Assembly (NCBI GenBank): GCA_937861115.1
Contig: CALMBD010000306.1
Location: forward strand, 1-57,938
Direction of reading: 5' to 3'
Length of the DNA stretch: 57,938 nucleotides
From: an uncultured Bacteroidota bacterium
Lineage (GTDB): Bacteria; Bacteroidota; Bacteroidia; Chitinophagales; Saprospiraceae
In this document: positions 1 to 57,938 of the stretch, piece by piece
Layout: every line of letters starts with the position of its first letter
Position numbering within the stretch: position 1 is the stretch's first letter
Notes under the pieces: model-generated
What the model saw: the letters and a program-made list of their open reading frames with translations, nothing else
Databases searched by the model: none
Told to the model about the DNA's origin: nothing
Translations under genes and position numbers: made by a program

Positions 1-278
1 AATAAAAAAATGCCCGGTAATGTAAAACCGAAATGAAACATACCTTTTTGGCCGCGCAAAACGCATTTATTGGCTTGAACACGCGCTTTCCGGTGTTTGA
101 ACCAGGCAATATCCTCTGAATTCAGAAAGGAGTGGGAAAAAGTGGAGACTTTTCAGATTAGGCTCCAGGGCAGGTGGGTAAAAGTGGGAACAGGTATGAC
201 AGGCCATGCACCGGCATGAGCCATTTCGGGTTTTGAACAGTAAGGATTGGCGCAAGTACGCGGATAGATCGCAGGTAC
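1..278. other. Left-edge non-coding stretch
   Basis: No convincing gene lies here. Short open frames on both strands lack recognisable domains. The stretch is downstream of the minus-strand gamma-glutamyltranspeptidase gene, so it probably contains its 3' end and whatever lies beyond the window edge. I saw no clear hairpin with a T-run, tRNA or repeat. Confidence 0.5.
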
Positions 279-1985
279 TCAATACCCGCCCGCAGCATCA
301 TCGCCGCGGTTGTCGGCCACGCCCTGCCAGCGGCCGTCTCCGAGCCGCAGAATGGCCTCTACCCTGCCAATCGGGCTGCGCGGTTCCACCGTATGCCCCA
401 TCGCGCCGAGCCGGTTCATGATTTCCTCACTGACAGCTCCTTCCTCCACAAATATTTTGTCGGGTTTCCACTGGTGATGAAACCTTCCGGCCTTTACTGC
501 GTCGGGCAGCGGCATATCAAACGCTGCCACATTTACAATGATCTGGAATACACTGGTAGGTATGGTGGTTCCGCCGGGGGTGCCGACGACCATCCAGGGA
601 GTACCTTTCCGGGTAATGATGCAGGGGGTCATGCTGCTCAGCGGGCGTTTGCCGGGCGCCACGGCGTTGGCTTTGCCGCCCACGGCGCCGTACAGGTTGG
701 GCGCGCCGGGTTTTGCGCTGAAATCGTCCATTTCATTGTTCAGGATAAAGCCGGCGCCTGTGACCACCACCCGGCTGCCATAACTATCGTTGAGTGTTGT
801 GGTAACCGAAACGGCGTTGCCTTCCGCGTCTACGATTGAAAAATGCGTCGTCTCCTCGCTCTCCTTCACCTTTCCGGCCTGTATACCTGTGCTGGCGCTC
901 GCCTTCGCCGGATCGAAATCGGCCATACGCGACCGGATATAGGCGGTATCCGTCAATTGCTTCAGCGGGACTTTCCAGAAATCCGGATCGCCCATATGCT
1001 CGGCGCGGTCGGCATACGACCGGCGTTCGGCCTCCGCCATCAGGTGAATCGCCTGTGCGGAATGGAAACCATAGGACTTCAGCGGATAGTCCTCGATCAT
1101 ACCCAGCAACTGGCGCAGAATGATGCCTCCGCTGCTGGGCGGCGGCATGGCAATGATGTGCAGGTCTTTGTAGTCAAATTCGAGGGGCGTCCGCCAGACG
1201 CTTTTGTAGGTACTCAGGTCTTCATAACTGATCAGTCCGCCTCTTTTGGTCATCTCGTTGACGATCAGCATCGCCGTACCCCCTGCATAAAACCCGTCGC
1301 GGCCATAGCCGGCGATGCGCGCCAGCGTCTGCGCAAGTTCTTTCTGAATCAGCCAGTCGCCCGCCTGCCACTCCTCCATTTTTACAAAGGCGGGCATAAC
1401 GGAAGACTGCCGGACAAACGTGTAGCGCTCGGCGTGCAGGTTTTTGGCCTCCTGTTCTGTTATCTGGAACCCTTTTTCGGCGAGTTCGATCGCGGGTGTT
1501 ACCAGTTCACCCCAACTCAGCCGACCGTATTTCCGGTGCGCTTCCCACATTCCGTCGACACTACCCGGTACCCCCGAGGCAAATATCCCAAGCCGGCTTT
1601 TTACCGCAATAACATTCCCTGCCGAGTCCTGATACATGGTCTCGGTGGCTGCCGCAGGGGCTTTTTCCCGATAGTCGAGCGCTGCCGTCTGGCCGTCTTT
1701 TCCACGATAGATCATAAACCCGCCGCCGCCGATATTACCCGCCTGGGGATATACAACCGCCAGTGCAAACTGTACCGCCACCGCCGCGTCGACCGCATTG
1801 CCGCCCTTGCGCAATATTGCCAGTCCGACCCTTGTTGCCAGTGGGTGCGCCGTAACCACAACCGCACTGTCGGCTACTACCGTTTTCTGAATTTCATAAG
1901 GAAATGGAACGATTTGCGCCCCCAGGCCGGCAGCAAACAGAAAAAAGGCGGCCAAAACCGGCAAGTATTTTCGCAAGAAACTCAT
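279..1985 (-). CDS. ggt: Gamma-glutamyltranspeptidase (glutathione hydrolase)
   Basis: 568 residues, the usual length for bacterial GGT. The enzyme cleaves and transfers the gamma-glutamyl group of glutathione and related peptides in the periplasm or outside the cell. A signal peptide (MSFLRKYLPVLAAFFLFAAG) starts the chosen frame at the ATG whose complement is 1983-1985; the frame stays open upstream but that part has no signal and overlaps the divergent gene. The conserved start of the mature chain (VVADSAVVVTAHPLATRVG) and the glycine-rich IGGGGFMIYR motif are present. The autoprocessing site is at about residue 379, in the ETTHFSIVD motif; the first Thr would become the catalytic N-terminal nucleophile of the small subunit. 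The downstream oxyanion motif PPPSSGG is also present. It is divergent from the PGDYG-like gene at 2115. A single TAGGTTTG -7-like element lies upstream on the minus strand (2037-2044). Confidence 0.95.
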   Translation of the reverse strand: MSFLRKYLPVLAAFFLFAAGLGAQIVPFPYEIQKTVVADSAVVVTAHPLATRVGLAILRKGGNAVDAAVAVQFALAVVYPQAGNIGGGGFMIYRGKDGQTAALDYREKAPAAATETMYQDSAGNVIAVKSRLGIFASGVPGSVDGMWEAHRKYGRLSWGELVTPAIELAEKGFQITEQEAKNLHAERYTFVRQSSVMPAFVKMEEWQAGDWLIQKELAQTLARIAGYGRDGFYAGGTAMLIVNEMTKRGGLISYEDLSTYKSVWRTPLEFDYKDLHIIAMPPPSSGGIILRQLLGMIEDYPLKSYGFHSAQAIHLMAEAERRSYADRAEHMGDPDFWKVPLKQLTDTAYIRSRMADFDPAKASASTGIQAGKVKESEETTHFSIVDAEGNAVSVTTTLNDSYGSRVVVTGAGFILNNEMDDFSAKPGAPNLYGAVGGKANAVAPGKRPLSSMTPCIITRKGTPWMVVGTPGGTTIPTSVFQIIVNVAAFDMPLPDAVKAGRFHHQWKPDKIFVEEGAVSEEIMNRLGAMGHTVEPRSPIGRVEAILRLGDGRWQGVADNRGDDAAGGY

Positions 1986-2052
1986 AGTGAAAGTTTTATA
2001 CAGTAAGATTGAATGATTATGGATACATCCGGATAGCAAACCTATAATGTGA

Positions 2053-2085
2053 TTTGCATACTTGGATAAGTTCGCCCTACATTTG
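2053..2085 (+). promoter_or_regulatory. Bacteroidota-type promoter for the 2115 gene
   Basis: A TTTG box at 2053-2056, a 21-base spacer and a TACATTTG box at 2078-2085 match the known Bacteroidota housekeeping consensus (TTTG, about 19-21 bases, TAnnTTTG). Transcription would begin near 2092, giving a leader of about 23 bases before the ATG at 2115. Prediction from sequence only. Confidence 0.6.
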
Positions 2086-2114
2086 GCAAAAAACTGAGCA
2101 CTTTGATCGGAAAC

Positions 2115-2603
2115 ATGGTCATTTCCCAGAAAGATATCCTGGCAAAACTGCACGACGCATTGCAGTCTGAAGGCGTGGTTTACCACAAAAAACTGAATAT
2201 CCTGGCCAAGAAAGCGCTTGGAGGCGAGCGGATCATCACCATCACCGGCGACGGCCCGGAAACGAGCAACCAGGCCCGTGAGGGCGATTATATCGTGCAA
2301 AACCAAACCAAGGCAGGTGAACAATACGTCGTCCCTGGCGAAGAGTTTTTGCGCAAATACGAACCGGTTGAAGCCACTGCTGCAGACGGGTTTGCGGAAT
2401 ACCGGTCGCTGGGCGAGATCGTGGCTATCGAACTTACAGCAGAACGCCTTCATCAACTCGATCTGCCGGAGGAGTTCATTTTCCGGACCGACTGGGGTGA
2501 GGAAATGATCGCCAAGGAAGGCGACTTTATGGGTGGGCCCGCCGACCTGTCTGAAGTATACCGACTGGCCCGAAAGGAGTTTTTCGAGACCTATAGCAGA
2601 TAA
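2115..2603 (+). CDS. PGDYG-like domain protein
   Basis: 162 residues from ATG 2115; an in-frame TTG at 2103 would add four residues. The protein is cytoplasmic, with no signal peptide or membrane segment. The middle carries a motif (residues about 45-75: REGDYIVQN, then EQYVVPGEEFLRKYEPV) resembling the Pfam PGDYG family, in which a GDY motif is followed by an EQY and a K-Y-E-P-V segment. Those proteins are small and of unknown function. The C-terminus is acidic. It lies 28 bases upstream of a DUF4231-type membrane gene, so the two are probably co-transcribed from the promoter at 2053-2085. The family assignment is from motif resemblance; the function is unknown. Confidence 0.75.
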   Translation: MVISQKDILAKLHDALQSEGVVYHKKLNILAKKALGGERIITITGDGPETSNQAREGDYIVQNQTKAGEQYVVPGEEFLRKYEPVEATAADGFAEYRSLGEIVAIELTAERLHQLDLPEEFIFRTDWGEEMIAKEGDFMGGPADLSEVYRLARKEFFETYSR

Positions 2604-2631
2604 ATGCTTCAATTCCAACATCTTACCTGTA

Positions 2632-3102
2632 ATGGAAACAACTTTAAAGTCAAAAATGACCCCGGATGAATACCTCGGCAAGCGTGTCGAGGAACAGTTC
2701 GCCTGGTATGAAGGCAAAAGCGCCCTGATGAAACGCAACTACTACCGCTGCAAGGTCATTGTGATCGTAAGCAGTGCGCTTATTCCGCTGCTGGTCGGCT
2801 TCTCCGACTCCATCAACGAAAACCTGAAATACGTTGCCGGCGCGCTTGGCGCCGTAGTGGCCATTACCGAAGGTATTCTTTCTCTGAAAAAGTACCGCGA
2901 GAACTGGCTCATCTACCGCACCACTGCCGAATCGCTGAACCGTGAGAAAATTTTTCTGGTCAACAGGGTCGGTCCTTACGGCGAAGGCGACGAATCCGAA
3001 TTGTTCAAAAAGTTTGTGGAACGCGCCGAACAGATCATGGCCAGCGAAAATTCCAGCTGGATGTCGGCTTCGCAGGCGAAGACGGATGAAAACGCAGGGT
3101 AG
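2632..3102 (+). CDS. DUF4231-type (SLATT-like) two-TM membrane protein
   Basis: 156 residues from the ATG at 2632; the open frame begins further upstream but inside the preceding gene. A charged N-terminal helix (PDEYLGKRVEEQFAWYEGKS) is followed by two hydrophobic segments at about residues 37-55 and 63-85, and then a long helix with the KYRENWLIYRTTAESLNREK pattern. That arrangement fits DUF4231 / SLATT proteins, which have two transmembrane helices and a cytoplasmic helical tail. Some SLATT members are proposed pore-forming effectors in nucleotide-signal defence systems. Here there is no SMODS nucleotidyltransferase or SLOG gene nearby, so a defence role is not supported. The close PGDYG-like partner (28-base gap) suggests a two-gene unit. 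Confidence 0.8.
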   Translation: METTLKSKMTPDEYLGKRVEEQFAWYEGKSALMKRNYYRCKVIVIVSSALIPLLVGFSDSINENLKYVAGALGAVVAITEGILSLKKYRENWLIYRTTAESLNREKIFLVNRVGPYGEGDESELFKKFVERAEQIMASENSSWMSASQAKTDENAG

Positions 3103-3258
3103 TTGGCAGTAGCAGTAGCAGTGGGCCGTATCGGAGCGGTACTTTACAGCGATTATTGCCCCTGACGAGATTCGATCAAAATTTCCGGCCGGTTTCCATC
3201 AGATTTTCCTGAAAAAACCGTTAACAGGTGAATCTATCCAACCACAAGACATCCGGGA

Positions 3259-4317
3259 ATGCGCAAATCGACCATATTTTTTTTACTCCTTCTTCCCACT
3301 TTTACGCTCCAGTCGCAAAGCAATGCAGATTGCTCTACTGCGATGGACATTTGCAAAAAACAGGTTTACCACTTCGACCACGCGGGCGGAGAAGGACTAA
3401 ACAACCGCGAAGCAGACTTCATCGCCTGCTTTATGAACAGCGACAACTTTGGCAATGCCGAAGAAAATTCAACCTGGATAAAATTCGAAGTGGACAAAAG
3501 CGGCACCCTGACTTTTGCCATCACGCCACACCGGCTCGACGACGATATCGACTTTGTAGTGTTCAAACTCCCGGCCAGCGGCGATTGCAACGACAAACAG
3601 ATCGTCCGCTGCATGGCTGCCGGGGATACGCCCGAAAATGCCTTCAGCAGCAAATGCATGGGTGAAACAGGACTCCGGAACGGTGAAACGGATACGAGCG
3701 AGGACGCAGGTTGTTCCGATACCCTCGACAATGCCTGGCTCGCCCCGCTGCGCGTGGTGGCAGGTGAAAAATACGTCATACTCGTCAGCAATGTCACCTC
3801 GCGCGGACCAGGGTTCAGCATACGCTTCGGCGGCTCGGCCAAACTGCCCTGCGATACGGAAAAAGAAAAACCCAAACAGGTAGCCAAAAAACCGACGCCC
3901 AAAACCGAAAAACCCAAGCCGCTGGAAAAACCCAGGCCCCCGGTCGTTGCAAGCGCATCCGTCAAACCCGACTCCATCGGTGGCCGTTCCGTAGAGGTCG
4001 GCAAATCCCTTTCGGTGAAAAACCGCAAGATCAAGGTGAAAATCTGGGACAGCCAGATCGAAGACGGCGATATCATCTCCGTTTATCTCGACGACAAAAA
4101 AGTGATCGACCGGCTCTACCTGCGCCTAAAGCCGCAGGAGTTCGAGATCGAACTGCCACCCGGCAAAGAACACTACCTCACCGTTTATGCCGACGATTTT
4201 GGCAAGGCAGAGCCCAACACCGCCATGGTATCCGTATTTGATGGCATCCGGGAGCAGATCATCGACCTGGTCGCGGACCGGAAAAAACAGGAAAGCGTAA
4301 AGATCACCATGGAATAA
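3259..4317 (+). CDS. Secreted two-domain beta-sandwich protein
   Basis: 352 residues. A signal peptide (about residues 1-19, ending near LQSQS) leads into a Cys-containing domain (residues 24-195) with the pattern STWIKFEVDKSGTLTFAI and DDIDFVVFKL, typical of Bacteroidota pre-peptidase-like or jelly-roll adhesion domains. A Pro/Lys-rich linker (about 200-235) follows. A C-terminal domain (about 250-345) has the sequence pattern KIWDSQIEDGDIISVYLDD...TVYADDFGKAEPNTAMVSV, a small beta domain I recognise from other Bacteroidota surface and OmpA-linked proteins. No standard T9SS tail is evident. It probably acts in the envelope; no enzymatic residues are obvious. The gene stands alone between the DUF4231-type gene and the VWA gene. 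Confidence 0.85.
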   Translation: MRKSTIFFLLLLPTFTLQSQSNADCSTAMDICKKQVYHFDHAGGEGLNNREADFIACFMNSDNFGNAEENSTWIKFEVDKSGTLTFAITPHRLDDDIDFVVFKLPASGDCNDKQIVRCMAAGDTPENAFSSKCMGETGLRNGETDTSEDAGCSDTLDNAWLAPLRVVAGEKYVILVSNVTSRGPGFSIRFGGSAKLPCDTEKEKPKQVAKKPTPKTEKPKPLEKPRPPVVASASVKPDSIGGRSVEVGKSLSVKNRKIKVKIWDSQIEDGDIISVYLDDKKVIDRLYLRLKPQEFEIELPPGKEHYLTVYADDFGKAEPNTAMVSVFDGIREQIIDLVADRKKQESVKITME

Positions 4318-4416
4318 AAAGACCGCCGGGAACAGATATCCGGCAGGCCTTGCATCAACTTTTATGCGGCATGGCTGTTTGATCAGTCATTCCAAATCTG
4401 CTCCGCCATTCCGCTT

Positions 4417-5508
4417 ATGCTTGGTTTCCGATTTTCCGACTACAAACCCGATCCCAACCAGTCGACCTTCGACCGGCTGTTCAAGATATTCCAGGAATTA
4501 ATGCTCTATACCTCCGGCGATGTAACGGAGGCGCTGGCCTGGCTCAATGAACTGGACCGCGAATACAAGCTCACCAATGACGACTACGGCATGGGCGACT
4601 TTCTCCGCGAACTGGAAGAAAGGGGCTATATCCGGCGCGACGGCGATGGCCAGGGCGGCATGGGACCTACGAGAAAACTCGAGATCAGTCTGCGCCAGAA
4701 AAGCCTTGACGATATATTCGGAGACCTGAAAAAAGCGAAAAGCGGCAAGCACAACACAACCGTTATCGGCCAGGGCGACGAGTTTACAGCCGACGTGAAA
4801 CCCTACGAATTCGGCGACAGCCTGGATAATCTTGCAGTCACCAACTCCCTCAAAAACGCCTATATCAACCACGGCATCGAAGAGTTCAACCTTACCCAGG
4901 ATGATCTCGAAGTGCACGAAACCTACTCACAAAGCCAGATGTCGTCGGTGCTGATGATCGACATTTCACACTCCATGATACTGTACGGGGAAGACAGGAT
5001 CACCCCTGCCAAAAAAGTCGCCCTTGCCCTGGCGGAATTCATCCAGACCCGCTACCCCAAGGACACGCTCGACATCCTCGTATTCGGCGACGATGCGTGG
5101 CCCATCGAACTCAAGGAAGTGCCCTATCTGCAGGTTGGACCATACCATACCAATACTGTTGCGGGGCTCGAACTGGCCCTGGATATTCTCAAGCGCCGCC
5201 GAAATCCGAACAAACAGATATTCATGATCACCGACGGCAAACCCACCTGTCTGAAAATCGGCAAGAACTACTACAAAAACTCGTTCGGACTCGACCGAAA
5301 AATCGTCAACCGCTGCCTCAACCTGGCCATGCGATGCAAAAAACTCAACGTCCCCATTACCACCTTCATGATCGCCCGCGACCCCTACCTGGTACGCTTC
5401 GTGGAAGCCTTCACGCAGACCAACAACGGCAAGGCGTTTTACTCTTCCTTGCAGGGTCTGGGGTCGTTTGTGCTGGAAAACTATAAAAAGCGCAAGCGCA
5501 AAAAGTAA
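4417..5508 (+). CDS. VWA domain protein with intact MIDAS
   Basis: 363 residues, cytoplasmic. Residues 1-170 are mainly helical and acidic; residues about 175-360 form a von Willebrand A domain. The metal-binding DxSxS motif is visible at residues 182-186 (LMIDISHSM), and the later MITDGKPTC segment supplies the usual threonine/aspartate ligands. The C-terminus is basic (KKRKRKK). In Bacteroidota and many other bacteria, proteins of this type pair with a MoxR- or Mg-chelatase-like AAA+ ATPase. None is present within 4 kb on either side here, so any partner ATPase must be encoded elsewhere. First gene of a plus-strand run that continues through 8152. Confidence 0.9.
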   Translation: MLGFRFSDYKPDPNQSTFDRLFKIFQELMLYTSGDVTEALAWLNELDREYKLTNDDYGMGDFLRELEERGYIRRDGDGQGGMGPTRKLEISLRQKSLDDIFGDLKKAKSGKHNTTVIGQGDEFTADVKPYEFGDSLDNLAVTNSLKNAYINHGIEEFNLTQDDLEVHETYSQSQMSSVLMIDISHSMILYGEDRITPAKKVALALAEFIQTRYPKDTLDILVFGDDAWPIELKEVPYLQVGPYHTNTVAGLELALDILKRRRNPNKQIFMITDGKPTCLKIGKNYYKNSFGLDRKIVNRCLNLAMRCKKLNVPITTFMIARDPYLVRFVEAFTQTNNGKAFYSSLQGLGSFVLENYKKRKRKK

Positions 5509-5549
5509 TGCCAACCAACCATTAAACCCTGAAAAACCCGAAACCTTCC

Positions 5550-5557
5550 TACTTTTG
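5550..5557 (+). promoter_or_regulatory. -7 element (TACTTTTG) abutting a start codon
   Basis: TACTTTTG fits the Bacteroidota -7 box and ends only four bases before the ATG at 5562. If active, the transcript would be leaderless or nearly so. No good TTTG box sits 19-21 bases upstream, which weakens the call. Confidence 0.35.
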
Positions 5558-5561
5558 CCCC

Positions 5562-5861
5562 ATGTACATTCTGCTGCTCTCCATCGTCATCGGTCTGTTC
5601 GTGGCCATGTTGTTTGTCAACCTGTACTTCAGGGCCAAAGTGTTCAAGGTGTACGGCGTGCTGGTGCGCAACAAGGTTGAGTTTGGCGCCGCACACATCT
5701 TCAACAGGCAAAAACTGGAAGCGGAGATACTGCCCCGCTACCCGCAGTTCCGCGACGAGATTGAAAGTTTCATCCGCCATATGCGCTATTCCATCCGCAT
5801 GGCTACCGTGCTGCTGCTGCTGATCACGGCATTCGGGGCCATCCTGATGTACTTCCGCTGA
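5562..5861 (+). CDS. Small two-TM membrane protein, function unknown
   Basis: 99 residues with hydrophobic segments at about residues 3-24 (LLLSIVIGLFVAMLFVNLYF) and 78-97 (MATVLLLLITAFGAILMYF). A soluble helical stretch lies between (KVYGVLVRNKV...FNRQKLEAEILPRYPQF). It is an inner-membrane protein with both ends on the same side. I do not recognise a named family. It lies 53 bases after the VWA gene and 14 bases before the DJ-1-type lipoprotein gene, so it is probably part of the same transcript. Confidence 0.75.
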   Translation: MYILLLSIVIGLFVAMLFVNLYFRAKVFKVYGVLVRNKVEFGAAHIFNRQKLEAEILPRYPQFRDEIESFIRHMRYSIRMATVLLLLITAFGAILMYFR

Positions 5862-5875
5862 ATCTGTCTTCCCGT

Positions 5876-6610
5876 ATGAAAAGTAACCTGTTACTGTTCC
5901 TGCTGCCCCTGCTGGCGCCGGCCTGTACACCTGCATCCGAACCGCAGCCCATATCCCCCCTGGCACAGATCGAGCCCGGGCGGTACAACGCCGCCATTCT
6001 TGTAATGGACGGGGTGTACAATACGGAACTCGTCGCCCCGATGGATATCTTTCACCATACCCGGTTCCGCGACAGCATCCGCGCAATCAACGTATTTACG
6101 GTTGCAGAGGACAGGCGAATGATCACCACCTTTGAAGGGCTGCACCTGACGCCCGATTTCAACTTTACCAGTGACTCCCTGCCCCATATCGATATCCTGA
6201 TCGTGCCGAGTGCGGAACACCACCTGGACAGCGACCTCGACAATGCCCGGATGATCGAATGGGTAAAAACCACCGGGCTGAAGGCAGATTTTGTCATGTC
6301 GCTCTGCGATGGCGCCTTCGTACTCGCTAAAGCCGGACTGCTCGATTCGGTGCAATGTACCACGTTCCCGGACGATACTGGGCAGTTGAAAAAAATGTTC
6401 CCGCACTTGAAAGTAGTGGAGGGCGTATCTTTTGTTCACGACGGCAAATACATCACCTCAGCAGGGGGCGACCGCTCTTTCGACGCAGCGCTTTACCTTT
6501 GCGAACACCTTTACGGTAAAAACATCGCCGACCGACTCGCGCACGGGCTGGTGATCGACTGGAATTTGCAAAGCATAAAACACCTGGCGCCGGGAAAAGA
6601 ACAACGATGA
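5876..6610 (+). CDS. DJ-1/PfpI-family lipoprotein
   Basis: 244 residues. A lipoprotein signal (MKSNLLLFLLPLLAPAC) places the lipidated Cys at residue 17, so the domain sits on the periplasmic side or on the outer membrane. The rest is a DJ-1/PfpI (class I glutamine amidotransferase-like) fold. It has ILVMDGVYNTELVAPMDIFH at the start, the nucleophile elbow VMSLCDGAF with Cys144, and a later TSAGG segment followed by a helical end. The fold is closest to the sensor domain of GATase1-type AraC regulators, but there is no helix-turn-helix. The stop overlaps the next start by four bases (ATGA), implying translational coupling with the Gfo/Idh/MocA oxidoreductase. Its substrate is unknown. Confidence 0.88.
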   Translation: MKSNLLLFLLPLLAPACTPASEPQPISPLAQIEPGRYNAAILVMDGVYNTELVAPMDIFHHTRFRDSIRAINVFTVAEDRRMITTFEGLHLTPDFNFTSDSLPHIDILIVPSAEHHLDSDLDNARMIEWVKTTGLKADFVMSLCDGAFVLAKAGLLDSVQCTTFPDDTGQLKKMFPHLKVVEGVSFVHDGKYITSAGGDRSFDAALYLCEHLYGKNIADRLAHGLVIDWNLQSIKHLAPGKEQR

Positions 6611-7614
6611 GCGAAACACCAACCACGAAACGGATCGCCCTCCTTGGCGCAGGCCATCTCGGCAAGATCCACCTGAAATGCCTACGCGCAACCGAATGCT
6701 GGGAACTGGCCGGATTCTACGATCCGGATGATAAAAATGCCGCATCTGTCGTTGACCAGTTTGGCGTAAAACGCTTTCGCTCGCTCGACAAACTGCTGCA
6801 AGAGGTAGATGCCGTCGATATCGTCACCCCTACCCCGTCCCATTTCAAACTCGCGGCCAAAGCCATACGCTCCGGCAAACATGTGTTTATCGAAAAACCC
6901 GTCACTGCGAGCGTTCCGCAAGGCAGAAGGCTGCTTCAACTTGCCGAAGAACAAGGGGTTAAGGTGCAGGTCGGCCACGTAGAACGCTTCAACCCCGCCT
7001 TTCTGGCACTGCGCGACATGGTACTGTCGCCCATGTTCATCGAAGGGCATCGCCTGTCCGCTTTTCAGCCCCGGGGTACCGAGGTATCCGTCATCCTGGA
7101 CCTGATGATCCACGACCTGGACCTGGTATTGCACCTCGTTCAATCGCCGGTATCGAAAGTCAGCGCCAGCGGCGTGGCGGTACTCAGCCATACACCCGAC
7201 ATTGCCAATGCGCGAATCGAGTTTGTCAATGGCGCTGTCGCCAACCTGACGGCCAGCCGCATTTCGATGAAGCAAATGCGAAAAATGCGCCTTTTCCAGC
7301 CCGATCACTACCTGAGCCTCGATTTTCTGGAAAAAAACGCCCAGATCGTGCGCCTTTATGAACAGGACGCACACAACCTTCCCCCGCAGGAACAACTCAT
7401 GGAATTCGAAACGGCCGCCGGAAAGAAATGGCTGCAACTTCAAATGCCTGAAACAGCGCCGGTGAATGCCATTCAGCGCGAGCTGGAAACTTTTTTCGAC
7501 GCCATTCACCGGGATACCGAACCGGTGGTTACCCTGCGCGACGGTTTCGAGGCTTTGAAACTGGCGCATCGCATCCTCAAGGAGATCGATATCCGGCAAC
7601 GAAAATTTATATAG
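6607..7614 (+). CDS. Gfo/Idh/MocA-family NAD(P)-dependent oxidoreductase
   Basis: 335 residues, cytoplasmic. The N-terminal Rossmann fold carries the dinucleotide-binding pattern GAGHLGKIH at about residues 14-22, then DAVDIVTPTPSH, and the family-defining EKP motif (HVFIEKPVTAS). The C-terminal alpha/beta domain has VGHVERFNPAF and the DLMIHDLDLV helix that holds the catalytic residues in this family. Related Bacteroidota proteins act on nucleotide sugars or inositol-like polyols; the exact substrate cannot be read here. It is translationally coupled to the upstream DJ-1-type gene (overlap at 6607-6610). The following GNAT gene is 22 bases downstream. Confidence 0.93.
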   Translation: MSETPTTKRIALLGAGHLGKIHLKCLRATECWELAGFYDPDDKNAASVVDQFGVKRFRSLDKLLQEVDAVDIVTPTPSHFKLAAKAIRSGKHVFIEKPVTASVPQGRRLLQLAEEQGVKVQVGHVERFNPAFLALRDMVLSPMFIEGHRLSAFQPRGTEVSVILDLMIHDLDLVLHLVQSPVSKVSASGVAVLSHTPDIANARIEFVNGAVANLTASRISMKQMRKMRLFQPDHYLSLDFLEKNAQIVRLYEQDAHNLPPQEQLMEFETAAGKKWLQLQMPETAPVNAIQRELETFFDAIHRDTEPVVTLRDGFEALKLAHRILKEIDIRQRKFI

Positions 7615-7636
7615 TGCGTCGTCCAATGGTCATAGT

Positions 7637-8152
7637 ATGAAATTCATATTGCAAACAAACAGGCTGCTGCTGCGCGAACTCACCCCCGAAGACGCGCAAA
7701 ACATGTACCTCCTGAACCTCGATCCCGAGGTGATCCGGTATACCGGCGACGGCCCTTTTGCAAGCGAGGCGGAGGCCCGACTGTTTCTTGAAAACTACGA
7801 CCACTACAAAAAATACGGCATGGGCCGCTGGGCAGTGATCCGCAAGTCGGACGAGGCTTTTCTGGGTTGGTGCGGACTCAAATACATTCCGGATTTCGGT
7901 GAGCATGACATCGGATACCGTTTTTTCAGGAAATACTGGGGCCTGGGCTACGCGACGGAATCTGCGAAGGTCTGCCTGGAATACGGTTTTGACGCGCTGG
8001 GTCTGACGACAATTGTCGGAAGGGCCATGCGCGACAACCTGGCCTCCATCAGGGTGCTGGAAAAGATCGGGCTGCGCTTTCACGGCGATTTTGACTTTGA
8101 AGGGCATTCCGGCGTGGTCTATCGTCTCGACAAGCAGATAGCGAGCCTGTGA
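7637..8152 (+). CDS. GNAT acetyltransferase, RimJ/RimL type
   Basis: 171 residues. It begins TNRLLLRELTPEDAQNMYLL, the usual opening of RimJ/RimL-like GNAT enzymes. The acetyl-CoA-binding region reads DIGYRFFRKYWGLGYATESAK, followed by VGRAMRDNLASIRVLEKIGLRF, the standard family end. It probably transfers an acetyl group from acetyl-CoA to an N-terminal or small-molecule amine; the acceptor is unknown. Last gene of the plus-strand run; it converges with the HMG-CoA lyase gene, with 50 bases between the stops and no obvious hairpin. Confidence 0.93.
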   Translation: MKFILQTNRLLLRELTPEDAQNMYLLNLDPEVIRYTGDGPFASEAEARLFLENYDHYKKYGMGRWAVIRKSDEAFLGWCGLKYIPDFGEHDIGYRFFRKYWGLGYATESAKVCLEYGFDALGLTTIVGRAMRDNLASIRVLEKIGLRFHGDFDFEGHSGVVYRLDKQIASL

Positions 8153-8202
8153 TTAAAAAGCCTGTCGGCCTCTTCAGAGTCTCACTATAGTTCGGTTCAC
8201 CG

Positions 8203-9087
8203 CTAGTGCGGGAAAACCTCCAGCGCCATGGCCATACTTTTCCCGAATGCCGAGCGATCGATGGAAAGATCGGCCTCCACATCGTCGAAGAAGAACACCA
8301 GGTTTTCGGTGGCCATGTTCCCGGTAAGGTCATCTTTTGCCATTGGACAGCCTCCGAAGCCGCGCATGGCGCCATCGAAGCGGCGGCAGCCGTTGCGCCA
8401 GGCAGCGTCTATTTTTTCTCGCCAGTTGTGCGGTTGGGTGTGCAGGTGCGCGCCGAATTCAATATCCGGATAAGCCGGGATCAGGTTGCCGAACAGGTAG
8501 GAAATATTCTGCGGATTGGAGCAGCCGATCGTGTCGGAGAGCGAAAAAATGCGGATGCCAAAAGGCACCAGTTCGTCGACCCAATGCTGCACGATATCCA
8601 CATTCCAGGGATCGCCGTACGGGTTTCCAAAACCCATGGACAGGTACAGTACCAGCTGTTTGCCGTGTTTTTCACAGAGGTCCTGAATCGCTTTGGTCCG
8701 CTCGAGGCTTTCAGATATCGTCGCATTGGTGTTGCGCAACTGGAAGGTTTCGCTGATGCTGAACGGATAGCCGAGGTATTGTATCTCCGGATGCTTACAG
8801 GCATCTGCTGCGCCGCGTTCGTTGGCTACGATCGCCAAAAGTTTCGTCTTCGTTCGGGAAAGGTCTAACTTTGCCAGCACTTCTGCCGTATCGCGCATTT
8901 GCGGGATAGCTTTGGGGCTGACGAAAGAACCAAAATCAATAGTATCAAAGCCGACACGCAACAACTGGTTGATGTAAGCCGCTTTGATATCCGTCTCGAT
9001 ATAATCCGGCAAGCCCTGCATGGCATCTCGCGGACATTCGATGAGTTTAATGGGCGGTCGCTTATTTGGAAGGATAGGTTCTGGCAA
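8203..9087 (-). CDS. mvaB: Hydroxymethylglutaryl-CoA lyase
   Basis: 294 residues. The enzyme splits HMG-CoA into acetoacetate and acetyl-CoA (leucine degradation). Seen: IECPRDAMQ at residues 16-24 (Arg20-Asp21, which bind substrate and metal), the metal-binding HLHT near residue 214, and the glycine loop GFGGCPMAKDDLTGN with the catalytic-type Cys247. The AMQ and KDDLTGN variants differ from the classical RDGLQ and KGASGN but are normal in Bacteroidota homologues as I recall them. The start appears to be TTG (complement of 9085-9087): no ATG, GTG or TTG lies upstream in frame, and the first internal ATG (codon 23) would remove the active-site Arg. A two-box promoter lies at 9134-9166. It converges with the GNAT gene. 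Confidence 0.93.
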   Translation of the reverse strand: MPEPILPNKRPPIKLIECPRDAMQGLPDYIETDIKAAYINQLLRVGFDTIDFGSFVSPKAIPQMRDTAEVLAKLDLSRTKTKLLAIVANERGAADACKHPEIQYLGYPFSISETFQLRNTNATISESLERTKAIQDLCEKHGKQLVLYLSMGFGNPYGDPWNVDIVQHWVDELVPFGIRIFSLSDTIGCSNPQNISYLFGNLIPAYPDIEFGAHLHTQPHNWREKIDAAWRNGCRRFDGAMRGFGGCPMAKDDLTGNMATENLVFFFDDVEADLSIDRSAFGKSMAMALEVFPH

Positions 9088-9133
9088 AGTGGTGGTGTGA
9101 TTTATCTGGTCCGTTTAAACAAAAATGGCAGGC

Positions 9134-9166
9134 CAAAGTTATGCCTTCGCTACAAACACCTGCAAA
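9134..9166 (-). promoter_or_regulatory. Bacteroidota-type promoter for mvaB
   Basis: On the minus strand there is a TTTG box (complement 9163-9166), a 21-base spacer and TAACTTTG (complement 9134-9141). This matches the consensus at both boxes. The leader to the TTG start would be about 40 bases. Confidence 0.6.
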
Positions 9167-9230
9167 AACCGTATTCATTACCCTGTAAAATTTTTACCAT
9201 TTAACATTACTCCGCTACAGGAGACGCTCC

Positions 9231-9467
9231 ATGAAGAATAAAGGATACTGGATATTGCTCGGCTTTTTATTTATAGTGTTCGGCCTTACATCAATTGTAC
9301 TGCAGTTGATTGGCGTGGGTTGGTGGTTTCTTCAGTTCCTTGAACTGGGCGGACGGCTGCTCGCATTCGTCTTTAAAATCCTCATGGTGCTCGCCGGCGT
9401 GCTGATCGTGGTTTTCGCCCATACGGACTGGGATCGCGAACGGATGGACAGCAGCGGGAATGAGTGA
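9231..9467 (+). CDS. Small two-TM membrane protein, function unknown
   Basis: 78 residues. Two hydrophobic segments, about residues 6-28 (WILLGFLFIVFGLTSIVLQL) and 42-63 (LAFVFKILMVLAGVLIVVFA), are joined by a WW/F-rich turn. A short charged tail follows (HTDWDRERMDSSGNE). It is probably an inner-membrane protein. I know no named family for it, though small proteins of this size and shape are common in Bacteroidota. Its stop codon lies inside a short heptamer tandem repeat (9464-9491). RtcB follows 72-99 bases downstream. Confidence 0.7.
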   Translation: MKNKGYWILLGFLFIVFGLTSIVLQLIGVGWWFLQFLELGGRLLAFVFKILMVLAGVLIVVFAHTDWDRERMDSSGNE

Positions 9468-9491
9468 TAAGTGGTAAGTGGTAAGTGATAG
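9464..9491 (+). repeat. Heptamer tandem repeat, four units
   Basis: Four consecutive seven-base units: GTGATAA, GTGGTAA, GTGGTAA, GTGATAG. The first includes the stop codon of the small membrane protein gene. It is too short to ascribe a function; slippage could change the spacing to the rtcB leader. Confidence 0.7.
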
Positions 9492-9566
9492 GTTTCGGCC
9501 GGAACTTAATCTGCCGGCGGGTGGTTTGAGTTGCACGTAATGAGAAAGCACACTGATTCCAGGACC

Positions 9567-10766
9567 ATGACGCACCTCCGGATTTTTGGCGAGTCGATTA
9601 TCGACGAAAAAGCGATTGAACAGATCAGGCGCTGTGCCGCTTCTCCTGAAGATTTGGGCGCCCTGACCGCCGATGCACATTATGGGTATGGCCATCCGAT
9701 TGGAGGTGTCGTGGCCTATAAAGACAAGATCAGCCTTTCCGGTGTGGGTTTTGATATCGCCTGCGGCAACAAAGCCTGCCAGACCAATATCCGTGCAGCC
9801 GACCTCGACACGGATAAGGTCATGGACGAGATTTTCAAAAACATCGGCTTTGGCATGGGGCGCCCGAATCCGAAACCCATCGACCACCCTGTGTTCGATC
9901 ACATTGCAAAGGCGGCATTCCAACCACAGCAAAAGATGATCCGGTTGGCTATGGACCAACTGGGCACCGTTGGTTCGGGCAACCACTTCGTCGATCTCTT
10001 TGAAGACGAGGATGGCTGGCTCTGGATCGGCGTGCACTTTGGTTCGAGGGGCTTTGGACACAAAACCACCTCGGGTTTTATCGCCCTTTCCAAAGGAAAA
10101 GCATTTGAGGAACGGGTGCACGAAGGCGGCATGGACGCCCCGCCGATCCTCTTTGACGCAGACAGCGCGCTGGGCCAGGACTACCTCGCCGCCATGCGCC
10201 TGGCAGGAGAATACGCGTATGCGGGCCGCGATGTCGTAGTAGACAAGGTGCTGGAGATACTGAGGGCCAAGTCAGTTTTTGAAGTACACAACCACCACAA
10301 TTTCCTTTGGGAAGAAGAGCATTTTGGGGAGCGATACTACGTCGTGCGCAAAGGAGCGACGCCCGCTTTCCCGGGACAATACGGCTTCATCGGCGCCACC
10401 ATGTCCGACATTTCCGTTATTGTCCGCGGCATAGATTCCGAAACGAGCCGGCAGGGGCTGTATTCTACTGTCCACGGTGCAGGTCGCGCGATGAGCCGCA
10501 ACCAGGCTGCCGGGAAAAAGCGCTGGAAAAACGGCAAGGTGGAGTACCTCAGCAAGGGCGTAGTGGACTGGCCGAAAGTGAAAAAAGAGATCAAAAAGAA
10601 AGGCATCGCCTTGCGCGGCGGCGGGGCCGACGAGGCGCCGGAGTGCTATAAAAAACTGTACCAGGTGCTGGCCTTTCACGAAGGAACCATCGAAACGATG
10701 CACCGCCTGCGGCCCATTGGCGTGGCCATGGCGGCGCCGGACATGTACGATCCGTACAAGGACTAA
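9567..10766 (+). CDS. rtcB: RtcB-family RNA-splicing ligase
   Basis: 399 residues from ATG 9567; an in-frame ATG at 9540 and a TTG at 9531 would add 9 or 12. I prefer 9567 because an AGGA-like stretch precedes it and MTHLRIFGE is where homologues of this subgroup begin. RtcB joins RNA 3'-phosphate or 2',3'-cyclic phosphate ends to 5'-OH ends using GTP and Mn2+. Seen: LTADAHYGYGHPIGG, the metal site GVGFDIACGNKA, LGTVGSGNHFVDL, VHFGSRGFGH, VHNHHNF, RKGATPAF, and the guanylylation-site region STVHGAGRAMSR with its histidine. No RtcA or archease gene is adjacent. It may act in RNA repair after stress cleavage; the target RNA is unknown. Confidence 0.93.
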   Translation: MTHLRIFGESIIDEKAIEQIRRCAASPEDLGALTADAHYGYGHPIGGVVAYKDKISLSGVGFDIACGNKACQTNIRAADLDTDKVMDEIFKNIGFGMGRPNPKPIDHPVFDHIAKAAFQPQQKMIRLAMDQLGTVGSGNHFVDLFEDEDGWLWIGVHFGSRGFGHKTTSGFIALSKGKAFEERVHEGGMDAPPILFDADSALGQDYLAAMRLAGEYAYAGRDVVVDKVLEILRAKSVFEVHNHHNFLWEEEHFGERYYVVRKGATPAFPGQYGFIGATMSDISVIVRGIDSETSRQGLYSTVHGAGRAMSRNQAAGKKRWKNGKVEYLSKGVVDWPKVKKEIKKKGIALRGGGADEAPECYKKLYQVLAFHEGTIETMHRLRPIGVAMAAPDMYDPYKD

Positions 10767-10850
10767 AAATGCGCGATCATGCAGGCAACCGGAGGGTGTA
10801 AAATCAGATCAGGGTAAAAAACACCTTGCTCACCAACACAAAATAAAAAC

Positions 10851-11261
10851 ATGAAACCACTCCTGATTTCCGCCCTGTTGCTGTTTTCGCTCCAACTCAC
10901 CGCACAAACGGATACTGCTGCAGATTCGCTTGCCACAGACGACAGGGTCTATGAAATGTTTGATGTCCAGACTCCGCCAAAGTTTCCGGACGGCGAGAAA
11001 GAACTGCTCAGGTATCTGTCTCAAAACATTCAATACCCGGCAAAAGCAAGAAAAAAGAGTACTGCCGGCACTGTTATCCTCACTTTCGTCGTCAACAAGG
11101 ACGGCAGCATCAGCGATGTCAATACCGTAAAAGACATTGGCAACGGTTGCGGTGAAGAAGCAGCGCGGGTCGTAACAGCCATGCCCAACTGGACACCGGG
11201 GGAATTGCACGGCAACGTAGTGCGCGTGCGTTTCACCCTACCCATCCGCTTCACTCTGTGA
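10851..11261 (+). CDS. Secreted stand-alone TonB C-terminal domain protein
   Basis: 136 residues: a signal peptide (residues 1-20, ending LQLTAQ) and one TonB C-terminal-like domain (about residues 42-136). The domain shows the Bacteroidota pattern PPKFPDGEKELLRYLSQNIQYP, then GTVILTFVVNKDGSISDV, and ends VRVRFTLPIRF. There is no transmembrane anchor beyond the signal and no proline-rich spacer, so it is not a classical energy-transducing TonB. Such lone domains are common in Bacteroidota envelopes and may bind TonB-dependent receptors or other envelope proteins. It is a likely paralogue of the N-terminal part of the next gene (11427), which suggests local duplication. Confidence 0.88.
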   Translation: MKPLLISALLLFSLQLTAQTDTAADSLATDDRVYEMFDVQTPPKFPDGEKELLRYLSQNIQYPAKARKKSTAGTVILTFVVNKDGSISDVNTVKDIGNGCGEEAARVVTAMPNWTPGELHGNVVRVRFTLPIRFTL

Positions 11262-11302
11262 ACCCTTAAAATGCCCGCTGTATGCGGGTGTCTCGTAAGC
11301 GC

Positions 11303-11348
11303 CCTGTAAATCCTGCCTAAAAACTCCAGTTCCTGTCAAAAGTGCAAT
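11303..11348 (+). repeat. Dispersed repeat copy (CCTGTAAATCCTGCC family)
   Basis: The 15-base core CCTGTAAATCCTGCC is identical to 28433-28447. The similarity continues into a weaker match (CTCCA, CTGT, AAAA, TGCA in the same order) to about 28475. Related inverted copies are at 28379-28403 and in the hairpin at 44821-44901. It lies in the intergenic stretch between the two TonB_C genes. It looks like a half copy of a palindromic intergenic element. Confidence 0.6.
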
Positions 11349-11426
11349 ATGGCGGACTTACAAGACGCCTTCATTTTTCATTTTGGGTGCCAATGCCTGT
11401 AACTTGGCCGTCAAATGCCATATACC

Positions 11427-12374
11427 ATGCGTTGTATCTTTTTTTTGTTGCTTTTTGTTCAAAGTGCATCTGCACAAACCGGCCACGGGGTTGCGCCACG
11501 GAAAATCTATGCCATCAGCGATGTGTCCACTGTCCCGCAGTTTCCCGGCGGAGATGGAGCGTTGCTCGGATTCCTGTCCGACGGCATCCGCCTGTCAAAA
11601 ACGGCAAACCTGACCTCCGGAAAGGTAGTCACCTCATTTGTCGTCAATCCGGACGGCAGTCTTTCCGACATTGAAATTATACAGGGAGATAGTAGCCTGG
11701 CCAGGCAAGTCAGGGAAAAACTCGGCCGGAGTCCTGCCTGGGCGCCGGGCACTATAGACGGCCTTCCTGTCTGCGTGCGCATGATGATCCCGGTTCAATT
11801 TGAATTTGACATGGAAGCGCCATCCCATGTTATCCGCCGGATCGACAGCCTCGACGTTGGGGAAGGCGTTCGGATCAAAACGGAAGAAATCTACCGGAAA
11901 GCCGTACCTGACCTTTCGTTCCGGATCAAAAAAGACAAGAAAAAACGGAAGGAACTTATCGAAGCGCTGGAAGCGCAATTCCAGGTGAATATCAGCGACG
12001 ACAATACCCGTTCCCTAAAGACGGCGGGCGACCTCGCAGAACTCATCTATCGCGCCCAGGGAGGCATTACCATGTTCAGCAAGTCCGGATTCCAGGGAAA
12101 GGTAGAACGCCTGGCCGGCAGCCGCAATGATTGCGCCGGAGGGGACTGCCTGAATTACCCCGGTTCGATCATCGTACCCAAAGGCTTTATCGTCACCTTT
12201 TACACCAAACCCAAATTCAAGGGCGATCAACTTGTCGTCGATGCTCGCGGGCAAGAAGTGCGTATCAACAGTTTTATCGACCTGCAAATCAAAGGGTCGG
12301 TGCGCACGACCAATGAGGGTATCGTTTGGCGGGAGTCGATCAGGTCGATCAAGATCGATGGCACACAAAAATAA
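11427..12374 (+). CDS. TonB_C / ACP-like / beta-gamma-crystallin secreted fusion
   Basis: 315 residues from ATG 11427 (an ATG at 11415 adds MPYT; I prefer the start that gives the clean signal peptide MRCIFFLLLFVQSASA). Three parts are visible. Residues about 33-127 form a TonB C-terminal-like domain (STVPQFPGGDGALLGFLSDG, VVTSFVVNPDGSLSDIEI). Residues about 167-210 resemble the last helices of acyl carrier proteins (ELIEALEAQFQVNISDDN, then LKTAGDLAELIYRA), but the phosphopantetheine Ser position is a Lys, so it could not carry an acyl chain. Residues about 212-310 look like a beta/gamma-crystallin Greek-key domain (ITMFSKSGFQGK, SIIVPKGFIVTFYTKPKFKG). It is probably periplasmic or surface-located. 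The order of domains is unusual and the function unknown. Confidence 0.82.
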   Translation: MRCIFFLLLFVQSASAQTGHGVAPRKIYAISDVSTVPQFPGGDGALLGFLSDGIRLSKTANLTSGKVVTSFVVNPDGSLSDIEIIQGDSSLARQVREKLGRSPAWAPGTIDGLPVCVRMMIPVQFEFDMEAPSHVIRRIDSLDVGEGVRIKTEEIYRKAVPDLSFRIKKDKKKRKELIEALEAQFQVNISDDNTRSLKTAGDLAELIYRAQGGITMFSKSGFQGKVERLAGSRNDCAGGDCLNYPGSIIVPKGFIVTFYTKPKFKGDQLVVDARGQEVRINSFIDLQIKGSVRTTNEGIVWRESIRSIKIDGTQK

Positions 12375-12397
12375 CCGGACCAGGCAGACTAAAGTTA

Positions 12398-12618
12398 ACA
12401 TGAGTCATCCCGAATTTTCCTGAGTGAATGACCTCGGAGAGGTCAAATGTTTGTAGAAATGATCAGATACGGGTTTTACGACCTCGGAGAGGTCGCACCA
12501 GCGGTAATTACAAAGGTTAACATTCGACCTCTCCGAGGTCGTTACGTCTCCCCAGGCCATTGATCTACAAACATTTGACTTCTCCGAAGTCATTTTAAAA
12601 ATTCGGGATGACTCATGT
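12398..12618. repeat. 221-bp inverted-repeat element with nested palindromes
   Basis: The outer 21 bases (12398-12418, ACATGAGTCATCCCGAATTTT) are a perfect inverted match to 12598-12618. A second inverted pair, TCAAATGTTTGTAGA (12443-12457), matches 12564-12578. Inside are four 15-base palindromes: GACCTCGGAGAGGTC at 12430-12444 and 12480-12494, its reverse complement at 12526-12540, and a compensated variant GACTTCTCCGAAGTC at 12577-12591. In the variant both stem arms changed together. The element lies between the convergent TonB_C-fusion and rocD genes. It could be a non-autonomous mobile element (MITE/REPIN-like) or a bidirectional terminator; no transposase is nearby. Confidence 0.85.
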
Positions 12619-12650
12619 ACCCTGATCAAATCAGATTTTCGGTTACAAAA

Positions 12651-13895
12651 TCATGCCCATCCCGAAATCACGTGTTCGATAATGCGGCAGCATTCGTCAA
12701 GTTGTTCGGGTGTCATTACCAGCGGCGGTGCAAATCGGATGATGTTGCCGTGGGTAGGTTTGGCCAGCAGTCCGTTTTCTGCCATTTCGATACAGATATT
12801 CCAGGCCGTCTGGCTTTGTTCCGAATCATTGATGACAATCGCGTTGAGCAGGCCCTTGCCGCGCACCTGTGCGATCAGGTCGGGGCGCTTGTGCTGCAAC
12901 GCTTCCATGCGGCCGCGAAATATGTTGCCCAGCGCTTCGGCATTATCGGCCAGTTTTTCGTCCTGCACCACTTTCAGCGCCTCCGTGGCCACGGCACAGG
13001 CGAGCGGGTTGCCGCCAAAGGTAGAGCCGTGTTCGCCCGGCTTGATCGTTAGCATGACCTCGTCGCTGCTGAGCACGGCACTCACCGGGAGCACGCCGCC
13101 CGACAGGGCTTTTCCCAGGATCAGCACGTCAGGCTTGAACCCGTAATGGTCGCAGCACAGCAATTTTCCGGTCCGGGCAATGCCGGTCTGCACCTCGTCG
13201 GCGATAAACAGCACATGGTGCTTTTTGCACAATTCGTACGCTCCGGGCAGGTAGTGGTCGTCGGGTACAAATACACCCGCTTCTCCCTGAATCGGCTCCA
13301 CGATAAATCCGCAGACGTCGGGATCCTGCAGGGCAGCCTCCAATGCGGGCAGGTTGTTATAGGGAATCACGACATAGCCCGGCATATACGGGCCGAAGCC
13401 CTTCCGGCTGTCGGGATCGGTGGAGGCGGATATGGCGCCGAGTGTCCGGCCGTGAAAATTGCCTTCCACAAAAATGATCTTTGCCTGTCCTTCCGCGACG
13501 CCCTTTACTTTGTAGGCCCATTTCCGGGCGAGTTTAATGGCCGTTTCAACGCCCTCCACACCCGTGTTCATCGGCAGCATGCGGTCGTAGCCGAAGTAGC
13601 GGGTGACAAACTCCGCGTATTCACCCAGCAGGTTGTTGTAAAATGCCCGCGAGGTCAGGGTCAGTTTCTGAGCCTGGTTTGTCAGCGCGCGGATAATTCG
13701 CGGGTGGCAGTGCCCCTGGTTGACAGCGCTGTAGGCAGAGAGAAAATCGTAGTACCGCTTCCCGTCCACATCCCAGACGTATACCCCCTGCCCTCGCTCC
13801 AGCACAACCGGCATCGGGTGATAATTATGGGCGTTAAATCGGTCTTCGAGTTCCATGTAGGCGGTGGCGGACGATGTGGTGGTCAGGACTTCCAT
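12651..13895 (-). CDS. rocD: Ornithine aminotransferase
   Basis: 414 residues, a standard length. A PLP enzyme that converts ornithine and 2-oxoglutarate to glutamate semialdehyde and glutamate (arginine/proline metabolism). Seen: [20 protein letters not shown], the typical OAT phosphate-binding region; [32 protein letters not shown] with the pyridine-N Asp233; and [10 protein letters not shown] with the PLP lysine Lys262. The start is the ATG at complement 13893-13895; the frame runs upstream but contains the promoter. A two-box promoter is at 13947-13980. It converges with the TonB_C-fusion gene across the palindrome element. Confidence 0.95.
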
Positions 13896-13946
13896 ATGTA
13901 AGCGGCGTGATAGAGTGAGCGATATGAAGGGTGGTGAATTATAGTG

Positions 13947-13980
13947 CAAAATTAGCGCATTTTGGCCGCAAAGCGTCAAA
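13947..13980 (-). promoter_or_regulatory. Bacteroidota-type promoter for rocD
   Basis: Minus-strand TTTG (complement 13977-13980), 22-base spacer, TAATTTTG (complement 13947-13954). The boxes match; the spacer is slightly long. Confidence 0.5.
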
Positions 13981-14021
13981 TAAAAACAAAATGGCGGCCT
14001 TGGGTAAAACCCAAAACCGCC
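13981..14021 (-). terminator. Rho-independent terminator after the 14066 gene
   Basis: Read on the minus strand, GGCGG and TTGGGT pair with ACCCAA and CCGCC (13993-14021), and the hairpin is followed by ATTTTGTTTTTATTTG. This is a good intrinsic terminator for the beta-barrel gene that ends at 14066. It sits immediately upstream of the rocD promoter. Confidence 0.75.
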
Positions 14022-14065
14022 GCAGTAGTTTTCAATGTCCGTTAATATGTCCGGATATAGGCCCC

Positions 14066-14683
14066 TCAGTTTTCGTAGTTCTTGCGATAATCTTCGCGTT
14101 TGTGGTAACGCCCCCAGGAAAAGCCGAACTTCAGGCTGGCCTGCCCGAAAGCCCCCGAGAGGTCGTTGTTGTTCAGGCTGACATAGTCGACATTCCGGGC
14201 AAAGCGATAGCCGCCTTCCAGACCGAAACGGAACCAGCGGAATACGTTGATTTCCACACCGGCAGAAGGCTGGATGATGAACATGTTGTCGGTCCCTTCG
14301 CCGGACAAGGTAGCGTGGCCCCTGCCCAGTTCTACATTGATCATGGGGTGCACTGCCTTGTAGGGAACAAAGGCATATCCGATCCTGCCGCCGTTAAACC
14401 TAAAATCGAAGCGCTGGTTGTCGCCGTCTTTAAGCAGAATATCATCGCGCAGGCTGTAGTGCGTCCATCCCAGAAAAAGAGATTTTCCGAATTCAAAGCC
14501 GAAAAAGCCGCCCCTGTTGAACCCATCCGTGTTTTTATATCCGGTATATTGATGGCTGTAGCCACCCCAGATACCGGAGAGGCCCCAGCCGCGGGAGCCC
14601 AGTACGGTTTCTTCGCGTTGGGCGAAAATTGAAATACTCAAGAGCAGAAAAGCAAAGGCCAAAAAGCTGGATTTGGTACGCAT
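14066..14683 (-). CDS. Small outer-membrane beta-barrel protein
   Basis: 205 residues. A signal peptide (about residues 1-21, [10 protein letters not shown]) precedes a series of alternating amphipathic strands rich in Gly, Phe and Tyr ([50 protein letters not shown]). That pattern fits an eight-to-ten-stranded outer-membrane barrel. No family name is certain; similar short barrels are numerous in Bacteroidota. It is isolated: a terminator follows and about 170 bases separate it from the DUF4199 gene upstream on the same strand. Confidence 0.82.
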
Positions 14684-14855
14684 GGTGTGTGGTATTAAGT
14701 TTTGCTACTGAAAGTGGATCATTGTTTTGAGGGGAGACGATCAAACTGACAGCAAGGTTACAGGAGAGGTTGCACCTGTACAATATCAAAAGGCTCCACA
14801 GACCCAATATTCACCTTTCACTAACGGGTTTTAACCTGTTTTAACAAAAAAAGGC

Positions 14856-15374
14856 TCACGAGGCCCTGCGGCGCAGTATGACCGACGACAGCAGCGTAAC
14901 CAGCACGCCGACAGGGAGTGGTTCCATGAAGGTAAAAGCCACGCGCAGCAAGGGGTTTTTATACATGGTCTTGAACTCCTCCATCTTGGCGGCTTCCTGC
15001 CGGATCTGATCCACCGTTGCGCCGTTCGATTTCATTTGAGCCAGGGCATGTTCGATGTATGTATCCATAAAATCGGGCATCAGGGTTTGGTAAACGATCA
15101 TCCAGGCGATAACGTAGCAGGCGCAGGAGATCAGGGTGATCAGGATGCCTACCTTGAAGGCCGTTCCAAACGAAAGTGCGCCGTCCGTGTAGTTGTCGCG
15201 AAATGCCCGGACACCCAGATACACAAATACCATACTCAGCAAAATACCCGCGTAGCCGAACAGTTCGCCATTCCGGTAGTCGGTAGCATTTTTGAAATAG
15301 ATGGCAGTAGCGGTCATGAGCACGGCAGCAATGCCGCCGGAGATCAAACCGTAGGTCAGAATGGTCTTTTTCAT
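14856..15374 (-). CDS. DUF4199 inner-membrane protein
   Basis: 172 residues from the ATG at complement 15372-15374. Four hydrophobic segments are visible (about residues 5-25, 40-56, 73-95 and 147-166), with a helical soluble stretch between the third and fourth (ALAQMKSNGATVDQIRQEAA). The opening TYGLISGGIAAVLMTATAIYF and the LSFGTAFKVGILITLISC segment are typical of DUF4199, a Bacteroidota membrane family of unknown role. It is downstream of a membrane-anchored LuxR regulator on the same strand (115-base gap). The pairing suggests a regulator and its target, or one signalling unit. Confidence 0.88.
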   Translation of the reverse strand: MKKTILTYGLISGGIAAVLMTATAIYFKNATDYRNGELFGYAGILLSMVFVYLGVRAFRDNYTDGALSFGTAFKVGILITLISCACYVIAWMIVYQTLMPDFMDTYIEHALAQMKSNGATVDQIRQEAAKMEEFKTMYKNPLLRVAFTFMEPLPVGVLVTLLSSVILRRRAS

Positions 15375-15489
15375 GCAGTAATTTTTTTGTGAAACATGCT
15401 GCAAATGAAGCGGAAGCCACGCAAAAACCACTCGTCCTTTCGGGTGATTCGCGGTACCGGCTCCCAAAATCATACTTTCGGGTGAGCCG

Positions 15490-15936
15490 CTACTCCAGCA
15501 GTCCCAGCGCCTTGGCTTTCTGAATAGCCTGGGTACGGCGTTGAGCATCCAGTTTCCCGAATACGTTGGAAGTGTGTGTTTTCACCGTGTTCAGCGATAC
15601 GAACAGCCTGTCGGCAATTTCCTGGTTACTCAGCCCCTGGGCTATCAGTTCCAACACCTCGTATTCCCGGGGCGTGATGCCGAGCCCCTCCAGCACCCTC
15701 GCTTTCGGCAGGGACGCAGGCCCGGCCTGCCGGGCCATCTCTTCAGGTTCTTGCCGCTTTTTACGGGCAATTTTTCCGCCTGCCCAGACGCCTACTACCA
15801 TAAACAACAAAGCGATGATACCGATATACCAATGCTCCGCGTGCTCCATGATCAGGAGGCGGTACTGAAAGTACTGCAGGGCAGCCAGCAGGAGCCCCAG
15901 CACCAATCCGTATAGCGCAAGTGTGGTCCACTTCAT
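15490..15936 (-). CDS. Membrane-anchored LuxR-type transcription factor
   Basis: 148 residues from the ATG at complement 15934-15936. Two transmembrane helices (about residues 4-26 and 36-54) are followed by a charged linker and a C-terminal LuxR/GerE DNA-binding domain (about residues 84-148). The domain shows the family pattern LTPREYEVLELIAQGLSNQEIADRLFVSLNTVKTHTSNVFGKL in near-canonical form (here ITPRE). There is no receiver domain, so it is not a classical response regulator; signal input must come through the membrane part or a partner. DUF4199 is the next gene downstream and a likely partner or target. Confidence 0.9.
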   Translation of the reverse strand: MKWTTLALYGLVLGLLLAALQYFQYRLLIMEHAEHWYIGIIALLFMVVGVWAGGKIARKKRQEPEEMARQAGPASLPKARVLEGLGITPREYEVLELIAQGLSNQEIADRLFVSLNTVKTHTSNVFGKLDAQRRTQAIQKAKALGLLE

Positions 15937-15969
15937 TTTTATACAGCAGGCATATTCCGGTACAAAAAT

Positions 15970-16006
15970 GAGAAAAGTCACCCTGAAACCCAGGATGACT
16001 TTTCTC
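15970..16006 (-). terminator. Rho-independent terminator after the 16038 gene
   Basis: GAGAAAAGTCA (15970-15980) pairs perfectly with TGACTTTTCTC (15996-16006). On the minus strand the hairpin is followed by ATTTTTGTACC. It is 31 bases past the stop of the T9SS protein gene and upstream of the LuxR gene, separating the two transcripts. Confidence 0.75.
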
Positions 16007-16037
16007 TCAAAAAACAAAAACGGCAAAGACGCACTGA

Positions 16038-17183
16038 TCAGGGTTTCAATATAACCAGGCGCTTGGTACCGATCGTGTTGCCCTTGCTGTCCAGCAGGCT
16101 GTACAGGTAGGTGCCTTTTTTGAAGTCTTCGAGGGCGATTTTTATGGTTTTGCTGCCTGATATGGCATAGTTTTCTTTCCAGACCACCTTTCCGACGATA
16201 TTGAAAATCTTGAGCGTATAATCGTCCTGCGGCAGATTGGTGCATTCAAAGCGCACCCATTCCACTGCCGGATTCGGATGCGCCTGAATATTGGCGCTGC
16301 CGGGCGACGGCACAACGGGGGCATCAGTGGTTTCGTTGAACTTGTACTGCATGCTCAACACCTCGGAAAGGTCGTTACTCATGGTAGCAACAGCAATCTC
16401 CTGCTTCTCGGTACCGCTGTAAAAACGGTATGTCGTTGTCGTATCCGTGCCCAGAAAATTGCCCAGTCCGCCGGTTCCGGCTGGCAGGATGAGCGACAGG
16501 TCGACCCAGCCCAGGGGGAAAGGTGACGAGATGTACACATCGAGGTTGGTCGTAACATAGTCGACCCGTTTTTTGCGCAGCACAGGGTAGGAGCCGCCCG
16601 GAATCTGGCAGGTGCCCCAGGCGTCTACTGCATCCAGCCGCTCCGTGTGCAAACGCACACGTATGGAGTCGGGCGGCGAGAATCCCTGAAACAGAGAATC
16701 GGGGAGTTGCGCAGTAGAAAACGGCAGGGAGAGGTCTGTTTCCGCTTGCGTTATATCGAAAAAGGCCATGGGAGACTGGCGCTCTAGAAAAGGAGGCGAA
16801 AACCTGGCCAGCACATTCAACCCGAATCCTGCAGGATCGGCCCCGGCATAGCCCAGCGCTTCTACCTTGTTGTTGGTGATGTTGTAATACGTCTCACCCG
16901 TCTGACCGATCACCACGGCATCAGCGCCGGGGTAACTCATGAAATTCAGCCCTGCACTTGCCGGACGAAAAATGATCTCGTTTGTGGAAGAAGCCTGAAG
17001 ACTTGTAAAGTCCCATAACTGGTTGCCACCGGGAGGCGTCGCCGGGTTTACCCCCATAGGCGCTGCGTCGAGGGCGATATGGAAGGTATCGCCAGCAGCG
17101 GGGAATGTAGCGGAAGTAACAATAATTTGGGAATAAGCGCTGAAGCACAGAGCGGAGAAAACTGCCAGTAACATTCGTCTCAT
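16038..17183 (-). CDS. T9SS type A sorted secreted protein
   Basis: 381 residues: a signal peptide (residues 1-18), an all-beta central region without a family I can name, and a type A sorting tail (about residues 300-381). The tail carries the pattern HPNPAVEWVRFECTNLP, DYTLKIFNIVGKVVW and GTYLYSLLDSKGNTIGTKRLVIL, which directs export through the type IX system and attachment at the cell surface. The central region starts VTSATFPAAGDTFHIALD, seen in other Bacteroidota T9SS cargo. A full two-box promoter lies at 17270-17302 and a terminator follows, so the gene is monocistronic. Confidence 0.88.
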   Translation of the reverse strand: MRRMLLAVFSALCFSAYSQIIVTSATFPAAGDTFHIALDAAPMGVNPATPPGGNQLWDFTSLQASSTNEIIFRPASAGLNFMSYPGADAVVIGQTGETYYNITNNKVEALGYAGADPAGFGLNVLARFSPPFLERQSPMAFFDITQAETDLSLPFSTAQLPDSLFQGFSPPDSIRVRLHTERLDAVDAWGTCQIPGGSYPVLRKKRVDYVTTNLDVYISSPFPLGWVDLSLILPAGTGGLGNFLGTDTTTTYRFYSGTEKQEIAVATMSNDLSEVLSMQYKFNETTDAPVVPSPGSANIQAHPNPAVEWVRFECTNLPQDDYTLKIFNIVGKVVWKENYAISGSKTIKIALEDFKKGTYLYSLLDSKGNTIGTKRLVILKP

Positions 17184-17269
17184 CGGATTGTTAGATAAAA
17201 TTGAAAGGGAGGAGATTAGATTGGAAATTGCTCAATTGGAGTATGTATTGTCCCGAATCGGGCCTGCTT

Positions 17270-17302
17270 CAAAGGTACGCTGCTTTTTTGCTAAAAGGCA
17301 AA
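17270..17302 (-). promoter_or_regulatory. Bacteroidota-type promoter for the T9SS protein
   Basis: Minus-strand TTTG (complement 17299-17302), 21-base spacer, TACCTTTG (complement 17270-17277). It overlaps a hairpin at 17279-17310 (GCTGCTTTTTTGC against GCAAAAAGGCAGC, one mismatch) that lies just past the stop of the ABC transporter gene and might terminate it. Confidence 0.55.
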
Positions 17303-17339
17303 AAGGCAGCGATGTAGATTCCCCTTTTTTGCAGAAACG

Positions 17340-19166
17340 TCATAATGCTTGCAATTCAACGAGCTTGCGATATACCAGTCCCGACTTCATTAATGTTTCA
17401 TGCGTCCCGCGTTCAATTATCTTTCCCGCATCCAGCACGACGATCTCGTCGGCATACTGAACGGTGCTGAGCCGGTGGGCGATCACGAGCGCCGTTCGGT
17501 TTTGCAACAGGCGCTCCAATGCAAGTTGAACAAGTTTCTCAGACTCCGAATCGAGCGCTGAAGTTGCCTCGTCGAGGATTAAAATTGGCGGATTTTTTAA
17601 TAATGCCCGTGCAATGGTCAATCGCTGCCGTTGTCCGCCGCTGAGTTTCGACCCCCGGTCGCCTATATTGGTATCGTAACCATCCGGCATCCGGACGATA
17701 AATTCGTGTGCATTGGCGGCTTTGGCAGCCGCCTCAACGGCATCGGCATCGGCCGGAAATCCAAACGCGATGTTGTTGCGTACCGTATCGTTAAACAGAA
17801 TGGCTTCCTGGCTGACAATACCCATCAGCGCCCGCAGTTCGCGTACCCGCAGCGTCCGGATGTCTTTGCCGTCGATCAGTATCTCCCCCGACGTCACGTC
17901 GTAAAAACGCGGCAGCAGATCGGCGATGGTGCTCTTGCCGGCGCCGGACGCCCCCACAAGCGCAATGACTTTTCCGTACGGGATTGTCAGGTTGATATTT
18001 TCCAGCGCAGCGCGATCGGCATTCCGGTAGCGGAAGGCGACGTCCTTGAATTCAATCCTGTCGTCAAATGACGATATGGGCAGCGCGGCATCCGTATCGG
18101 ATATGGATACCGGGGCGTCCAGTACCGACTGTACCCGCTCGAGCGCACCCAGCCCCTTGCGCATGCTGTACGATGCACTGCTGAGCTGTTTGGCCGGTTC
18201 GATAATGTTGTAAAAGGCGTATAAAAAGGTAATGAACGTAGCAGCCGACAGTTCGCCTGCAAACACCTGCCGCGCACCGAACCACAACAACACCGAAACT
18301 GCCGCTATACCGAGGAATTCAGACAGGGGCGATGCCAGGTCTTTGCGCCGGTACAAGCGCGTGAGCATGCGGGCGTACCCCTTGTTTTCGCGCTTGAAGC
18401 GCTCTTCCTGCCATTTCTCGGCGTTGAAACCTTTGATGATGCGCAAACCGCCCAGGGTTTCTTCTATCAGCGACCCGATCAGCCCCAGCCTGGTCTGCAC
18501 GGCCCCCGACTGCCGCCGCAACGAGCGCCCGATGCCTCCGATAATGAGACCGGAAAACAACATCAGGGCAAATACGAAGACGAGCAATTGCGGGGAAACA
18601 AAAATCATAAAGGCCAGACTTCCCAGAATGACCAGCGGCTCGCGGGCCACGGATTCCACTACGTTTACAATGCTCCATTCCACCTCCTGCACATCGGCCT
18701 GCGCGCGGCTCATCAGGTCGCCCTTGCGTTCTTCCGAAAAATAGGACAGGGGCAATTCAAGTATTTTTTCCACCACCTTTTGCCGCAGGTCGCTGATGAT
18801 GCCGTTGCGCACCGGCGCCAGAAAATACAGCGAGAGGTAGCGAAACAGGTTTTTTCCGAAAAAAGTGAGCACCAGGAAGGCGCAAACGATCAGCAGCGCT
18901 TCTTCCCGACCGTGCTGGGCTACCAGGTTTGAAAAAAAGGAGTTGATACTTTGCTCCAGTCCGCCCATCAGGGATTCCGGAGCAGGTGAGTCGGACGGCG
19001 CCGGCGCGGTGCCTTTATCCAGTTCGCCGGGACTGAACAGTATTTGCAGAAAGGGTTGCAACACCGGGATGCTGACGATCATGAACATCGACATCAGCAG
19101 GTTGCACAGAATGGCAAGGATGACGTACTTTTTATATGGTCCGTAATAACGAAAAAGCAGAAGCAT
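17340..19166 (-). CDS. MsbA-type ABC exporter (fused permease-ATPase)
   Basis: 608 residues, the half-transporter length of lipid and multidrug exporters. Residues 1-340 form the six-helix ABC membrane domain, with a Pro/Ser-rich insertion near residues 46-66 between the first two helices. Residues about 370-600 form the ATPase: Walker A GASGAGKS with Lys411, signature LSGGQRQR at 508-515, Walker B ILILDEATSALD with Asp532-Glu533, and the switch His564 (IAHRLSTV). The start is the ATG at complement 19164-19166; upstream codons in frame have no membrane-protein character. MsbA-like proteins flip lipid A precursors, but subfamily alone does not prove the substrate. It is 98 bases downstream of the TIR-FGE gene. 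Confidence 0.93.
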   Translation of the reverse strand: MLLLFRYYGPYKKYVILAILCNLLMSMFMIVSIPVLQPFLQILFSPGELDKGTAPAPSDSPAPESLMGGLEQSINSFFSNLVAQHGREEALLIVCAFLVLTFFGKNLFRYLSLYFLAPVRNGIISDLRQKVVEKILELPLSYFSEERKGDLMSRAQADVQEVEWSIVNVVESVAREPLVILGSLAFMIFVSPQLLVFVFALMLFSGLIIGGIGRSLRRQSGAVQTRLGLIGSLIEETLGGLRIIKGFNAEKWQEERFKRENKGYARMLTRLYRRKDLASPLSEFLGIAAVSVLLWFGARQVFAGELSAATFITFLYAFYNIIEPAKQLSSASYSMRKGLGALERVQSVLDAPVSISDTDAALPISSFDDRIEFKDVAFRYRNADRAALENINLTIPYGKVIALVGASGAGKSTIADLLPRFYDVTSGEILIDGKDIRTLRVRELRALMGIVSQEAILFNDTVRNNIAFGFPADADAVEAAAKAANAHEFIVRMPDGYDTNIGDRGSKLSGGQRQRLTIARALLKNPPILILDEATSALDSESEKLVQLALERLLQNRTALVIAHRLSTVQYADEIVVLDAGKIIERGTHETLMKSGLVYRKLVELQAL

Positions 19167-19229
19167 GCAGCGTAGGTGCGGGTTGTGCAGGGGTTTTGCC
19201 AAAAAAGGGGCAAGATAAGCAGAACCCCT

Positions 19230-19257
19230 GTACAACGGATTTGGAAATCCGTTGTAC
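19230..19257. repeat. Perfect 13-bp hairpin just past the TIR-FGE stop
   Basis: GTACAACGGATTT (19230-19242) and AAATCCGTTGTAC (19245-19257) are perfect inverted copies around a two-base centre. The hairpin starts seven bases after the stop codon of the TIR-FGE gene. No T-run follows on the minus strand, so a classical terminator is less likely. It may be a third short-palindrome family of this genome, or a structure linked to the putative variable region (see findings). Confidence 0.8.
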
Positions 19258-19264
19258 CACCGGG

Positions 19265-20527
19265 CTATATCTCCCGAACGATCCGGAAGCCATAGGCATC
19301 GTACCGGTGATCCGGAAGCCCGCGATACCGGTAAACGGAGCGGCAATAAAAATCGATAACATTCCAGGAGCCGCCACGCAGGACCCGCATTTTATTATTG
19401 CCCTCTTTTGTCCAGGCATTGTTATCTGCCGGGGCGTTTTTGTAGTCGTCGTGCCAGTGGTCGGCGCACCATTCCCAGACATTCCCGCTCATATCGTACA
19501 GGCCCAACTCATTTCCGGCCTTCTCCCCTACCGGATGGGTTTTGCCGCCGGAATTGCCGCTGTGCCAGCCTGCCTTGTCGAGGTTGTCACTTCCGGCAAA
19601 CCGATAATTTTGAGAGATCGTCCCGCCGCGCGCAGCGAATTCCCACTCCGCTTCCGACGGCAAGCGGTAGGTGTTGCCTGTTATCTGACTGAGCCATTGG
19701 CAATAAGATTGTGCTTCGTGCCAATTCACGCGTATGGCCGGGCGGCGACCACGCCCCCAGCCCTGGTCGCCGGGCGGCACGAGCCCTTTTTCTGCGCAAA
19801 AGAGGTCGAACAACTCCATAGTCACCGGAAATTTACCGATCCAGAAGGGTGATAAGCGCACATTGCGGAGGGGTTTTGTCGCGGGATAGTCCGGACTGCC
19901 CATATTCAGTAGGCCGCCTTCAACATAAACCATCTCCGGCGCCTCGGGCCGGTCGCGATGGACCTGCCCGTTTTGAAGCACTGGAGGCAGCGCCTGTGCT
20001 CCGGTTGGTCCGGCAGCCACATTGCCCGGCGGCCGGGCAGGAGGGACTGATGCCTGTCGTTCCTTCAGGAGTTTCTGTACCCGGTCCGCGATTTTCTGTA
20101 CTACCGCATCCCAGGCTTTATCCCGTTGTTTCCAGTATTCCAGATCCGTTACGGCAGCACCGCCCGGGGGCAGCACCTGCAGGTCCTTAATGACGGGAAA
20201 GAGGTTCCAGGTACAGGGCCGAACGATGATCGGGATGATCAGGGCATCACCATTGTTCAGTCGGTCGACCGCCGTGCTGAATTCTTCTCCCCGGATATAG
20301 TCGGAGTTGTAAAAATCCACACTTACCAGTATCAGGAACAGTTCGGCAGCCAGCAGTTGTTCCCTGATAGCGGCATCCCAATAGGCGCCCGGCATAATTT
20401 CCCGGTCACTCCACAGATCAAGCCAACCGAGATCGACCAAAGGCCTCAGGTGGCCTTCGAGTTCTTCGCGCAGCGTTTTGTCTTTGCTGGAATAAATAAC
20501 AAATGTTTTCAGCGGGTTGGGCGCCAT
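19265..20527 (-). CDS. TIR domain fused to FGE/SUMF1-like C-type-lectin-fold domain
   Basis: 420 residues, no signal peptide. Residues about 7-135 are a bacterial TIR domain: FVIYSSKDK, DLGWLDLWSDREIMPG, LFLILVSVDFYNSDY, then GEEFSTAVDRL with Glu82 aligned to the catalytic Glu of NADase TIRs, and IIPIIVRPCTW. A Pro/Ala linker (160-195) follows. Residues about 197-420 are a formylglycine-generating-enzyme (SUMF1) fold: MVYVEGGLLNMGS, RLPSEAEWEFAARGG, GLYDMSGNVWEWCAD, RVLRGGSWN, YGFRIV. The FGE fold is often used for ligand display rather than catalysis, and the copper-binding cysteines of true FGE are not evident. The gene starts 40 bases after accC on the same strand and may be co-transcribed with it. 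Its last 38 codons look like a diversified variable region. Confidence 0.9.
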   Translation of the reverse strand: MAPNPLKTFVIYSSKDKTLREELEGHLRPLVDLGWLDLWSDREIMPGAYWDAAIREQLLAAELFLILVSVDFYNSDYIRGEEFSTAVDRLNNGDALIIPIIVRPCTWNLFPVIKDLQVLPPGGAAVTDLEYWKQRDKAWDAVVQKIADRVQKLLKERQASVPPARPPGNVAAGPTGAQALPPVLQNGQVHRDRPEAPEMVYVEGGLLNMGSPDYPATKPLRNVRLSPFWIGKFPVTMELFDLFCAEKGLVPPGDQGWGRGRRPAIRVNWHEAQSYCQWLSQITGNTYRLPSEAEWEFAARGGTISQNYRFAGSDNLDKAGWHSGNSGGKTHPVGEKAGNELGLYDMSGNVWEWCADHWHDDYKNAPADNNAWTKEGNNKMRVLRGGSWNVIDFYCRSVYRYRGLPDHRYDAYGFRIVREI

Positions 20528-20567
20528 GTTGCAGGAAATATACGGCGACGGAAAACTACCGCCCGCC

Positions 20568-21917
20568 TTATGCCATCTCGCTCTTGAAATCCCAGTTGTT
20601 CAAAAAACCGGTGGTAAAATTGCCCTCCTGGAAGTCCTTGTTGCGCATCAGACGTTGGTGAAAGGGAACGGTTGTTTTGACGCCCTCCACGATAAACTCA
20701 TCGAGTGCGCGCTCCATCTTCAGGATCGCCTCGTCGCGCGTACGGGCACGTACGATGAGTTTGGCAATCATTGAATCGTAGTAGGGCGGTATGGTGTAGC
20801 CTGCATAAACGTGTGTGTCTACCCGAACGCCGTGTCCTTTGGGCGAATGGAACGAGGTGATCTTGCCGGGGCTGGGGCGGAAATCGTTAAAGGGGTCTTC
20901 CGCGTTGATACGGCACTCGATGGCATGCATCTCCGGGAAATAATTCTTGCCCGAAATGGGCAGGCCTGCCGCAATTTTGATCTGTTCCTTGATGAGGTCG
21001 AAGTCGATCACCTCTTCGGTCACGGTATGCTCCACCTGGATACGGGTGTTCATTTCCATGAAATAAAAGTTGCGGTATTTATCCACGAGAAATTCGATGG
21101 TACCCACGCCTTCATAACTAATGGCATTGCAGGCCTTGATGGCTGCTTCACCCATTTTTTCGCGGAGTTCCGGTGTCATGAACGGGGACGGACTTTCTTC
21201 AACCAGTTTCTGGTGGCGGCGCTGTATGGAGCAGTCCCGCTCCGAGAGGTGACAGGCTTTGCCCAGTTGGTCGCCTGCGACCTGAATCTCGATGTGGCGC
21301 GGTTCCTCAATATATTTTTCCATGTAGATGCCGTCGTTGCTGAACGAGGCCTTGGCCTCGCGCCGTGCCGTATCCCATTGATCCTCAAACTCTTCTGGTT
21401 TCCATACGATACGCATACCCTTTCCGCCGCCACCGGCGGTAGCCTTCAGAATAACGGGATAGCCGATCTCTTTAGCCATCTTCATACCCGATTTTGCGTC
21501 GGTGAGCAGGCCTTCGGTACCCGGAACACAGGGTACGCCTGCCTTGAGCATCGTTTCCTTTGCCGTGATCTTGTCACCCATCGCACGAATCTGGTCGGGG
21601 GTTGGGCCGATAAATTTGATCCCGTACTCCTGGCACACCTCTGCAAAAGAGGCGTTTTCAGACAAAAAGCCGTAGCCGGGGTGGATAGCGTCGGCGTCGG
21701 TGATCTCGACCGCAGCCATGATGCGCGGTACGTTGAGATAACTTTCTGAGGAGGGCGGCGGGCCGATACAAACGGCTTCGTCGGCGAAGCGCACATGCAG
21801 GCTGTCGCGGTCGGCCGTAGAGTACAGCGCTACCGTTTTAATGCCCATCTCCTTGCAGGTGCGAATGATGCGCAGGGCTATTTCGCCCCGGTTCGCGATC
21901 AGTATTTTTTTGAACAT
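20568..21917 (-). CDS. accC: Acetyl-CoA carboxylase, biotin carboxylase subunit
   Basis: 449 residues, normal length. It carboxylates the biotin on AccB using ATP and bicarbonate, the first half-reaction of malonyl-CoA synthesis. Seen: [20 protein letters not shown] at the N-terminus, [13 protein letters not shown], the ATP-grasp glycine loop [24 protein letters not shown], the metal/ATP-binding [15 protein letters not shown], and [10 protein letters not shown]-like [10 protein letters not shown]. It is downstream of accB (238-base gap) in the fabH-efp-accB-accC order. TIR-FGE follows after 40 bases. Confidence 0.97.
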
Positions 21918-22155
21918 ATATTTGATATAAGTCCTTCCTTTTCAGGCTGCGTACTTTTAAAACCGTCCCTGACAATTTAAAAACATCAACGCAGAAATCG
22001 AAAGACTGTGTTTTTGATGAAGACAAAATCAGACCAGGTATTGTTGGGGTAATGCACATCCGTTTTATATGGCAAGCCAGACAAAACTTCACCGGATACC
22101 TTGTTGTGGTTTAACGCGGCCAGCATATGGGGCCGGAAAAGCACCTTCCAGACTA

Positions 22156-22668
22156 TTACCCTTCGACCAGGAACAAGGGCTGATCGTACTCCACCGGAGA
22201 TGCATCTTCGACCAATACCTTTACGATCTTGCCTTTTATTTCCGATTCAATCTCGTTGAACAGTTTCATCGCTTCGATGATACAGACTTTTGAGCCGACT
22301 TCCACGGTGTCGCCGACCTTGACAAAAGGCGGTTTATCCGGGCCGCCGCTGCGATAGAAAGTGCCGACCATCGGTGATTTGATCTGTTTGTATTTGGAAT
22401 CATCGTCGGTCGCCGAGGCGGCAGGGGCGGCAGCTTCCGTTTTTGGCGGCGCGGCAGGCGCCGGTGCGGGGGCGGCAGGCGCAGGCGCGGAAGGCGTCAT
22501 GGACACCATAGGTTGTTGCATCGGAACCATTACTTGCGTAGGCTGTGATGCTGCCTCATGGGTCTGATTCCGGATAACAAGTTTAAATTCTCCTTCCTTC
22601 AGGATAAATTCGGTGAGCTTGTACTTACTCATCATCCGAATCAATTCTTGTATTTGGTTAAAATCCAT
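22156..22668 (-). CDS. accB: Acetyl-CoA carboxylase, biotin carboxyl carrier protein
   Basis: 170 residues from the ATG at complement 22666-22668. An N-terminal helical region (MDFNQIQELIRMMSKYKLTEF) is followed by a Pro/Ala-rich flexible linker (about residues 58-88) and the biotinyl domain (about 94-170). The biotin-accepting Lys135 lies in EAMKL; the usual motif is EAMKM, and the Leu change is common and harmless. The preceding thumb region (SPMVGTFYRSGGPDKPPFVKVGD) is intact. A -7 element is at 22755-22762, inside the gap after efp. Confidence 0.96.
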   Translation of the reverse strand: MDFNQIQELIRMMSKYKLTEFILKEGEFKLVIRNQTHEAASQPTQVMVPMQQPMVSMTPSAPAPAAPAPAPAAPPKTEAAAPAASATDDDSKYKQIKSPMVGTFYRSGGPDKPPFVKVGDTVEVGSKVCIIEAMKLFNEIESEIKGKIVKVLVEDASPVEYDQPLFLVEG

Positions 22669-22754
22669 ACCGAACAATGTTTTGCTGTTGCGAAAAAAAA
22701 GAGGGGGAAGCAAAGAAAAAACGTTTCTGATGAAATATTTTTTCCTTCTCCCCC

Positions 22755-22762
22755 CAAAGGTA
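22755..22762 (-). promoter_or_regulatory. -7 element (TACCTTTG) upstream of accB
   Basis: Minus-strand TACCTTTG (complement of CAAAGGTA) lies between the efp stop and the accB start, about 87 bases before the ATG. No convincing TTTG partner is present. It may give an internal promoter for accB-accC. Confidence 0.35.
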
Positions 22763-22780
22763 TCAAATGATGAAAGATTT

Positions 22781-23347
22781 TTACTTTTTGACGCGCTCCA
22801 TGTAAGCTCCGGTAGCGGTGTCGATCTTGATGAAGTCGCCTTCTTCACAGAAAAGCGGTACACGTACCTCGGCGCCGGTTTCCACCGTGGCCGGCTTCAG
22901 GGTGTTGGTAGCGGTGTCGCCGCGAAGTCCCGGTTCGGTATAGGTGATCTGCAAAACAACCGTCTGCGGAAGTTCCACCGAAAGCAGGGTTTCCTTCTGG
23001 GCATGGAAAAGCGCGTCGACGACGTCGCCCTCCTTGAGGAACTTGCCATTATCGATCATATCCTCGGGCACGGAAATCTGGTCGTAGGTTTCCTGATTCA
23101 TGAGCATATACCCGCCATCTTCAGGGTACAGGTACTGGAATTTGCGCCGTTCCACGCGCACTTCGGTAATCGAGTGACCACTCTGGAAGGTATGTTCGAT
23201 AACCTTGCCGGAAGTAGAACTTTTCAGTTTGGTCCAAACCTTTCCACTGCCGCGACCTACCTGAAAGCGCTGAAAATCAATCACCCGGAGGATATCGTTA
23301 TTGAGTTCAATGCACAGGCCGTTGCGGATGTCTGCCGTCGTTGCCAT
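22781..23347 (-). CDS. efp: Elongation factor P with arginine at the tip
   Basis: 188 residues, normal length. EF-P binds ribosomes stalled at polyproline and promotes peptide bond formation. The three-domain pattern is intact, including the C-terminal signature PGLRGDTATNTLKPATVETG. The loop that reaches the peptidyl-transferase centre reads FQVGRGSGKVW, placing Arg32 where most Bacteroidota have Lys in a PGKG motif. In other phyla an Arg here is rhamnosylated by EarP, whereas Lys is modified by EpmA/B or by a 5-aminopentanol route. No earP-like gene is in the window. It lies between fabH and accB, the usual neighbourhood in this phylum, with a strong promoter at 23433-23463. Confidence 0.95.
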   Translation of the reverse strand: MATTADIRNGLCIELNNDILRVIDFQRFQVGRGSGKVWTKLKSSTSGKVIEHTFQSGHSITEVRVERRKFQYLYPEDGGYMLMNQETYDQISVPEDMIDNGKFLKEGDVVDALFHAQKETLLSVELPQTVVLQITYTEPGLRGDTATNTLKPATVETGAEVRVPLFCEEGDFIKIDTATGAYMERVKK

Positions 23348-23432
23348 TTTTTTAAAGAATAAATGATGAAAAATGAATGTTTTGGTCAGGGGGAATGACT
23401 TCAGAGGCGAAGCCTGGTTTTAAAAAGGCGCG

Positions 23433-23463
23433 CAAAGGTAGGTTAATTTTGGTTATTGCCAAA
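23433..23463 (-). promoter_or_regulatory. Consensus Bacteroidota promoter for efp-accB-accC
   Basis: Minus-strand TTTG (complement 23460-23463), exactly 19 bases, then TACCTTTG (complement 23433-23440). This is the best consensus match in the window. The leader to the efp ATG is about 80 bases. Confidence 0.7.
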
Positions 23464-23501
23464 TGCCGAATTGAAATGAAGGGTGTAAAGGCATATCCCG
23501 A

Positions 23502-24494
23502 CTAATACGCCCATTTCAAATAAAGCGCTCCCCAGGTGAATCCCCCGCCAAACGCAGTCAGGATGATATTGTCGCCTTTTTTAAACTGGTTCTCGTACTC
23601 CCACATGCAAAGCGGCAGGGTGCCCGAGGTGGTATTGCCGTATTTATGGATGTTGACGGTTACGCGGTCGAGGGGGAACTGAAGGTGTTCGGCAACCGAG
23701 GTGATGATACGCATGTTGGCCTGGTGCGGCACAACCCAGTTGATATCTTCGATGGTCATTTTGTTGCGGCGCATCACCTCCTCCACTGTGCTGGTCATGC
23801 CTTTTACAGCCTGGACAAACACGCGTTTGCCATCCTGCCAGGCATAGTGTTCGCGATTGGCGACGGTTTCCGCACTCGCCGGACGGAGCGACCCGCCGGC
23901 TTTCATATTGAGGAACTCGCGACCCGAGCCATCGCCACGGAGGACGAAATCCTGTATGCCCGTGCCGTCTTTACGCCCTTCAAGCAGCACGGCAGCAGCG
24001 CCATCGCCAAAAATGACACAGGTATTGCGGTCGGTGTAGTCAATGATAGACGACATCATGTCGGCGCCCACGACCACCACTTTGCTGTATGTTTCGCTCT
24101 GAATAAACTGGGTGCCCGTTGCCAAGGCATAGAGAAAACCGGAACAGGCGGCATTGATATCATAGCCGAAAGCGTTTTTGGCGCCGATCTTGTCACAAAC
24201 AGTATTGGCGGTATCGGGAAATACCATGTCGCCGGTAATGGTGCCGACGATCAGCATGTCAATTTCGCCCGGTTTGGTATTGGTCTTCTCCAGCAGACCC
24301 CTGACGGCCTCTGCACACATATCGCTGGTGGCCCAGCCCGGCGTTTTGAGGATACGGCGTTCGCGGATGCCGGTTCGGGAGGTGATCCACTCGTCGTTGG
24401 TGTCCACCATTTTTTCGAGGTCAAAGTTGGTCAGCCGGTCTTCGGGTACCCAGCCATGAACGCCGGTGATGGCTGCATGCAATTTATTCGCCAT
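23502..24494 (-). CDS. fabH: 3-oxoacyl-ACP synthase III (KAS III)
   Basis: 330 residues. It condenses acetyl-CoA (or branched primers) with malonyl-ACP to start fatty-acid synthesis. The thiolase-fold catalytic triad is visible: Cys117 in NAACSGFLYAL, His257 in VPHQAN, Asn287 in YGNTTSGT. The N-terminus (ITGVHGWVPEDRLTNFDLE, then SRTGIRERR) and the end TAFGGGFTWGALYLKW are typical. It is followed 154 bases later by efp, which has its own promoter. A single -7 element TACCTTTG lies at complement 24520-24527. Confidence 0.97.
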   Translation of the reverse strand: MANKLHAAITGVHGWVPEDRLTNFDLEKMVDTNDEWITSRTGIRERRILKTPGWATSDMCAEAVRGLLEKTNTKPGEIDMLIVGTITGDMVFPDTANTVCDKIGAKNAFGYDINAACSGFLYALATGTQFIQSETYSKVVVVGADMMSSIIDYTDRNTCVIFGDGAAAVLLEGRKDGTGIQDFVLRGDGSGREFLNMKAGGSLRPASAETVANREHYAWQDGKRVFVQAVKGMTSTVEEVMRRNKMTIEDINWVVPHQANMRIITSVAEHLQFPLDRVTVNIHKYGNTTSGTLPLCMWEYENQFKKGDNIILTAFGGGFTWGALYLKWAY

Positions 24495-24519
24495 TTACTT
24501 GAGAAGTTTGTTCGAGGCG

Positions 24520-24527
24520 CAAAGGTA
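24520..24527 (-). promoter_or_regulatory. -7 element (TACCTTTG) upstream of fabH
   Basis: Minus-strand TACCTTTG about 26 bases before the fabH ATG. No good TTTG box is at the usual distance. Confidence 0.4.
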
Positions 24528-24604
24528 GCGAACCGGCTGAAATCGCTATGAAGTACTGTGACAAGATTATTCAATCATGCCACAGTACACTTTCCTTTGG
24601 GGGG

Positions 24605-25360
24605 TCAATAGCGCAAGCCCCAGAACCAGGGCTCTTCGGCTTTGGTTTTTTCCTCGACATACTTTTTGATGACCTCCTGGTACTCTGCTTCGGTGACTTT
24701 CTTGCCCTTTTGCTTCTTGGGCAGATCGAGTTCCTTGTCGAGTTTTTGAAGGGTTATCCGGTCTGCGCTGATGAGCATGGCGCCGTCGTTCACGTCTACT
24801 TCGAGGATCAGTCCGGGCAGGCCGCAGAAGCGTTCGGGGCCGCCGCTCAGGGGCATATCAAGTGCAAACCAGGCGATGATCTGCTGTTTTTTTAGTGTGT
24901 CGGACAGCGAAGCGCTCATGCACACATGGCCGGCCACCTCTTTCAGTTCATTCAGGATTTTCCACTCCGGTTTGGAAAGGGTATCTTCAATGATGTAGGT
25001 TTTCCCGATCATCTGTATGATATCGTGTACGGTGTTATTTTCAAAATCGCGTTTGATCTGGTACACGTCCTTTCGCCAGGAGTAACCCTCGTCGTCGGGC
25101 TCTGCCCTTTCCTCGGAATCTTCATACCGCGTTGCCGTGGGGGAAAAATAGAGGGTCGTAAATACCTTCCACTCCGAGCGACTGCCCCACATATAGGCTA
25201 TGCGCTCGCGCTGCTGCTTGCTGAGGTAATCGACCGCAGCCATTTTTTTCGACCAGTTGTGGGTGACCAGGTACCGGATCACGCCCTCTTCGAGGGGCTG
25301 CTCCTGGGATAAAAGTGCCGCCGGAAGCAGCAGGATAAAGGCAATAAGGATATTTTTCAT
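24605..25360 (-). CDS. GLPGLI family protein
   Basis: 251 residues with a signal peptide (residues 1-18, LLLPAALLSQ). It carries the family-defining motif as FCGLPGLILEVD (about residues 178-189). Before it lie the usual periplasmic region with IIAWFALDMPLSGGPE and, further upstream, IGKTYIIEDTLSKPEWKIL. The tail is Lys/Glu-rich (KKQKGKKVTEAEYQEVIKKY). GLPGLI proteins are restricted to Bacteroidota, are of unknown function, and are usually encoded next to a TonB-dependent receptor-like protein, as here (17 bases from its stop). Together they probably act in outer-membrane uptake or export of an unknown compound or peptide. Confidence 0.93.
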   Translation of the reverse strand: MKNILIAFILLLPAALLSQEQPLEEGVIRYLVTHNWSKKMAAVDYLSKQQRERIAYMWGSRSEWKVFTTLYFSPTATRYEDSEERAEPDDEGYSWRKDVYQIKRDFENNTVHDIIQMIGKTYIIEDTLSKPEWKILNELKEVAGHVCMSASLSDTLKKQQIIAWFALDMPLSGGPERFCGLPGLILEVDVNDGAMLISADRITLQKLDKELDLPKKQKGKKVTEAEYQEVIKKYVEEKTKAEEPWFWGLRY

Positions 25361-25377
25361 GTTTTGTCAATGCTGAT

Positions 25378-28191
25378 TTACCACCAGTTGTTTTTGCTGA
25401 TCTTGTCTTCATAGCCCCTCAGGTTATAGGTGAGGCTCAACATAAAATAGCGGGCCAGCGTGGGCGCGATGCTGCGCACGACGTAGTTCTGCGTTCCCCG
25501 TTGCGTGATATTGACGCGGCGGTCGAGCAGGTCGAAAGCGGCGAGGCGGACCTCCAGGCGGTTTTGTTTGCCGAGCAGGCGTCGTACCGAGGCATTCAGG
25601 ATGGGGACATCGCGGTTGAACTCGAAGCGGTCGTTGCGGTAGATGGCGTAGTTGAAATTGCTTTCCAGGAAAAACTTCGAAGCGAACTGCCACTTTACGG
25701 ATGCATCAATGTTGTGGTTCTGTATCTTTTGGTTCTGCCGCTTTTCGATGGAGTATGAAATATCGTTAAAACCGATCCTGCCGCTCAGCCCGATGATCAG
25801 TTTTTGGGCCGGTGTGTAATTGAACCGCGCGTTGAGGCCGAATCCGTTGTTGGTGGTCTCGTTTTCCACGCCATTCACAAATGCCGGTGTTTTGCCAAAA
25901 TTGAGGTTACCGTTGAGGCTCAGGGTCAGTTTGGTTTTTACAATGGGGAAGTTGGACCATAGGTAGGTACTGAATCGATTCCCCCCCGACACATTTTCCG
26001 GCCTGGTGGTCGTGACAATCCCGAAGGTATCCAGGGCCTCAACCGTCTGGCTGTACACGATCTGGCTGTCGTAAATGTTGTAATCGCTGCCGATGCCGAT
26101 ACTGCTCATGGAGGATGGATTCCAGTAGTTGAAGTTAAGCCCGAGGCTGTGCGACCGCTCCGGCCCCAGGTTCGGGTTGCCTTCGACCCGGAAAGCGGGG
26201 TTGTTTACATTGGGTACGGGTTGCAGGTCGTTGAATTGGGGTTCGCTGATACCATACCCGTAGTTCATGCTCAGCCACATATTGTTGACGAATTCGTAGT
26301 TGAAATCGAGGTTGGGCGTCCAGTTTGTAAAAGTGCGGTCGATGGGTTCCGCAATCAGCGGCGCGCCCTCATCGCGGGCGTACTCTCCTTTGAGGTTCAG
26401 TTGCTGGGCTGCCATACCGACCGATACATTGAGCCCTTCGTTGGAATACCGGATACTCGACCCGATTCGGTTGTACAGGATGTTGTTGTCGTAAAAAATA
26501 CTCAGGCTGTCGATCCGCTGTCCGCTGTTCTCGGGGTCTGCCACCTGGCGGTCTACCCTGTTGTTGGCTTTGCTGAAATTGTAAAAGGTTTCCAGAAACC
26601 ATTTTTTTGCCAGCGGCTCGGTGAAGAGCAGGCTCGATTTTGCCTGCCAGGAGTCGTTGGCATTGTCGTTCAACTGGCGTATCTGATCCTCCACGGTTGT
26701 CGCATCAAAGAACCGGTTGAGCGAAAACAGGTTTTCCATGCCGTTTGTCCGGTTATTGTTATAGCCCCCGCTCATGGCAAAGGAGCGGCCTTTTTTGCGG
26801 AAGCGGTGGCGGAAAATCGCGGCACTCGTGAGGCGCCACGAATCCATATCGTTGTTGTTATTGATATTCAGGTTGTTGATCGGCGTATTGTCGGAACTGG
26901 AAAAATGTTGCGTTTGATAACTGTCGGACGAAGCGTTGCTGTACCGGCCATTAGCCTTGACGATCAATACGTTATTGGAATCGATGTCTTTTTCAAACCG
27001 CGAATTCAGGGTGTGGTTTCCCCTGAAATCCGTATTGCCGGTGGTGTCGGAACTGAAAAACGAATCGTCGCCGGCGAAGGTCTGCCGGTCGGAGTACTGA
27101 TCGACAAACAACCGGCTCTGGTTGTAGAAATAACTGGCGTTGAATTTTGCCTTCTTGTTGTCGAAGTTGTAGTTCGCGCCGCTCCCGAAGTTTTCCGTAA
27201 AACCCCGCCCGTCGAAGTTGTTGACCGGGGCGTCGTCGCTGTTGAAATAATAATACCGCCCACCGTTGCTGTTGAAACCAAAGTCGCCGTTGTCAAAGTC
27301 ACTGAACGAATTCTGCCCTTTGAACTCCCCGTAATCCTCCCAGTTCACGCCCGTCTGGTTGATGTTGTTGCCGTAGGCGATAAACGAGAGTTGTTCCTTC
27401 TCATTGAAGCGGTTGTAGTTGCCGCGCGCTGCCCACCGTTCCTGGTCGCCCACTGCACCCGACACCTTGCCAAAGGCGCCTTTTTTATACTCCTCTTTCA
27501 GTTCCAGGTTCATGGCCTTTTCTTTTTTGCCGTCGTCTACGCCCGTCAGTTTGGACTGCTCCGATTTCTCGTTGTACACCTGCACTTTCGACAAGGTTTC
27601 GGCGCCCAGGTTTTTGGTTGCGGCCTTGGGGTCGGAACCGAAGAACGTCTTTCCATCTACGTATACGCGTTTTACGTCCTGGCCCTGTGCCTTGATATTG
27701 CCGTCGGCATCTACCTCTATGCCCGGCAACCGGCGCAAAAGGTCTTCCACCGTGGAGCCCGACGGCACCTTGAACGAAGAAGCGTCGTACTCGATCGTAT
27801 CGCCGCGGATGCTGAGCGTCGCTTTGGCCGTTTTCACAACAACTTCCATGAGTTCTGTGCTGATTGGTTTTATCCCAATCTGGCCCAGATCGTTTGGAGA
27901 AACACCAGCCTCCGGCACGTATTGTTGCAGCGGCAGGTAGCCGATGTACGATATTTTCAGCAGGTAAGGGATGTTCTTCACATTTCTGAACTCAAAATTG
28001 CCCTTGTCGTCAGTCCGCGTAAAATTGACCAGCGTGGAGTCAGCCGGCGTGAGTAACATGACCGTTGCAAAGGCTATCTCGCTGCCGGAGGTATCCGCAA
28101 CGGCGCCTTTGAGGGTTACTTTTGATGGATTTTGTGCATAGAGAAAGGTGCTGAGAAACAGCAAAACGGAGAGGAGGCGGTACTTCTGCAT
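25378..28191 (-). CDS. TonB-dependent-receptor-like outer-membrane barrel
   Basis: 937 residues from the ATG at complement 28189-28191 (signal peptide MQKYRLLSVLLFLSTFLYAQ). Domain order: a carboxypeptidase-regulatory-like beta domain (about 25-110; SGSEIAFATVMLL, DDKGNFEFRNV), a plug-like region (about 112-210; STVEDLLRRLPGIEVDADG, RVYVDGKTFFGSDP), then a long barrel of aromatic strands ending LSLTYNLRGYEDKISKNNWW. This matches the outer-membrane beta-barrel proteins that pair with GLPGLI proteins; I see no separate TonB box. The GLPGLI gene follows after 17 bases. The substrate is unknown. A TAATTTTG -7-like element is near complement 28235-28242. Confidence 0.92.
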   Translation of the reverse strand: MQKYRLLSVLLFLSTFLYAQNPSKVTLKGAVADTSGSEIAFATVMLLTPADSTLVNFTRTDDKGNFEFRNVKNIPYLLKISYIGYLPLQQYVPEAGVSPNDLGQIGIKPISTELMEVVVKTAKATLSIRGDTIEYDASSFKVPSGSTVEDLLRRLPGIEVDADGNIKAQGQDVKRVYVDGKTFFGSDPKAATKNLGAETLSKVQVYNEKSEQSKLTGVDDGKKEKAMNLELKEEYKKGAFGKVSGAVGDQERWAARGNYNRFNEKEQLSFIAYGNNINQTGVNWEDYGEFKGQNSFSDFDNGDFGFNSNGGRYYYFNSDDAPVNNFDGRGFTENFGSGANYNFDNKKAKFNASYFYNQSRLFVDQYSDRQTFAGDDSFFSSDTTGNTDFRGNHTLNSRFEKDIDSNNVLIVKANGRYSNASSDSYQTQHFSSSDNTPINNLNINNNNDMDSWRLTSAAIFRHRFRKKGRSFAMSGGYNNNRTNGMENLFSLNRFFDATTVEDQIRQLNDNANDSWQAKSSLLFTEPLAKKWFLETFYNFSKANNRVDRQVADPENSGQRIDSLSIFYDNNILYNRIGSSIRYSNEGLNVSVGMAAQQLNLKGEYARDEGAPLIAEPIDRTFTNWTPNLDFNYEFVNNMWLSMNYGYGISEPQFNDLQPVPNVNNPAFRVEGNPNLGPERSHSLGLNFNYWNPSSMSSIGIGSDYNIYDSQIVYSQTVEALDTFGIVTTTRPENVSGGNRFSTYLWSNFPIVKTKLTLSLNGNLNFGKTPAFVNGVENETTNNGFGLNARFNYTPAQKLIIGLSGRIGFNDISYSIEKRQNQKIQNHNIDASVKWQFASKFFLESNFNYAIYRNDRFEFNRDVPILNASVRRLLGKQNRLEVRLAAFDLLDRRVNITQRGTQNYVVRSIAPTLARYFMLSLTYNLRGYEDKISKNNWW

Positions 28192-28558
28192 GAATAGTTG
28201 TTGGTGTTTACGAGAGCGTGTTCGGGTCTGTTCGACAAAATTACCCTTTAGGTGCATTTGTCGTTCGTTTTGCTGCACAGACTTTAAACAAGTTTGATGT
28301 CAGGTCTGAAAACAATATCAATCAGGGAGTCTTGTAAGTCCGCCAGGTTGCATTGCTGACCGTTTTTTTTCTGCTTTTCGGACAGGATTTACAAAATTCA
28401 CAGCAGCAGTTCCGCCTGATTTTTCTGTTAATCCTGTAAATCCTGCCCGAAGCAGTCCATTCTGTAAAAATTGCACTTGCGAACACCCTCCTTGAAAATG
28501 GAGTATTTCCGGCTGCACGATTCAGCGGACGTGGAAGTTGCTCTAAACGGTGAAACAC
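28192..28558. other. Intergenic region with a dispersed-repeat inverted pair
   Basis: This 367-base gap separates the 3' end of the FG-GAP/SprB gene from the receptor gene on the same strand. It holds the receptor promoter region near 28235 and the inverted repeat at 28379-28449, plus its tail to about 28475. The short open frames here have no domain character. Confidence 0.6.
28379..28449. repeat. Imperfect inverted repeat (ATCCTGTAAATCCTG family)
   Basis: The arm 28379-28403 (CGGACAGGATTTACAAAATTCACAG) pairs with 28425-28449 at about 21 of 25 positions. The right arm contains the core CCTGTAAATCCTGCC shared with 11303. The same words occur in the hairpin at 44821-44901. It looks like a dispersed palindromic intergenic element; it may also act as an attenuating hairpin after the 28559 gene. 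Confidence 0.65.
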
Positions 28559-31500
28559 CTACCTGATCACAGTCAGGTCGCCGTGCAGTTTATGCACCGA
28601 TCCGTCGACCAGATCGACCTGCATCATCCAGGTATACACACCGGGCATCACCACTTTGCCTTTATGGCGGCCGTCCCAGGCCCTGGAGTTGTCGTTCGGC
28701 GCGGCGTCTCTTATTTCATACACCAGCGAACCCCAGCGGTCGAATACCTGCAACAGGCGAATTTTTTGCGCTGCCGGGCCGAAACTGAGTTCAAACCGGC
28801 TGTTCTGATCGCCTGCAGACAAAGGCGAAAAAACATTCGGCGCGAAGACATCGAGGATGTGTTCCACTTCAATCAGCAGATCATCGGTGGAGGTGCAGCC
28901 GTTTTGATCCGTAATGGTCAGCCTGTACCGAACGTCGGAAAGAGGTTTGGATACCGGATTCGGGCAATCGGAACAACTCAGGTAAAACGAATCCGCCCAG
29001 ACATAACTGACCGGTGTAAGGCCGAAAGTCTGGATAAAAATATCGAGGCTGTCGCCGAGCCGCAGCGTTGTATCGGCGGGCAGTACCACTACGAGTTGCG
29101 GTGGCTGCAGCACTCCAATGGGCAGCGTATCGACGCAGCCGTAAATATCCTGGGCATACACATCGTACAGGCCGCCGGTCAGGTTGTCGAATTGTTTGCC
29201 TTGCGACCACAAATCGCCGTCGAGACTGAATACCAGCGAAGTATCGGGCGTCTGTACGGCAATAGCGCCGTCGGGTACGCCAAAGCAACTCGCAGAATCG
29301 GACGTCGCCGTGAATACGATGGGCGGATAGGCGGGCACCTGTGCGTTGGCCGTTTCCGAACAGTCGTTGGTGTCCGTCACCGTTACGGTATAGGTTCCCG
29401 CAGGCAAATCATCAACTTCCTTGCTGCTGGCGCCCGGAATGCTCCAGGTATAGTCAAATGGCGGCGCGCTGCCGGAGGCGGAGACCTTGAGCGTACCTGT
29501 GGCCTCATTGAAACAGGACGGAGTGCCGTCTATTTCAAGCACAATGGGATCGAGTACGGTCAGGTTTACCGTATGCGTGGAATCGCAGCCGTTTGCAGCG
29601 GCGAAGGTCATGCGGTATATGCCGCTTGTCGTTTGAGGCGTCCCGAAAATGGACGACGATTCGCCGGCGCATATCGTTTGGACCTCGGCCGTGGAAAACG
29701 TGTCTTTTGCCGCCACGAAAACGTGTACGGTGGAGTCGCATCCCGTCACGGCAGACAGGTAAAAGGTCTCCGAGGCGCCTGGTGGCAGACTGGCGCCATT
29801 GATGGCAAGGGATGAACCGAGGCAGACCGCCGTATCTACCTGGATATTGAAAGTACCCGTCAGCGTACCGTGCACCCGCACTTCAACAATGGAATCGCAA
29901 CCATAAATGGTTTGCATGTAAAAGGTGCGGCTGCTGTCGGGCGGTATCACTTCGCTGTTCCAGAATACCGTTCTGCCATAGCAGATCGTTGTATCGACCT
30001 TGTAATTAAAGGTATCGTGTACGGTGATATACACCGAATCGGTATTCACACACCCGTTTACAAAGCCTGCCTCCAGGGCGACATAACCCGAGGCCGATGG
30101 CGCGACAGTCACCGCCGGGCAAGTAGTACAACTCAGTCCGTTGCCGCTCCAGTTGTAAAAATCAAAGCCTGTACCGGCCAGCGCCGTTGTTTCTCCCGCA
30201 CAGAGCGATTGATCTGCCCCGAGAAAAACGACGCTGCTGCTGTCTATGGACACCATAATCTCGTCGGTTTGGGTAATGCCGCAGACGTCGGTGACCGTCA
30301 CCGCGTATGTCCCGGCATCCGGAACGGTAAAGCCGGGGCCGGTCGAGCCACCCGTCCATGACCACGCAACGAGGTCGTTGCCCGACGCATCGAGGGGTAC
30401 GGTGGTGTTGTCGCAAATAATCGTGTCCGGACCCAGGTTAATCAAATCAGGCTGGTAGGCGTAATAAAACGAGACAATATTGTTGGAAAACCCGCACTCG
30501 CCAATAGCAGTCACCGGAAAATCCGTCGACAGGTTGTACGGCGCAGGCAGCGTGTTGTCGTCGTTGAGTACAATAAATATGGAGTCGTTGGCAATACGAG
30601 GTATACGGAAAGTAAAGGACTGGCAACTATCCTGGGGAAGGGTGAAGCCGAGCGGAACCGCGCCGATCCATTGGGCCGGGGTGCTCTGCGGATTGCCGAT
30701 ATAGGCCGATATGGGTGTTTGTGGGGGCAACAGGTTGTCGCCGGGATTGCAAAGCGAAACGGTGACCACCAGCGAGTCCTGGTCGCAAATGACCCCCTGG
30801 AGGGTCAGGGCGCCATCGGGCGAGGGAAAGGTGGGGTTAAAAAACTGGTTCATGAAGGTATTCAGCCGGAGACTGTCGCCGATGATGTGCGGGTTCTGCT
30901 GGTAGCGCGGTACGCTCAGGTCGTCGTTGATATTGGTATTGAAATAGGCGTGCTGGTTCCACACCTTTCGGGAAGCAATGCCCGGTGTTCCGACCGCTTC
31001 GTAGGCCACCACGGTGCCTGTAGCAAGGTCGTTGGGATCGGAGCCGCACTCGATCACGATTTCCGTCTGGCCATCGCCGTCGACATCGAGCACGAGCGGG
31101 TTTTCAATATGTGTCAGACTGGTGCAAACATCCTCCCAACTGATCGCGCCGGTGGTACCGCTGATCACCCGCAGTTTGTCCTGATCGCGATATACGATAT
31201 CTGCCGAGCCGTCGCCGCAAAAGTCGAACACGCTGGAGCAGGTGATCGAGGAAGCGTCGTTGATCTGGCGCGTCCACATAATGCTGAAGTTGTTGCGCAG
31301 GGCATACAGCCTCGGGTAACTGACGAAACTCACCTCCAGTTGGCCGTCGCCGTTCAGGTCGGCAATATTCACACGGGAAGCGCCCTCCTGCCAGTTGTTC
31401 AGGAGTTGAAATTGCCTGAGGATCGTTGGTGTCTGGATATCCCAGCAATAAATGGTGTTGAAGTTGTTGGTTGTTTTTCGCCCCTGCACGATTGCATCGA

Positions 31501-32431
31501 GGTCGCCGTCGCCGTCAAAATCAGCTACGCTGGTGAAACCGTCGGTAAACGGCGCCGGGGCGGTCACCTGGGGTGTAACGGCGCCCGTGACGAGGTTGAC
31601 CGACAGTACCTGGTTGCCGGCCACGATCTCGAGACCGTCGCAATCCGGGCAAAAGGAATCGGGCAGTACGTCCATCACAACAGGCGAGGCAAAGGAAATG
31701 CCTACCGCCACCCGGGCGGGGTGTTCCCCTGCCGACACACCGGGACCGCCGGAGGCCAGTAATGCGCCGGTCTGGCCATTATATACCTGGTTGCCGATGT
31801 TCACTTCGGCCCAGCCGTCGTGGTTAAAATCGGCAATATTGGGCACTGCGAAGCGGTACCGCGTGTCGTAGCCAACCTGGATGGCGCTGGTATATTTCAG
31901 GGTGCCGTCGTGCTCGAAGCAATAGAGCAGCCGGTCTTCGCCCACCATGACAATTTCACCGAAACCGTCGTTGTCGAGATCGGCAATGGCCGGAGCAGTT
32001 CCGCCGGGCCAGTTCACCGGCGCCAACACGTGTACCTTGGTGGCGCCCGTTGCACCGTCGATCACGTACAGATCAGGCGCTTCCACCCTGTAGGTCACAA
32101 TATCGGGTATGCCGTCTTTGTCCATATCCCCGGCAACAAGCGTGGAATAGGTGCCCGTCTGGGCTGTGGCCTGCCACTGAATCCCAAGCGAAATCTGTCC
32201 GCAGGGCGGGATATAGTAACAATCGGCATTACAGGTGGTGTAGTAAAAATCGGCGCACTGCCCCGAACAGGTGCAATCCGGATCGTAACAGTCGATCAGG
32301 CCATCGCCGTCGTCGTCGATGCCATTGGTACAGTTTTCTGTCTGTGTCTGGGAATAAAGCAGGAAAGGGGTGAAGAGGATAAAAAGAAAAAGGGATTTTC
32401 GCCGCAGCAATGTGTGTTGTTTTAAGAACAT
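28559..32431 (-). CDS. FG-GAP / SprB-repeat surface protein with gliding-type T9SS tail
   Basis: 1290 residues; signal peptide about residues 1-28 (SLFLFILFTPFLLYSQ). Just after it is a NGIDDDGDGLIDCYDPDC motif, a Ca-binding-like repeat known from MopE-type and other secreted proteins. Residues about 70-480 hold at least six FG-GAP/integrin-like loops (DMDKDGIPDIV, DLDNDGFGEIV, DFNHDGWAEVN, DFDGDGDLDAI, DLNGDGQLEVSF, DVDGDGQTEIV), probably a Ca-binding propeller. The next part is Ig/PKD-like, followed by SprB repeats (SCFNEATGTLKVSASG and a second at SCFGVPDGAIAV). The C-terminus is the gliding-motility-associated type B sorting domain (VFAPNVFSPL, VFDRWGSLVYE, GVYTWMMQVDLVDGS). Probably a surface adhesin; its binding partner is unknown. 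Confidence 0.93.
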   Translation of the reverse strand: MFLKQHTLLRRKSLFLFILFTPFLLYSQTQTENCTNGIDDDGDGLIDCYDPDCTCSGQCADFYYTTCNADCYYIPPCGQISLGIQWQATAQTGTYSTLVAGDMDKDGIPDIVTYRVEAPDLYVIDGATGATKVHVLAPVNWPGGTAPAIADLDNDGFGEIVMVGEDRLLYCFEHDGTLKYTSAIQVGYDTRYRFAVPNIADFNHDGWAEVNIGNQVYNGQTGALLASGGPGVSAGEHPARVAVGISFASPVVMDVLPDSFCPDCDGLEIVAGNQVLSVNLVTGAVTPQVTAPAPFTDGFTSVADFDGDGDLDAIVQGRKTTNNFNTIYCWDIQTPTILRQFQLLNNWQEGASRVNIADLNGDGQLEVSFVSYPRLYALRNNFSIMWTRQINDASSITCSSVFDFCGDGSADIVYRDQDKLRVISGTTGAISWEDVCTSLTHIENPLVLDVDGDGQTEIVIECGSDPNDLATGTVVAYEAVGTPGIASRKVWNQHAYFNTNINDDLSVPRYQQNPHIIGDSLRLNTFMNQFFNPTFPSPDGALTLQGVICDQDSLVVTVSLCNPGDNLLPPQTPISAYIGNPQSTPAQWIGAVPLGFTLPQDSCQSFTFRIPRIANDSIFIVLNDDNTLPAPYNLSTDFPVTAIGECGFSNNIVSFYYAYQPDLINLGPDTIICDNTTVPLDASGNDLVAWSWTGGSTGPGFTVPDAGTYAVTVTDVCGITQTDEIMVSIDSSSVVFLGADQSLCAGETTALAGTGFDFYNWSGNGLSCTTCPAVTVAPSASGYVALEAGFVNGCVNTDSVYITVHDTFNYKVDTTICYGRTVFWNSEVIPPDSSRTFYMQTIYGCDSIVEVRVHGTLTGTFNIQVDTAVCLGSSLAINGASLPPGASETFYLSAVTGCDSTVHVFVAAKDTFSTAEVQTICAGESSSIFGTPQTTSGIYRMTFAAANGCDSTHTVNLTVLDPIVLEIDGTPSCFNEATGTLKVSASGSAPPFDYTWSIPGASSKEVDDLPAGTYTVTVTDTNDCSETANAQVPAYPPIVFTATSDSASCFGVPDGAIAVQTPDTSLVFSLDGDLWSQGKQFDNLTGGLYDVYAQDIYGCVDTLPIGVLQPPQLVVVLPADTTLRLGDSLDIFIQTFGLTPVSYVWADSFYLSCSDCPNPVSKPLSDVRYRLTITDQNGCTSTDDLLIEVEHILDVFAPNVFSPLSAGDQNSRFELSFGPAAQKIRLLQVFDRWGSLVYEIRDAAPNDNSRAWDGRHKGKVVMPGVYTWMMQVDLVDGSVHKLHGDLTVIR

Positions 32432-32654
32432 GGGGATCCGGTTAGGTTTTGTCGGGTTTGGAAACGCCGGTTGTACAGCACTTCTTTCCCTGGACAAAAC
32501 GATTAACGAAACGTTTTGAAAACCTGAGACTACGGCGGGAAATTGGTTGAAAATGGGGAGTCGCCTGAGTGTGCGGCAGGCCGGGGGGATTATGATGTGG
32601 CGAAAAATGATGGCACAAATGTCTGCAATTTTTTGAAATCGCAGCGCCTAATTT

Positions 32655-32819
32655 AGGGTGTGTCTGAAAAATACTCACCGGCCGGAAAAGGCATCTTTTG
32701 GAGCTTGTACGTCGCCTCTTTTTCAGGCGATATAACCCGGTAGTCCCCTCAAAAGCAGACTTGGCCAGAGCCCAAAACCTGCTCCTTTCTGTCTCGGCAG
32801 TATTTTTCAGACACACCCT
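32655..32819. mobile_element. 165-bp MITE-like element with 21-bp perfect inverted ends
   Basis: The ends AGGGTGTGTCTGAAAAATACT (32655-32675) and its exact reverse complement (32799-32819) enclose 123 bases with further short hairpins (for example CGCCT against AGGCG near 32716). There is no gene inside. I cannot see a clear target-site duplication. It lies between the 5' end of the FG-GAP/SprB gene and the 3' end of the 32839 gene, both minus strand. Structure and size fit a non-autonomous transposable element; the parent transposase is not in this window. Confidence 0.75.
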
Positions 32820-32838
32820 GGCAGACCGGCAAATAGCG

Positions 32839-33990
32839 TTAAAAGTCGCCGCCGCTGCCACCGCCGCCAAACTGCCCCCCTTCCATCGACGTTTTTTCGT
32901 TCGTTGTCGGCGCCGCCTGCCCAACGATGGTTTTGTCAAAAATCTCCTCCTGAACCCGCTGGAGCAGGGTATCCTTTTCCTCGGGTTCGTAGGCGTACGC
33001 ATGTGAGTGACTGCGCAGGTAACGTATTGAAAACCAGGATATTGAAAACAATACAGCCCCGCCGATAGCAGCCGCCCAGGCCAACGGGAGCACATTGAAA
33101 TAATACCGGAAGGTAAATACGGCAGCCGCCATGCAGGCAATGCCTGCATCGAGCATCAGGCGGTCTTTTGCCCGGATTCCCCGGAAAATGCAGTACGCCG
33201 GAACAATAAAAGTAAAGGCCCAGAACAGACCACCTGCCGGCGGGGTATCCATTCCAAAATAATAGTGACCGGCTTGTTGTACCACCCAGTAATTGCCGCT
33301 GGCGTAAAATGCCAGCAAGGCCAGCAACTCCACAACCGCCAGCACACTGCTCCAGTACCGCCACCCGACCCGGACGCCTCCCGTTCGGGCGAACCGGTAA
33401 ACGAGCAGGGAAAACACCATACCCGTAAGCGGCAAAACATACACGGCGACCCGTGGAACATCTTTTGCGATGTGCAGTACCATGAGCAATGCGCAAACAA
33501 AGGCGCCCGCGGCCATGAGCCGATCGAGGTAACGGATACTTCCGGCTACCAGAAAAGGCAGCACCACGATATATGTCGCCAGGCCGCCCGGCATATCAAA
33601 CAGCAGGAGCAGTCCGCTGATTATGGCCGTTGTACCCGCGTACAGGAGCACGTCGTCGAGGCCGCTGCCGAAGTGGCGTTTGTTGCGGATGAGTTGAACT
33701 TCGAGCACAAACAGACACGCCAGCCCGAATAGAACGCCGAGCACAGCCACGCTTTGACTCGAATCAGGGCTCAGGATAAGCCCTACAAGGCCGACACAGG
33801 CCAGCAGCATTACCGCACCAAAAACAGCCAGCCCGATCCGGACAAATACATTGGGCGAATAAAATCCGCTTTGGTGCTGTTCCCTGATCTGTTGCGATGT
33901 TTCCTCTGAAAACAGACCTTTTTTGCGCCAGCGTTCGGCATACTCTGCTGTTTGCTGCGCATCGAGCGATTTGCGGTCGTAGGCGATCAT
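32839..33990 (-). CDS. Multi-pass membrane protein with Gly-rich tail
   Basis: 383 residues. The N-terminus is cytoplasmic (AQQTAEYAERWRKKGLFSEET...IREQHQSGFY). About eight to ten hydrophobic segments between residues 48 and 325 follow, then a charged tail ending GGGGSGGDF. The overall plan is like DUF2157/DUF4401-type membrane proteins, which often come as adjacent pairs. Its start overlaps the stop of the DUF2157 gene by four bases (33987-33990), so the two are translationally coupled and probably form one complex. I do not know the function; the Gly-rich end resembles tails seen in TPM-domain proteins but no TPM domain is present. Confidence 0.82.
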   Translation of the reverse strand: MIAYDRKSLDAQQTAEYAERWRKKGLFSEETSQQIREQHQSGFYSPNVFVRIGLAVFGAVMLLACVGLVGLILSPDSSQSVAVLGVLFGLACLFVLEVQLIRNKRHFGSGLDDVLLYAGTTAIISGLLLLFDMPGGLATYIVVLPFLVAGSIRYLDRLMAAGAFVCALLMVLHIAKDVPRVAVYVLPLTGMVFSLLVYRFARTGGVRVGWRYWSSVLAVVELLALLAFYASGNYWVVQQAGHYYFGMDTPPAGGLFWAFTFIVPAYCIFRGIRAKDRLMLDAGIACMAAAVFTFRYYFNVLPLAWAAAIGGAVLFSISWFSIRYLRSHSHAYAYEPEEKDTLLQRVQEEIFDKTIVGQAAPTTNEKTSMEGGQFGGGGSGGDF

Positions 33991-34943
33991 GCGTTCCGGT
34001 GTTTTTTATAGTTGATCAAAAATGCGATCATGATGCCGCAGGATATCAGGAAGTACAGCAAATAAAATTCGAATTCGAATCCTGAAACGGAACTCAGCAA
34101 CAGATAGGTAAACCCGATGTAGCCGTAAAGGACAGCAACGACCATAAAGTAAAACGAATGGCGCATGCGGGCATACCACAGGTAAAAGGCCACCGAAAGG
34201 GCCAGCAAAGGAAAGTATATCGCCTTTTCATCCAACACGAAAAGGCCGGCCAGGCAGGACACCATCAGAATATGTATGCTGAAATTGAGCCAGGTAACGG
34301 AAAAGTGTTTTTTAAAACCAAATCGCTCGCTCAGGGTCGGAATAGCCGCCAGCACGACGCCCAGCAGGATGCCGGTGATGATGATGGTCTGGCTTTTGAA
34401 ATCGTTTTGGCTCAACATCTCCTCCGGTGCAACCGTGATGCCTACCCAGGAGGCGAGGGCCGAAATGGCCAGCGACAGCACACCCCGGTTGTCGAAAAGG
34501 TAGGCCAGTACGAAAAACAATACCATCGGAATAAACGTCGCCAACCCGTACCGGTCGCCGAAAATGTTGTACTGGTATTGCCAGTAGCCCTCCATGATCA
34601 GGAAAGTGAAACAACCCAGCAATAAAATATAGTCGTAATAAGGCGTCGGACTTTCCACTTCCCCCCTCGAAAAAGGCGCCCGGTGCCGGTAGGCATACCA
34701 GAAACAGCCGGCACTGGCCAGGCCGATCAGTACAATCAGGACCGCATGGCCTACGGTGTCGATGTTTTCGTAAATGAGGATACCCAGACCGACATTGAGC
34801 AGCAGGACGCCCACATACAGCATCGTTTTCAACTCCCAATGCAGCGAAAAGGGTTTCGTATTTTCATAGGTGCTGATCCGTTCCGCGTCTTCGGGTTCAA
34901 GGATATTTTTCTCCACCAGATCGGTTAAAACGGGTTTGTACAT
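33987..34943 (-). CDS. DUF2157-type multi-pass membrane protein
   Basis: 318 residues. The short N-terminal domain (TDLVEKNILEPEDAERISTYE) is the soluble segment typical of DUF2157. It is followed by about nine transmembrane helices beginning LYVGVLLLNVGLGILIYENI. The end is basic (NYKKHRNA). First gene of a coupled pair with 32839. A -7 element TACATTTG lies at complement 34961-34968, only 18 bases before the ATG. The family is of unknown function. Confidence 0.85.
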   Translation of the reverse strand: MYKPVLTDLVEKNILEPEDAERISTYENTKPFSLHWELKTMLYVGVLLLNVGLGILIYENIDTVGHAVLIVLIGLASAGCFWYAYRHRAPFSRGEVESPTPYYDYILLLGCFTFLIMEGYWQYQYNIFGDRYGLATFIPMVLFFVLAYLFDNRGVLSLAISALASWVGITVAPEEMLSQNDFKSQTIIITGILLGVVLAAIPTLSERFGFKKHFSVTWLNFSIHILMVSCLAGLFVLDEKAIYFPLLALSVAFYLWYARMRHSFYFMVVAVLYGYIGFTYLLLSSVSGFEFEFYLLYFLISCGIMIAFLINYKKHRNA

Positions 34944-34960
34944 AAGCGTTCATTTTTTTT

Positions 34961-34968
34961 CAAATGTA
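34961..34968 (-). promoter_or_regulatory. -7 element (TACATTTG) upstream of the DUF2157 gene
   Basis: Minus-strand TACATTTG ends 18 bases before the start codon; a TTCG sequence 19 bases further upstream is a three-of-four match to the TTTG box. It would give a very short leader. Confidence 0.45.
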
Positions 34969-35014
34969 GATAAACTTTGAAATCGGGCGAATATAAAATT
35001 ACCCCGCCCTGTAA

Positions 35015-35156
35015 CCCGGAATGGTATTCCGGGACATTACCCCACTCTGTAACCCGGAATGGTATTCCGGGACATTACCCCGCTCTGTAACCCGGAATAC
35101 CATTCCGGGATACAGGGTGGAGCCCGCATCAGGGAAACCCGGAATACCATTCCGGG
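35015..35156. repeat. Cluster of four 19-bp palindromes (CCCGGAAT family)
   Basis: CCCGGAATGGTATTCCGGG occurs at 35015-35033 and 35053-35071. Its reverse complement (core ACC instead of GGT) occurs at 35091-35109 and 35138-35156. The first three are 38 bases apart, with spacers of the type ACATTACCCCGCTCTGTAA; the last spacer is longer and contains AGCCCGCATCAGGG, repeated again after copy 4. It fills the gap between a T9SS protein gene and the DUF2157 gene. It looks like a REP/REPIN-type palindrome cluster. Confidence 0.85.
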
Positions 35157-35175
35157 ATACATATTGCAGCCCGCA

Positions 35176-36315
35176 TCAGGGATATTTGACAAATTTTTTT
35201 GCGTTTATGCCCTGTTGGGTATAAACGACGGCCACCCAAACACCCGATGGCAACGCTTCTACGGGGAGTTCAAAGCGGCGGCTGTCCCCTGCGGATGCGG
35301 AAAACAGACACGTACCGGTCAGGCTGTGTATTTCAACCTTTTCCACCGGAGTGTCGGGCGATTCAATCACCAGTATATCCCGAACGGGATTGGGTGACAG
35401 GTGTACATCGAAACCCTTCAAATCAGGCTCGGAAACCGGAGAAATGATCAATACAGGTTCCTGTTTCACCTCCCCGAAACACACGATTTGCTCCAGGTTA
35501 TTGACCAGCAGTACGTTGGAGATATTGATCGAAAACTGCTCCTCGCCCCGGATGATCATGTCATCGATGATAAATTTCGCCACAAACAGGGTATCGGAAA
35601 TAAAAAACACATTGGCTCCCCTGCCTGCCGCAGCAAAGCCCATACGCCCCGGGGCAGGCAATCGCCAGAACCGGGCAGCCGTGCTCGTGGCGATCACATA
35701 CATGCGGGTATCGGGAAAGGTATCGGGATAGACCTCCGTAAGCGCATCGACGATCTTGTCCGGGTCATAATTGTATGCCACATCAAAAGCGATACCCAGA
35801 GCCCCGCTCGGGGGCGGCACGTTGGGTGGATACCGCAAAATGATATAGGCATACAAGGTGTCGAACCCGCCTTCTTCCGTGAACAGCGTATCGCGGCTGT
35901 ACGTAATCGAGATGTCGGGCTTGGCGCAACTCAGACAGGTATCGACGAGTTTCGGCGGATAGGGTGCCGGTAGCGGTTGCGCATTGTTCTGGAGGCTGTC
36001 GAAGTTCAGCACGATCGCCGAAAGGTCGAATGTATCAATAAAGCCGTTGCCGTCGCAATCGACAAAACCCTTATTGATCCCGCTCACCGGAAGCGCGTCG
36101 GGCCAGGGCGGAAAAAGTATCTGTGGCTGCCAGTTGGCCGATGCGCCCGGACGTGGAATGCCCTCCATGCCGAAGGCCACGCCAATGGGCAGCAGATCGA
36201 AGTGGTTGGCCACCCCGTCATTGTTGGTATCGCCGGGATAAAGGGTGACGGGCTGTGCGAAAGCGGTACTGCAAAACAGGAGGGCTGTAGCGATTGGAAA
36301 CAGGGCAAGGCGCAT
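35176..36315 (-). CDS. T9SS type A protein with dockerin-like repeats
   Basis: 379 residues from the ATG at complement 36313-36315, which gives the signal peptide MRLALFPIATALLFCSTAFA. Just after it are two Ca-binding dockerin-like loops (YPGDTNNDGVANHFDLLPIG and DCDGNGFIDTFDLSAIVLNF). A cohesin-like beta domain follows (about residues 135-300; GALGIAFDVAYNYDP). The C-terminal type A sorting tail (about 300-379) reads LSPNPVRDILVIESPD, VEIHSLTGTCLFS, GVWVAVVYTQQG. Dockerin and cohesin-like modules together in one chain are common in Bacteroidota surface proteins and do not by themselves mean a cellulosome. It is divergent from the gene at 36413; the palindrome cluster follows it. Confidence 0.88.
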   Translation of the reverse strand: MRLALFPIATALLFCSTAFAQPVTLYPGDTNNDGVANHFDLLPIGVAFGMEGIPRPGASANWQPQILFPPWPDALPVSGINKGFVDCDGNGFIDTFDLSAIVLNFDSLQNNAQPLPAPYPPKLVDTCLSCAKPDISITYSRDTLFTEEGGFDTLYAYIILRYPPNVPPPSGALGIAFDVAYNYDPDKIVDALTEVYPDTFPDTRMYVIATSTAARFWRLPAPGRMGFAAAGRGANVFFISDTLFVAKFIIDDMIIRGEEQFSINISNVLLVNNLEQIVCFGEVKQEPVLIISPVSEPDLKGFDVHLSPNPVRDILVIESPDTPVEKVEIHSLTGTCLFSASAGDSRRFELPVEALPSGVWVAVVYTQQGINAKKFVKYP

Positions 36316-36377
36316 GGTCGAATGGTTTGTTTCAACAATTAAGTACTCGGAAAAGGGCATCAAATCGCCAGAGCACT

Positions 36378-36385
36378 TACTTTTG
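36378..36385 (+). promoter_or_regulatory. -7 element (TACTTTTG) fixing the start of the 36413 gene
   Basis: TACTTTTG lies downstream of the in-frame ATG at 36314 and 27 bases upstream of the TTG at 36413. If active, the true start must be the latter. No good TTTG box is present at 19-21 bases. Confidence 0.4.
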
Positions 36386-36412
36386 GGAGGCACCGTAACA
36401 TCCTGCAGGTAC

Positions 36413-37840
36413 TTGACAGACAGCAAACTCATAGAACTTCTGCGCGCTTTATCGGCCCGGCAGATGTCGCGACTCGGCGAATTTTTACAATCGCCCTTTT
36501 GCAACAAGAGCAAAGACTGCCTCTTGCTGTTCCTGCATCTACAAAAATACGCGCCTTCCTTCGAGCATCGCCATATTTCCCGGGAAACAATCCTGGAAAA
36601 ACTGGATGTCGAAAAACCGCTGGATGAAAAATCACTCGCCTACCTGAGCAGCAGGCTTCTGGCGCTGGTGGAAAAATTCCTCGCGCTAGAATCCTTTTTG
36701 GCAGACCCCTGGAAGCAGCAACTTGCCTTGCTGCAGGAATACCACACGCTGGCATTGCCCAAACATTACAAGGCGGTTCGCGTTGCCGCGGAAAAGTCGC
36801 TGGAGGCATTCCCGTATCACAACGCAGACCGCTACCGGGAACAGTACCTGTTCGAGCGGCTTCAGTACGAACACAGCGACCGCAACCAGCGTGCGTTCAA
36901 CGAACGCCTGCAATCGGCCTCGGCAGCACTGGATGCCTGGCTGGTCGCCGAAAAGTTGCGCGACGCCTGCGAAATGCTCAATTATGAAGCCGTATTAAAT
37001 ATACGGTACGAGATCAGTTTTCTGGATGAACTCCTGCAATGGTCAGCAGCGCCCGTCTTCGCCGACATGCCCGTCATCCAGGTATACCGCCACCTGGTTT
37101 TGCTGCTTCAACACCCCGACGAACCCGGGTATTTTGAAAAAGCGCGCGCGCTGGTTACCGGCGCCGACAGATGTTTCGACCCCGAAGAACAAAGAGCGTT
37201 GTACACCTTGCTGCTGAATTACTGTACCCGCCGCATCAACCGGTTCAACGATATACATTTTTTGCAGGAACATTTGGAAATCAACAAGTTACTGCTCAAC
37301 AACGGGCTTATTTTCGAGTCCTCGCTGCTTCCGCCCTGGAAATACACCAACATTGCGACGGCCGGACTGAAAACCGGTCAATACGACTGGACCTGGCAGT
37401 TTATCCACGACTACCGGAACCGGTTGCCGGCCGGATATGCGGAAAATGTTTTCCGATACAACCTGGCGCAGTACCATTACTACCTGAAAGAATATGACGA
37501 CGCCCAGAAGGCGCTGTTGCACGTGGAAATTTCGGATGTATTGCTCAATGTGGCCGTGCGCAGCCTGCTCATCAAAGTGTATTGTGAAACTGGGCAGGAC
37601 GAACTGCTCCTGTCGTATCTCGAAGCGACCCGCCTTTTTCTGCACCGCAACCGCCTGATGGATACGCATCTAAAAAAGCAGATGCAAAAGTTTGTCGAAT
37701 GCACGGCCCGGTTTGTAAAAACGCCGCCTTTTGACCGCGAGCGCTTTCAAACGTTGTTGGACGCCTTGCCGCCTGCCAGCGAAATGATGCACCGGGAATG
37801 GCTGTCTGCGCAGTTGATGCAAAAATTGAAGGCGATGTAA
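36413..37840 (+). CDS. Bacteroidota-specific alpha-helical (TPR-like) protein
   Basis: 475 residues from TTG 36413. The frame is open to 36245, but upstream codons lie under the divergent gene and before a -7 element, and CAGGT precedes the TTG. The protein is entirely helical: SKLIELLRALSARQMSRLGE, FLQSPFCNKSKDCLLLFLHL, then paired helices with aromatic and Leu periodicity (EKFLALESFLADPWKQQLALLQEY...). The opening LxxLSxxxxxRxxEFLxSPFxNK is a signature I recognise from long hypothetical proteins widespread in Bacteroidota. Probably a cytoplasmic TPR-like scaffold. Function unknown. It converges with the methyltransferase gene, six bases between stops. Confidence 0.82.
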   Translation: MTDSKLIELLRALSARQMSRLGEFLQSPFCNKSKDCLLLFLHLQKYAPSFEHRHISRETILEKLDVEKPLDEKSLAYLSSRLLALVEKFLALESFLADPWKQQLALLQEYHTLALPKHYKAVRVAAEKSLEAFPYHNADRYREQYLFERLQYEHSDRNQRAFNERLQSASAALDAWLVAEKLRDACEMLNYEAVLNIRYEISFLDELLQWSAAPVFADMPVIQVYRHLVLLLQHPDEPGYFEKARALVTGADRCFDPEEQRALYTLLLNYCTRRINRFNDIHFLQEHLEINKLLLNNGLIFESSLLPPWKYTNIATAGLKTGQYDWTWQFIHDYRNRLPAGYAENVFRYNLAQYHYYLKEYDDAQKALLHVEISDVLLNVAVRSLLIKVYCETGQDELLLSYLEATRLFLHRNRLMDTHLKKQMQKFVECTARFVKTPPFDRERFQTLLDALPPASEMMHREWLSAQLMQKLKAM

Positions 37841-37846
37841 ACCGGA

Positions 37847-38437
37847 TTATTTTTCCAGGATAAAAAACACCTCGGTTCCTGCACGCGGCGCGATGGAATT
37901 GTAGCAATGCGCCAGGGTTCGGATGCGAAAATGCGGCTCGAACAGGCTGCGGTAAGCCTTGCGGTCTCCGCCGAAAGGCGGTCCGCCCGAAAATGCCCGG
38001 TCGAACAACACCCCGGCGAGTTTACCGCCGGGTTTGAGCAATTGCTTCATTTTCAAGGTGTACTGCTCCCGCAGGGAAGGGTCCAGGGCGCAGAAAAAAG
38101 TCTGCTCCAGGATCAGGTCGTATGCCCCGCTGTGCGTAAAAAAATCGCCGCATACCAGTTGCAGACGCGTATCCCAATTCGGGACCTTCACATCCAGTCT
38201 TTGGCGGAGCCGCTCCACTGCCGTGGGAGCGATATCGAGCATGGTGATGAAGCGGAAACCCTTTTCCAGCAGGTAGATCGCTTCGTAGCCGTTGCCGCAA
38301 CCGGGAATCAGAATATGCAAGTGATCGCGGTTTTCCGGCAGTATCTGGTCAATATAGCCTGCAAGCGGGGGCGAAACGCCCTTGATATCCCAGCCGGTAT
38401 TGTTGTTTTGCCAGCGGTTTTCCCAGAAGCCTTCCAT
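37847..38437 (-). CDS. TPMT-family SAM-dependent methyltransferase
   Basis: 196 residues. It opens FWENRWQNNNTGWD, the substrate-lid start typical of thiopurine S-methyltransferase (TPMT)-family proteins. The SAM-binding glycine motif is ILIPGCGNGYEAIYL (about residues 43-57), followed by LDIAPTAVE and the DLILEQTFFCALDPSLR stretch. The later LKPGGKLAGVLF and GGPPFGG motifs are also family features. Bacterial relatives methylate sulfur, selenium, tellurium, thiocyanate or halide ions to volatile products; the acceptor here is not known. Next gene downstream of ribA on the same strand (33 bases), so probably in one transcript. Confidence 0.9.
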   Translation of the reverse strand: MEGFWENRWQNNNTGWDIKGVSPPLAGYIDQILPENRDHLHILIPGCGNGYEAIYLLEKGFRFITMLDIAPTAVERLRQRLDVKVPNWDTRLQLVCGDFFTHSGAYDLILEQTFFCALDPSLREQYTLKMKQLLKPGGKLAGVLFDRAFSGGPPFGGDRKAYRSLFEPHFRIRTLAHCYNSIAPRAGTEVFFILEK

Positions 38438-38470
38438 GAATATTCTTTTTGGAAAAGGAGTTAATTGCTG

Positions 38471-39055
38471 TTAGAGGCCCAGCAAATGGCCCATCAGGTC
38501 TTGTTTGGTCTTAAGATAGTTGCGGCTGTCGTCCTGGGGCGGAATCACCAGGGGTATGCGGCCGGCCACCCGGATGGGTGAGCGACGCAGTGCCTCGACC
38601 TTGTCGGGGTTGTTGGTGATCAGTTCAACTTCGCTGATGCCCAGGTCCTGGAGTATAAAAATGGCGCAATCGTACTGTCGGCCGTCGACATCGAAGCCGA
38701 GGTGGGTATTGGCTTCAGCCGTGTTGAGACCTATATCCTGGAGGTTGTACGCCTTGAGTTTGTTGATCAGTCCTATCCCGCGGCCTTCCTGCCGGAGATA
38801 GATGACCACACCGCCGCGTTCGGAAACAATCCGGAGAGAGGCATCGAGTTGCTCGCCACAATCGCAGCGTTTTGATCCAAACACATCGCCGGTCATACAT
38901 TCGGAGTGAATGCGAACAGGTACGGGTCCGTCCGGCGCAAATCCATCCGCGATAAAGGCAATGTGCGGCATCCGCTCGGAAGATTTGTCCGCATACGCGA
39001 TCATGGTAAACTGGCCGTGATGCGACGGAATGCGGGCTTCTGCTTGTCGTTGCAT
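38471..39055 (-). CDS. ribA: GTP cyclohydrolase II
   Basis: 194 residues from the ATG at complement 39053-39055; the frame extends upstream 11 codons but the preferred start matches homologues. It catalyses the first step of riboflavin synthesis, opening GTP to a diaminopyrimidine with release of formate and pyrophosphate. Seen: VRIHSECMTGDVFGSKRCDCG, in which the three Cys (spaced C-x10-C-x-C) bind zinc; VIYLRQEGRGIGL with the catalytic-loop Arg; and AYNLQDIGLNTAEAN. Length and motifs are those of a stand-alone RibA rather than the RibAB fusion. A TACTTTTG -7 element lies at complement 39086-39093. Confidence 0.95.
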   Translation of the reverse strand: MQRQAEARIPSHHGQFTMIAYADKSSERMPHIAFIADGFAPDGPVPVRIHSECMTGDVFGSKRCDCGEQLDASLRIVSERGGVVIYLRQEGRGIGLINKLKAYNLQDIGLNTAEANTHLGFDVDGRQYDCAIFILQDLGISEVELITNNPDKVEALRRSPIRVAGRIPLVIPPQDDSRNYLKTKQDLMGHLLGL

Positions 39056-39085
39056 AGTCGTAAGGCAATAGCTGCCGTGCCGGGG

Positions 39086-39093
39086 CAAAAGTA
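39086..39093 (-). promoter_or_regulatory. -7 element (TACTTTTG) upstream of ribA
   Basis: Minus-strand TACTTTTG about 31 bases before the ribA ATG. No TTTG partner at the usual spacing. No FMN riboswitch-like fold is evident in the 154-base gap. Confidence 0.35.
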
Positions 39094-39209
39094 AACGGAA
39101 TTTTGAGTACGACCCTTAAACAGTGCGAAGCAACTTATGTTTGATCGCCCTGAATTTATCGTTGCGCTGCTGCAGACCGGTATTTGCAGTCGATCGACGG
39201 CCTTTTCCC

Positions 39210-40301
39210 CTACCTGATGAACGGAATATCGACAGTAATTTCGGGATCCTGCCCGCGCACCCAATCCCATGCCTTGATCAGACGCACGGCTTCCTGGTCG
39301 CAGCCGTAACCCAGCGATCGCAGGGTGACAAAGTTTTGTGGCTCGCCATTGGCATTGATCGTGAACTTGACCTGCACGGTTCCGCTGATGTTGTTGTTGA
39401 GCGCCTCGATAGGGAGTCGCGCATTTTGCCGCAGGTATTCCCGGAAGACATCCCACCCGCCCAAAGGCTCGCTTTTCAACGGAACAGCGTCTTTGGCTGC
39501 GGCCTTTCGTTCGGCGTCCATATCCGGTTTTTGGTCGGTCTTGTGCCAGACGCTGTCGGGCGGACCGGCGGATGGCATCGATTTTTTGGCTTTTTCACGG
39601 GCGGCGGCTACCGGCATCCGGGAAACGGGGGCGGCCTGTTCAGCCTTTGAAAAGGACTTTTTCATGGCCTCTTCGCTTCGTTTTACGATGTCGGGCGCGG
39701 CATTGGGCGCCTGGGGCGGCACGACATTGTATTCCGCCTGCTGTGTAACTTCTTCGGAGGCAAATGATTCATCGTCTGCCATCTCGTTGCCGGGTGCAAT
39801 TTCTGTCTCGCGCCGGTCGGCTGTGCCCGATGTCGCTACTCCTCCCTGCGGGCCGGAACGGCCGGCGGCCGGTTTTGAAGGTTCGGTCACCGCTGCGATT
39901 CCGTCTGTCTCCGGCGCTGCCTGTGTCGGTGCCGGGACCGGTGGCGTTTCCTGCGGTTGATTTTGAGCAACCGGCGCCTGCTTGTCCTGATTCCACTGTG
40001 GCACAAACCATAAGGCGGCTATCAGCAAGATTAACACGGCGGCGGCGGCCCATATCTGCGGCGTTCCAATGCGACGTGATATGGCTGCGCGGTTGCGCAG
40101 GCGGGTTTGGAGTGCATTCAGCCGCGCCTGGTGATCCGGCTCAGGCAAGGCCATAAATCCTTCCATCGCCTCCCGACGGAAGTCGTCGGCAGCGGTCAGC
40201 GCCAGCAGTTCCTGTTCATCAGCCCTGGTAAAGTCGCCACTTTGCCAGCGCCGGAGCAGGTCCAGAAAACGCGCATCATCGTGTTGCACAGAAGGATTCA
40301 T
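39210..40301 (-). CDS. Anti-sigma-like membrane protein fused to a TonB C-terminal domain
   Basis: 363 residues. Residues 1-80 are a cytoplasmic helical region like the N-terminus of anti-sigma factors (DARFLDLLRRWQSGDFTRADEQELLAL). A single TM helix spans about 83-100 (IWAAAAVLILLIAALWFV). A Pro/Ala/Gln-rich periplasmic spacer (about 105-260) leads to a TonB C-terminal domain (about 275-363; GGWDVFREYLRQNARLP, SGTVQVKFTINANGEPQNF). It is immediately downstream of an ECF sigma gene on the same strand (55 bases), which supports the anti-sigma role. The fusion suggests the periplasmic domain senses a receptor or other TonB-domain partner. No classical zinc-binding ZAS motif is visible. Confidence 0.88.
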   Translation of the reverse strand: MNPSVQHDDARFLDLLRRWQSGDFTRADEQELLALTAADDFRREAMEGFMALPEPDHQARLNALQTRLRNRAAISRRIGTPQIWAAAAVLILLIAALWFVPQWNQDKQAPVAQNQPQETPPVPAPTQAAPETDGIAAVTEPSKPAAGRSGPQGGVATSGTADRRETEIAPGNEMADDESFASEEVTQQAEYNVVPPQAPNAAPDIVKRSEEAMKKSFSKAEQAAPVSRMPVAAAREKAKKSMPSAGPPDSVWHKTDQKPDMDAERKAAAKDAVPLKSEPLGGWDVFREYLRQNARLPIEALNNNISGTVQVKFTINANGEPQNFVTLRSLGYGCDQEAVRLIKAWDWVRGQDPEITVDIPFIR

Positions 40302-40356
40302 GTCCGGATTATTTTATTGTTGCATTACTTGACTGCTTGTTGGCATTTCTTATGCT

Positions 40357-40941
40357 TCACTCCCCTATTCCTTCAACACCGGCTTTTTCGAGACAAATTT
40401 TGAGGTTGCGGCGGCCATTTTGAATATAAGAGCGCACCTTTCCCAGTTCTTCATTCGTCATATCGGCAATTTCCTTGTACGATTTTTCTTCGTAGTAAAA
40501 CCATTGTACGCTTTGTCGCTGGAGTGTTGGCAACTGGTCGAGACATTTTTCCAGGGGTGTAGCGCCTTGCGGCAATTCAAAATCCCGGGTTGACTCGGCC
40601 GCGTCGAACCGGTTCATGTCATCGTGCAGGTCGGTCGGCCGGCGGTTGTTTTTGCGCCATTCCATCAGGCAATGATTTCGCGCCAGCACGTAAAGCCAGC
40701 CCCGGAATGATTCGATCTCATGCACTTTCACTTTGCGGACCAATTCTTCATAAATATTCATCACCGCATCCTCCGCCTTGCCGGGGTCGCGCAGGATTTT
40801 CAGACAAACCCCGTACACCATCGGCATATAGCGCTCGTACAGTTGCCCCAAATGGCCCGAATCGCCGCCGGAAACGTACTTTTCCAGCAACTGTTCGTCA
40901 GTCCAGTGTTCGGGAGCGCCTGTACGGCGGAATTTTAGCAT
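40357..40941 (-). CDS. ECF-type RNA polymerase sigma factor
   Basis: 194 residues. Region 2 spans about residues 25-100 (LYERYMPMVYGVCLKILRDPGKAEDAVMNIY, FRGWLYVLARNHCLMEWRKN). A linker (about 100-128) leads to region 4 (about 128-185; CLDQLPTLQRQSVQWFYYEEKSYKEIADM). It directs RNA polymerase to a regulon probably including its own operon. It is followed by the TonB_C anti-sigma gene (55 bases). It starts 67 bases after leuS on the same strand. Which promoters it reads cannot be judged from this window. Confidence 0.93.
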   Translation of the reverse strand: MLKFRRTGAPEHWTDEQLLEKYVSGGDSGHLGQLYERYMPMVYGVCLKILRDPGKAEDAVMNIYEELVRKVKVHEIESFRGWLYVLARNHCLMEWRKNNRRPTDLHDDMNRFDAAESTRDFELPQGATPLEKCLDQLPTLQRQSVQWFYYEEKSYKEIADMTNEELGKVRSYIQNGRRNLKICLEKAGVEGIGE

Positions 40942-41008
40942 GAACGTTTTTTAAAGATGTCCGCCAAAATTTACACAAGGATGTAAAACGACGGGGAATT
41001 ACATAAAG

Positions 41009-44000
41009 TTACACCACAACATTGATCATTCGGCCGGGCACAAAGACCACTTTGCGGGCGGGTTTTCCTTCCATCCACTTCTGTACCATTTCCAAAGCGA
41101 GCGCTGCCTGCTCCGCGTCGTGGGCCGTAACATCTGAAGGCAGTTCAATCGTCGCGCGCAGTTTTCCGTTGATCTGGATCGGGTAGTTCACCGTATCCGT
41201 TTTCAGGTATTCCTCGTTGTATACCGGCCAGGCGGCATCACATACGGTTGTGTCATGACCGAGTTGATGCCAGAGTTCTTCTGCAGTATGCGGGCCGAAG
41301 GGCGCCAGCATGATCACGAGGGGCTCCAGGGCGGCTCGTTTTGAAGTGTTCAGACGGCGCAGTTCGTTTGTGGCGATCATAAAATGGCTGACGCAGGTAT
41401 TCATGCTCATCCGTTCGATATCATCGGTCACTTTTTTGATGCAGGTATGCAGCACGCGCAGTTCCTCCTTCGTCAGGTCTTCATCCGACACAGAAAACGC
41501 ACCGCTTCCGTTGAAGAACAATCCCCAGAACTTTTTCAGGAATCCGCTCACGCCGCTGATGCCCTGCGTATTCCAGGGTTTCGCATCGGTGATCGGCCCC
41601 AGGAACATTTCGAACATACGGAAACAATCGGCGCCGTGCTCCGCGACGATATCATCCGGATTGACCACATTGTACTTCGATTTCGACATTTTTTCGACCT
41701 CGTAGGAGCAGGTGTAATGCCCTTTTGGGTCGAGTTTGAAATTGGCCTTCTCAAACATGGGTTGGGTGCGGGCCTTTTCCAGGTTCAGGATGTCGGCATC
41801 CACCAGGTTCACATCGACGTGCAGCTTGGTGAAGGCGTCGGGATGGTATTTGTACAACAGGTTCTCCGATACAAACAATTGCTCGCAAACGGGCTTTTCC
41901 GTCGATGCGATATATTTCTCCCTGCTCTGCAAGGCGGCGCGAATTTTTCCGGCAGTCACATCGGGTTCGTTGATATGATCGATCAGTTCTTCGGTGAACA
42001 ACACCATCAGGCGTTTGCCATCTGCCAGCGCCGATTTGTACACGCGGGCGATTTTCTCTTCCTGGCGCCACGACGTGACCTCGATAACCAGGTCATTGGC
42101 CTCGAAAGCAAAATCGTACTGAAATTCCTCTTCATAGTCCGGCTCCGCAATAACCATCGGCCCCATGTCCGCAAAAAACGGTTTCAACACCTTGATCATC
42201 AGGTACTCTTCAAAAAACTGCTCCTTGGCGCGGTAAACAAAGTTGGAACGCCCCTGGATCATCCCCTGGTTGACCAGTTTACGGGCAAATTCGCGGTGCG
42301 GCACAAGGCCCAGGTCGTAGAGAAAGTGGTTCCAGAAACGGCTGTACAGGAGGTGTCCCACAGCGTGTTCGGCGCCGCCGAGGTAAAAATCGACCTGTTG
42401 CCAGTAGTTGATAGCCGGGCGACTGCAAAATTCACCGTCGTTGTGGGGGTCCATGTAGCGGTAAAAATACCATGACGACCCTGCCCAGCCCGGCATGGTG
42501 CTGAGTTCGTATTGGTGGCCCTTGTAGTTCCAGCCTTCTGCGCGGCCCAGCGGCGGCTCGCCGGTTTCCGTAGGCAGGTATTTGTCGATATTGGGAAGCA
42601 CCAGCGGCAGGTCGCTTTCTTCGATGAGCCGGGGCACATCATCGACCCAATAGGCAGGAACCGGCTCGCCCCAGTAGCGCTGGCGGCTGAACACGGCATT
42701 GCGCAATTTGTACTGCGTTTTTCCTTTGCCCAGGCCGTTTTGCTCCAGCCAGGTGATCAGGGTGGGCACTGCCTCTGCATAAGGCATACCGTTGATCATG
42801 TCCGAATTGATATAGCGGCCTTCCTTGGTGGGGTCGGCAGCCTGGTCCAGGTCTTTCTGGGCATCCAGAATAGGCACAATGGGCAGTTTGAACTGCGTAG
42901 CGAAATTCCAGTCGCGCTGGTCGCCCGAGGGCACGGCCATGACGGCGCCCGTGCCGTAACCCGCCAGCACATAATCGGCGATCCAGATGGGTATCCGTTC
43001 GCCGTTGAACGGATTAATGGCATAAGCCCCTGTAAAGACGCCGGTGACTTTTTTGGTCTCCGCCATACGGTCTATTTCCGAGCGGGAGGCCGCCCACCTG
43101 GTATAGGCGTCGACTTCCGTGCGCTGTTTATCCGTGGTGAGTTGTTCCACCAGTTCGTGTTCGGGTGCCAGCACCATGAAGGTCGCGCCGTAGATGGTAT
43201 CCACACGCGTCGTAAACACCTCGATAAATGCCTGGTCATGGCCATCCACCGCAAAACGAACGGAAGCGCCGACGGAGCGGCCGATCCAGTTGCGCTGTTG
43301 TTCCTTGATCGAATCGGGCCAGTCGATGCCGTCCAGGCCTTCGATCAGGCGGTCGGCATAGGCGGTGATGCGCATATTCCACTGGTTCATCAGTTTGCGC
43401 TCCACCCGATGACCGCCACGCTCGCTGACGCCATCTTTTACCTCGTCGTTAGACAATACGGAGCCCAGGGCAGGGCACCAGTTGACGTATGCTTCTCCGG
43501 GATAGGTCAGCCGGTATTTCAACAGCAGCAGGAGTTGTTCCCGTTCGCTCATGGCATTCCATTCGGCGGCGCTGAAGTTCGGCGTATCGTCGTCGCAAAC
43601 GGCTTTGATGCCCGCGTTGCCGGACTGGGCGAACCGCTTCACCAGATCACTGACCGGCATGGCTTTATTGGCCGCGCTATCGTAATAGTGGTTGAACAAC
43701 TGCATGAAAATCCACTGGGTCCATTTGTAAAAAGCCGCGTCGCTGGTACGCACCTCCCGACTCCAGTCGAATGAAAAGCCTATATTATCCAGTTGTTCCC
43801 GGTAGCGGACGATGTTCTGCTCGGTGGAAATGGCGGGATGGATTCCTGTCTGTATGGCGTACTGTTCCGCCGGCAGGCCGAAGGAGTCGTATCCCATAGG
43901 GTGCAATACGTTGAATCCACGCATCCGCTTGTACCGCGCCAGGATGTCGGTAGCAATATACCCCAGCGGGTGACCGACGTGCAGCCCCGCTCCGGAAGGA

Positions 44001-44122
44001 TAGGGGAACATGTCGAGAATGTAGTACTTTGGCTTGTCGGGATGATCCTCAACCTTGTAGGTCTGGTGTTCTTTCCACCAGTTGCGCCATTTCTGCTCGA
44101 TGTCGGACGGGCGATATTCCAT
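41009..44122 (-). CDS. leuS: Leucyl-tRNA synthetase with a nuclease-fold-like insertion
   Basis: 1037 residues, roughly 95 more than the Bacteroides enzyme as I recall it (about 943). It charges tRNA-Leu. Seen: HVGH (residues 48-51, class I HIGH box), editing domain about 225-430 with TTRVDTIYGATF and the editing Asp in PSGDQRDWNFA, KMSKS at 811-815, and an anticodon-binding helical domain (about 860-980). Between RSNFVYR (625-631) and FVSENL (750-755), where homologues have only a few residues, there are about 118 extra. They include EFQYDFAFEANDLVIEVTSW and KSALADGKRLMVLFTEELID, which resemble a PD-(D/E)XK/DUF559-like core (Asp670, Glu681) with Thr683 in the usual Lys position. The frame is uninterrupted and the rest is intact, so the enzyme should be active. 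Confidence 0.96.
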   Translation of the reverse strand: MEYRPSDIEQKWRNWWKEHQTYKVEDHPDKPKYYILDMFPYPSGAGLHVGHPLGYIATDILARYKRMRGFNVLHPMGYDSFGLPAEQYAIQTGIHPAISTEQNIVRYREQLDNIGFSFDWSREVRTSDAAFYKWTQWIFMQLFNHYYDSAANKAMPVSDLVKRFAQSGNAGIKAVCDDDTPNFSAAEWNAMSEREQLLLLLKYRLTYPGEAYVNWCPALGSVLSNDEVKDGVSERGGHRVERKLMNQWNMRITAYADRLIEGLDGIDWPDSIKEQQRNWIGRSVGASVRFAVDGHDQAFIEVFTTRVDTIYGATFMVLAPEHELVEQLTTDKQRTEVDAYTRWAASRSEIDRMAETKKVTGVFTGAYAINPFNGERIPIWIADYVLAGYGTGAVMAVPSGDQRDWNFATQFKLPIVPILDAQKDLDQAADPTKEGRYINSDMINGMPYAEAVPTLITWLEQNGLGKGKTQYKLRNAVFSRQRYWGEPVPAYWVDDVPRLIEESDLPLVLPNIDKYLPTETGEPPLGRAEGWNYKGHQYELSTMPGWAGSSWYFYRYMDPHNDGEFCSRPAINYWQQVDFYLGGAEHAVGHLLYSRFWNHFLYDLGLVPHREFARKLVNQGMIQGRSNFVYRAKEQFFEEYLMIKVLKPFFADMGPMVIAEPDYEEEFQYDFAFEANDLVIEVTSWRQEEKIARVYKSALADGKRLMVLFTEELIDHINEPDVTAGKIRAALQSREKYIASTEKPVCEQLFVSENLLYKYHPDAFTKLHVDVNLVDADILNLEKARTQPMFEKANFKLDPKGHYTCSYEVEKMSKSKYNVVNPDDIVAEHGADCFRMFEMFLGPITDAKPWNTQGISGVSGFLKKFWGLFFNGSGAFSVSDEDLTKEELRVLHTCIKKVTDDIERMSMNTCVSHFMIATNELRRLNTSKRAALEPLVIMLAPFGPHTAEELWHQLGHDTTVCDAAWPVYNEEYLKTDTVNYPIQINGKLRATIELPSDVTAHDAEQAALALEMVQKWMEGKPARKVVFVPGRMINVVV

Positions 44123-44262
44123 GGAAGACTAGTTGATTTGCGTTTCCGGATTTAAAGGCGCGAAAATAGATAATTGGCGGCACTCGCGGTTAAAACAGCC
44201 GGATCGTTCAACAGATATATATAAAAAAGAAGTTCCCGCTGTTCTTTCAGGCAACTCAAGGC

Positions 44263-44270
44263 TATATTTG
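44263..44270 (+). promoter_or_regulatory. -7 element (TATATTTG) for the 44295 gene
   Basis: A full match to TAnnTTTG, ending 24 bases before the ATG. The sequence at the -33 position (TGTT) is a poor match. Confidence 0.4.
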
Positions 44271-44294
44271 TGACAGCCAAATCAAATTTTCCTT

Positions 44295-44789
44295 ATGAGA
44301 AACGCCAGCCTTTTTTTCTGCCTGACCCTGACCCTGTTGCTGTTTGCACAATGCGCACCTTCCCGCAAACTGAAGGACGCCCGGATGAATGAGGAAACGA
44401 TTCGCCTCTGGTTTGAGGAAGGATGGAACAAGAATCGGAATGAGGAGTTAATTGAACGCGTTTTTTCACCCAACTGGTCCGACGGCAACCCGCTGCGCTC
44501 CAACCAGGTGGAAGGATACGAAGGGATGCGACAGCTGGTCCGGTTCTACCAGCAGGCTTTCGACGAAACGCACTTTACCATCACCCACCTTTTTGCCGAC
44601 GAAACCCATGTGGCCATCCGCTATGATGTGGCGGCAAAACATATCGGCCCGGCATTCGGCATCGAGCCCACAGGCAAACACTTTACCTCATCCGGCATCG
44701 TCATCTACGAAATGGAAAACCATCGCATCCTGCGCAGTTGGCAGGAGCTCGATCTGATGGGGATTATCAAACAGTTGAAATCTGACTAG
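44295..44789 (+). CDS. SnoaL-like lipoprotein
   Basis: 164 residues. A lipoprotein signal ends with LLLFAQC, giving lipidated Cys20. The remainder is a SnoaL/NTF2-like fold (ETIRLWFEEGWNKNRNEELIERVFSPNW, EGMRQLVRFYQQAF, VAIRYDVAAKH, KHFTSSGIVIYEMENHRILRSWQELD). This family includes polyketide cyclases and many small proteins of unknown function; the YEGMRQLVRFYQQAF and SWQELD segments are the usual ester-cyclase-like pattern. Its monocistronic unit is set between the leuS promoter region and a long hairpin at 44821-44901. Confidence 0.88.
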   Translation: MRNASLFFCLTLTLLLFAQCAPSRKLKDARMNEETIRLWFEEGWNKNRNEELIERVFSPNWSDGNPLRSNQVEGYEGMRQLVRFYQQAFDETHFTITHLFADETHVAIRYDVAAKHIGPAFGIEPTGKHFTSSGIVIYEMENHRILRSWQELDLMGIIKQLKSD

Positions 44790-44820
44790 AGGAGATCGCA
44801 AGTCCCTCAGGTGACGTAGT

Positions 44821-44901
44821 TGACAAGTTTTCTTTCAGACAGGATTTACAGGATATAGCAGAGCCTGTTGTCGAAAATCCTGTCTGAAAGAAAACCTGTC
44901 A
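44821..44901. terminator. Long hairpin between convergent genes
   Basis: The arm starting at 44821 (TGACAAGTTTTCTTTCAGAC...) matches the reverse complement of the arm ending at 44901 over about 28 bases with two mismatches; the loop is about 25 bases. Both flanks are T- or A-rich (TTTTCTTTC, GAAAGAAAA), so it could terminate both the lipoprotein gene and the convergent Kazal/PKD gene. It contains the GACAGGATTTACAGGA word of the dispersed repeat family, so it may be a captured palindromic element. Confidence 0.65.
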
Positions 44902-44929
44902 AAATCACCCCCGCAAGACACTTTCAGCG

Positions 44930-46939
44930 CTACTGCCCCACAACAATTTTGTGCACCACCCTGCCCATGTCCGTTTCCACCACCAGCAGGTACATGCCAG
45001 CAGGCTGTCCTGTAAGCGGCAACTGGAATGCGGCAGCCGATACTGTTTGCCGGAGCACGACTTTGCCAGGCATATCAAGCAGCAGCACCTGTCGGGGCTG
45101 CGCACCGTCAACCTGAACCGCAACACTTGCTATGGCCGGGTTGGGGGACACATAAACAGCTACCCCGCTGCCGGGTTCAGACACCGGTGTACCGCTGAAA
45201 TCGACCACCCTGCAAAACTTATCCGAACACGACCCGGCGAAATTGCTGATCGTCAGGCAGATCTGGTATATGCCGGGTACTGTGTACTGGTGTGTCAGCG
45301 AATCGAAATAACCGGAATGGTTGCTCCCGTCGCCAAATTCCAGGTACCAGGACTCGGCGCTGTACGACGAATCGCTCAGGATAACCGTATTGCCGGGACC
45401 TGTTTCCAGGCTGAAATAGGCCTTGCAAGCTGCATCGGGGCAACACTTGCCTTCCCGCCATCCGGTGATGCCGTTGGCCTGTGCAGTACAGGCATTGTCG
45501 TACGTGACATTGTCACAACCGCAGACGGGGTCATAAATTTCCGGACAGGGCGTCTGCGGGTCTACCCACGCGGGGTTGAGGCACGCATCCGGACAAATAC
45601 CTGACATCCAGGAAGTTACGCCGTAGTAGTATTTTGCCACGCACTCGTTGGGATAGGTCACGCCATCGCAACCGCAAACCGGGTCATAAACAGCGGGGCA
45701 CAAGATCGAAGGATCAATCTGATTTGGATCGATGCAGGATACTTCCGGCACATGAATGGTTTTACAGATACTTGTGCCGCATTGCATACCGCCGTCGGAA
45801 AGCCCCGATACGGTCAGGCAAACAGTGTAATCGCCCGGCGTCTGAAAATTGATCACCGGATTCTGTTCGAAGGACGTCTCGCCATTCCCGAAATCCCAAT
45901 ACCAGCTGCTGATACTGCCGGACGGGAATGCCGAGCGGTCGAAAAAACTGAAGTAGGTCAGCGAACCGCCGGTATTTATTCCCTCGAAGTCGATGTACAG
46001 GTTATTGCACGCACTGCCGCAAATGCCGGGCACCCAGGAAGTGACACCGCCGTAATTTTCCGCTGCACAGGCATTGTCGTAGGTCACGCCGTCGCAGCCG
46101 CAGACCGGAATAAAAGCCAGGGGACAGGGCACACTGAGGTCGATCTGGCTGCTGTCGACACAGCCGGTAGTTACCTCAAACGCCTTGCATACGGTGCAGG
46201 TCTGTGGGGCAAAATCGCCGGTAGGATACGTCGCGCACAACACGTGGCGTCCGGGTTCGCTGAACTGATACACAAAATCGGGTCCGTTGCCGGTAACCTG
46301 GTCGTTGTCGAGCGACCAGGTGGTGAAGAAAAACGGAAACGGTGGCGGTATAGCTGCGGGGAAGAGTATGGCATGCAGTTTGGCGCCGTCCAGACTGTGT
46401 TTGATGTTGTAAAAACACCCGGATTGGCAGCCGCCGCTCACGGTAATGATCTCGCAGTATGTCCTGGTACACGACACGCCTGTATTGGTCTGGGCCTTTA
46501 TCGTCAGGCAGACTTTGTAAACACCGGGTTCTGTGAAGTAGTGCTGCGGACTTTTTTCCTGGGATGTGGCGCCGTCTCCAAAATCCCAACTCCAGCTCAG
46601 CAGGCTGCCGTTGCTGATCTGGCTTTCATCGGAAAAGTTGATGTTCAGAGGTCCGTCGGGCATGGGCGACCAGGAGTACTTTACAATAAGGGAAGCACAA
46701 TCGGAGGCGCCGCATTCGCCGGAAGTCCACGACGTAACACCGCCAAAATACTGGGCCTCACACTCGTTGCCGTAGGTAAGGCCATTGCAACCGCAAACAG
46801 GGTCGTATATTGCCAGGCAAACCGCGTCCGGGTCTATCTGGGTGGAGTCAATACAATTATTCTGGGCGGAAACATTTGCCGCCAAAGCCATACACAACAG
46901 CAAAAACAATCGGAAAGGGATTTGAAACATTGAATTCAT
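44930..46939 (-). CDS. Kazal-like / PKD surface protein with T9SS type A tail
   Basis: 669 residues (a second ATG three codons in gives the same signal peptide, MFQIPFRLFLLLCMALAANV). Four Kazal-like modules are visible at about residues 29-76, 260-307, 402-449 and 453-499, each with the pattern C-x-x-x-Y-D/I-P-V-C-G-C-D/N-G-x-T-Y-x-N-E/A-C. Between them lie PKD domains (about 83-168, 312-398, 505-583; WDFGDGATSQEKSPQHYFTEPGVY). The C-terminus (592-669; VSPNPAIASVAVQVDG, PAGMYLLVVET) is a type A sorting tail. Kazal modules can inhibit serine proteases, but the reactive loop here is not tested. Surface-exposed; target unknown. Convergent with the SnoaL lipoprotein gene. Confidence 0.9.
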   Translation of the reverse strand: MNSMFQIPFRLFLLLCMALAANVSAQNNCIDSTQIDPDAVCLAIYDPVCGCNGLTYGNECEAQYFGGVTSWTSGECGASDCASLIVKYSWSPMPDGPLNINFSDESQISNGSLLSWSWDFGDGATSQEKSPQHYFTEPGVYKVCLTIKAQTNTGVSCTRTYCEIITVSGGCQSGCFYNIKHSLDGAKLHAILFPAAIPPPFPFFFTTWSLDNDQVTGNGPDFVYQFSEPGRHVLCATYPTGDFAPQTCTVCKAFEVTTGCVDSSQIDLSVPCPLAFIPVCGCDGVTYDNACAAENYGGVTSWVPGICGSACNNLYIDFEGINTGGSLTYFSFFDRSAFPSGSISSWYWDFGNGETSFEQNPVINFQTPGDYTVCLTVSGLSDGGMQCGTSICKTIHVPEVSCIDPNQIDPSILCPAVYDPVCGCDGVTYPNECVAKYYYGVTSWMSGICPDACLNPAWVDPQTPCPEIYDPVCGCDNVTYDNACTAQANGITGWREGKCCPDAACKAYFSLETGPGNTVILSDSSYSAESWYLEFGDGSNHSGYFDSLTHQYTVPGIYQICLTISNFAGSCSDKFCRVVDFSGTPVSEPGSGVAVYVSPNPAIASVAVQVDGAQPRQVLLLDMPGKVVLRQTVSAAAFQLPLTGQPAGMYLLVVETDMGRVVHKIVVGQ

Positions 46940-47314
46940 GTGATCGGAATTTAGTAAAAAGATTGTACTCGGAGCGTATACACGCCCTGATGATGATTAG
47001 ACGGGTTTGGACGGGAATAAGGTTGGCATTATCAGAGGGATTTGATAAAAACATGCCCGTGAGGCGAATCGATTTGCCTGTTTCCCGGGAAATTAAAACG
47101 GCTCCAACCGCCTTTCATTTCCCCAAAAATACATTAGGATCATTTTAAATACCCGGTAAGTTGTTCACTGGCTTGCATGCCATTTGTCCGTTTTTGACAG
47201 ATATCAGGTTTTGTTTAACGCTCATCGACCAAAACTTAAACACAGGTAGTGCAAGGCTGTTAAAAGCGGCAATTACATTTCAAAACCATTTCACAAACCA
47301 ATCTTCTTTTTTAC
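46940..47314. other. Divergent intergenic region, 375 bases
   Basis: It separates the minus-strand Kazal/PKD gene from the plus-strand DUF4397 gene and must hold both promoters. A minus-strand TATTTTTG -7-like element is at complement 47124-47131; no good TTTG partner was found. No RNA gene, repeat or hairpin with a T-run is apparent. Confidence 0.5.
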
Positions 47315-50300
47315 ATGAAAAATTTAATCACGACCCTTGTGGCGATGTTGCTTTTGGTAACAGGCGCTCAGGCGCAATTTGCGCGGTTGCAGGTCATTCA
47401 CAACGCGCCCGACCAGGCCGTTGATGTGTACCTGAACGGTGTGCTTGCCCTGAATGACTTTGCCTTTCGTTCCGCCACCCCTTTTATCAATGTCCCGGCC
47501 GGTGTATCGCTGACGATCGCCGTGGCACCGGCAAGCAGCACTTCGGCCGCCGATGCCTTTTTCTCCGAAACACAGACCCTTCAGAACGGGTCGACGTATG
47601 CCGTTACGGCTTGCGGTATTGAGGGGGATCCGGTGACGCCTTTCACCCTGGTCATCGACGCCAATGCCCTCGAGGGTTCTCCCGACCCGACAAAGGTCGA
47701 CCTCAACGTACTGCACGGCGCACCGGATGCACCGGCCGTGGATGTAGTGGTGCGCACCGGCGGCAAGATCGTGTCCAATCTCGCCTACGGTTCGTTTACG
47801 CCTTATCTCAGCGTCGACCCCGGCGTATATTACCTGGATGTAAAACCGGCAGGCGGCAACGCCATTGTCGGCACCTTTAAGGCAGACCTCACGACACTGG
47901 CAGGCGGCGCGGTGCGCGTATTCGCCAGCGGCCTGCTGAACGGGACACCCGGATTCGGGCTGTTCGCCGCGCTGTCCAACGGCACGGTTGTGGAACTTCC
48001 CCTCACGCCGGTCGCCCGGGTGCAGGTCATCCATAATTCGCCTGACCCGATCGTAGACGTTTACGTCAACGGCACATTACTGCTCGACGATTTCGAGTAT
48101 TTTACAGCCTCGCCATTTGTATTTGTGCCTGCTGGCACAGGAGTCAATATCGGTATCGCACTCGACAACAGTATTTCGGTAGAAGATACCCTGGTCAATG
48201 TGAAAGCCGATCTTCTCAACGGCAGCACCTATGTCATCGTCGCCAACGGCATCGTAGGCGACCCGAATGCCCCTTTCGAACTGGTTATCAACGACAATGC
48301 ACGCGAAGCGGCATCCGACACCGCCAAGGTCGACATTACGGTGTTTCACGGCTCCCCCGATGCACCGGCGGTCGACATCGACGCCATTTTTGTCGCCAAT
48401 GACGCCGTTACCAATCTCGCCTACGGCAGTTTTGCACCCGGTTACCTGGGGCTCGACCCGGAGATCAACGACTTTACCCTCCGTGTTGCCGGTACCGGCA
48501 ACATTGTCAATACTTACCGCGCCGACCTCGGCACGCAGAAAGGAAAGGCCGTGACGGTCTTTGCCGGCGGTTTCCTCGCGGGAGCGCCCAATTTCGGCCT
48601 GTTCGCAGTGCTGACCGACGGAACCATACTACCTCTGGGCATCACCCCGAAAGCGCGCCTGCAGGTGATCCATAACTCCCCGGCGCCCACCGTCGACGTA
48701 TACGCCGGCTCGGTACTGCTGATCGACAATTTCGCTTTCCGTACCGCTACGCCCTATATCAATGTACCGGCCGACCGCAATATCAAAATTGGCGTCGCAC
48801 CGGGAAACAGCGCTTCTGTTGCTGACGCGATCGCTACGATCCCCGTTAACCCACAGGCCGGCAAAGTGTATGCGGCGTTTGCCGGCGGCATCGTCGGAAA
48901 CGCAGGTACGCCGTTTACCCTTTTCGTCGATGAGTCGCGGGAAGCGGCGCTCGACCCCAACAATGTGGAATTTAACGTACACCACGGCTCTCCGGATGCC
49001 CCACCGGTCGAAGTGGGCATTGCCGGCATCGGAAATGTGATCGGCAATATCGCCTACGGCGCATTTTCGCAGTATTTCAGCCTGGCTCCCAGTACATACC
49101 AGATTGAGGTCAAACCCACCGGTTCGCCCGATGCGCCGGATGTGTTCATCGCCAATCTTACCGGGCTCAATGGCGCAGCAGCACGCGTATTCGCCAGCGG
49201 GCTGGCGAGCGGCACACCTGATTTCGGTCTGTTTGCCGCGCTGCCAGATGGTTCTGTCGTCGAATTCCCGCGTCAAAAAGGACCTGCACGGGTGCAGATC
49301 ATCCACAACGCGCCAGACCAGACGGTCGACGTTTATGCCAACGGCACATTGGTTGCCGACGATCTGGCGTTCCGGACGGCCACACCGTTTACCGATATTT
49401 CCGGCGGTGCAAACGAAATAGCCGTCGCACCGGCAAACAGCACTTCCGCGGCCGATGCATTTGCAACGTTCCAGCTCACCCTTGAACCGGAATTCACCTA
49501 CGTGGTAACGGCGGTAGGGGTGGCCGGCGGCAGTCCGGCATTCGATCTGGTGGTCAATACCGACGGACTCGAACAAGCCGTCAGTGCAGCCAAAGTGGAC
49601 ATTTCCGTTGTGCACGGCGCGCCTGACGCACCGGCAGTAGACGTCGATGCTGTGTTTGTCGCCGACAATGTCGTCAGCAACCTCGCCTTCGGCGCTTTCA
49701 CCCCTTACCTGTCGCTCGACCCGGACAAGTACGACTTTGCCATCCGCGCCAACGGCTCGGCAAGCGTCGTGGCATCGTATCGCGCCGACCTGAGCGCGCT
49801 GGCCGGCGGAGCAGCAACAGTTTTCGCCAGCGGCTATCTGGGCAGCACGCCGACGTTCGGATTGTTTGCCGCGTTCCCCGACGGGACGGTGGCCGAATTA
49901 CCGATTACCCCGCTCGCCCGCGTCCAGGTGGTGCACAACGCACCCGAACCAACGGTGGATGTATATGCCGGAAATACCCTGTTGCTCGACAACTTTGTGT
50001 TCCGCACTGCAACGCCTTATGTGGAAGTTCCAGCAGACCGTACGTTTAGCGTCAACGTAGCGCCCGAAACCAGCGCCTCTGCTGCCGACGCCATAGCCTC
50101 CTTCCCGGTCAGTTTTGAGACCGGAAAACTGTACCAGGCCTTTGCTTCCGGCCTCGTCGGTGGCAGCCCGGCCTTCGATCTGCTGGCAGACGAGGCAAGA
50201 GGCATTGCCCAGAACCCCGCAAAAGTGGAGTTTTCCACACACCACGGCGCTCCCGGCGCACCGGCAGTCGATGTATCCATTTTTGGCGCCGGACCGATCG

Positions 50301-53300
50301 CCAGCAACCTGACCTACGGCGATTTTTCAAACTATCTTGCCGTAGACCCGGGCAGTTACCTGGTGCAGGTCAAACTGGCCGGAACGAATACCGTGGTAGG
50401 TACGTATCAGGCGGATCTGAGCGGACTGACCGGCGCTGCTGCGCGCGTGTTTGCCAGCGGACTGGTTGGCGGCATGCCGGGCTTCGGTCTGTTTGCCGTG
50501 CTCGCTGACGGTACGGTGGTGGAATTCCCGCAGGTGGCCAACCCCTCCTCGGCACGCCTGCAGGTCATACACAACAGCCCGTCGCCCACCGTCGACGTGT
50601 ACGTGAACGGCGACCTGCTGCTCGACGATTTTACCTTCCGCACGGCAACACCCTTTATTGATGTGCTGGCCAATGTGCCGCTGTCCATCGCGGTTGCGCC
50701 CGGCAACAGCGCTTCGGTAAATGATGCTGTCGCTACCTTCCCCGTCACCTTTGCAGAAGGTGAAACGTATATCGTGACGGCTTCCGGTATTTTGGGCAAT
50801 CCAACCACGCCGTTTACCCTGATCACCAATACGAACGGTCGGGAAACCTCCAATGTACCCGGCCGCGTGGATGTAGCCGTGCTGCACGGCGCACCCGACG
50901 CGCCCGCCGTGGATGTCGACGCCGTATTCCTCGCCGATAATGTGGTGGAAAACCTGTCGTACGGGCAGTTTACCCCATACCTCAGCTTTGATCCCGGGAA
51001 ATATGATCTCGCCGTGCGGGCCAACGGCACAACCACGCCGGTGGCTACCTATCGCGCCGACCTGAGTGGCCTGGCTGATGGCGCCGCCTATGTATTTGCA
51101 AGCGGACTGCTGGGTGGTACGCCGGCCTTCGGGCTGTTTGCCGCGCTGCCCGACGGTACGGTGATCGAATTCCCGCTCACCCCGACCACACGGGTGCAGG
51201 TGGTGCACAACTCCCCTACTCCGACCGTAGACGTATACGCAGGAAATACCCTGCTGCTCGACAATTTTGAATTCCGCACGGCCACGCCTTTCGTGAATAT
51301 TCCCGCCGACCGCGACATCGAGATCGGCATTGCACCGGACAACAGCACCTCTTCCGGCGACGCTATCGCCACCTTTACCGCAAATTTTGCCACAGGCAAG
51401 ACCTACATGGTGATGGCAGCGGGAGTTGTCGGCAGCACAGACAAACCTTTCAGTCTGTACATCGACGATCAGGCGCGGGAAACGACCGCACCCGGCTTTA
51501 CCACCCTGGGCGCCTTCCACGGCCTGTTCACCACGTTTAACCTCAACCTCGACTTGTCGGAACGCCTGATCGGCACACTGTACGACGACCTTGCGTTCGG
51601 TACTTTCACCCCCTACACGGACCTGGCCGACGACGATTACTTTATCGATATCACCGAGACGGGTACGACCGATCTGCTGGGCACGCACTATATCGATCCT
51701 GCGCTCTTTGCAGGCAAAACAGCGCGCCTGTTTACCAGCGGTATCCTCGGCGGCGACCCGGCGTACGGCCTGTTCGCGGTGTTTGCCGACGGGTCGGTGG
51801 TTGAACTGCCCTACACCCCGGTGGCAAGGGTGCAGGTCATCCACAACAGTCCGTCGCCGACCGTCGATGTGTATGCCGGAGACCTGCTCCTGATCGACGA
51901 CTTCGAGTTCAGGGCGGCTACTCCGTTCTTCTACGTACCGGCAGAGGTGCAGGTTGACCTGGGCGTAGCGCCCGGCAACAGCCAATCGTCGGCCGACGTG
52001 ATCGCCTCTTTCCCCGTTACATTTGACAACCGCAAGACCTATGTGGCGGTAGCCAGCGGTATTGTGGGTGGAACGCCCGGCTTCGACCTGATCGTGAACG
52101 ATATGGGTCGCGAACGGGCCCTCGACGACACGCAACTGGAACTCGCCATCCTGCACGGCGCGCCCGGCGCGCCGGACGTGGATATCACGCCGCTGGGCGG
52201 AAGCACGCCGCTGGTGGCAAACCTCCAGTACGGAGAGTTTACTGATTATCTGGGCCTCACGCCGGACGTTATTCTGCTCGACCTGACGCCGAGCGGTCTG
52301 CCGAACCAGTCTATAGGTATCTGGGGCGGCGACTTCACGGGACTGGACGGTCTGGTGGGCGTTGTTTTTGCCAGTGGACTGATCGATGATGATCCGGAGT
52401 TTGACCTGTGGGTGGCGTTGCCCGACGGCACGACCTTCCCGCTGCCGTCTTTCGCCAGGGTGCAGGTGATCCACAACGCGCCCAGTCCGACCGTCGATGT
52501 TTATTACGACGATGTCCAGGTTCTGGACGACTTCGAGTTCCACGAAGCTACGAACATCGGTCTTTTCCCGGCAAGAACGCCGTTCACGCTCTCGGTAGCA
52601 CCCGGCACCAGCACCTCCGTCGGCGACGCGATCTACGCCTTGCCTGTCGATCAGTTGGAAACCGGCAAAACCTATATCATCATGGCCGCAGGCGTGGTGG
52701 GCGGCACCCCCGGATTCGGGCTGTTTATCAATGAAAACGGCCGCGAACGGGCGTTCAACAGCGCCAATGTGGAAGCCTCTTTGTTCCACGGTTCGCCTGA
52801 TGCCCCGGAAGTAGACGTGCAGTTGCAGGGTGGTCCGGTACTATTTGACAATGTATCGTTTGGCGAATTCGCCGATTACATCAGCGTTGCGCCGACAGCC
52901 TACACCATTCAGGTGACGCCTGCCAACGACAACAACGCGATCGTGAAAACGTACAATGCAGACCTGAGTTCCCTCACCGGTCAGGCGATCACGGTGTTCG
53001 CATCGGGATACCTCACCGGCCAGCCCGGCTTCCAGGCCTGGGTGGCTGAAACCGACGGCGATACCTATCCGCTTGAAGAGATCGTGAAAACCAACGAACT
53101 GGACGACATCCTCGGCAACTTCGGCATTTCGCCGAACCCGGCCGTCGACAACCTGTTGGTGCGGTTCAACCTCAGCGGATCGGAGGCCCTGCACTACGGT
53201 ATCCGCGATGTAGCCGGCCGACTGATGCTCGAAGGCGACTTCGGAACGGTGAACGCCGGTGCATTTGCGCAGCAAATCGACCTCGGCAGGCTCCCGTCCG

Positions 53301-53368
53301 GCATGTACCAGTTGGAAATCGTCTCCGACGCGGGCTTGCGCGTGATGAAGTTTGCCGTGCAGCGCTAA
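47315..53368 (+). CDS. Giant DUF4397 array protein with T9SS type A tail
   Basis: 2017 residues. Signal peptide about 1-21 (ATLLLVTGAQAQ-type end). Nine tandem repeats of about 212 residues each fill residues about 23-1925; each is two DUF4397 halves. The A-half starts R-V/L-QVIHN-x-P-x-P-x-VDVY and has F-R-x-ATPF-x-x-VPA. The B-half has HG-A/S-PDAPAVDV, L-x-YG-x-F-x-x-Y and VFASG-x-L-x-G-x-P-x-FGLFA. Repeat 7's B-half is degenerate (HGLFTTFNLNLDLSERL). The sorting tail starts GISPNPAVDNLLVRFNLSG and ends GMYQLEIVSDAGLRVMKFAVQR. DUF4397 domains are extracellular and of unknown ligand. The repeats are similar but not identical, so this is an old duplication. A terminator follows at 53393-53443. 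Confidence 0.95.
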   Translation: MKNLITTLVAMLLLVTGAQAQFARLQVIHNAPDQAVDVYLNGVLALNDFAFRSATPFINVPAGVSLTIAVAPASSTSAADAFFSETQTLQNGSTYAVTACGIEGDPVTPFTLVIDANALEGSPDPTKVDLNVLHGAPDAPAVDVVVRTGGKIVSNLAYGSFTPYLSVDPGVYYLDVKPAGGNAIVGTFKADLTTLAGGAVRVFASGLLNGTPGFGLFAALSNGTVVELPLTPVARVQVIHNSPDPIVDVYVNGTLLLDDFEYFTASPFVFVPAGTGVNIGIALDNSISVEDTLVNVKADLLNGSTYVIVANGIVGDPNAPFELVINDNAREAASDTAKVDITVFHGSPDAPAVDIDAIFVANDAVTNLAYGSFAPGYLGLDPEINDFTLRVAGTGNIVNTYRADLGTQKGKAVTVFAGGFLAGAPNFGLFAVLTDGTILPLGITPKARLQVIHNSPAPTVDVYAGSVLLIDNFAFRTATPYINVPADRNIKIGVAPGNSASVADAIATIPVNPQAGKVYAAFAGGIVGNAGTPFTLFVDESREAALDPNNVEFNVHHGSPDAPPVEVGIAGIGNVIGNIAYGAFSQYFSLAPSTYQIEVKPTGSPDAPDVFIANLTGLNGAAARVFASGLASGTPDFGLFAALPDGSVVEFPRQKGPARVQIIHNAPDQTVDVYANGTLVADDLAFRTATPFTDISGGANEIAVAPANSTSAADAFATFQLTLEPEFTYVVTAVGVAGGSPAFDLVVNTDGLEQAVSAAKVDISVVHGAPDAPAVDVDAVFVADNVVSNLAFGAFTPYLSLDPDKYDFAIRANGSASVVASYRADLSALAGGAATVFASGYLGSTPTFGLFAAFPDGTVAELPITPLARVQVVHNAPEPTVDVYAGNTLLLDNFVFRTATPYVEVPADRTFSVNVAPETSASAADAIASFPVSFETGKLYQAFASGLVGGSPAFDLLADEARGIAQNPAKVEFSTHHGAPGAPAVDVSIFGAGPIASNLTYGDFSNYLAVDPGSYLVQVKLAGTNTVVGTYQADLSGLTGAAARVFASGLVGGMPGFGLFAVLADGTVVEFPQVANPSSARLQVIHNSPSPTVDVYVNGDLLLDDFTFRTATPFIDVLANVPLSIAVAPGNSASVNDAVATFPVTFAEGETYIVTASGILGNPTTPFTLITNTNGRETSNVPGRVDVAVLHGAPDAPAVDVDAVFLADNVVENLSYGQFTPYLSFDPGKYDLAVRANGTTTPVATYRADLSGLADGAAYVFASGLLGGTPAFGLFAALPDGTVIEFPLTPTTRVQVVHNSPTPTVDVYAGNTLLLDNFEFRTATPFVNIPADRDIEIGIAPDNSTSSGDAIATFTANFATGKTYMVMAAGVVGSTDKPFSLYIDDQARETTAPGFTTLGAFHGLFTTFNLNLDLSERLIGTLYDDLAFGTFTPYTDLADDDYFIDITETGTTDLLGTHYIDPALFAGKTARLFTSGILGGDPAYGLFAVFADGSVVELPYTPVARVQVIHNSPSPTVDVYAGDLLLIDDFEFRAATPFFYVPAEVQVDLGVAPGNSQSSADVIASFPVTFDNRKTYVAVASGIVGGTPGFDLIVNDMGRERALDDTQLELAILHGAPGAPDVDITPLGGSTPLVANLQYGEFTDYLGLTPDVILLDLTPSGLPNQSIGIWGGDFTGLDGLVGVVFASGLIDDDPEFDLWVALPDGTTFPLPSFARVQVIHNAPSPTVDVYYDDVQVLDDFEFHEATNIGLFPARTPFTLSVAPGTSTSVGDAIYALPVDQLETGKTYIIMAAGVVGGTPGFGLFINENGRERAFNSANVEASLFHGSPDAPEVDVQLQGGPVLFDNVSFGEFADYISVAPTAYTIQVTPANDNNAIVKTYNADLSSLTGQAITVFASGYLTGQPGFQAWVAETDGDTYPLEEIVKTNELDDILGNFGISPNPAVDNLLVRFNLSGSEALHYGIRDVAGRLMLEGDFGTVNAGAFAQQIDLGRLPSGMYQLEIVSDAGLRVMKFAVQR
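47381..53080 (+). repeat. Coding tandem repeat, nine units of about 635 bp
   Basis: Units begin near 47381, 48013, 48652, 49286, 49915, 50552, 51187, 51824 and 52453, each marked by the RxQVIHN codons. Unit lengths are 629-639 bases. Nucleotide identity between units is moderate, so the array is conserved at protein level. Strong codon bias also opens long spurious frames on the reverse strand here. Confidence 0.9.
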
Positions 53369-53392
53369 AAGGTAACGACGTTTGATATTGTG

Positions 53393-53456
53393 GCGGGTAG
53401 CGGGTCGGTGCGTGATTATGTCACGCACTCATCCGCTACCCGCTAACTGTTTTTGT
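53393..53456 (+). terminator. Two-part hairpin with T-run after the DUF4397 gene
   Basis: GCGGGTAGCGG (53393-53403) pairs with CCGCTACCCGC (53433-53443); an inner stem GTGCGTGA / TCACGCAC (53408-53415 / 53421-53428) sits in its loop. CTGTTTTTGTTGTT follows at once. This is a convincing intrinsic terminator, 25 bases past the stop. Confidence 0.75.
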
Positions 53457-53459
53457 TGT

Positions 53460-53467
53460 TATCTTTG
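53460..53467 (+). promoter_or_regulatory. -7 element (TATCTTTG) for the 53499 gene
   Basis: Full match to TAnnTTTG, 31 bases before the ATG and right after the terminator T-run. The -33 region overlaps the hairpin and does not match well. Confidence 0.4.
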
Positions 53468-53498
53468 CTTGCATTCCTAATAACAAAACAGACATACT

Positions 53499-54014
53499 AT
53501 GATCCGCATCCTGCTTAAATACGGCGCCTTGCTGGTAGCCGGTATTTTGATCTATAATTACTTTTTCGGCACGGACACAGAGAAGGACAATTCCAGAAAA
53601 ATATTCGGACAGGTTCGCGATGTGGTGGTTTCGGTGGGCCAGTTGGTCAAGTCGGAAAAGTCGAAATTCGACGCCGGCAAATACGACGCGGCGCTGGAAA
53701 AACTCGGCAGCGCCTACAAAGCGGTGCGCGAGCGCGCCCAGCACCTCGACGCTTCCATGCTGAAAAGACTGGATGAACTGGAACAGCGGAAATCTGCCTT
53801 GCAAGGGGAACTGGACAAGATCGAGCAGAATGAACCGCCCGAGGCCGCCCCTGCGCCATCCGGTAAAAAAACGCTGAAGGCCGACCCGAAGGCGGAAAAG
53901 ATAAAAGCCGCCAAGGCAGCCGACCAGCAACGCCGGAAAGAACAACTGCAACGGGAACTGGAAACATTGCTCCAGGATTCCGACGCCCTGCTGAAGCAGG
54001 CACAGGAACAATAA
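53499..54014 (+). CDS. Membrane-anchored coiled-coil protein, unknown function
   Basis: 171 residues. An N-terminal hydrophobic segment (about residues 6-23, YGALLVAGILIYNYFFG) is followed by a long charged helical region with coiled-coil character (LEKLGSAYKAVRERAQHL, LKRLDELEQRKSALQGELDKIEQ, QQRRKEQLQRELETLLQDSDALLKQ). A Pro/Ala/Lys-rich gap lies at about 112-135. It is probably anchored in the inner membrane with the rod on one side. I do not recognise the family. A terminator follows (54061-54112) and TerC comes next. Confidence 0.78.
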   Translation: MIRILLKYGALLVAGILIYNYFFGTDTEKDNSRKIFGQVRDVVVSVGQLVKSEKSKFDAGKYDAALEKLGSAYKAVRERAQHLDASMLKRLDELEQRKSALQGELDKIEQNEPPEAAPAPSGKKTLKADPKAEKIKAAKAADQQRRKEQLQRELETLLQDSDALLKQAQEQ

Positions 54015-54060
54015 TTTTTTCCGGACCTACACTTTAAACGTTAGTGGTAGGGATTTTGCT

Positions 54061-54112
54061 GACGGATAACCTTCGCCCGATAACCGGCGGATGTTATCCG
54101 TCTTTCTTTTTT
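54061..54112 (+). terminator. Rho-independent terminator after the 53499 gene
   Basis: GACGGATAAC (54061-54070) pairs perfectly with GTTATCCGTC (54093-54102); an inner CGCC/GGCG pairing is possible. TTTCTTTTTTGC follows immediately. Confidence 0.8.
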
Positions 54113-54227
54113 GCAAAGTATGTCCAAATTGTGTCAAATTTGCAGCCCCAAAACGGCTTCACCTTGAAACGAACATCTTTTTTGCAAAAAAAACGTTTCG
54201 CTAATCCTTTTAACCAGGCAGCACTTA

Positions 54228-55055
54228 ATGACAGAACTTCTGCAGCATATATCGGGCAGTGATTGGGAGAACGCCCTGATCATTATTTTTAACCTCATCA
54301 TCATAGAAAGCCTGTTGTCGGTCGACAATGCCGCCGTGCTCGCCACGATGGTGCTGGACCTGCCCCCGCACCAGCGCGCCAAGGCACTGCGCTACGGCAT
54401 TCTCGGCGCCTATATCTTTCGCGGGTTGTGTCTCATTTTCGCCGCCTGGCTGATCAAAATATGGTGGTTGAAACCATTGGGCGGCGTTTACCTCATGTAC
54501 CTGACCATTGACTATTTCAGGCGAAAAGCCACTCCGGCAAAGGAAGACGACGCACTCGTCAAGGAAGAAAAATGGTTTTACAAGATGTCGTTCGGGCTGA
54601 TCGGTTCCTTCTGGGCGACCGTGGTTGCCGTTGAGATCATGGACCTCGCGTTTTCGCTCGACAATGTGTTTGCCGCCGTGGCATTTACCGATAACATTTA
54701 CCTGATCTGTATAGGCGTTTTTATCGGCATTCTGGCCATGCGCTTTGTGGCACAATGGTTTGTGACCCTGCTGGAGCGCTACCCGTTTCTCGAAACCAGC
54801 GCTTTCATGGTCATCGGAATCCTGGGTATCAAACTGTTTTTATCGCTGCCCTGCCATTTTTACCAGGACGCCGAATGGGCGAGGATCGTCGACGGTGAAT
54901 CGGCTGATATGCTTGTATCGATCATGACGGCCGGCTTTTTCTTTGTGCCCATCCTGACTTCCCGCTTTTTCGGCTGGCCCAAAAAACAGGCGCCGCAAGG
55001 AAATACCAGCGAAAAAAGTGCCGGCACGCCCGTCCACCCCAATCATTCCAAATAG
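54228..55055 (+). CDS. TerC-family integral membrane protein
   Basis: 275 residues with about seven hydrophobic segments. The two family signatures are present: LIIIESLLSVDNAAVLATMV near the start and VAVEIMDLAFSLDNVFAAVAF at about residues 138-158; their Asp-Asn pairs are thought to bind metal. The variable C-terminus is Pro/Lys/Ser-rich. TerC/Alx proteins are linked to tellurium resistance and to export of Mn2+ in several bacteria; either is possible here. The M16 peptidase gene follows 29 bases later. I examined the leader for a yybP-ykoY Mn riboswitch and did not see the conserved core. Confidence 0.92.
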   Translation: MTELLQHISGSDWENALIIIFNLIIIESLLSVDNAAVLATMVLDLPPHQRAKALRYGILGAYIFRGLCLIFAAWLIKIWWLKPLGGVYLMYLTIDYFRRKATPAKEDDALVKEEKWFYKMSFGLIGSFWATVVAVEIMDLAFSLDNVFAAVAFTDNIYLICIGVFIGILAMRFVAQWFVTLLERYPFLETSAFMVIGILGIKLFLSLPCHFYQDAEWARIVDGESADMLVSIMTAGFFFVPILTSRFFGWPKKQAPQGNTSEKSAGTPVHPNHSK

Positions 55056-55084
55056 GCGCCCGCCGACATTTTACGGTCTGAACA

Positions 55085-56320
55085 ATGGTCAATTTTACCC
55101 GGAAAATATTATCCAACGGCCTGCGCGTACTGGTGCACGAAGACAAGTCGACCCCGCTTGTCGCGGTGAACATTACCTACTACGTCGGCTCGCGCAACGA
55201 GCAGGCCGACAAAACGGGATTTGCCCACCTGTTCGAGCACCTGATGTTTGCAGGCAGCAAAAACGTGTCGGATTTCGACGATCCCCTGCAGCGCGCAGGC
55301 GGGGAAAACAACGCTTATACGACCAACGATTACACGTCTTTTTACGAAATACTTCCCGCCGAAAACTATGAAACGGCGCTATGGCTCGAGAGCGACCGGA
55401 TGATGGCCCTGAGCATTTCCAAACGGGCCCTGAATGTGCAGCAAAAAGTGGTGGTCGAGGAGTTTATGGAAACCTGCCTCAACGAACCCTATGGCGACGC
55501 CTGGCACCACCTGTCCGAGCTGATGTACCACGAGCACCCTTACCGCTGGCCGGTGATCGGGCTGGCGCCCGAACACGTCGCCAACGCCTCGATCGACGAT
55601 GTGCGCGCCTTTTACAAAAACTGGTACACCCCGAACAACGCCGTATTGTGCATCGCCGGCAATGTGCGCACCGATGATGCCCTGCAACTGGCGGAAAAGT
55701 GGTTTGGCGCCATACCCGCCGGCCCTTCCATCACCCACAACCTTCCCCCCGAACCACCCCAAACGGAGCACCATCAAAAAGTCCTGCTCGCCAAAGTGCC
55801 CGTCCCGGCGGTATTCCTCACCTTCCGGACACCCGCCCGCCTGCATCCCGACTTCTACAGCGTCGACCTGCTGACCGATGTGCTGGCACAGGGGCCCTCG
55901 TCGCGCCTGTACCGCCGCCTGCTGAAGGAACGGCAGGTGTTCTCGCAGATCGACGCCTATGTGACCGGCAATATCGACCCGGGACTACTGGTCATCGAAG
56001 GACGCCCGGCCGAAAATGTCAGCCCCGAAGCCGCGCTTAAAGCCATTTGGGAAGAACTCGAACTGCTGAAAAAAGAGGTGATCGACGACCGCGAGTTGAA
56101 AAAAATACAGCACCGTTTCGAAAGCACCGTGGTGTTTTCGGAGACCAGCGTGCTGAACAAGGCGCAGAACCTGGCATTTTACGAACTGCTCGACCGCGCC
56201 GAACTGATGAACGAAGAAGTGGGCATTTACCTTAATGTCACCCCGGACGACTTGCACCGGGTGGCCAATTCGATGTTTCGGGAAGACAATTCTGCGACCC
56301 TGATCTACGTTCCTACGTAG
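55085..56320 (+). CDS. M16-family zinc peptidase
   Basis: 411 residues, no signal peptide. The N-terminal half has the inverted zinc motif HLFEH at residues 48-52 and, later, VVVEEFMETCLNEPYGDAWH, which supplies the distal Glu ligand; the metal site looks complete. The C-terminal half has the conserved F-x-x-AQGPSSRLYRRLLKERQVF segment. Related Bacteroidota M16 proteins often occur as an active and an inactive pair, but here no second M16 gene is adjacent. Substrate unknown. Downstream gene 56341 follows after 20 bases and may be co-transcribed. Confidence 0.93.
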   Translation: MVNFTRKILSNGLRVLVHEDKSTPLVAVNITYYVGSRNEQADKTGFAHLFEHLMFAGSKNVSDFDDPLQRAGGENNAYTTNDYTSFYEILPAENYETALWLESDRMMALSISKRALNVQQKVVVEEFMETCLNEPYGDAWHHLSELMYHEHPYRWPVIGLAPEHVANASIDDVRAFYKNWYTPNNAVLCIAGNVRTDDALQLAEKWFGAIPAGPSITHNLPPEPPQTEHHQKVLLAKVPVPAVFLTFRTPARLHPDFYSVDLLTDVLAQGPSSRLYRRLLKERQVFSQIDAYVTGNIDPGLLVIEGRPAENVSPEAALKAIWEELELLKKEVIDDRELKKIQHRFESTVVFSETSVLNKAQNLAFYELLDRAELMNEEVGIYLNVTPDDLHRVANSMFREDNSATLIYVPT

Positions 56321-56340
56321 AATAATCGCATTTCCTGTCC

Positions 56341-57822
56341 ATGAACCGATCCGTCCTTCGCTTTCCGGCGGTTTTTGCCGTTGCCTGTATATTGCCTCAA
56401 TTGTCTGCCGCGCAGGAGCAACTTGGTATGCGCCTGGAACGATACGCAGGAATATACAGCACGGCACTGAACCCCGCCAACACGGCCTTCAACCCCAACA
56501 ACTGGGAAGTCAGCCTTTTCTCCGCAGATGTTTTTGCCGAAAACTCCTACCTGTACCTGCAAAATACCAGCCTCCAGAATGCGCTCCGCCATTCGGACCG
56601 GATCATTGCCGTGACCGACACCAGCGCAGAAAACCCGCCTGCCCGGGGCGCCATTTTTCAGGATTATTTCGATGGTAAAAGACGGATGCGCGCCGTGGCA
56701 CAGGCCAGGGTCACCGGCCCGTCATTCAGTTTTCGATTTGGAGAAAATAACGTGATCGGGCTTGTCACGGCATTCCGCACCGGCATTTCTTCCTATAAAA
56801 TCCCGTCGGTGCTGGCCTACCGCACCATCAGCGATGTGCCTGTCAACACTACGGTCAACATTCCCCGGACAGGCGTGCAACTCATGGCCTGGAGCGAAAT
56901 CGGGCTGCACTACAGTCATCGCAACACCGACGCAGACATTTACACGGCATTTGGTATCACGCCACGGCTGCTGCTAGGTTTTGAAAGCGCTTTTACCCGT
57001 GCACAATCGGCCTTCGATTATACGCAGCGCCTCGGCGATACCGTCGCCTTCGGCAGCGCGCGCTGGGATTATGCCCTTACCACCGGCAACCTCACCGACA
57101 ACACGGATTCCGTGCGCCTGCGGGTGCAGGGTACGGGTTTCGGCATCGACCTCGGCTTTGTATGGGCCGAGCCGGACGAGGAAGGCGACTCCGATGAAGA
57201 CTACCGCTGGAAACTCGGTGTGTCGCTGCTCGACCTCGGATTTATCCGCTACGGAAAAAGCGCGGAGCGCCACCACATCGAGTTTGACACGACAGTAACC
57301 GTATCCGACGCCGACTTCCCGCCACGCACCGACCCGCACGACCTGATCACCGATGCCAGCCAGGCCTTTTTGGGCAATCCGGCCGCCTCGCTGCAGGCGC
57401 GCGCCTTTTCGATGGGTCTTCCGACGGCACTGTCCGTTCAACTCGACGCCAAACTCGCGCCGCACCTCTACGCCGCTGCTGTGGCGGTGCAGCGCATCCC
57501 ATTACTGAAGTACAGCCTGCAGCGGCCCAGCACACTCGCGATCGTCCCGCGCTACGAACACCGCTGGCTGTCGTTCTCCCTGCCCGTCGTCCTGAACGAC
57601 TGGCGATCGCTGCGCATGGGCCTGGCCGCCAGGCTGGGCGTGCTATACCTCGGCACGGACAACCTGGGCAGTTTTTTCAAAAAAGAAAAACTGACGGGCG
57701 CAGATGTTTATATCGGACTGAAGATCAATGGGTTTTCGCTGGGAACCTGGGGAAACGGCGGCGGGCGCAAAAGCGGCGGCGGGCGGCAGAAGCGGAACAA
57801 AATAAAATGCTACGACTTCTAG
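56341..57822 (+). CDS. DUF5723-like outer-membrane beta-barrel protein
   Basis: 493 residues. A signal peptide (about residues 1-24, VACILPQLSAA) precedes a long series of amphipathic strands (YAGIYSTALNPANTAFNP, WEVSLFSADVFAENSYLYLQN, VAQARVTGPSFSFRFGENN, IGLVTAFRTGISSY, GIDLGFVWAEPDEEG). ALNPAN is common near the start of PorP-like and DUF5723-type barrels of Bacteroidota. The C-terminus is an unusual Gly/Lys/Arg-rich stretch (GNGGGRKSGGGRQKRNKIK) ending CYDF. The function is unknown; it probably sits in the outer membrane. No later gene lies within the window. Confidence 0.82.
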   Translation: MNRSVLRFPAVFAVACILPQLSAAQEQLGMRLERYAGIYSTALNPANTAFNPNNWEVSLFSADVFAENSYLYLQNTSLQNALRHSDRIIAVTDTSAENPPARGAIFQDYFDGKRRMRAVAQARVTGPSFSFRFGENNVIGLVTAFRTGISSYKIPSVLAYRTISDVPVNTTVNIPRTGVQLMAWSEIGLHYSHRNTDADIYTAFGITPRLLLGFESAFTRAQSAFDYTQRLGDTVAFGSARWDYALTTGNLTDNTDSVRLRVQGTGFGIDLGFVWAEPDEEGDSDEDYRWKLGVSLLDLGFIRYGKSAERHHIEFDTTVTVSDADFPPRTDPHDLITDASQAFLGNPAASLQARAFSMGLPTALSVQLDAKLAPHLYAAAVAVQRIPLLKYSLQRPSTLAIVPRYEHRWLSFSLPVVLNDWRSLRMGLAARLGVLYLGTDNLGSFFKKEKLTGADVYIGLKINGFSLGTWGNGGGRKSGGGRQKRNKIKCYDF

Positions 57823-57938
57823 TTTCGGGTCGCATTTCGTCAAATTAGACCTCAAAAAATTGCCAACGACACCCCTTGTCTTGTTGTAAACACCCGTCCA
57901 ATCTACGGGCGCGTAACCCGAAATCAAACACTTCCGGG
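57823..57938. other. Right-edge non-coding stretch
   Basis: 116 bases with no gene. I see no strong hairpin, repeat or promoter here. Confidence 0.5.

Follow-up and report, generated by a model that had tools for sequence, protein, structure and literature searches.

The leucyl-tRNA synthetase (LeuRS) encoded in the window, by which we mean the whole 57,938-nucleotide stretch of DNA that was analyzed, carries within its leucine-specific domain (LSD) an insert of 118 residues that very likely has a nuclease fold. As a whole, the best explanation, in which we place moderate confidence, is that a DUF559/Vsr-like domain, inserted in frame long ago, may now serve a structural role within the LSD and no longer cut. 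The enzyme matched 1h3n at E 2.2e-187 in a phmmer search of the PDB. It was the only LeuRS found in a search of its own genome, where two other matches were short, with weak E values of 1.8e-5 and 2.6e-5. Phmmer, Pfam and motif reading showed a bacterial LeuRS with catalytic, editing and anticodon domains. The original prediction had held the synthetase's active-site motifs and editing Asp to be intact, and all were found: HVGH at residue 48, GDQRD of the editing domain at 400 and KMSKS at 811. The gene and its parts are as follows.

41009..44122, minus strand: leuS, LeuRS of 1037 amino acids (ORF, PDB phmmer, Pfam, own-genome search)
42263..44122, minus strand: N-terminal part of LeuRS, residues 1-620, with a history different from that of the C-terminal part, residues 809-1037 (trees)
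41876..42229, minus strand: the insert, 118 residues (632-749), PD-(D/E)XK/DUF559-like (alignment, profiles, model, Foldseek)
42113..42115, minus strand: Asp670, putative first catalytic acid
42080..42082, minus strand: Glu681, putative second catalytic acid
42074..42076, minus strand: Thr683, at the place of the catalytic Lys
42053..42055, minus strand: Lys690 (Glu+9, where the second helix begins), which may be a candidate for a lysine that has moved
41699..41875, minus strand: rest of the LSD, residues 750-808, downstream of the insert

The ORF and its motif positions bear out the prediction of about 118 extra residues, 632-749, between RSNFVYR (residues 625-631) and FVSENL (starting at 750), inside the LSD, which precedes KMSKS. 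Of the nucleotide coordinates first given for the insert, 41888..42229, the upper end stands and the lower end falls four residues short of 41876. Asp670, Glu681, Thr683 and an LMVLF strand were located where they had been placed. The short connector of the IKDTHT type that had been given for the Bacteroides enzyme exists as IKDTNTFVS, which occupies the place of the insert in two relatives of the class (L281 and L282). The insert resembles the LSD of bacterial LeuRS in its place directly before KMSKS and differs from it in length and in its nuclease-like fold: the distance from NQGMI to MSKS is 74 residues in L281 and L282, and the window LeuRS has 118 more. In the part of the class rows in which the region could be cut out, the LSD varied widely in length. 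At one extreme, three LeuRS (L232, L251 and L273) have almost no LSD, with about 7 residues separating the two motifs that were used; at the other, the stretch exceeds 100 residues by a good margin and is of other kinds. Another extra block in the window LeuRS, at residues ~144-205, breaks the alignment to the Thermus thermophilus enzyme. Elsewhere in the window, 44933-46939 encodes a 669-amino-acid protein with Kazal-type inhibitor and PKD domains and a C-terminal sorting-domain match just under the cutoff, and 47315-53365 encodes a 2017-amino-acid protein with 16 matched DUF4397 stretches and a C-terminal secretion sorting domain.

We modeled the insert and a same-site relative with an intact ExK center (L093) with AlphaFold, in both cases from shallow alignments. 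The window insert reached a pLDDT of 80.9 with the order a-b-b-a-b-a-a-b (18 alignment rows), and the relative reached 91.7 with the order a-bbb-a-b-a-a (10 rows). All elements of the core a-b-b-b-a-b topology are present in the L093 model. Structure prediction, which had been proposed as a check, did not show the nuclease core to be lacking in the window insert; of the three early strands of the core, its model has only two assigned ahead of the second helix, the other being weak. Foldseek placed the same PDB entry first for both models, namely 3r3p (catalytic domain of I-Bth0305I, a homing endonuclease), with E 6.1e-3 for the window insert, 9.0e-4 for the ExK model and a probability of 1.00 in each, and no PDB match of the window insert had an E value below 1e-3. 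The next ranks for both models were chains of the Toxoplasma or Tetrahymena mitoribosome, with Vsr at rank 9, all at E > 0.01. EDxHD enzymes are a family of homing endonucleases, to which I-Bth0305I belongs. Although I-Bth0305I is the best structural match of both models, the LSD insert differs from it in that it lies in no known intron, has no intein domain among its Pfam matches, shows no present sign of mobility and is without the lysine of its kin.

Comparisons at the sequence level pointed to DUF559. The window insert alone matched only PF18742 (DpnII-MboI) in Pfam, at 19.5 bits against a cutoff of 27 (E 7.5e-4); DUF559 (PF04480) was not among its matches, and no Pfam cutoff was passed. 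When 20 insert rows were scanned, DUF559 exceeded its cutoff of 20.6 bits in 5 of the 14 tested rows from two groups of same-site relatives with ExK: L037 (31.9), L038 (28.0), L040 (25.7), L091 (21.0) and L104 (26.5). It scored below the cutoff in L039, L095, L098, L099, L102, L107 and L108 and was absent from the Pfam matches of L041, L097 and six rows of the window's clade (L024, L031, L034, L035, L036 and L078). Together with the predicted structures and Foldseek, the matches above the cutoff support the original description of the insertion as nuclease-fold-like. We then compared profiles of the window clade (A3), of ExK inserts from other Saprospiraceae (A4), of Bacteroidales inserts (A5) and of 22 in-frame DUF559 copies (A6). 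A3 matched A4 at 97.7% (E 1.8e-12), A4 matched A5 at 98.4% (E 8.8e-15), and A6 was matched by A4 at 98.1% and by A5 at 97.8%. The matches of A3 to A5 (79%, E 1.6e-5) and to A6 (68.5%, E 4.6e-5) were weak. The insert therefore resembles DUF559 in its predicted fold, in its conserved D and E and through the relatives that pass the curated cutoff, and it differs in remaining below any cutoff itself and in its third residue, which is T or V where in-frame copies have D and kin have K. On these comparisons we would assign the insert, with considerable confidence, to descent from the DUF559 group.

Other identities were considered. A PDB profile search with A1, a profile of the insert that includes LeuRS flanks, returned six matches, all weak at E above 0.04, with I-Bth0305I at 0.061, and a known LeuRS module was thus not supported. 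As to a defense protein, the single PADLOC match of the window insert was Cas10b, at E 0.04, and two relatives had none. Like homing-endonuclease inteins, the insert is a nuclease domain nested in an essential protein; unlike them it has only 118 residues and, as read from its sequence, Ala at the junction, with no intein family among its Pfam matches. A self-splicing intron was not supported either, since positions 41500-42600 matched nothing in Rfam at E values of up to 1.

DUF559 domains also lie in frame within many other Bacteroidota genes. With profile A2, at least 138 of 395 class genomes and at least 120 of 296 phylum genomes were matched (at most 9 and 13 candidates, respectively, being scored per genome), many of them inside long frames. 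Regions were fetched for 40 of these matches, in addition to loci already at hand. In eight host frames checked with Pfam, listed here, DUF559 was found at E 1.4e-25 to 6.6e-36; other hosts were named by eye from their flanks.

L184: class I synthetase with DUF5915 (IleRS-like; we take DUF5915 to mark IleRS)
L220: PheT
L218: RecG
L201: RecJ
L190: MetH
L139: acetyl-CoA synthetase
L183: SpoIIE phosphatase
L214: MutS

LeuRS itself is a recurrent host. Our class survey covered 90 genomes, 88 of which had a LeuRS match; with ten fragmentary or weak genomes left out, 77 LeuRS besides that of the window were examined, a few of them cut by a contig end or frame. DUF559 was found in 13 of the 77, at two places and in none at the LSD.

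Near residues 291-297: seven LeuRS (L182, L186, L199, L212, L293, L294 and L147)
Near residues 533-552: six LeuRS (L185, L194, L196, L200, L205 and L269)

When six of these LeuRS were aligned to insert-free proteins from their own genus or family, in-frame insertions appeared at both sites; in two alignments the aligner split the gap. The point of interruption in MutS is shared by two families, f36 (L214) and the window's own f1 (L311), and the copies in RecG, MetH and acetyl-CoA synthetase have the same host flanks within each host gene. Congeners of the window genome carry in-frame copies in IleRS-like proteins (L312, L313 and L314), MutS (L311), a helicase-like frame (L310) and, in L316, a frame that partly matches HemD; Pfam confirmed DUF559 in L311, L312, L313, L314 and L316. 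The window's own genome has one as well (L309, G000:C183:17500-20232), where DUF559, at ~2308-2622, shares a reading frame with a helicase-like protein at the end of a contig. The search of relatives detected PF04480 in 18 of 40 of them and in 2 of 14 control genomes. A tree of the in-frame copies was poorly resolved, with copies of different host genes intermixed and 13 site changes, a number that has no shuffled control.

The flanks of these copies are partly repeat-like. A GEG-like motif, chosen after the flanks had been seen, lies beside DUF559 in 32 of 56 distinct host frames and is lacking in 24; its rate is 4.5 per 1000 residues near the domain versus 0.30 elsewhere. DNA arms were compared for two copies. 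In the LeuRS gene L212 the domain sits between 24-nucleotide inverted arms that are 96% complementary, and in L309 it sits between perfect 41-nucleotide inverted arms (2209-2249 and 2688-2728), with a third copy of the repeat at 2118-2158. The flank motif occurred in none of 87 LSD-insert rows, which overlap and are not all distinct, and no long inverted repeats were found around the window insert, only a 14-nucleotide pair at 86%. Homology of the insert to in-frame DUF559 domains in many genes, the recurrent sites of these domains and the flanks that part of them have support the earlier suggestion of a fossil homing-type element; we infer that the in-frame copies are mobile. One report (PMC10969869) describes Rickettsia palindromic elements as in-frame mobile DNA in unrelated genes that is not spliced, about 150 bp long and encoding a short peptide. 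The DUF559 copies would resemble these elements in their splicing-free in-frame insertion into unrelated genes and differ in carrying a nuclease-like domain of ~110 residues; the LSD insert differs further in having no palindromic flanks.

To judge how the LSD insert is shared, we searched 60 genomes, including the window's own: 36 congeners and 23 others of the order. The LeuRS match was unbroken across residues 632-749 in 33 of the 36 congeners, and the insert itself was read in 29 of these; the insert is therefore not an assembly artifact. The other three congeners were not assessable, G029 being a fragment and G004 and G014 having no LeuRS-like match among the matches listed. No loss was seen among the 33 assessable congeners. 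Outside the genus, the order was represented by 23 genomes, some of them fragments, and an unbroken LeuRS match over the insert occurred in none. At E 1e-3 or better, A1 matched 15 of 150 genomes of the family. Full-length matches, in frames of 1032-1060 amino acids, came from 11 of the 150, the window's genome included; the remaining matches were a partial one in a 404-amino-acid frame of G488, which may be a LeuRS fragment, two short separate ORFs and one that covers the LeuRS flank only. Another 19 related loci have 23-73 residues where the window insert sits. In the sample of 395 class genomes, A2 gave five full-length matches, that of the window and four from a single family, f82. The single window insert, as a query of 395 class genomes, matched only the window itself, and profiles were needed. 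A scan of genome contigs with one peptide pattern found 49 loci, whose titles include Saprospiraceae, Bacteroidales, Lentimicrobiaceae, Chitinophagales and Sphingobacteriia, among others. A locus titled Thermoanaerobaculia is probably a misbinned contig. The comparison with LeuRS of relatives, proposed earlier as a measure of how widely the insert is shared, thus found it common to the whole genus and to other lineages.

With a quick method and 108 columns we built a tree that covers 81 domains: 7 of the 18 rows of A3, 10 of A4, 9 of A5 and 55 other DUF559 copies. L217 had been dropped for its long branch and L218 as a duplicate of L197. The 26 LSD-site inserts fell on one side of a branch and the 55 other copies on the other, with an SH-aLRT support of 97.8. 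Support was 100 for the window clade, 99.6 for A5 and only 77.6 for A4. Independent insertions at the LSD site are not favored, since the LSD inserts form one clade, albeit in a quick tree search with few columns. In trees of the LeuRS body the insert carriers do not all group together, so a single origin needs many losses or transfers.

The LeuRS of the genus is a mosaic. In trees of 70 LeuRS, 10 of them genus rows, residues 1-620 joined the window and seven of its congeners to L034 and to the L042-L053 set, which lacks the insert (support 100), and congeners L031 and L032 have a different version of this part. Residues 809-1037 instead placed all ten genus rows in one clade (98.8). The conflict between window 42263-44122 and 41012-41698 holds both ways: AU tests rejected a single clade of the genus for the N-terminal part (p-AU 1.5e-5) and the N-terminal grouping for the C-terminal part (p-AU 8.5e-5), the tested groups having been named after the trees were seen. 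These conflicting trees imply that the upstream part was exchanged, with a breakpoint somewhere around the LSD, and the likeliest reading is that the insert and the C-terminal part stayed together meanwhile. Homing is not needed as a cause, because recombination of the upstream part suffices when the C-terminal data unite the ten genus rows.

We next considered whether the insert still has a nuclease center. In 40 distinct full-length inserts of the window clade, Asp670, Glu681, Lys690, Lys703 and Arg704 are each present in all 40, and the place of the lysine is taken by T in 28, V in 12 and K in none. The substitution of Thr for the usual Lys noted originally is therefore right and extends through the clade as T or V. 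The catalytic D...(D/E)xK pattern, absent here, is found in same-site kin (K in 18 of 19 A4 and A5 rows), with ExK in all 10 A4 rows and in 8 of 9 A5 rows. The ninth, the Bacteroidales LSD insert L107:4028-4342, has ExN. Three of the four f82 inserts, which lie outside A5, have ExK and one (L127) has ExR; the ExN and ExR variants are separate changes of the lysine. Because the in-frame copies of A6 have ExD (22 of 22) at the position where LSD kin have ExK, the LSD type is not a simple copy of the in-frame elements. From these residues, nuclease activity has probably been lost in the window clade.

One alternative would be a nuclease that is still active through Lys690, cutting DNA in homing, or RNA when charging of tRNA(Leu) is disturbed. 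The invariance of Asp670, Glu681 and Lys690 and the ExK center retained by Saprospiraceae and Bacteroidales relatives speak for it, and migration of the lysine is known in the PD-(D/E)XK superfamily. Lys690 does not look like a replacement, however, since the ExK relatives also have K (all A5 rows) or R (nearly all A4 rows) at its position. Moreover, a nuclease within a single-copy essential enzyme would need control, and nothing points to present movement of the LSD insert, which forms one clade and within the genus travels with the C-terminal part of the gene. We consider this alternative improbable. For the sensing of tRNA damage, which had also been suggested, no support was found.

The insert might instead bind nucleic acid without catalysis, holding the acceptor arm of tRNA(Leu) beside the LSD and tuning aminoacylation or editing. 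The Toxoplasma mitoribosome chains that follow directly behind I-Bth0305I in Foldseek reach a probability of up to 0.93 with the window insert, at an E value of only 6.4e-2; that these chains hold RAP domains is a presumption, which counts against the argument. The invariant Lys690, Lys703 and Arg704 are consistent with such a role. Mean net charge, on the other hand, is -8.4 in A3, compared with -4.7 in A4, -0.3 in A5 and -1.2 in A6, and this strong acidity of the window-clade inserts, beyond that of the other groups, speaks against a broad nucleic-acid-binding surface. Outside evidence comes from the RAP domain of FASTKD4, which is reported (PMC11879112) to be Vsr-like, to bind RNA and possibly to have no nuclease activity, and from a title cited in PMC5059758, by which the LSD modulates aminoacylation and proofreading. 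The insert would share with the FASTKD4 domain a Vsr-like fold apparently without nuclease activity; RAP is used on RNA, whereas the LSD insert is acidic and its contact with RNA hypothetical. We regard a binding module as unlikely.

The insert is under purifying selection and is mostly somewhat less constrained than the rest of the enzyme. In the six closest congener pairs (Nei-Gojobori, dS under 0.9), its dN/dS of 0.052-0.132 shows that it is constrained; the values were 0.041-0.064 for residues 1-620 and 0.024-0.064 for residues 809-1037, the insert having 0.9 to 2.7 times the value of residues 1-620. Eight further pairs with more saturated dS gave up to 0.27 for the insert and 0.21 for residues 1-620; these figures come from 14 of 435 pairs, which are not mutually independent. 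That ratio could also fit a neutral passenger, kept since precise deletion is rare and an unfolded insert harmful, as could the small number of family genomes with full-length matches and the related loci with 23-73 residues in its stead. We think a passenger hardly probable: none of the assessable congeners has lost the insert, though loss or absence is common elsewhere, and Asp670, Glu681 and Lys690 are invariant beyond what folding alone seems to require.

We therefore return to an old DUF559/Vsr-like insertion. The PD-(D/E)XK domain would have been inserted in frame, long ago, into the LSD of LeuRS, descending from in-frame, splicing-free DUF559 elements of the kind still present in many Bacteroidota genes. 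It may have been captured once at this site, with the ExK center kept in two lineages and the lysine lost in the window's clade, where the fold would still be held by selection. There the insert would no longer cut DNA or RNA and may belong structurally to the LSD, with LeuRS now depending on it for folding or for placing the end of its tRNA. It is thus probably an old, fixed, noncatalytic descendant of an in-frame, splicing-free mobile nuclease. In our judgment a structural role is the most likely, followed by contact with tRNA, with activity through Lys690 or a passenger less likely; a mainly structural role, our residual hypothesis, we regard as an even call.

In the full-text literature, mostly nonsubscription papers, we found no description of a nuclease-like insert module in LeuRS, an absence that is not proof; the insert is, however, common to the genus and occurs in other lineages. 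No text joined "leucyl-tRNA synthetase" with "DUF559," the titles of DUF559 papers concerning other matters, and within the same scope no description of a class of in-frame DUF559 mobile elements was found. The in-frame DUF559 copies point to such a candidate class. Tentatively, Bacteroidota may harbor a family of splicing-free, homing-like in-frame DUF559 elements with palindromic ends that occupy tolerant, fixed sites in essential genes and are retained in the protein, with LeuRS as a hot spot (three sites); its LSD element would have been captured once, lost its lysine in the window clade and become a permanent domain. Nuclease-like insertions lying in frame in essential genes form one end of a series that has, at its other end, a fixed and apparently dead nuclease domain in an aminoacyl-tRNA synthetase; this series makes the gain of domains by essential enzymes from mobile DNA, without splicing, directly testable.
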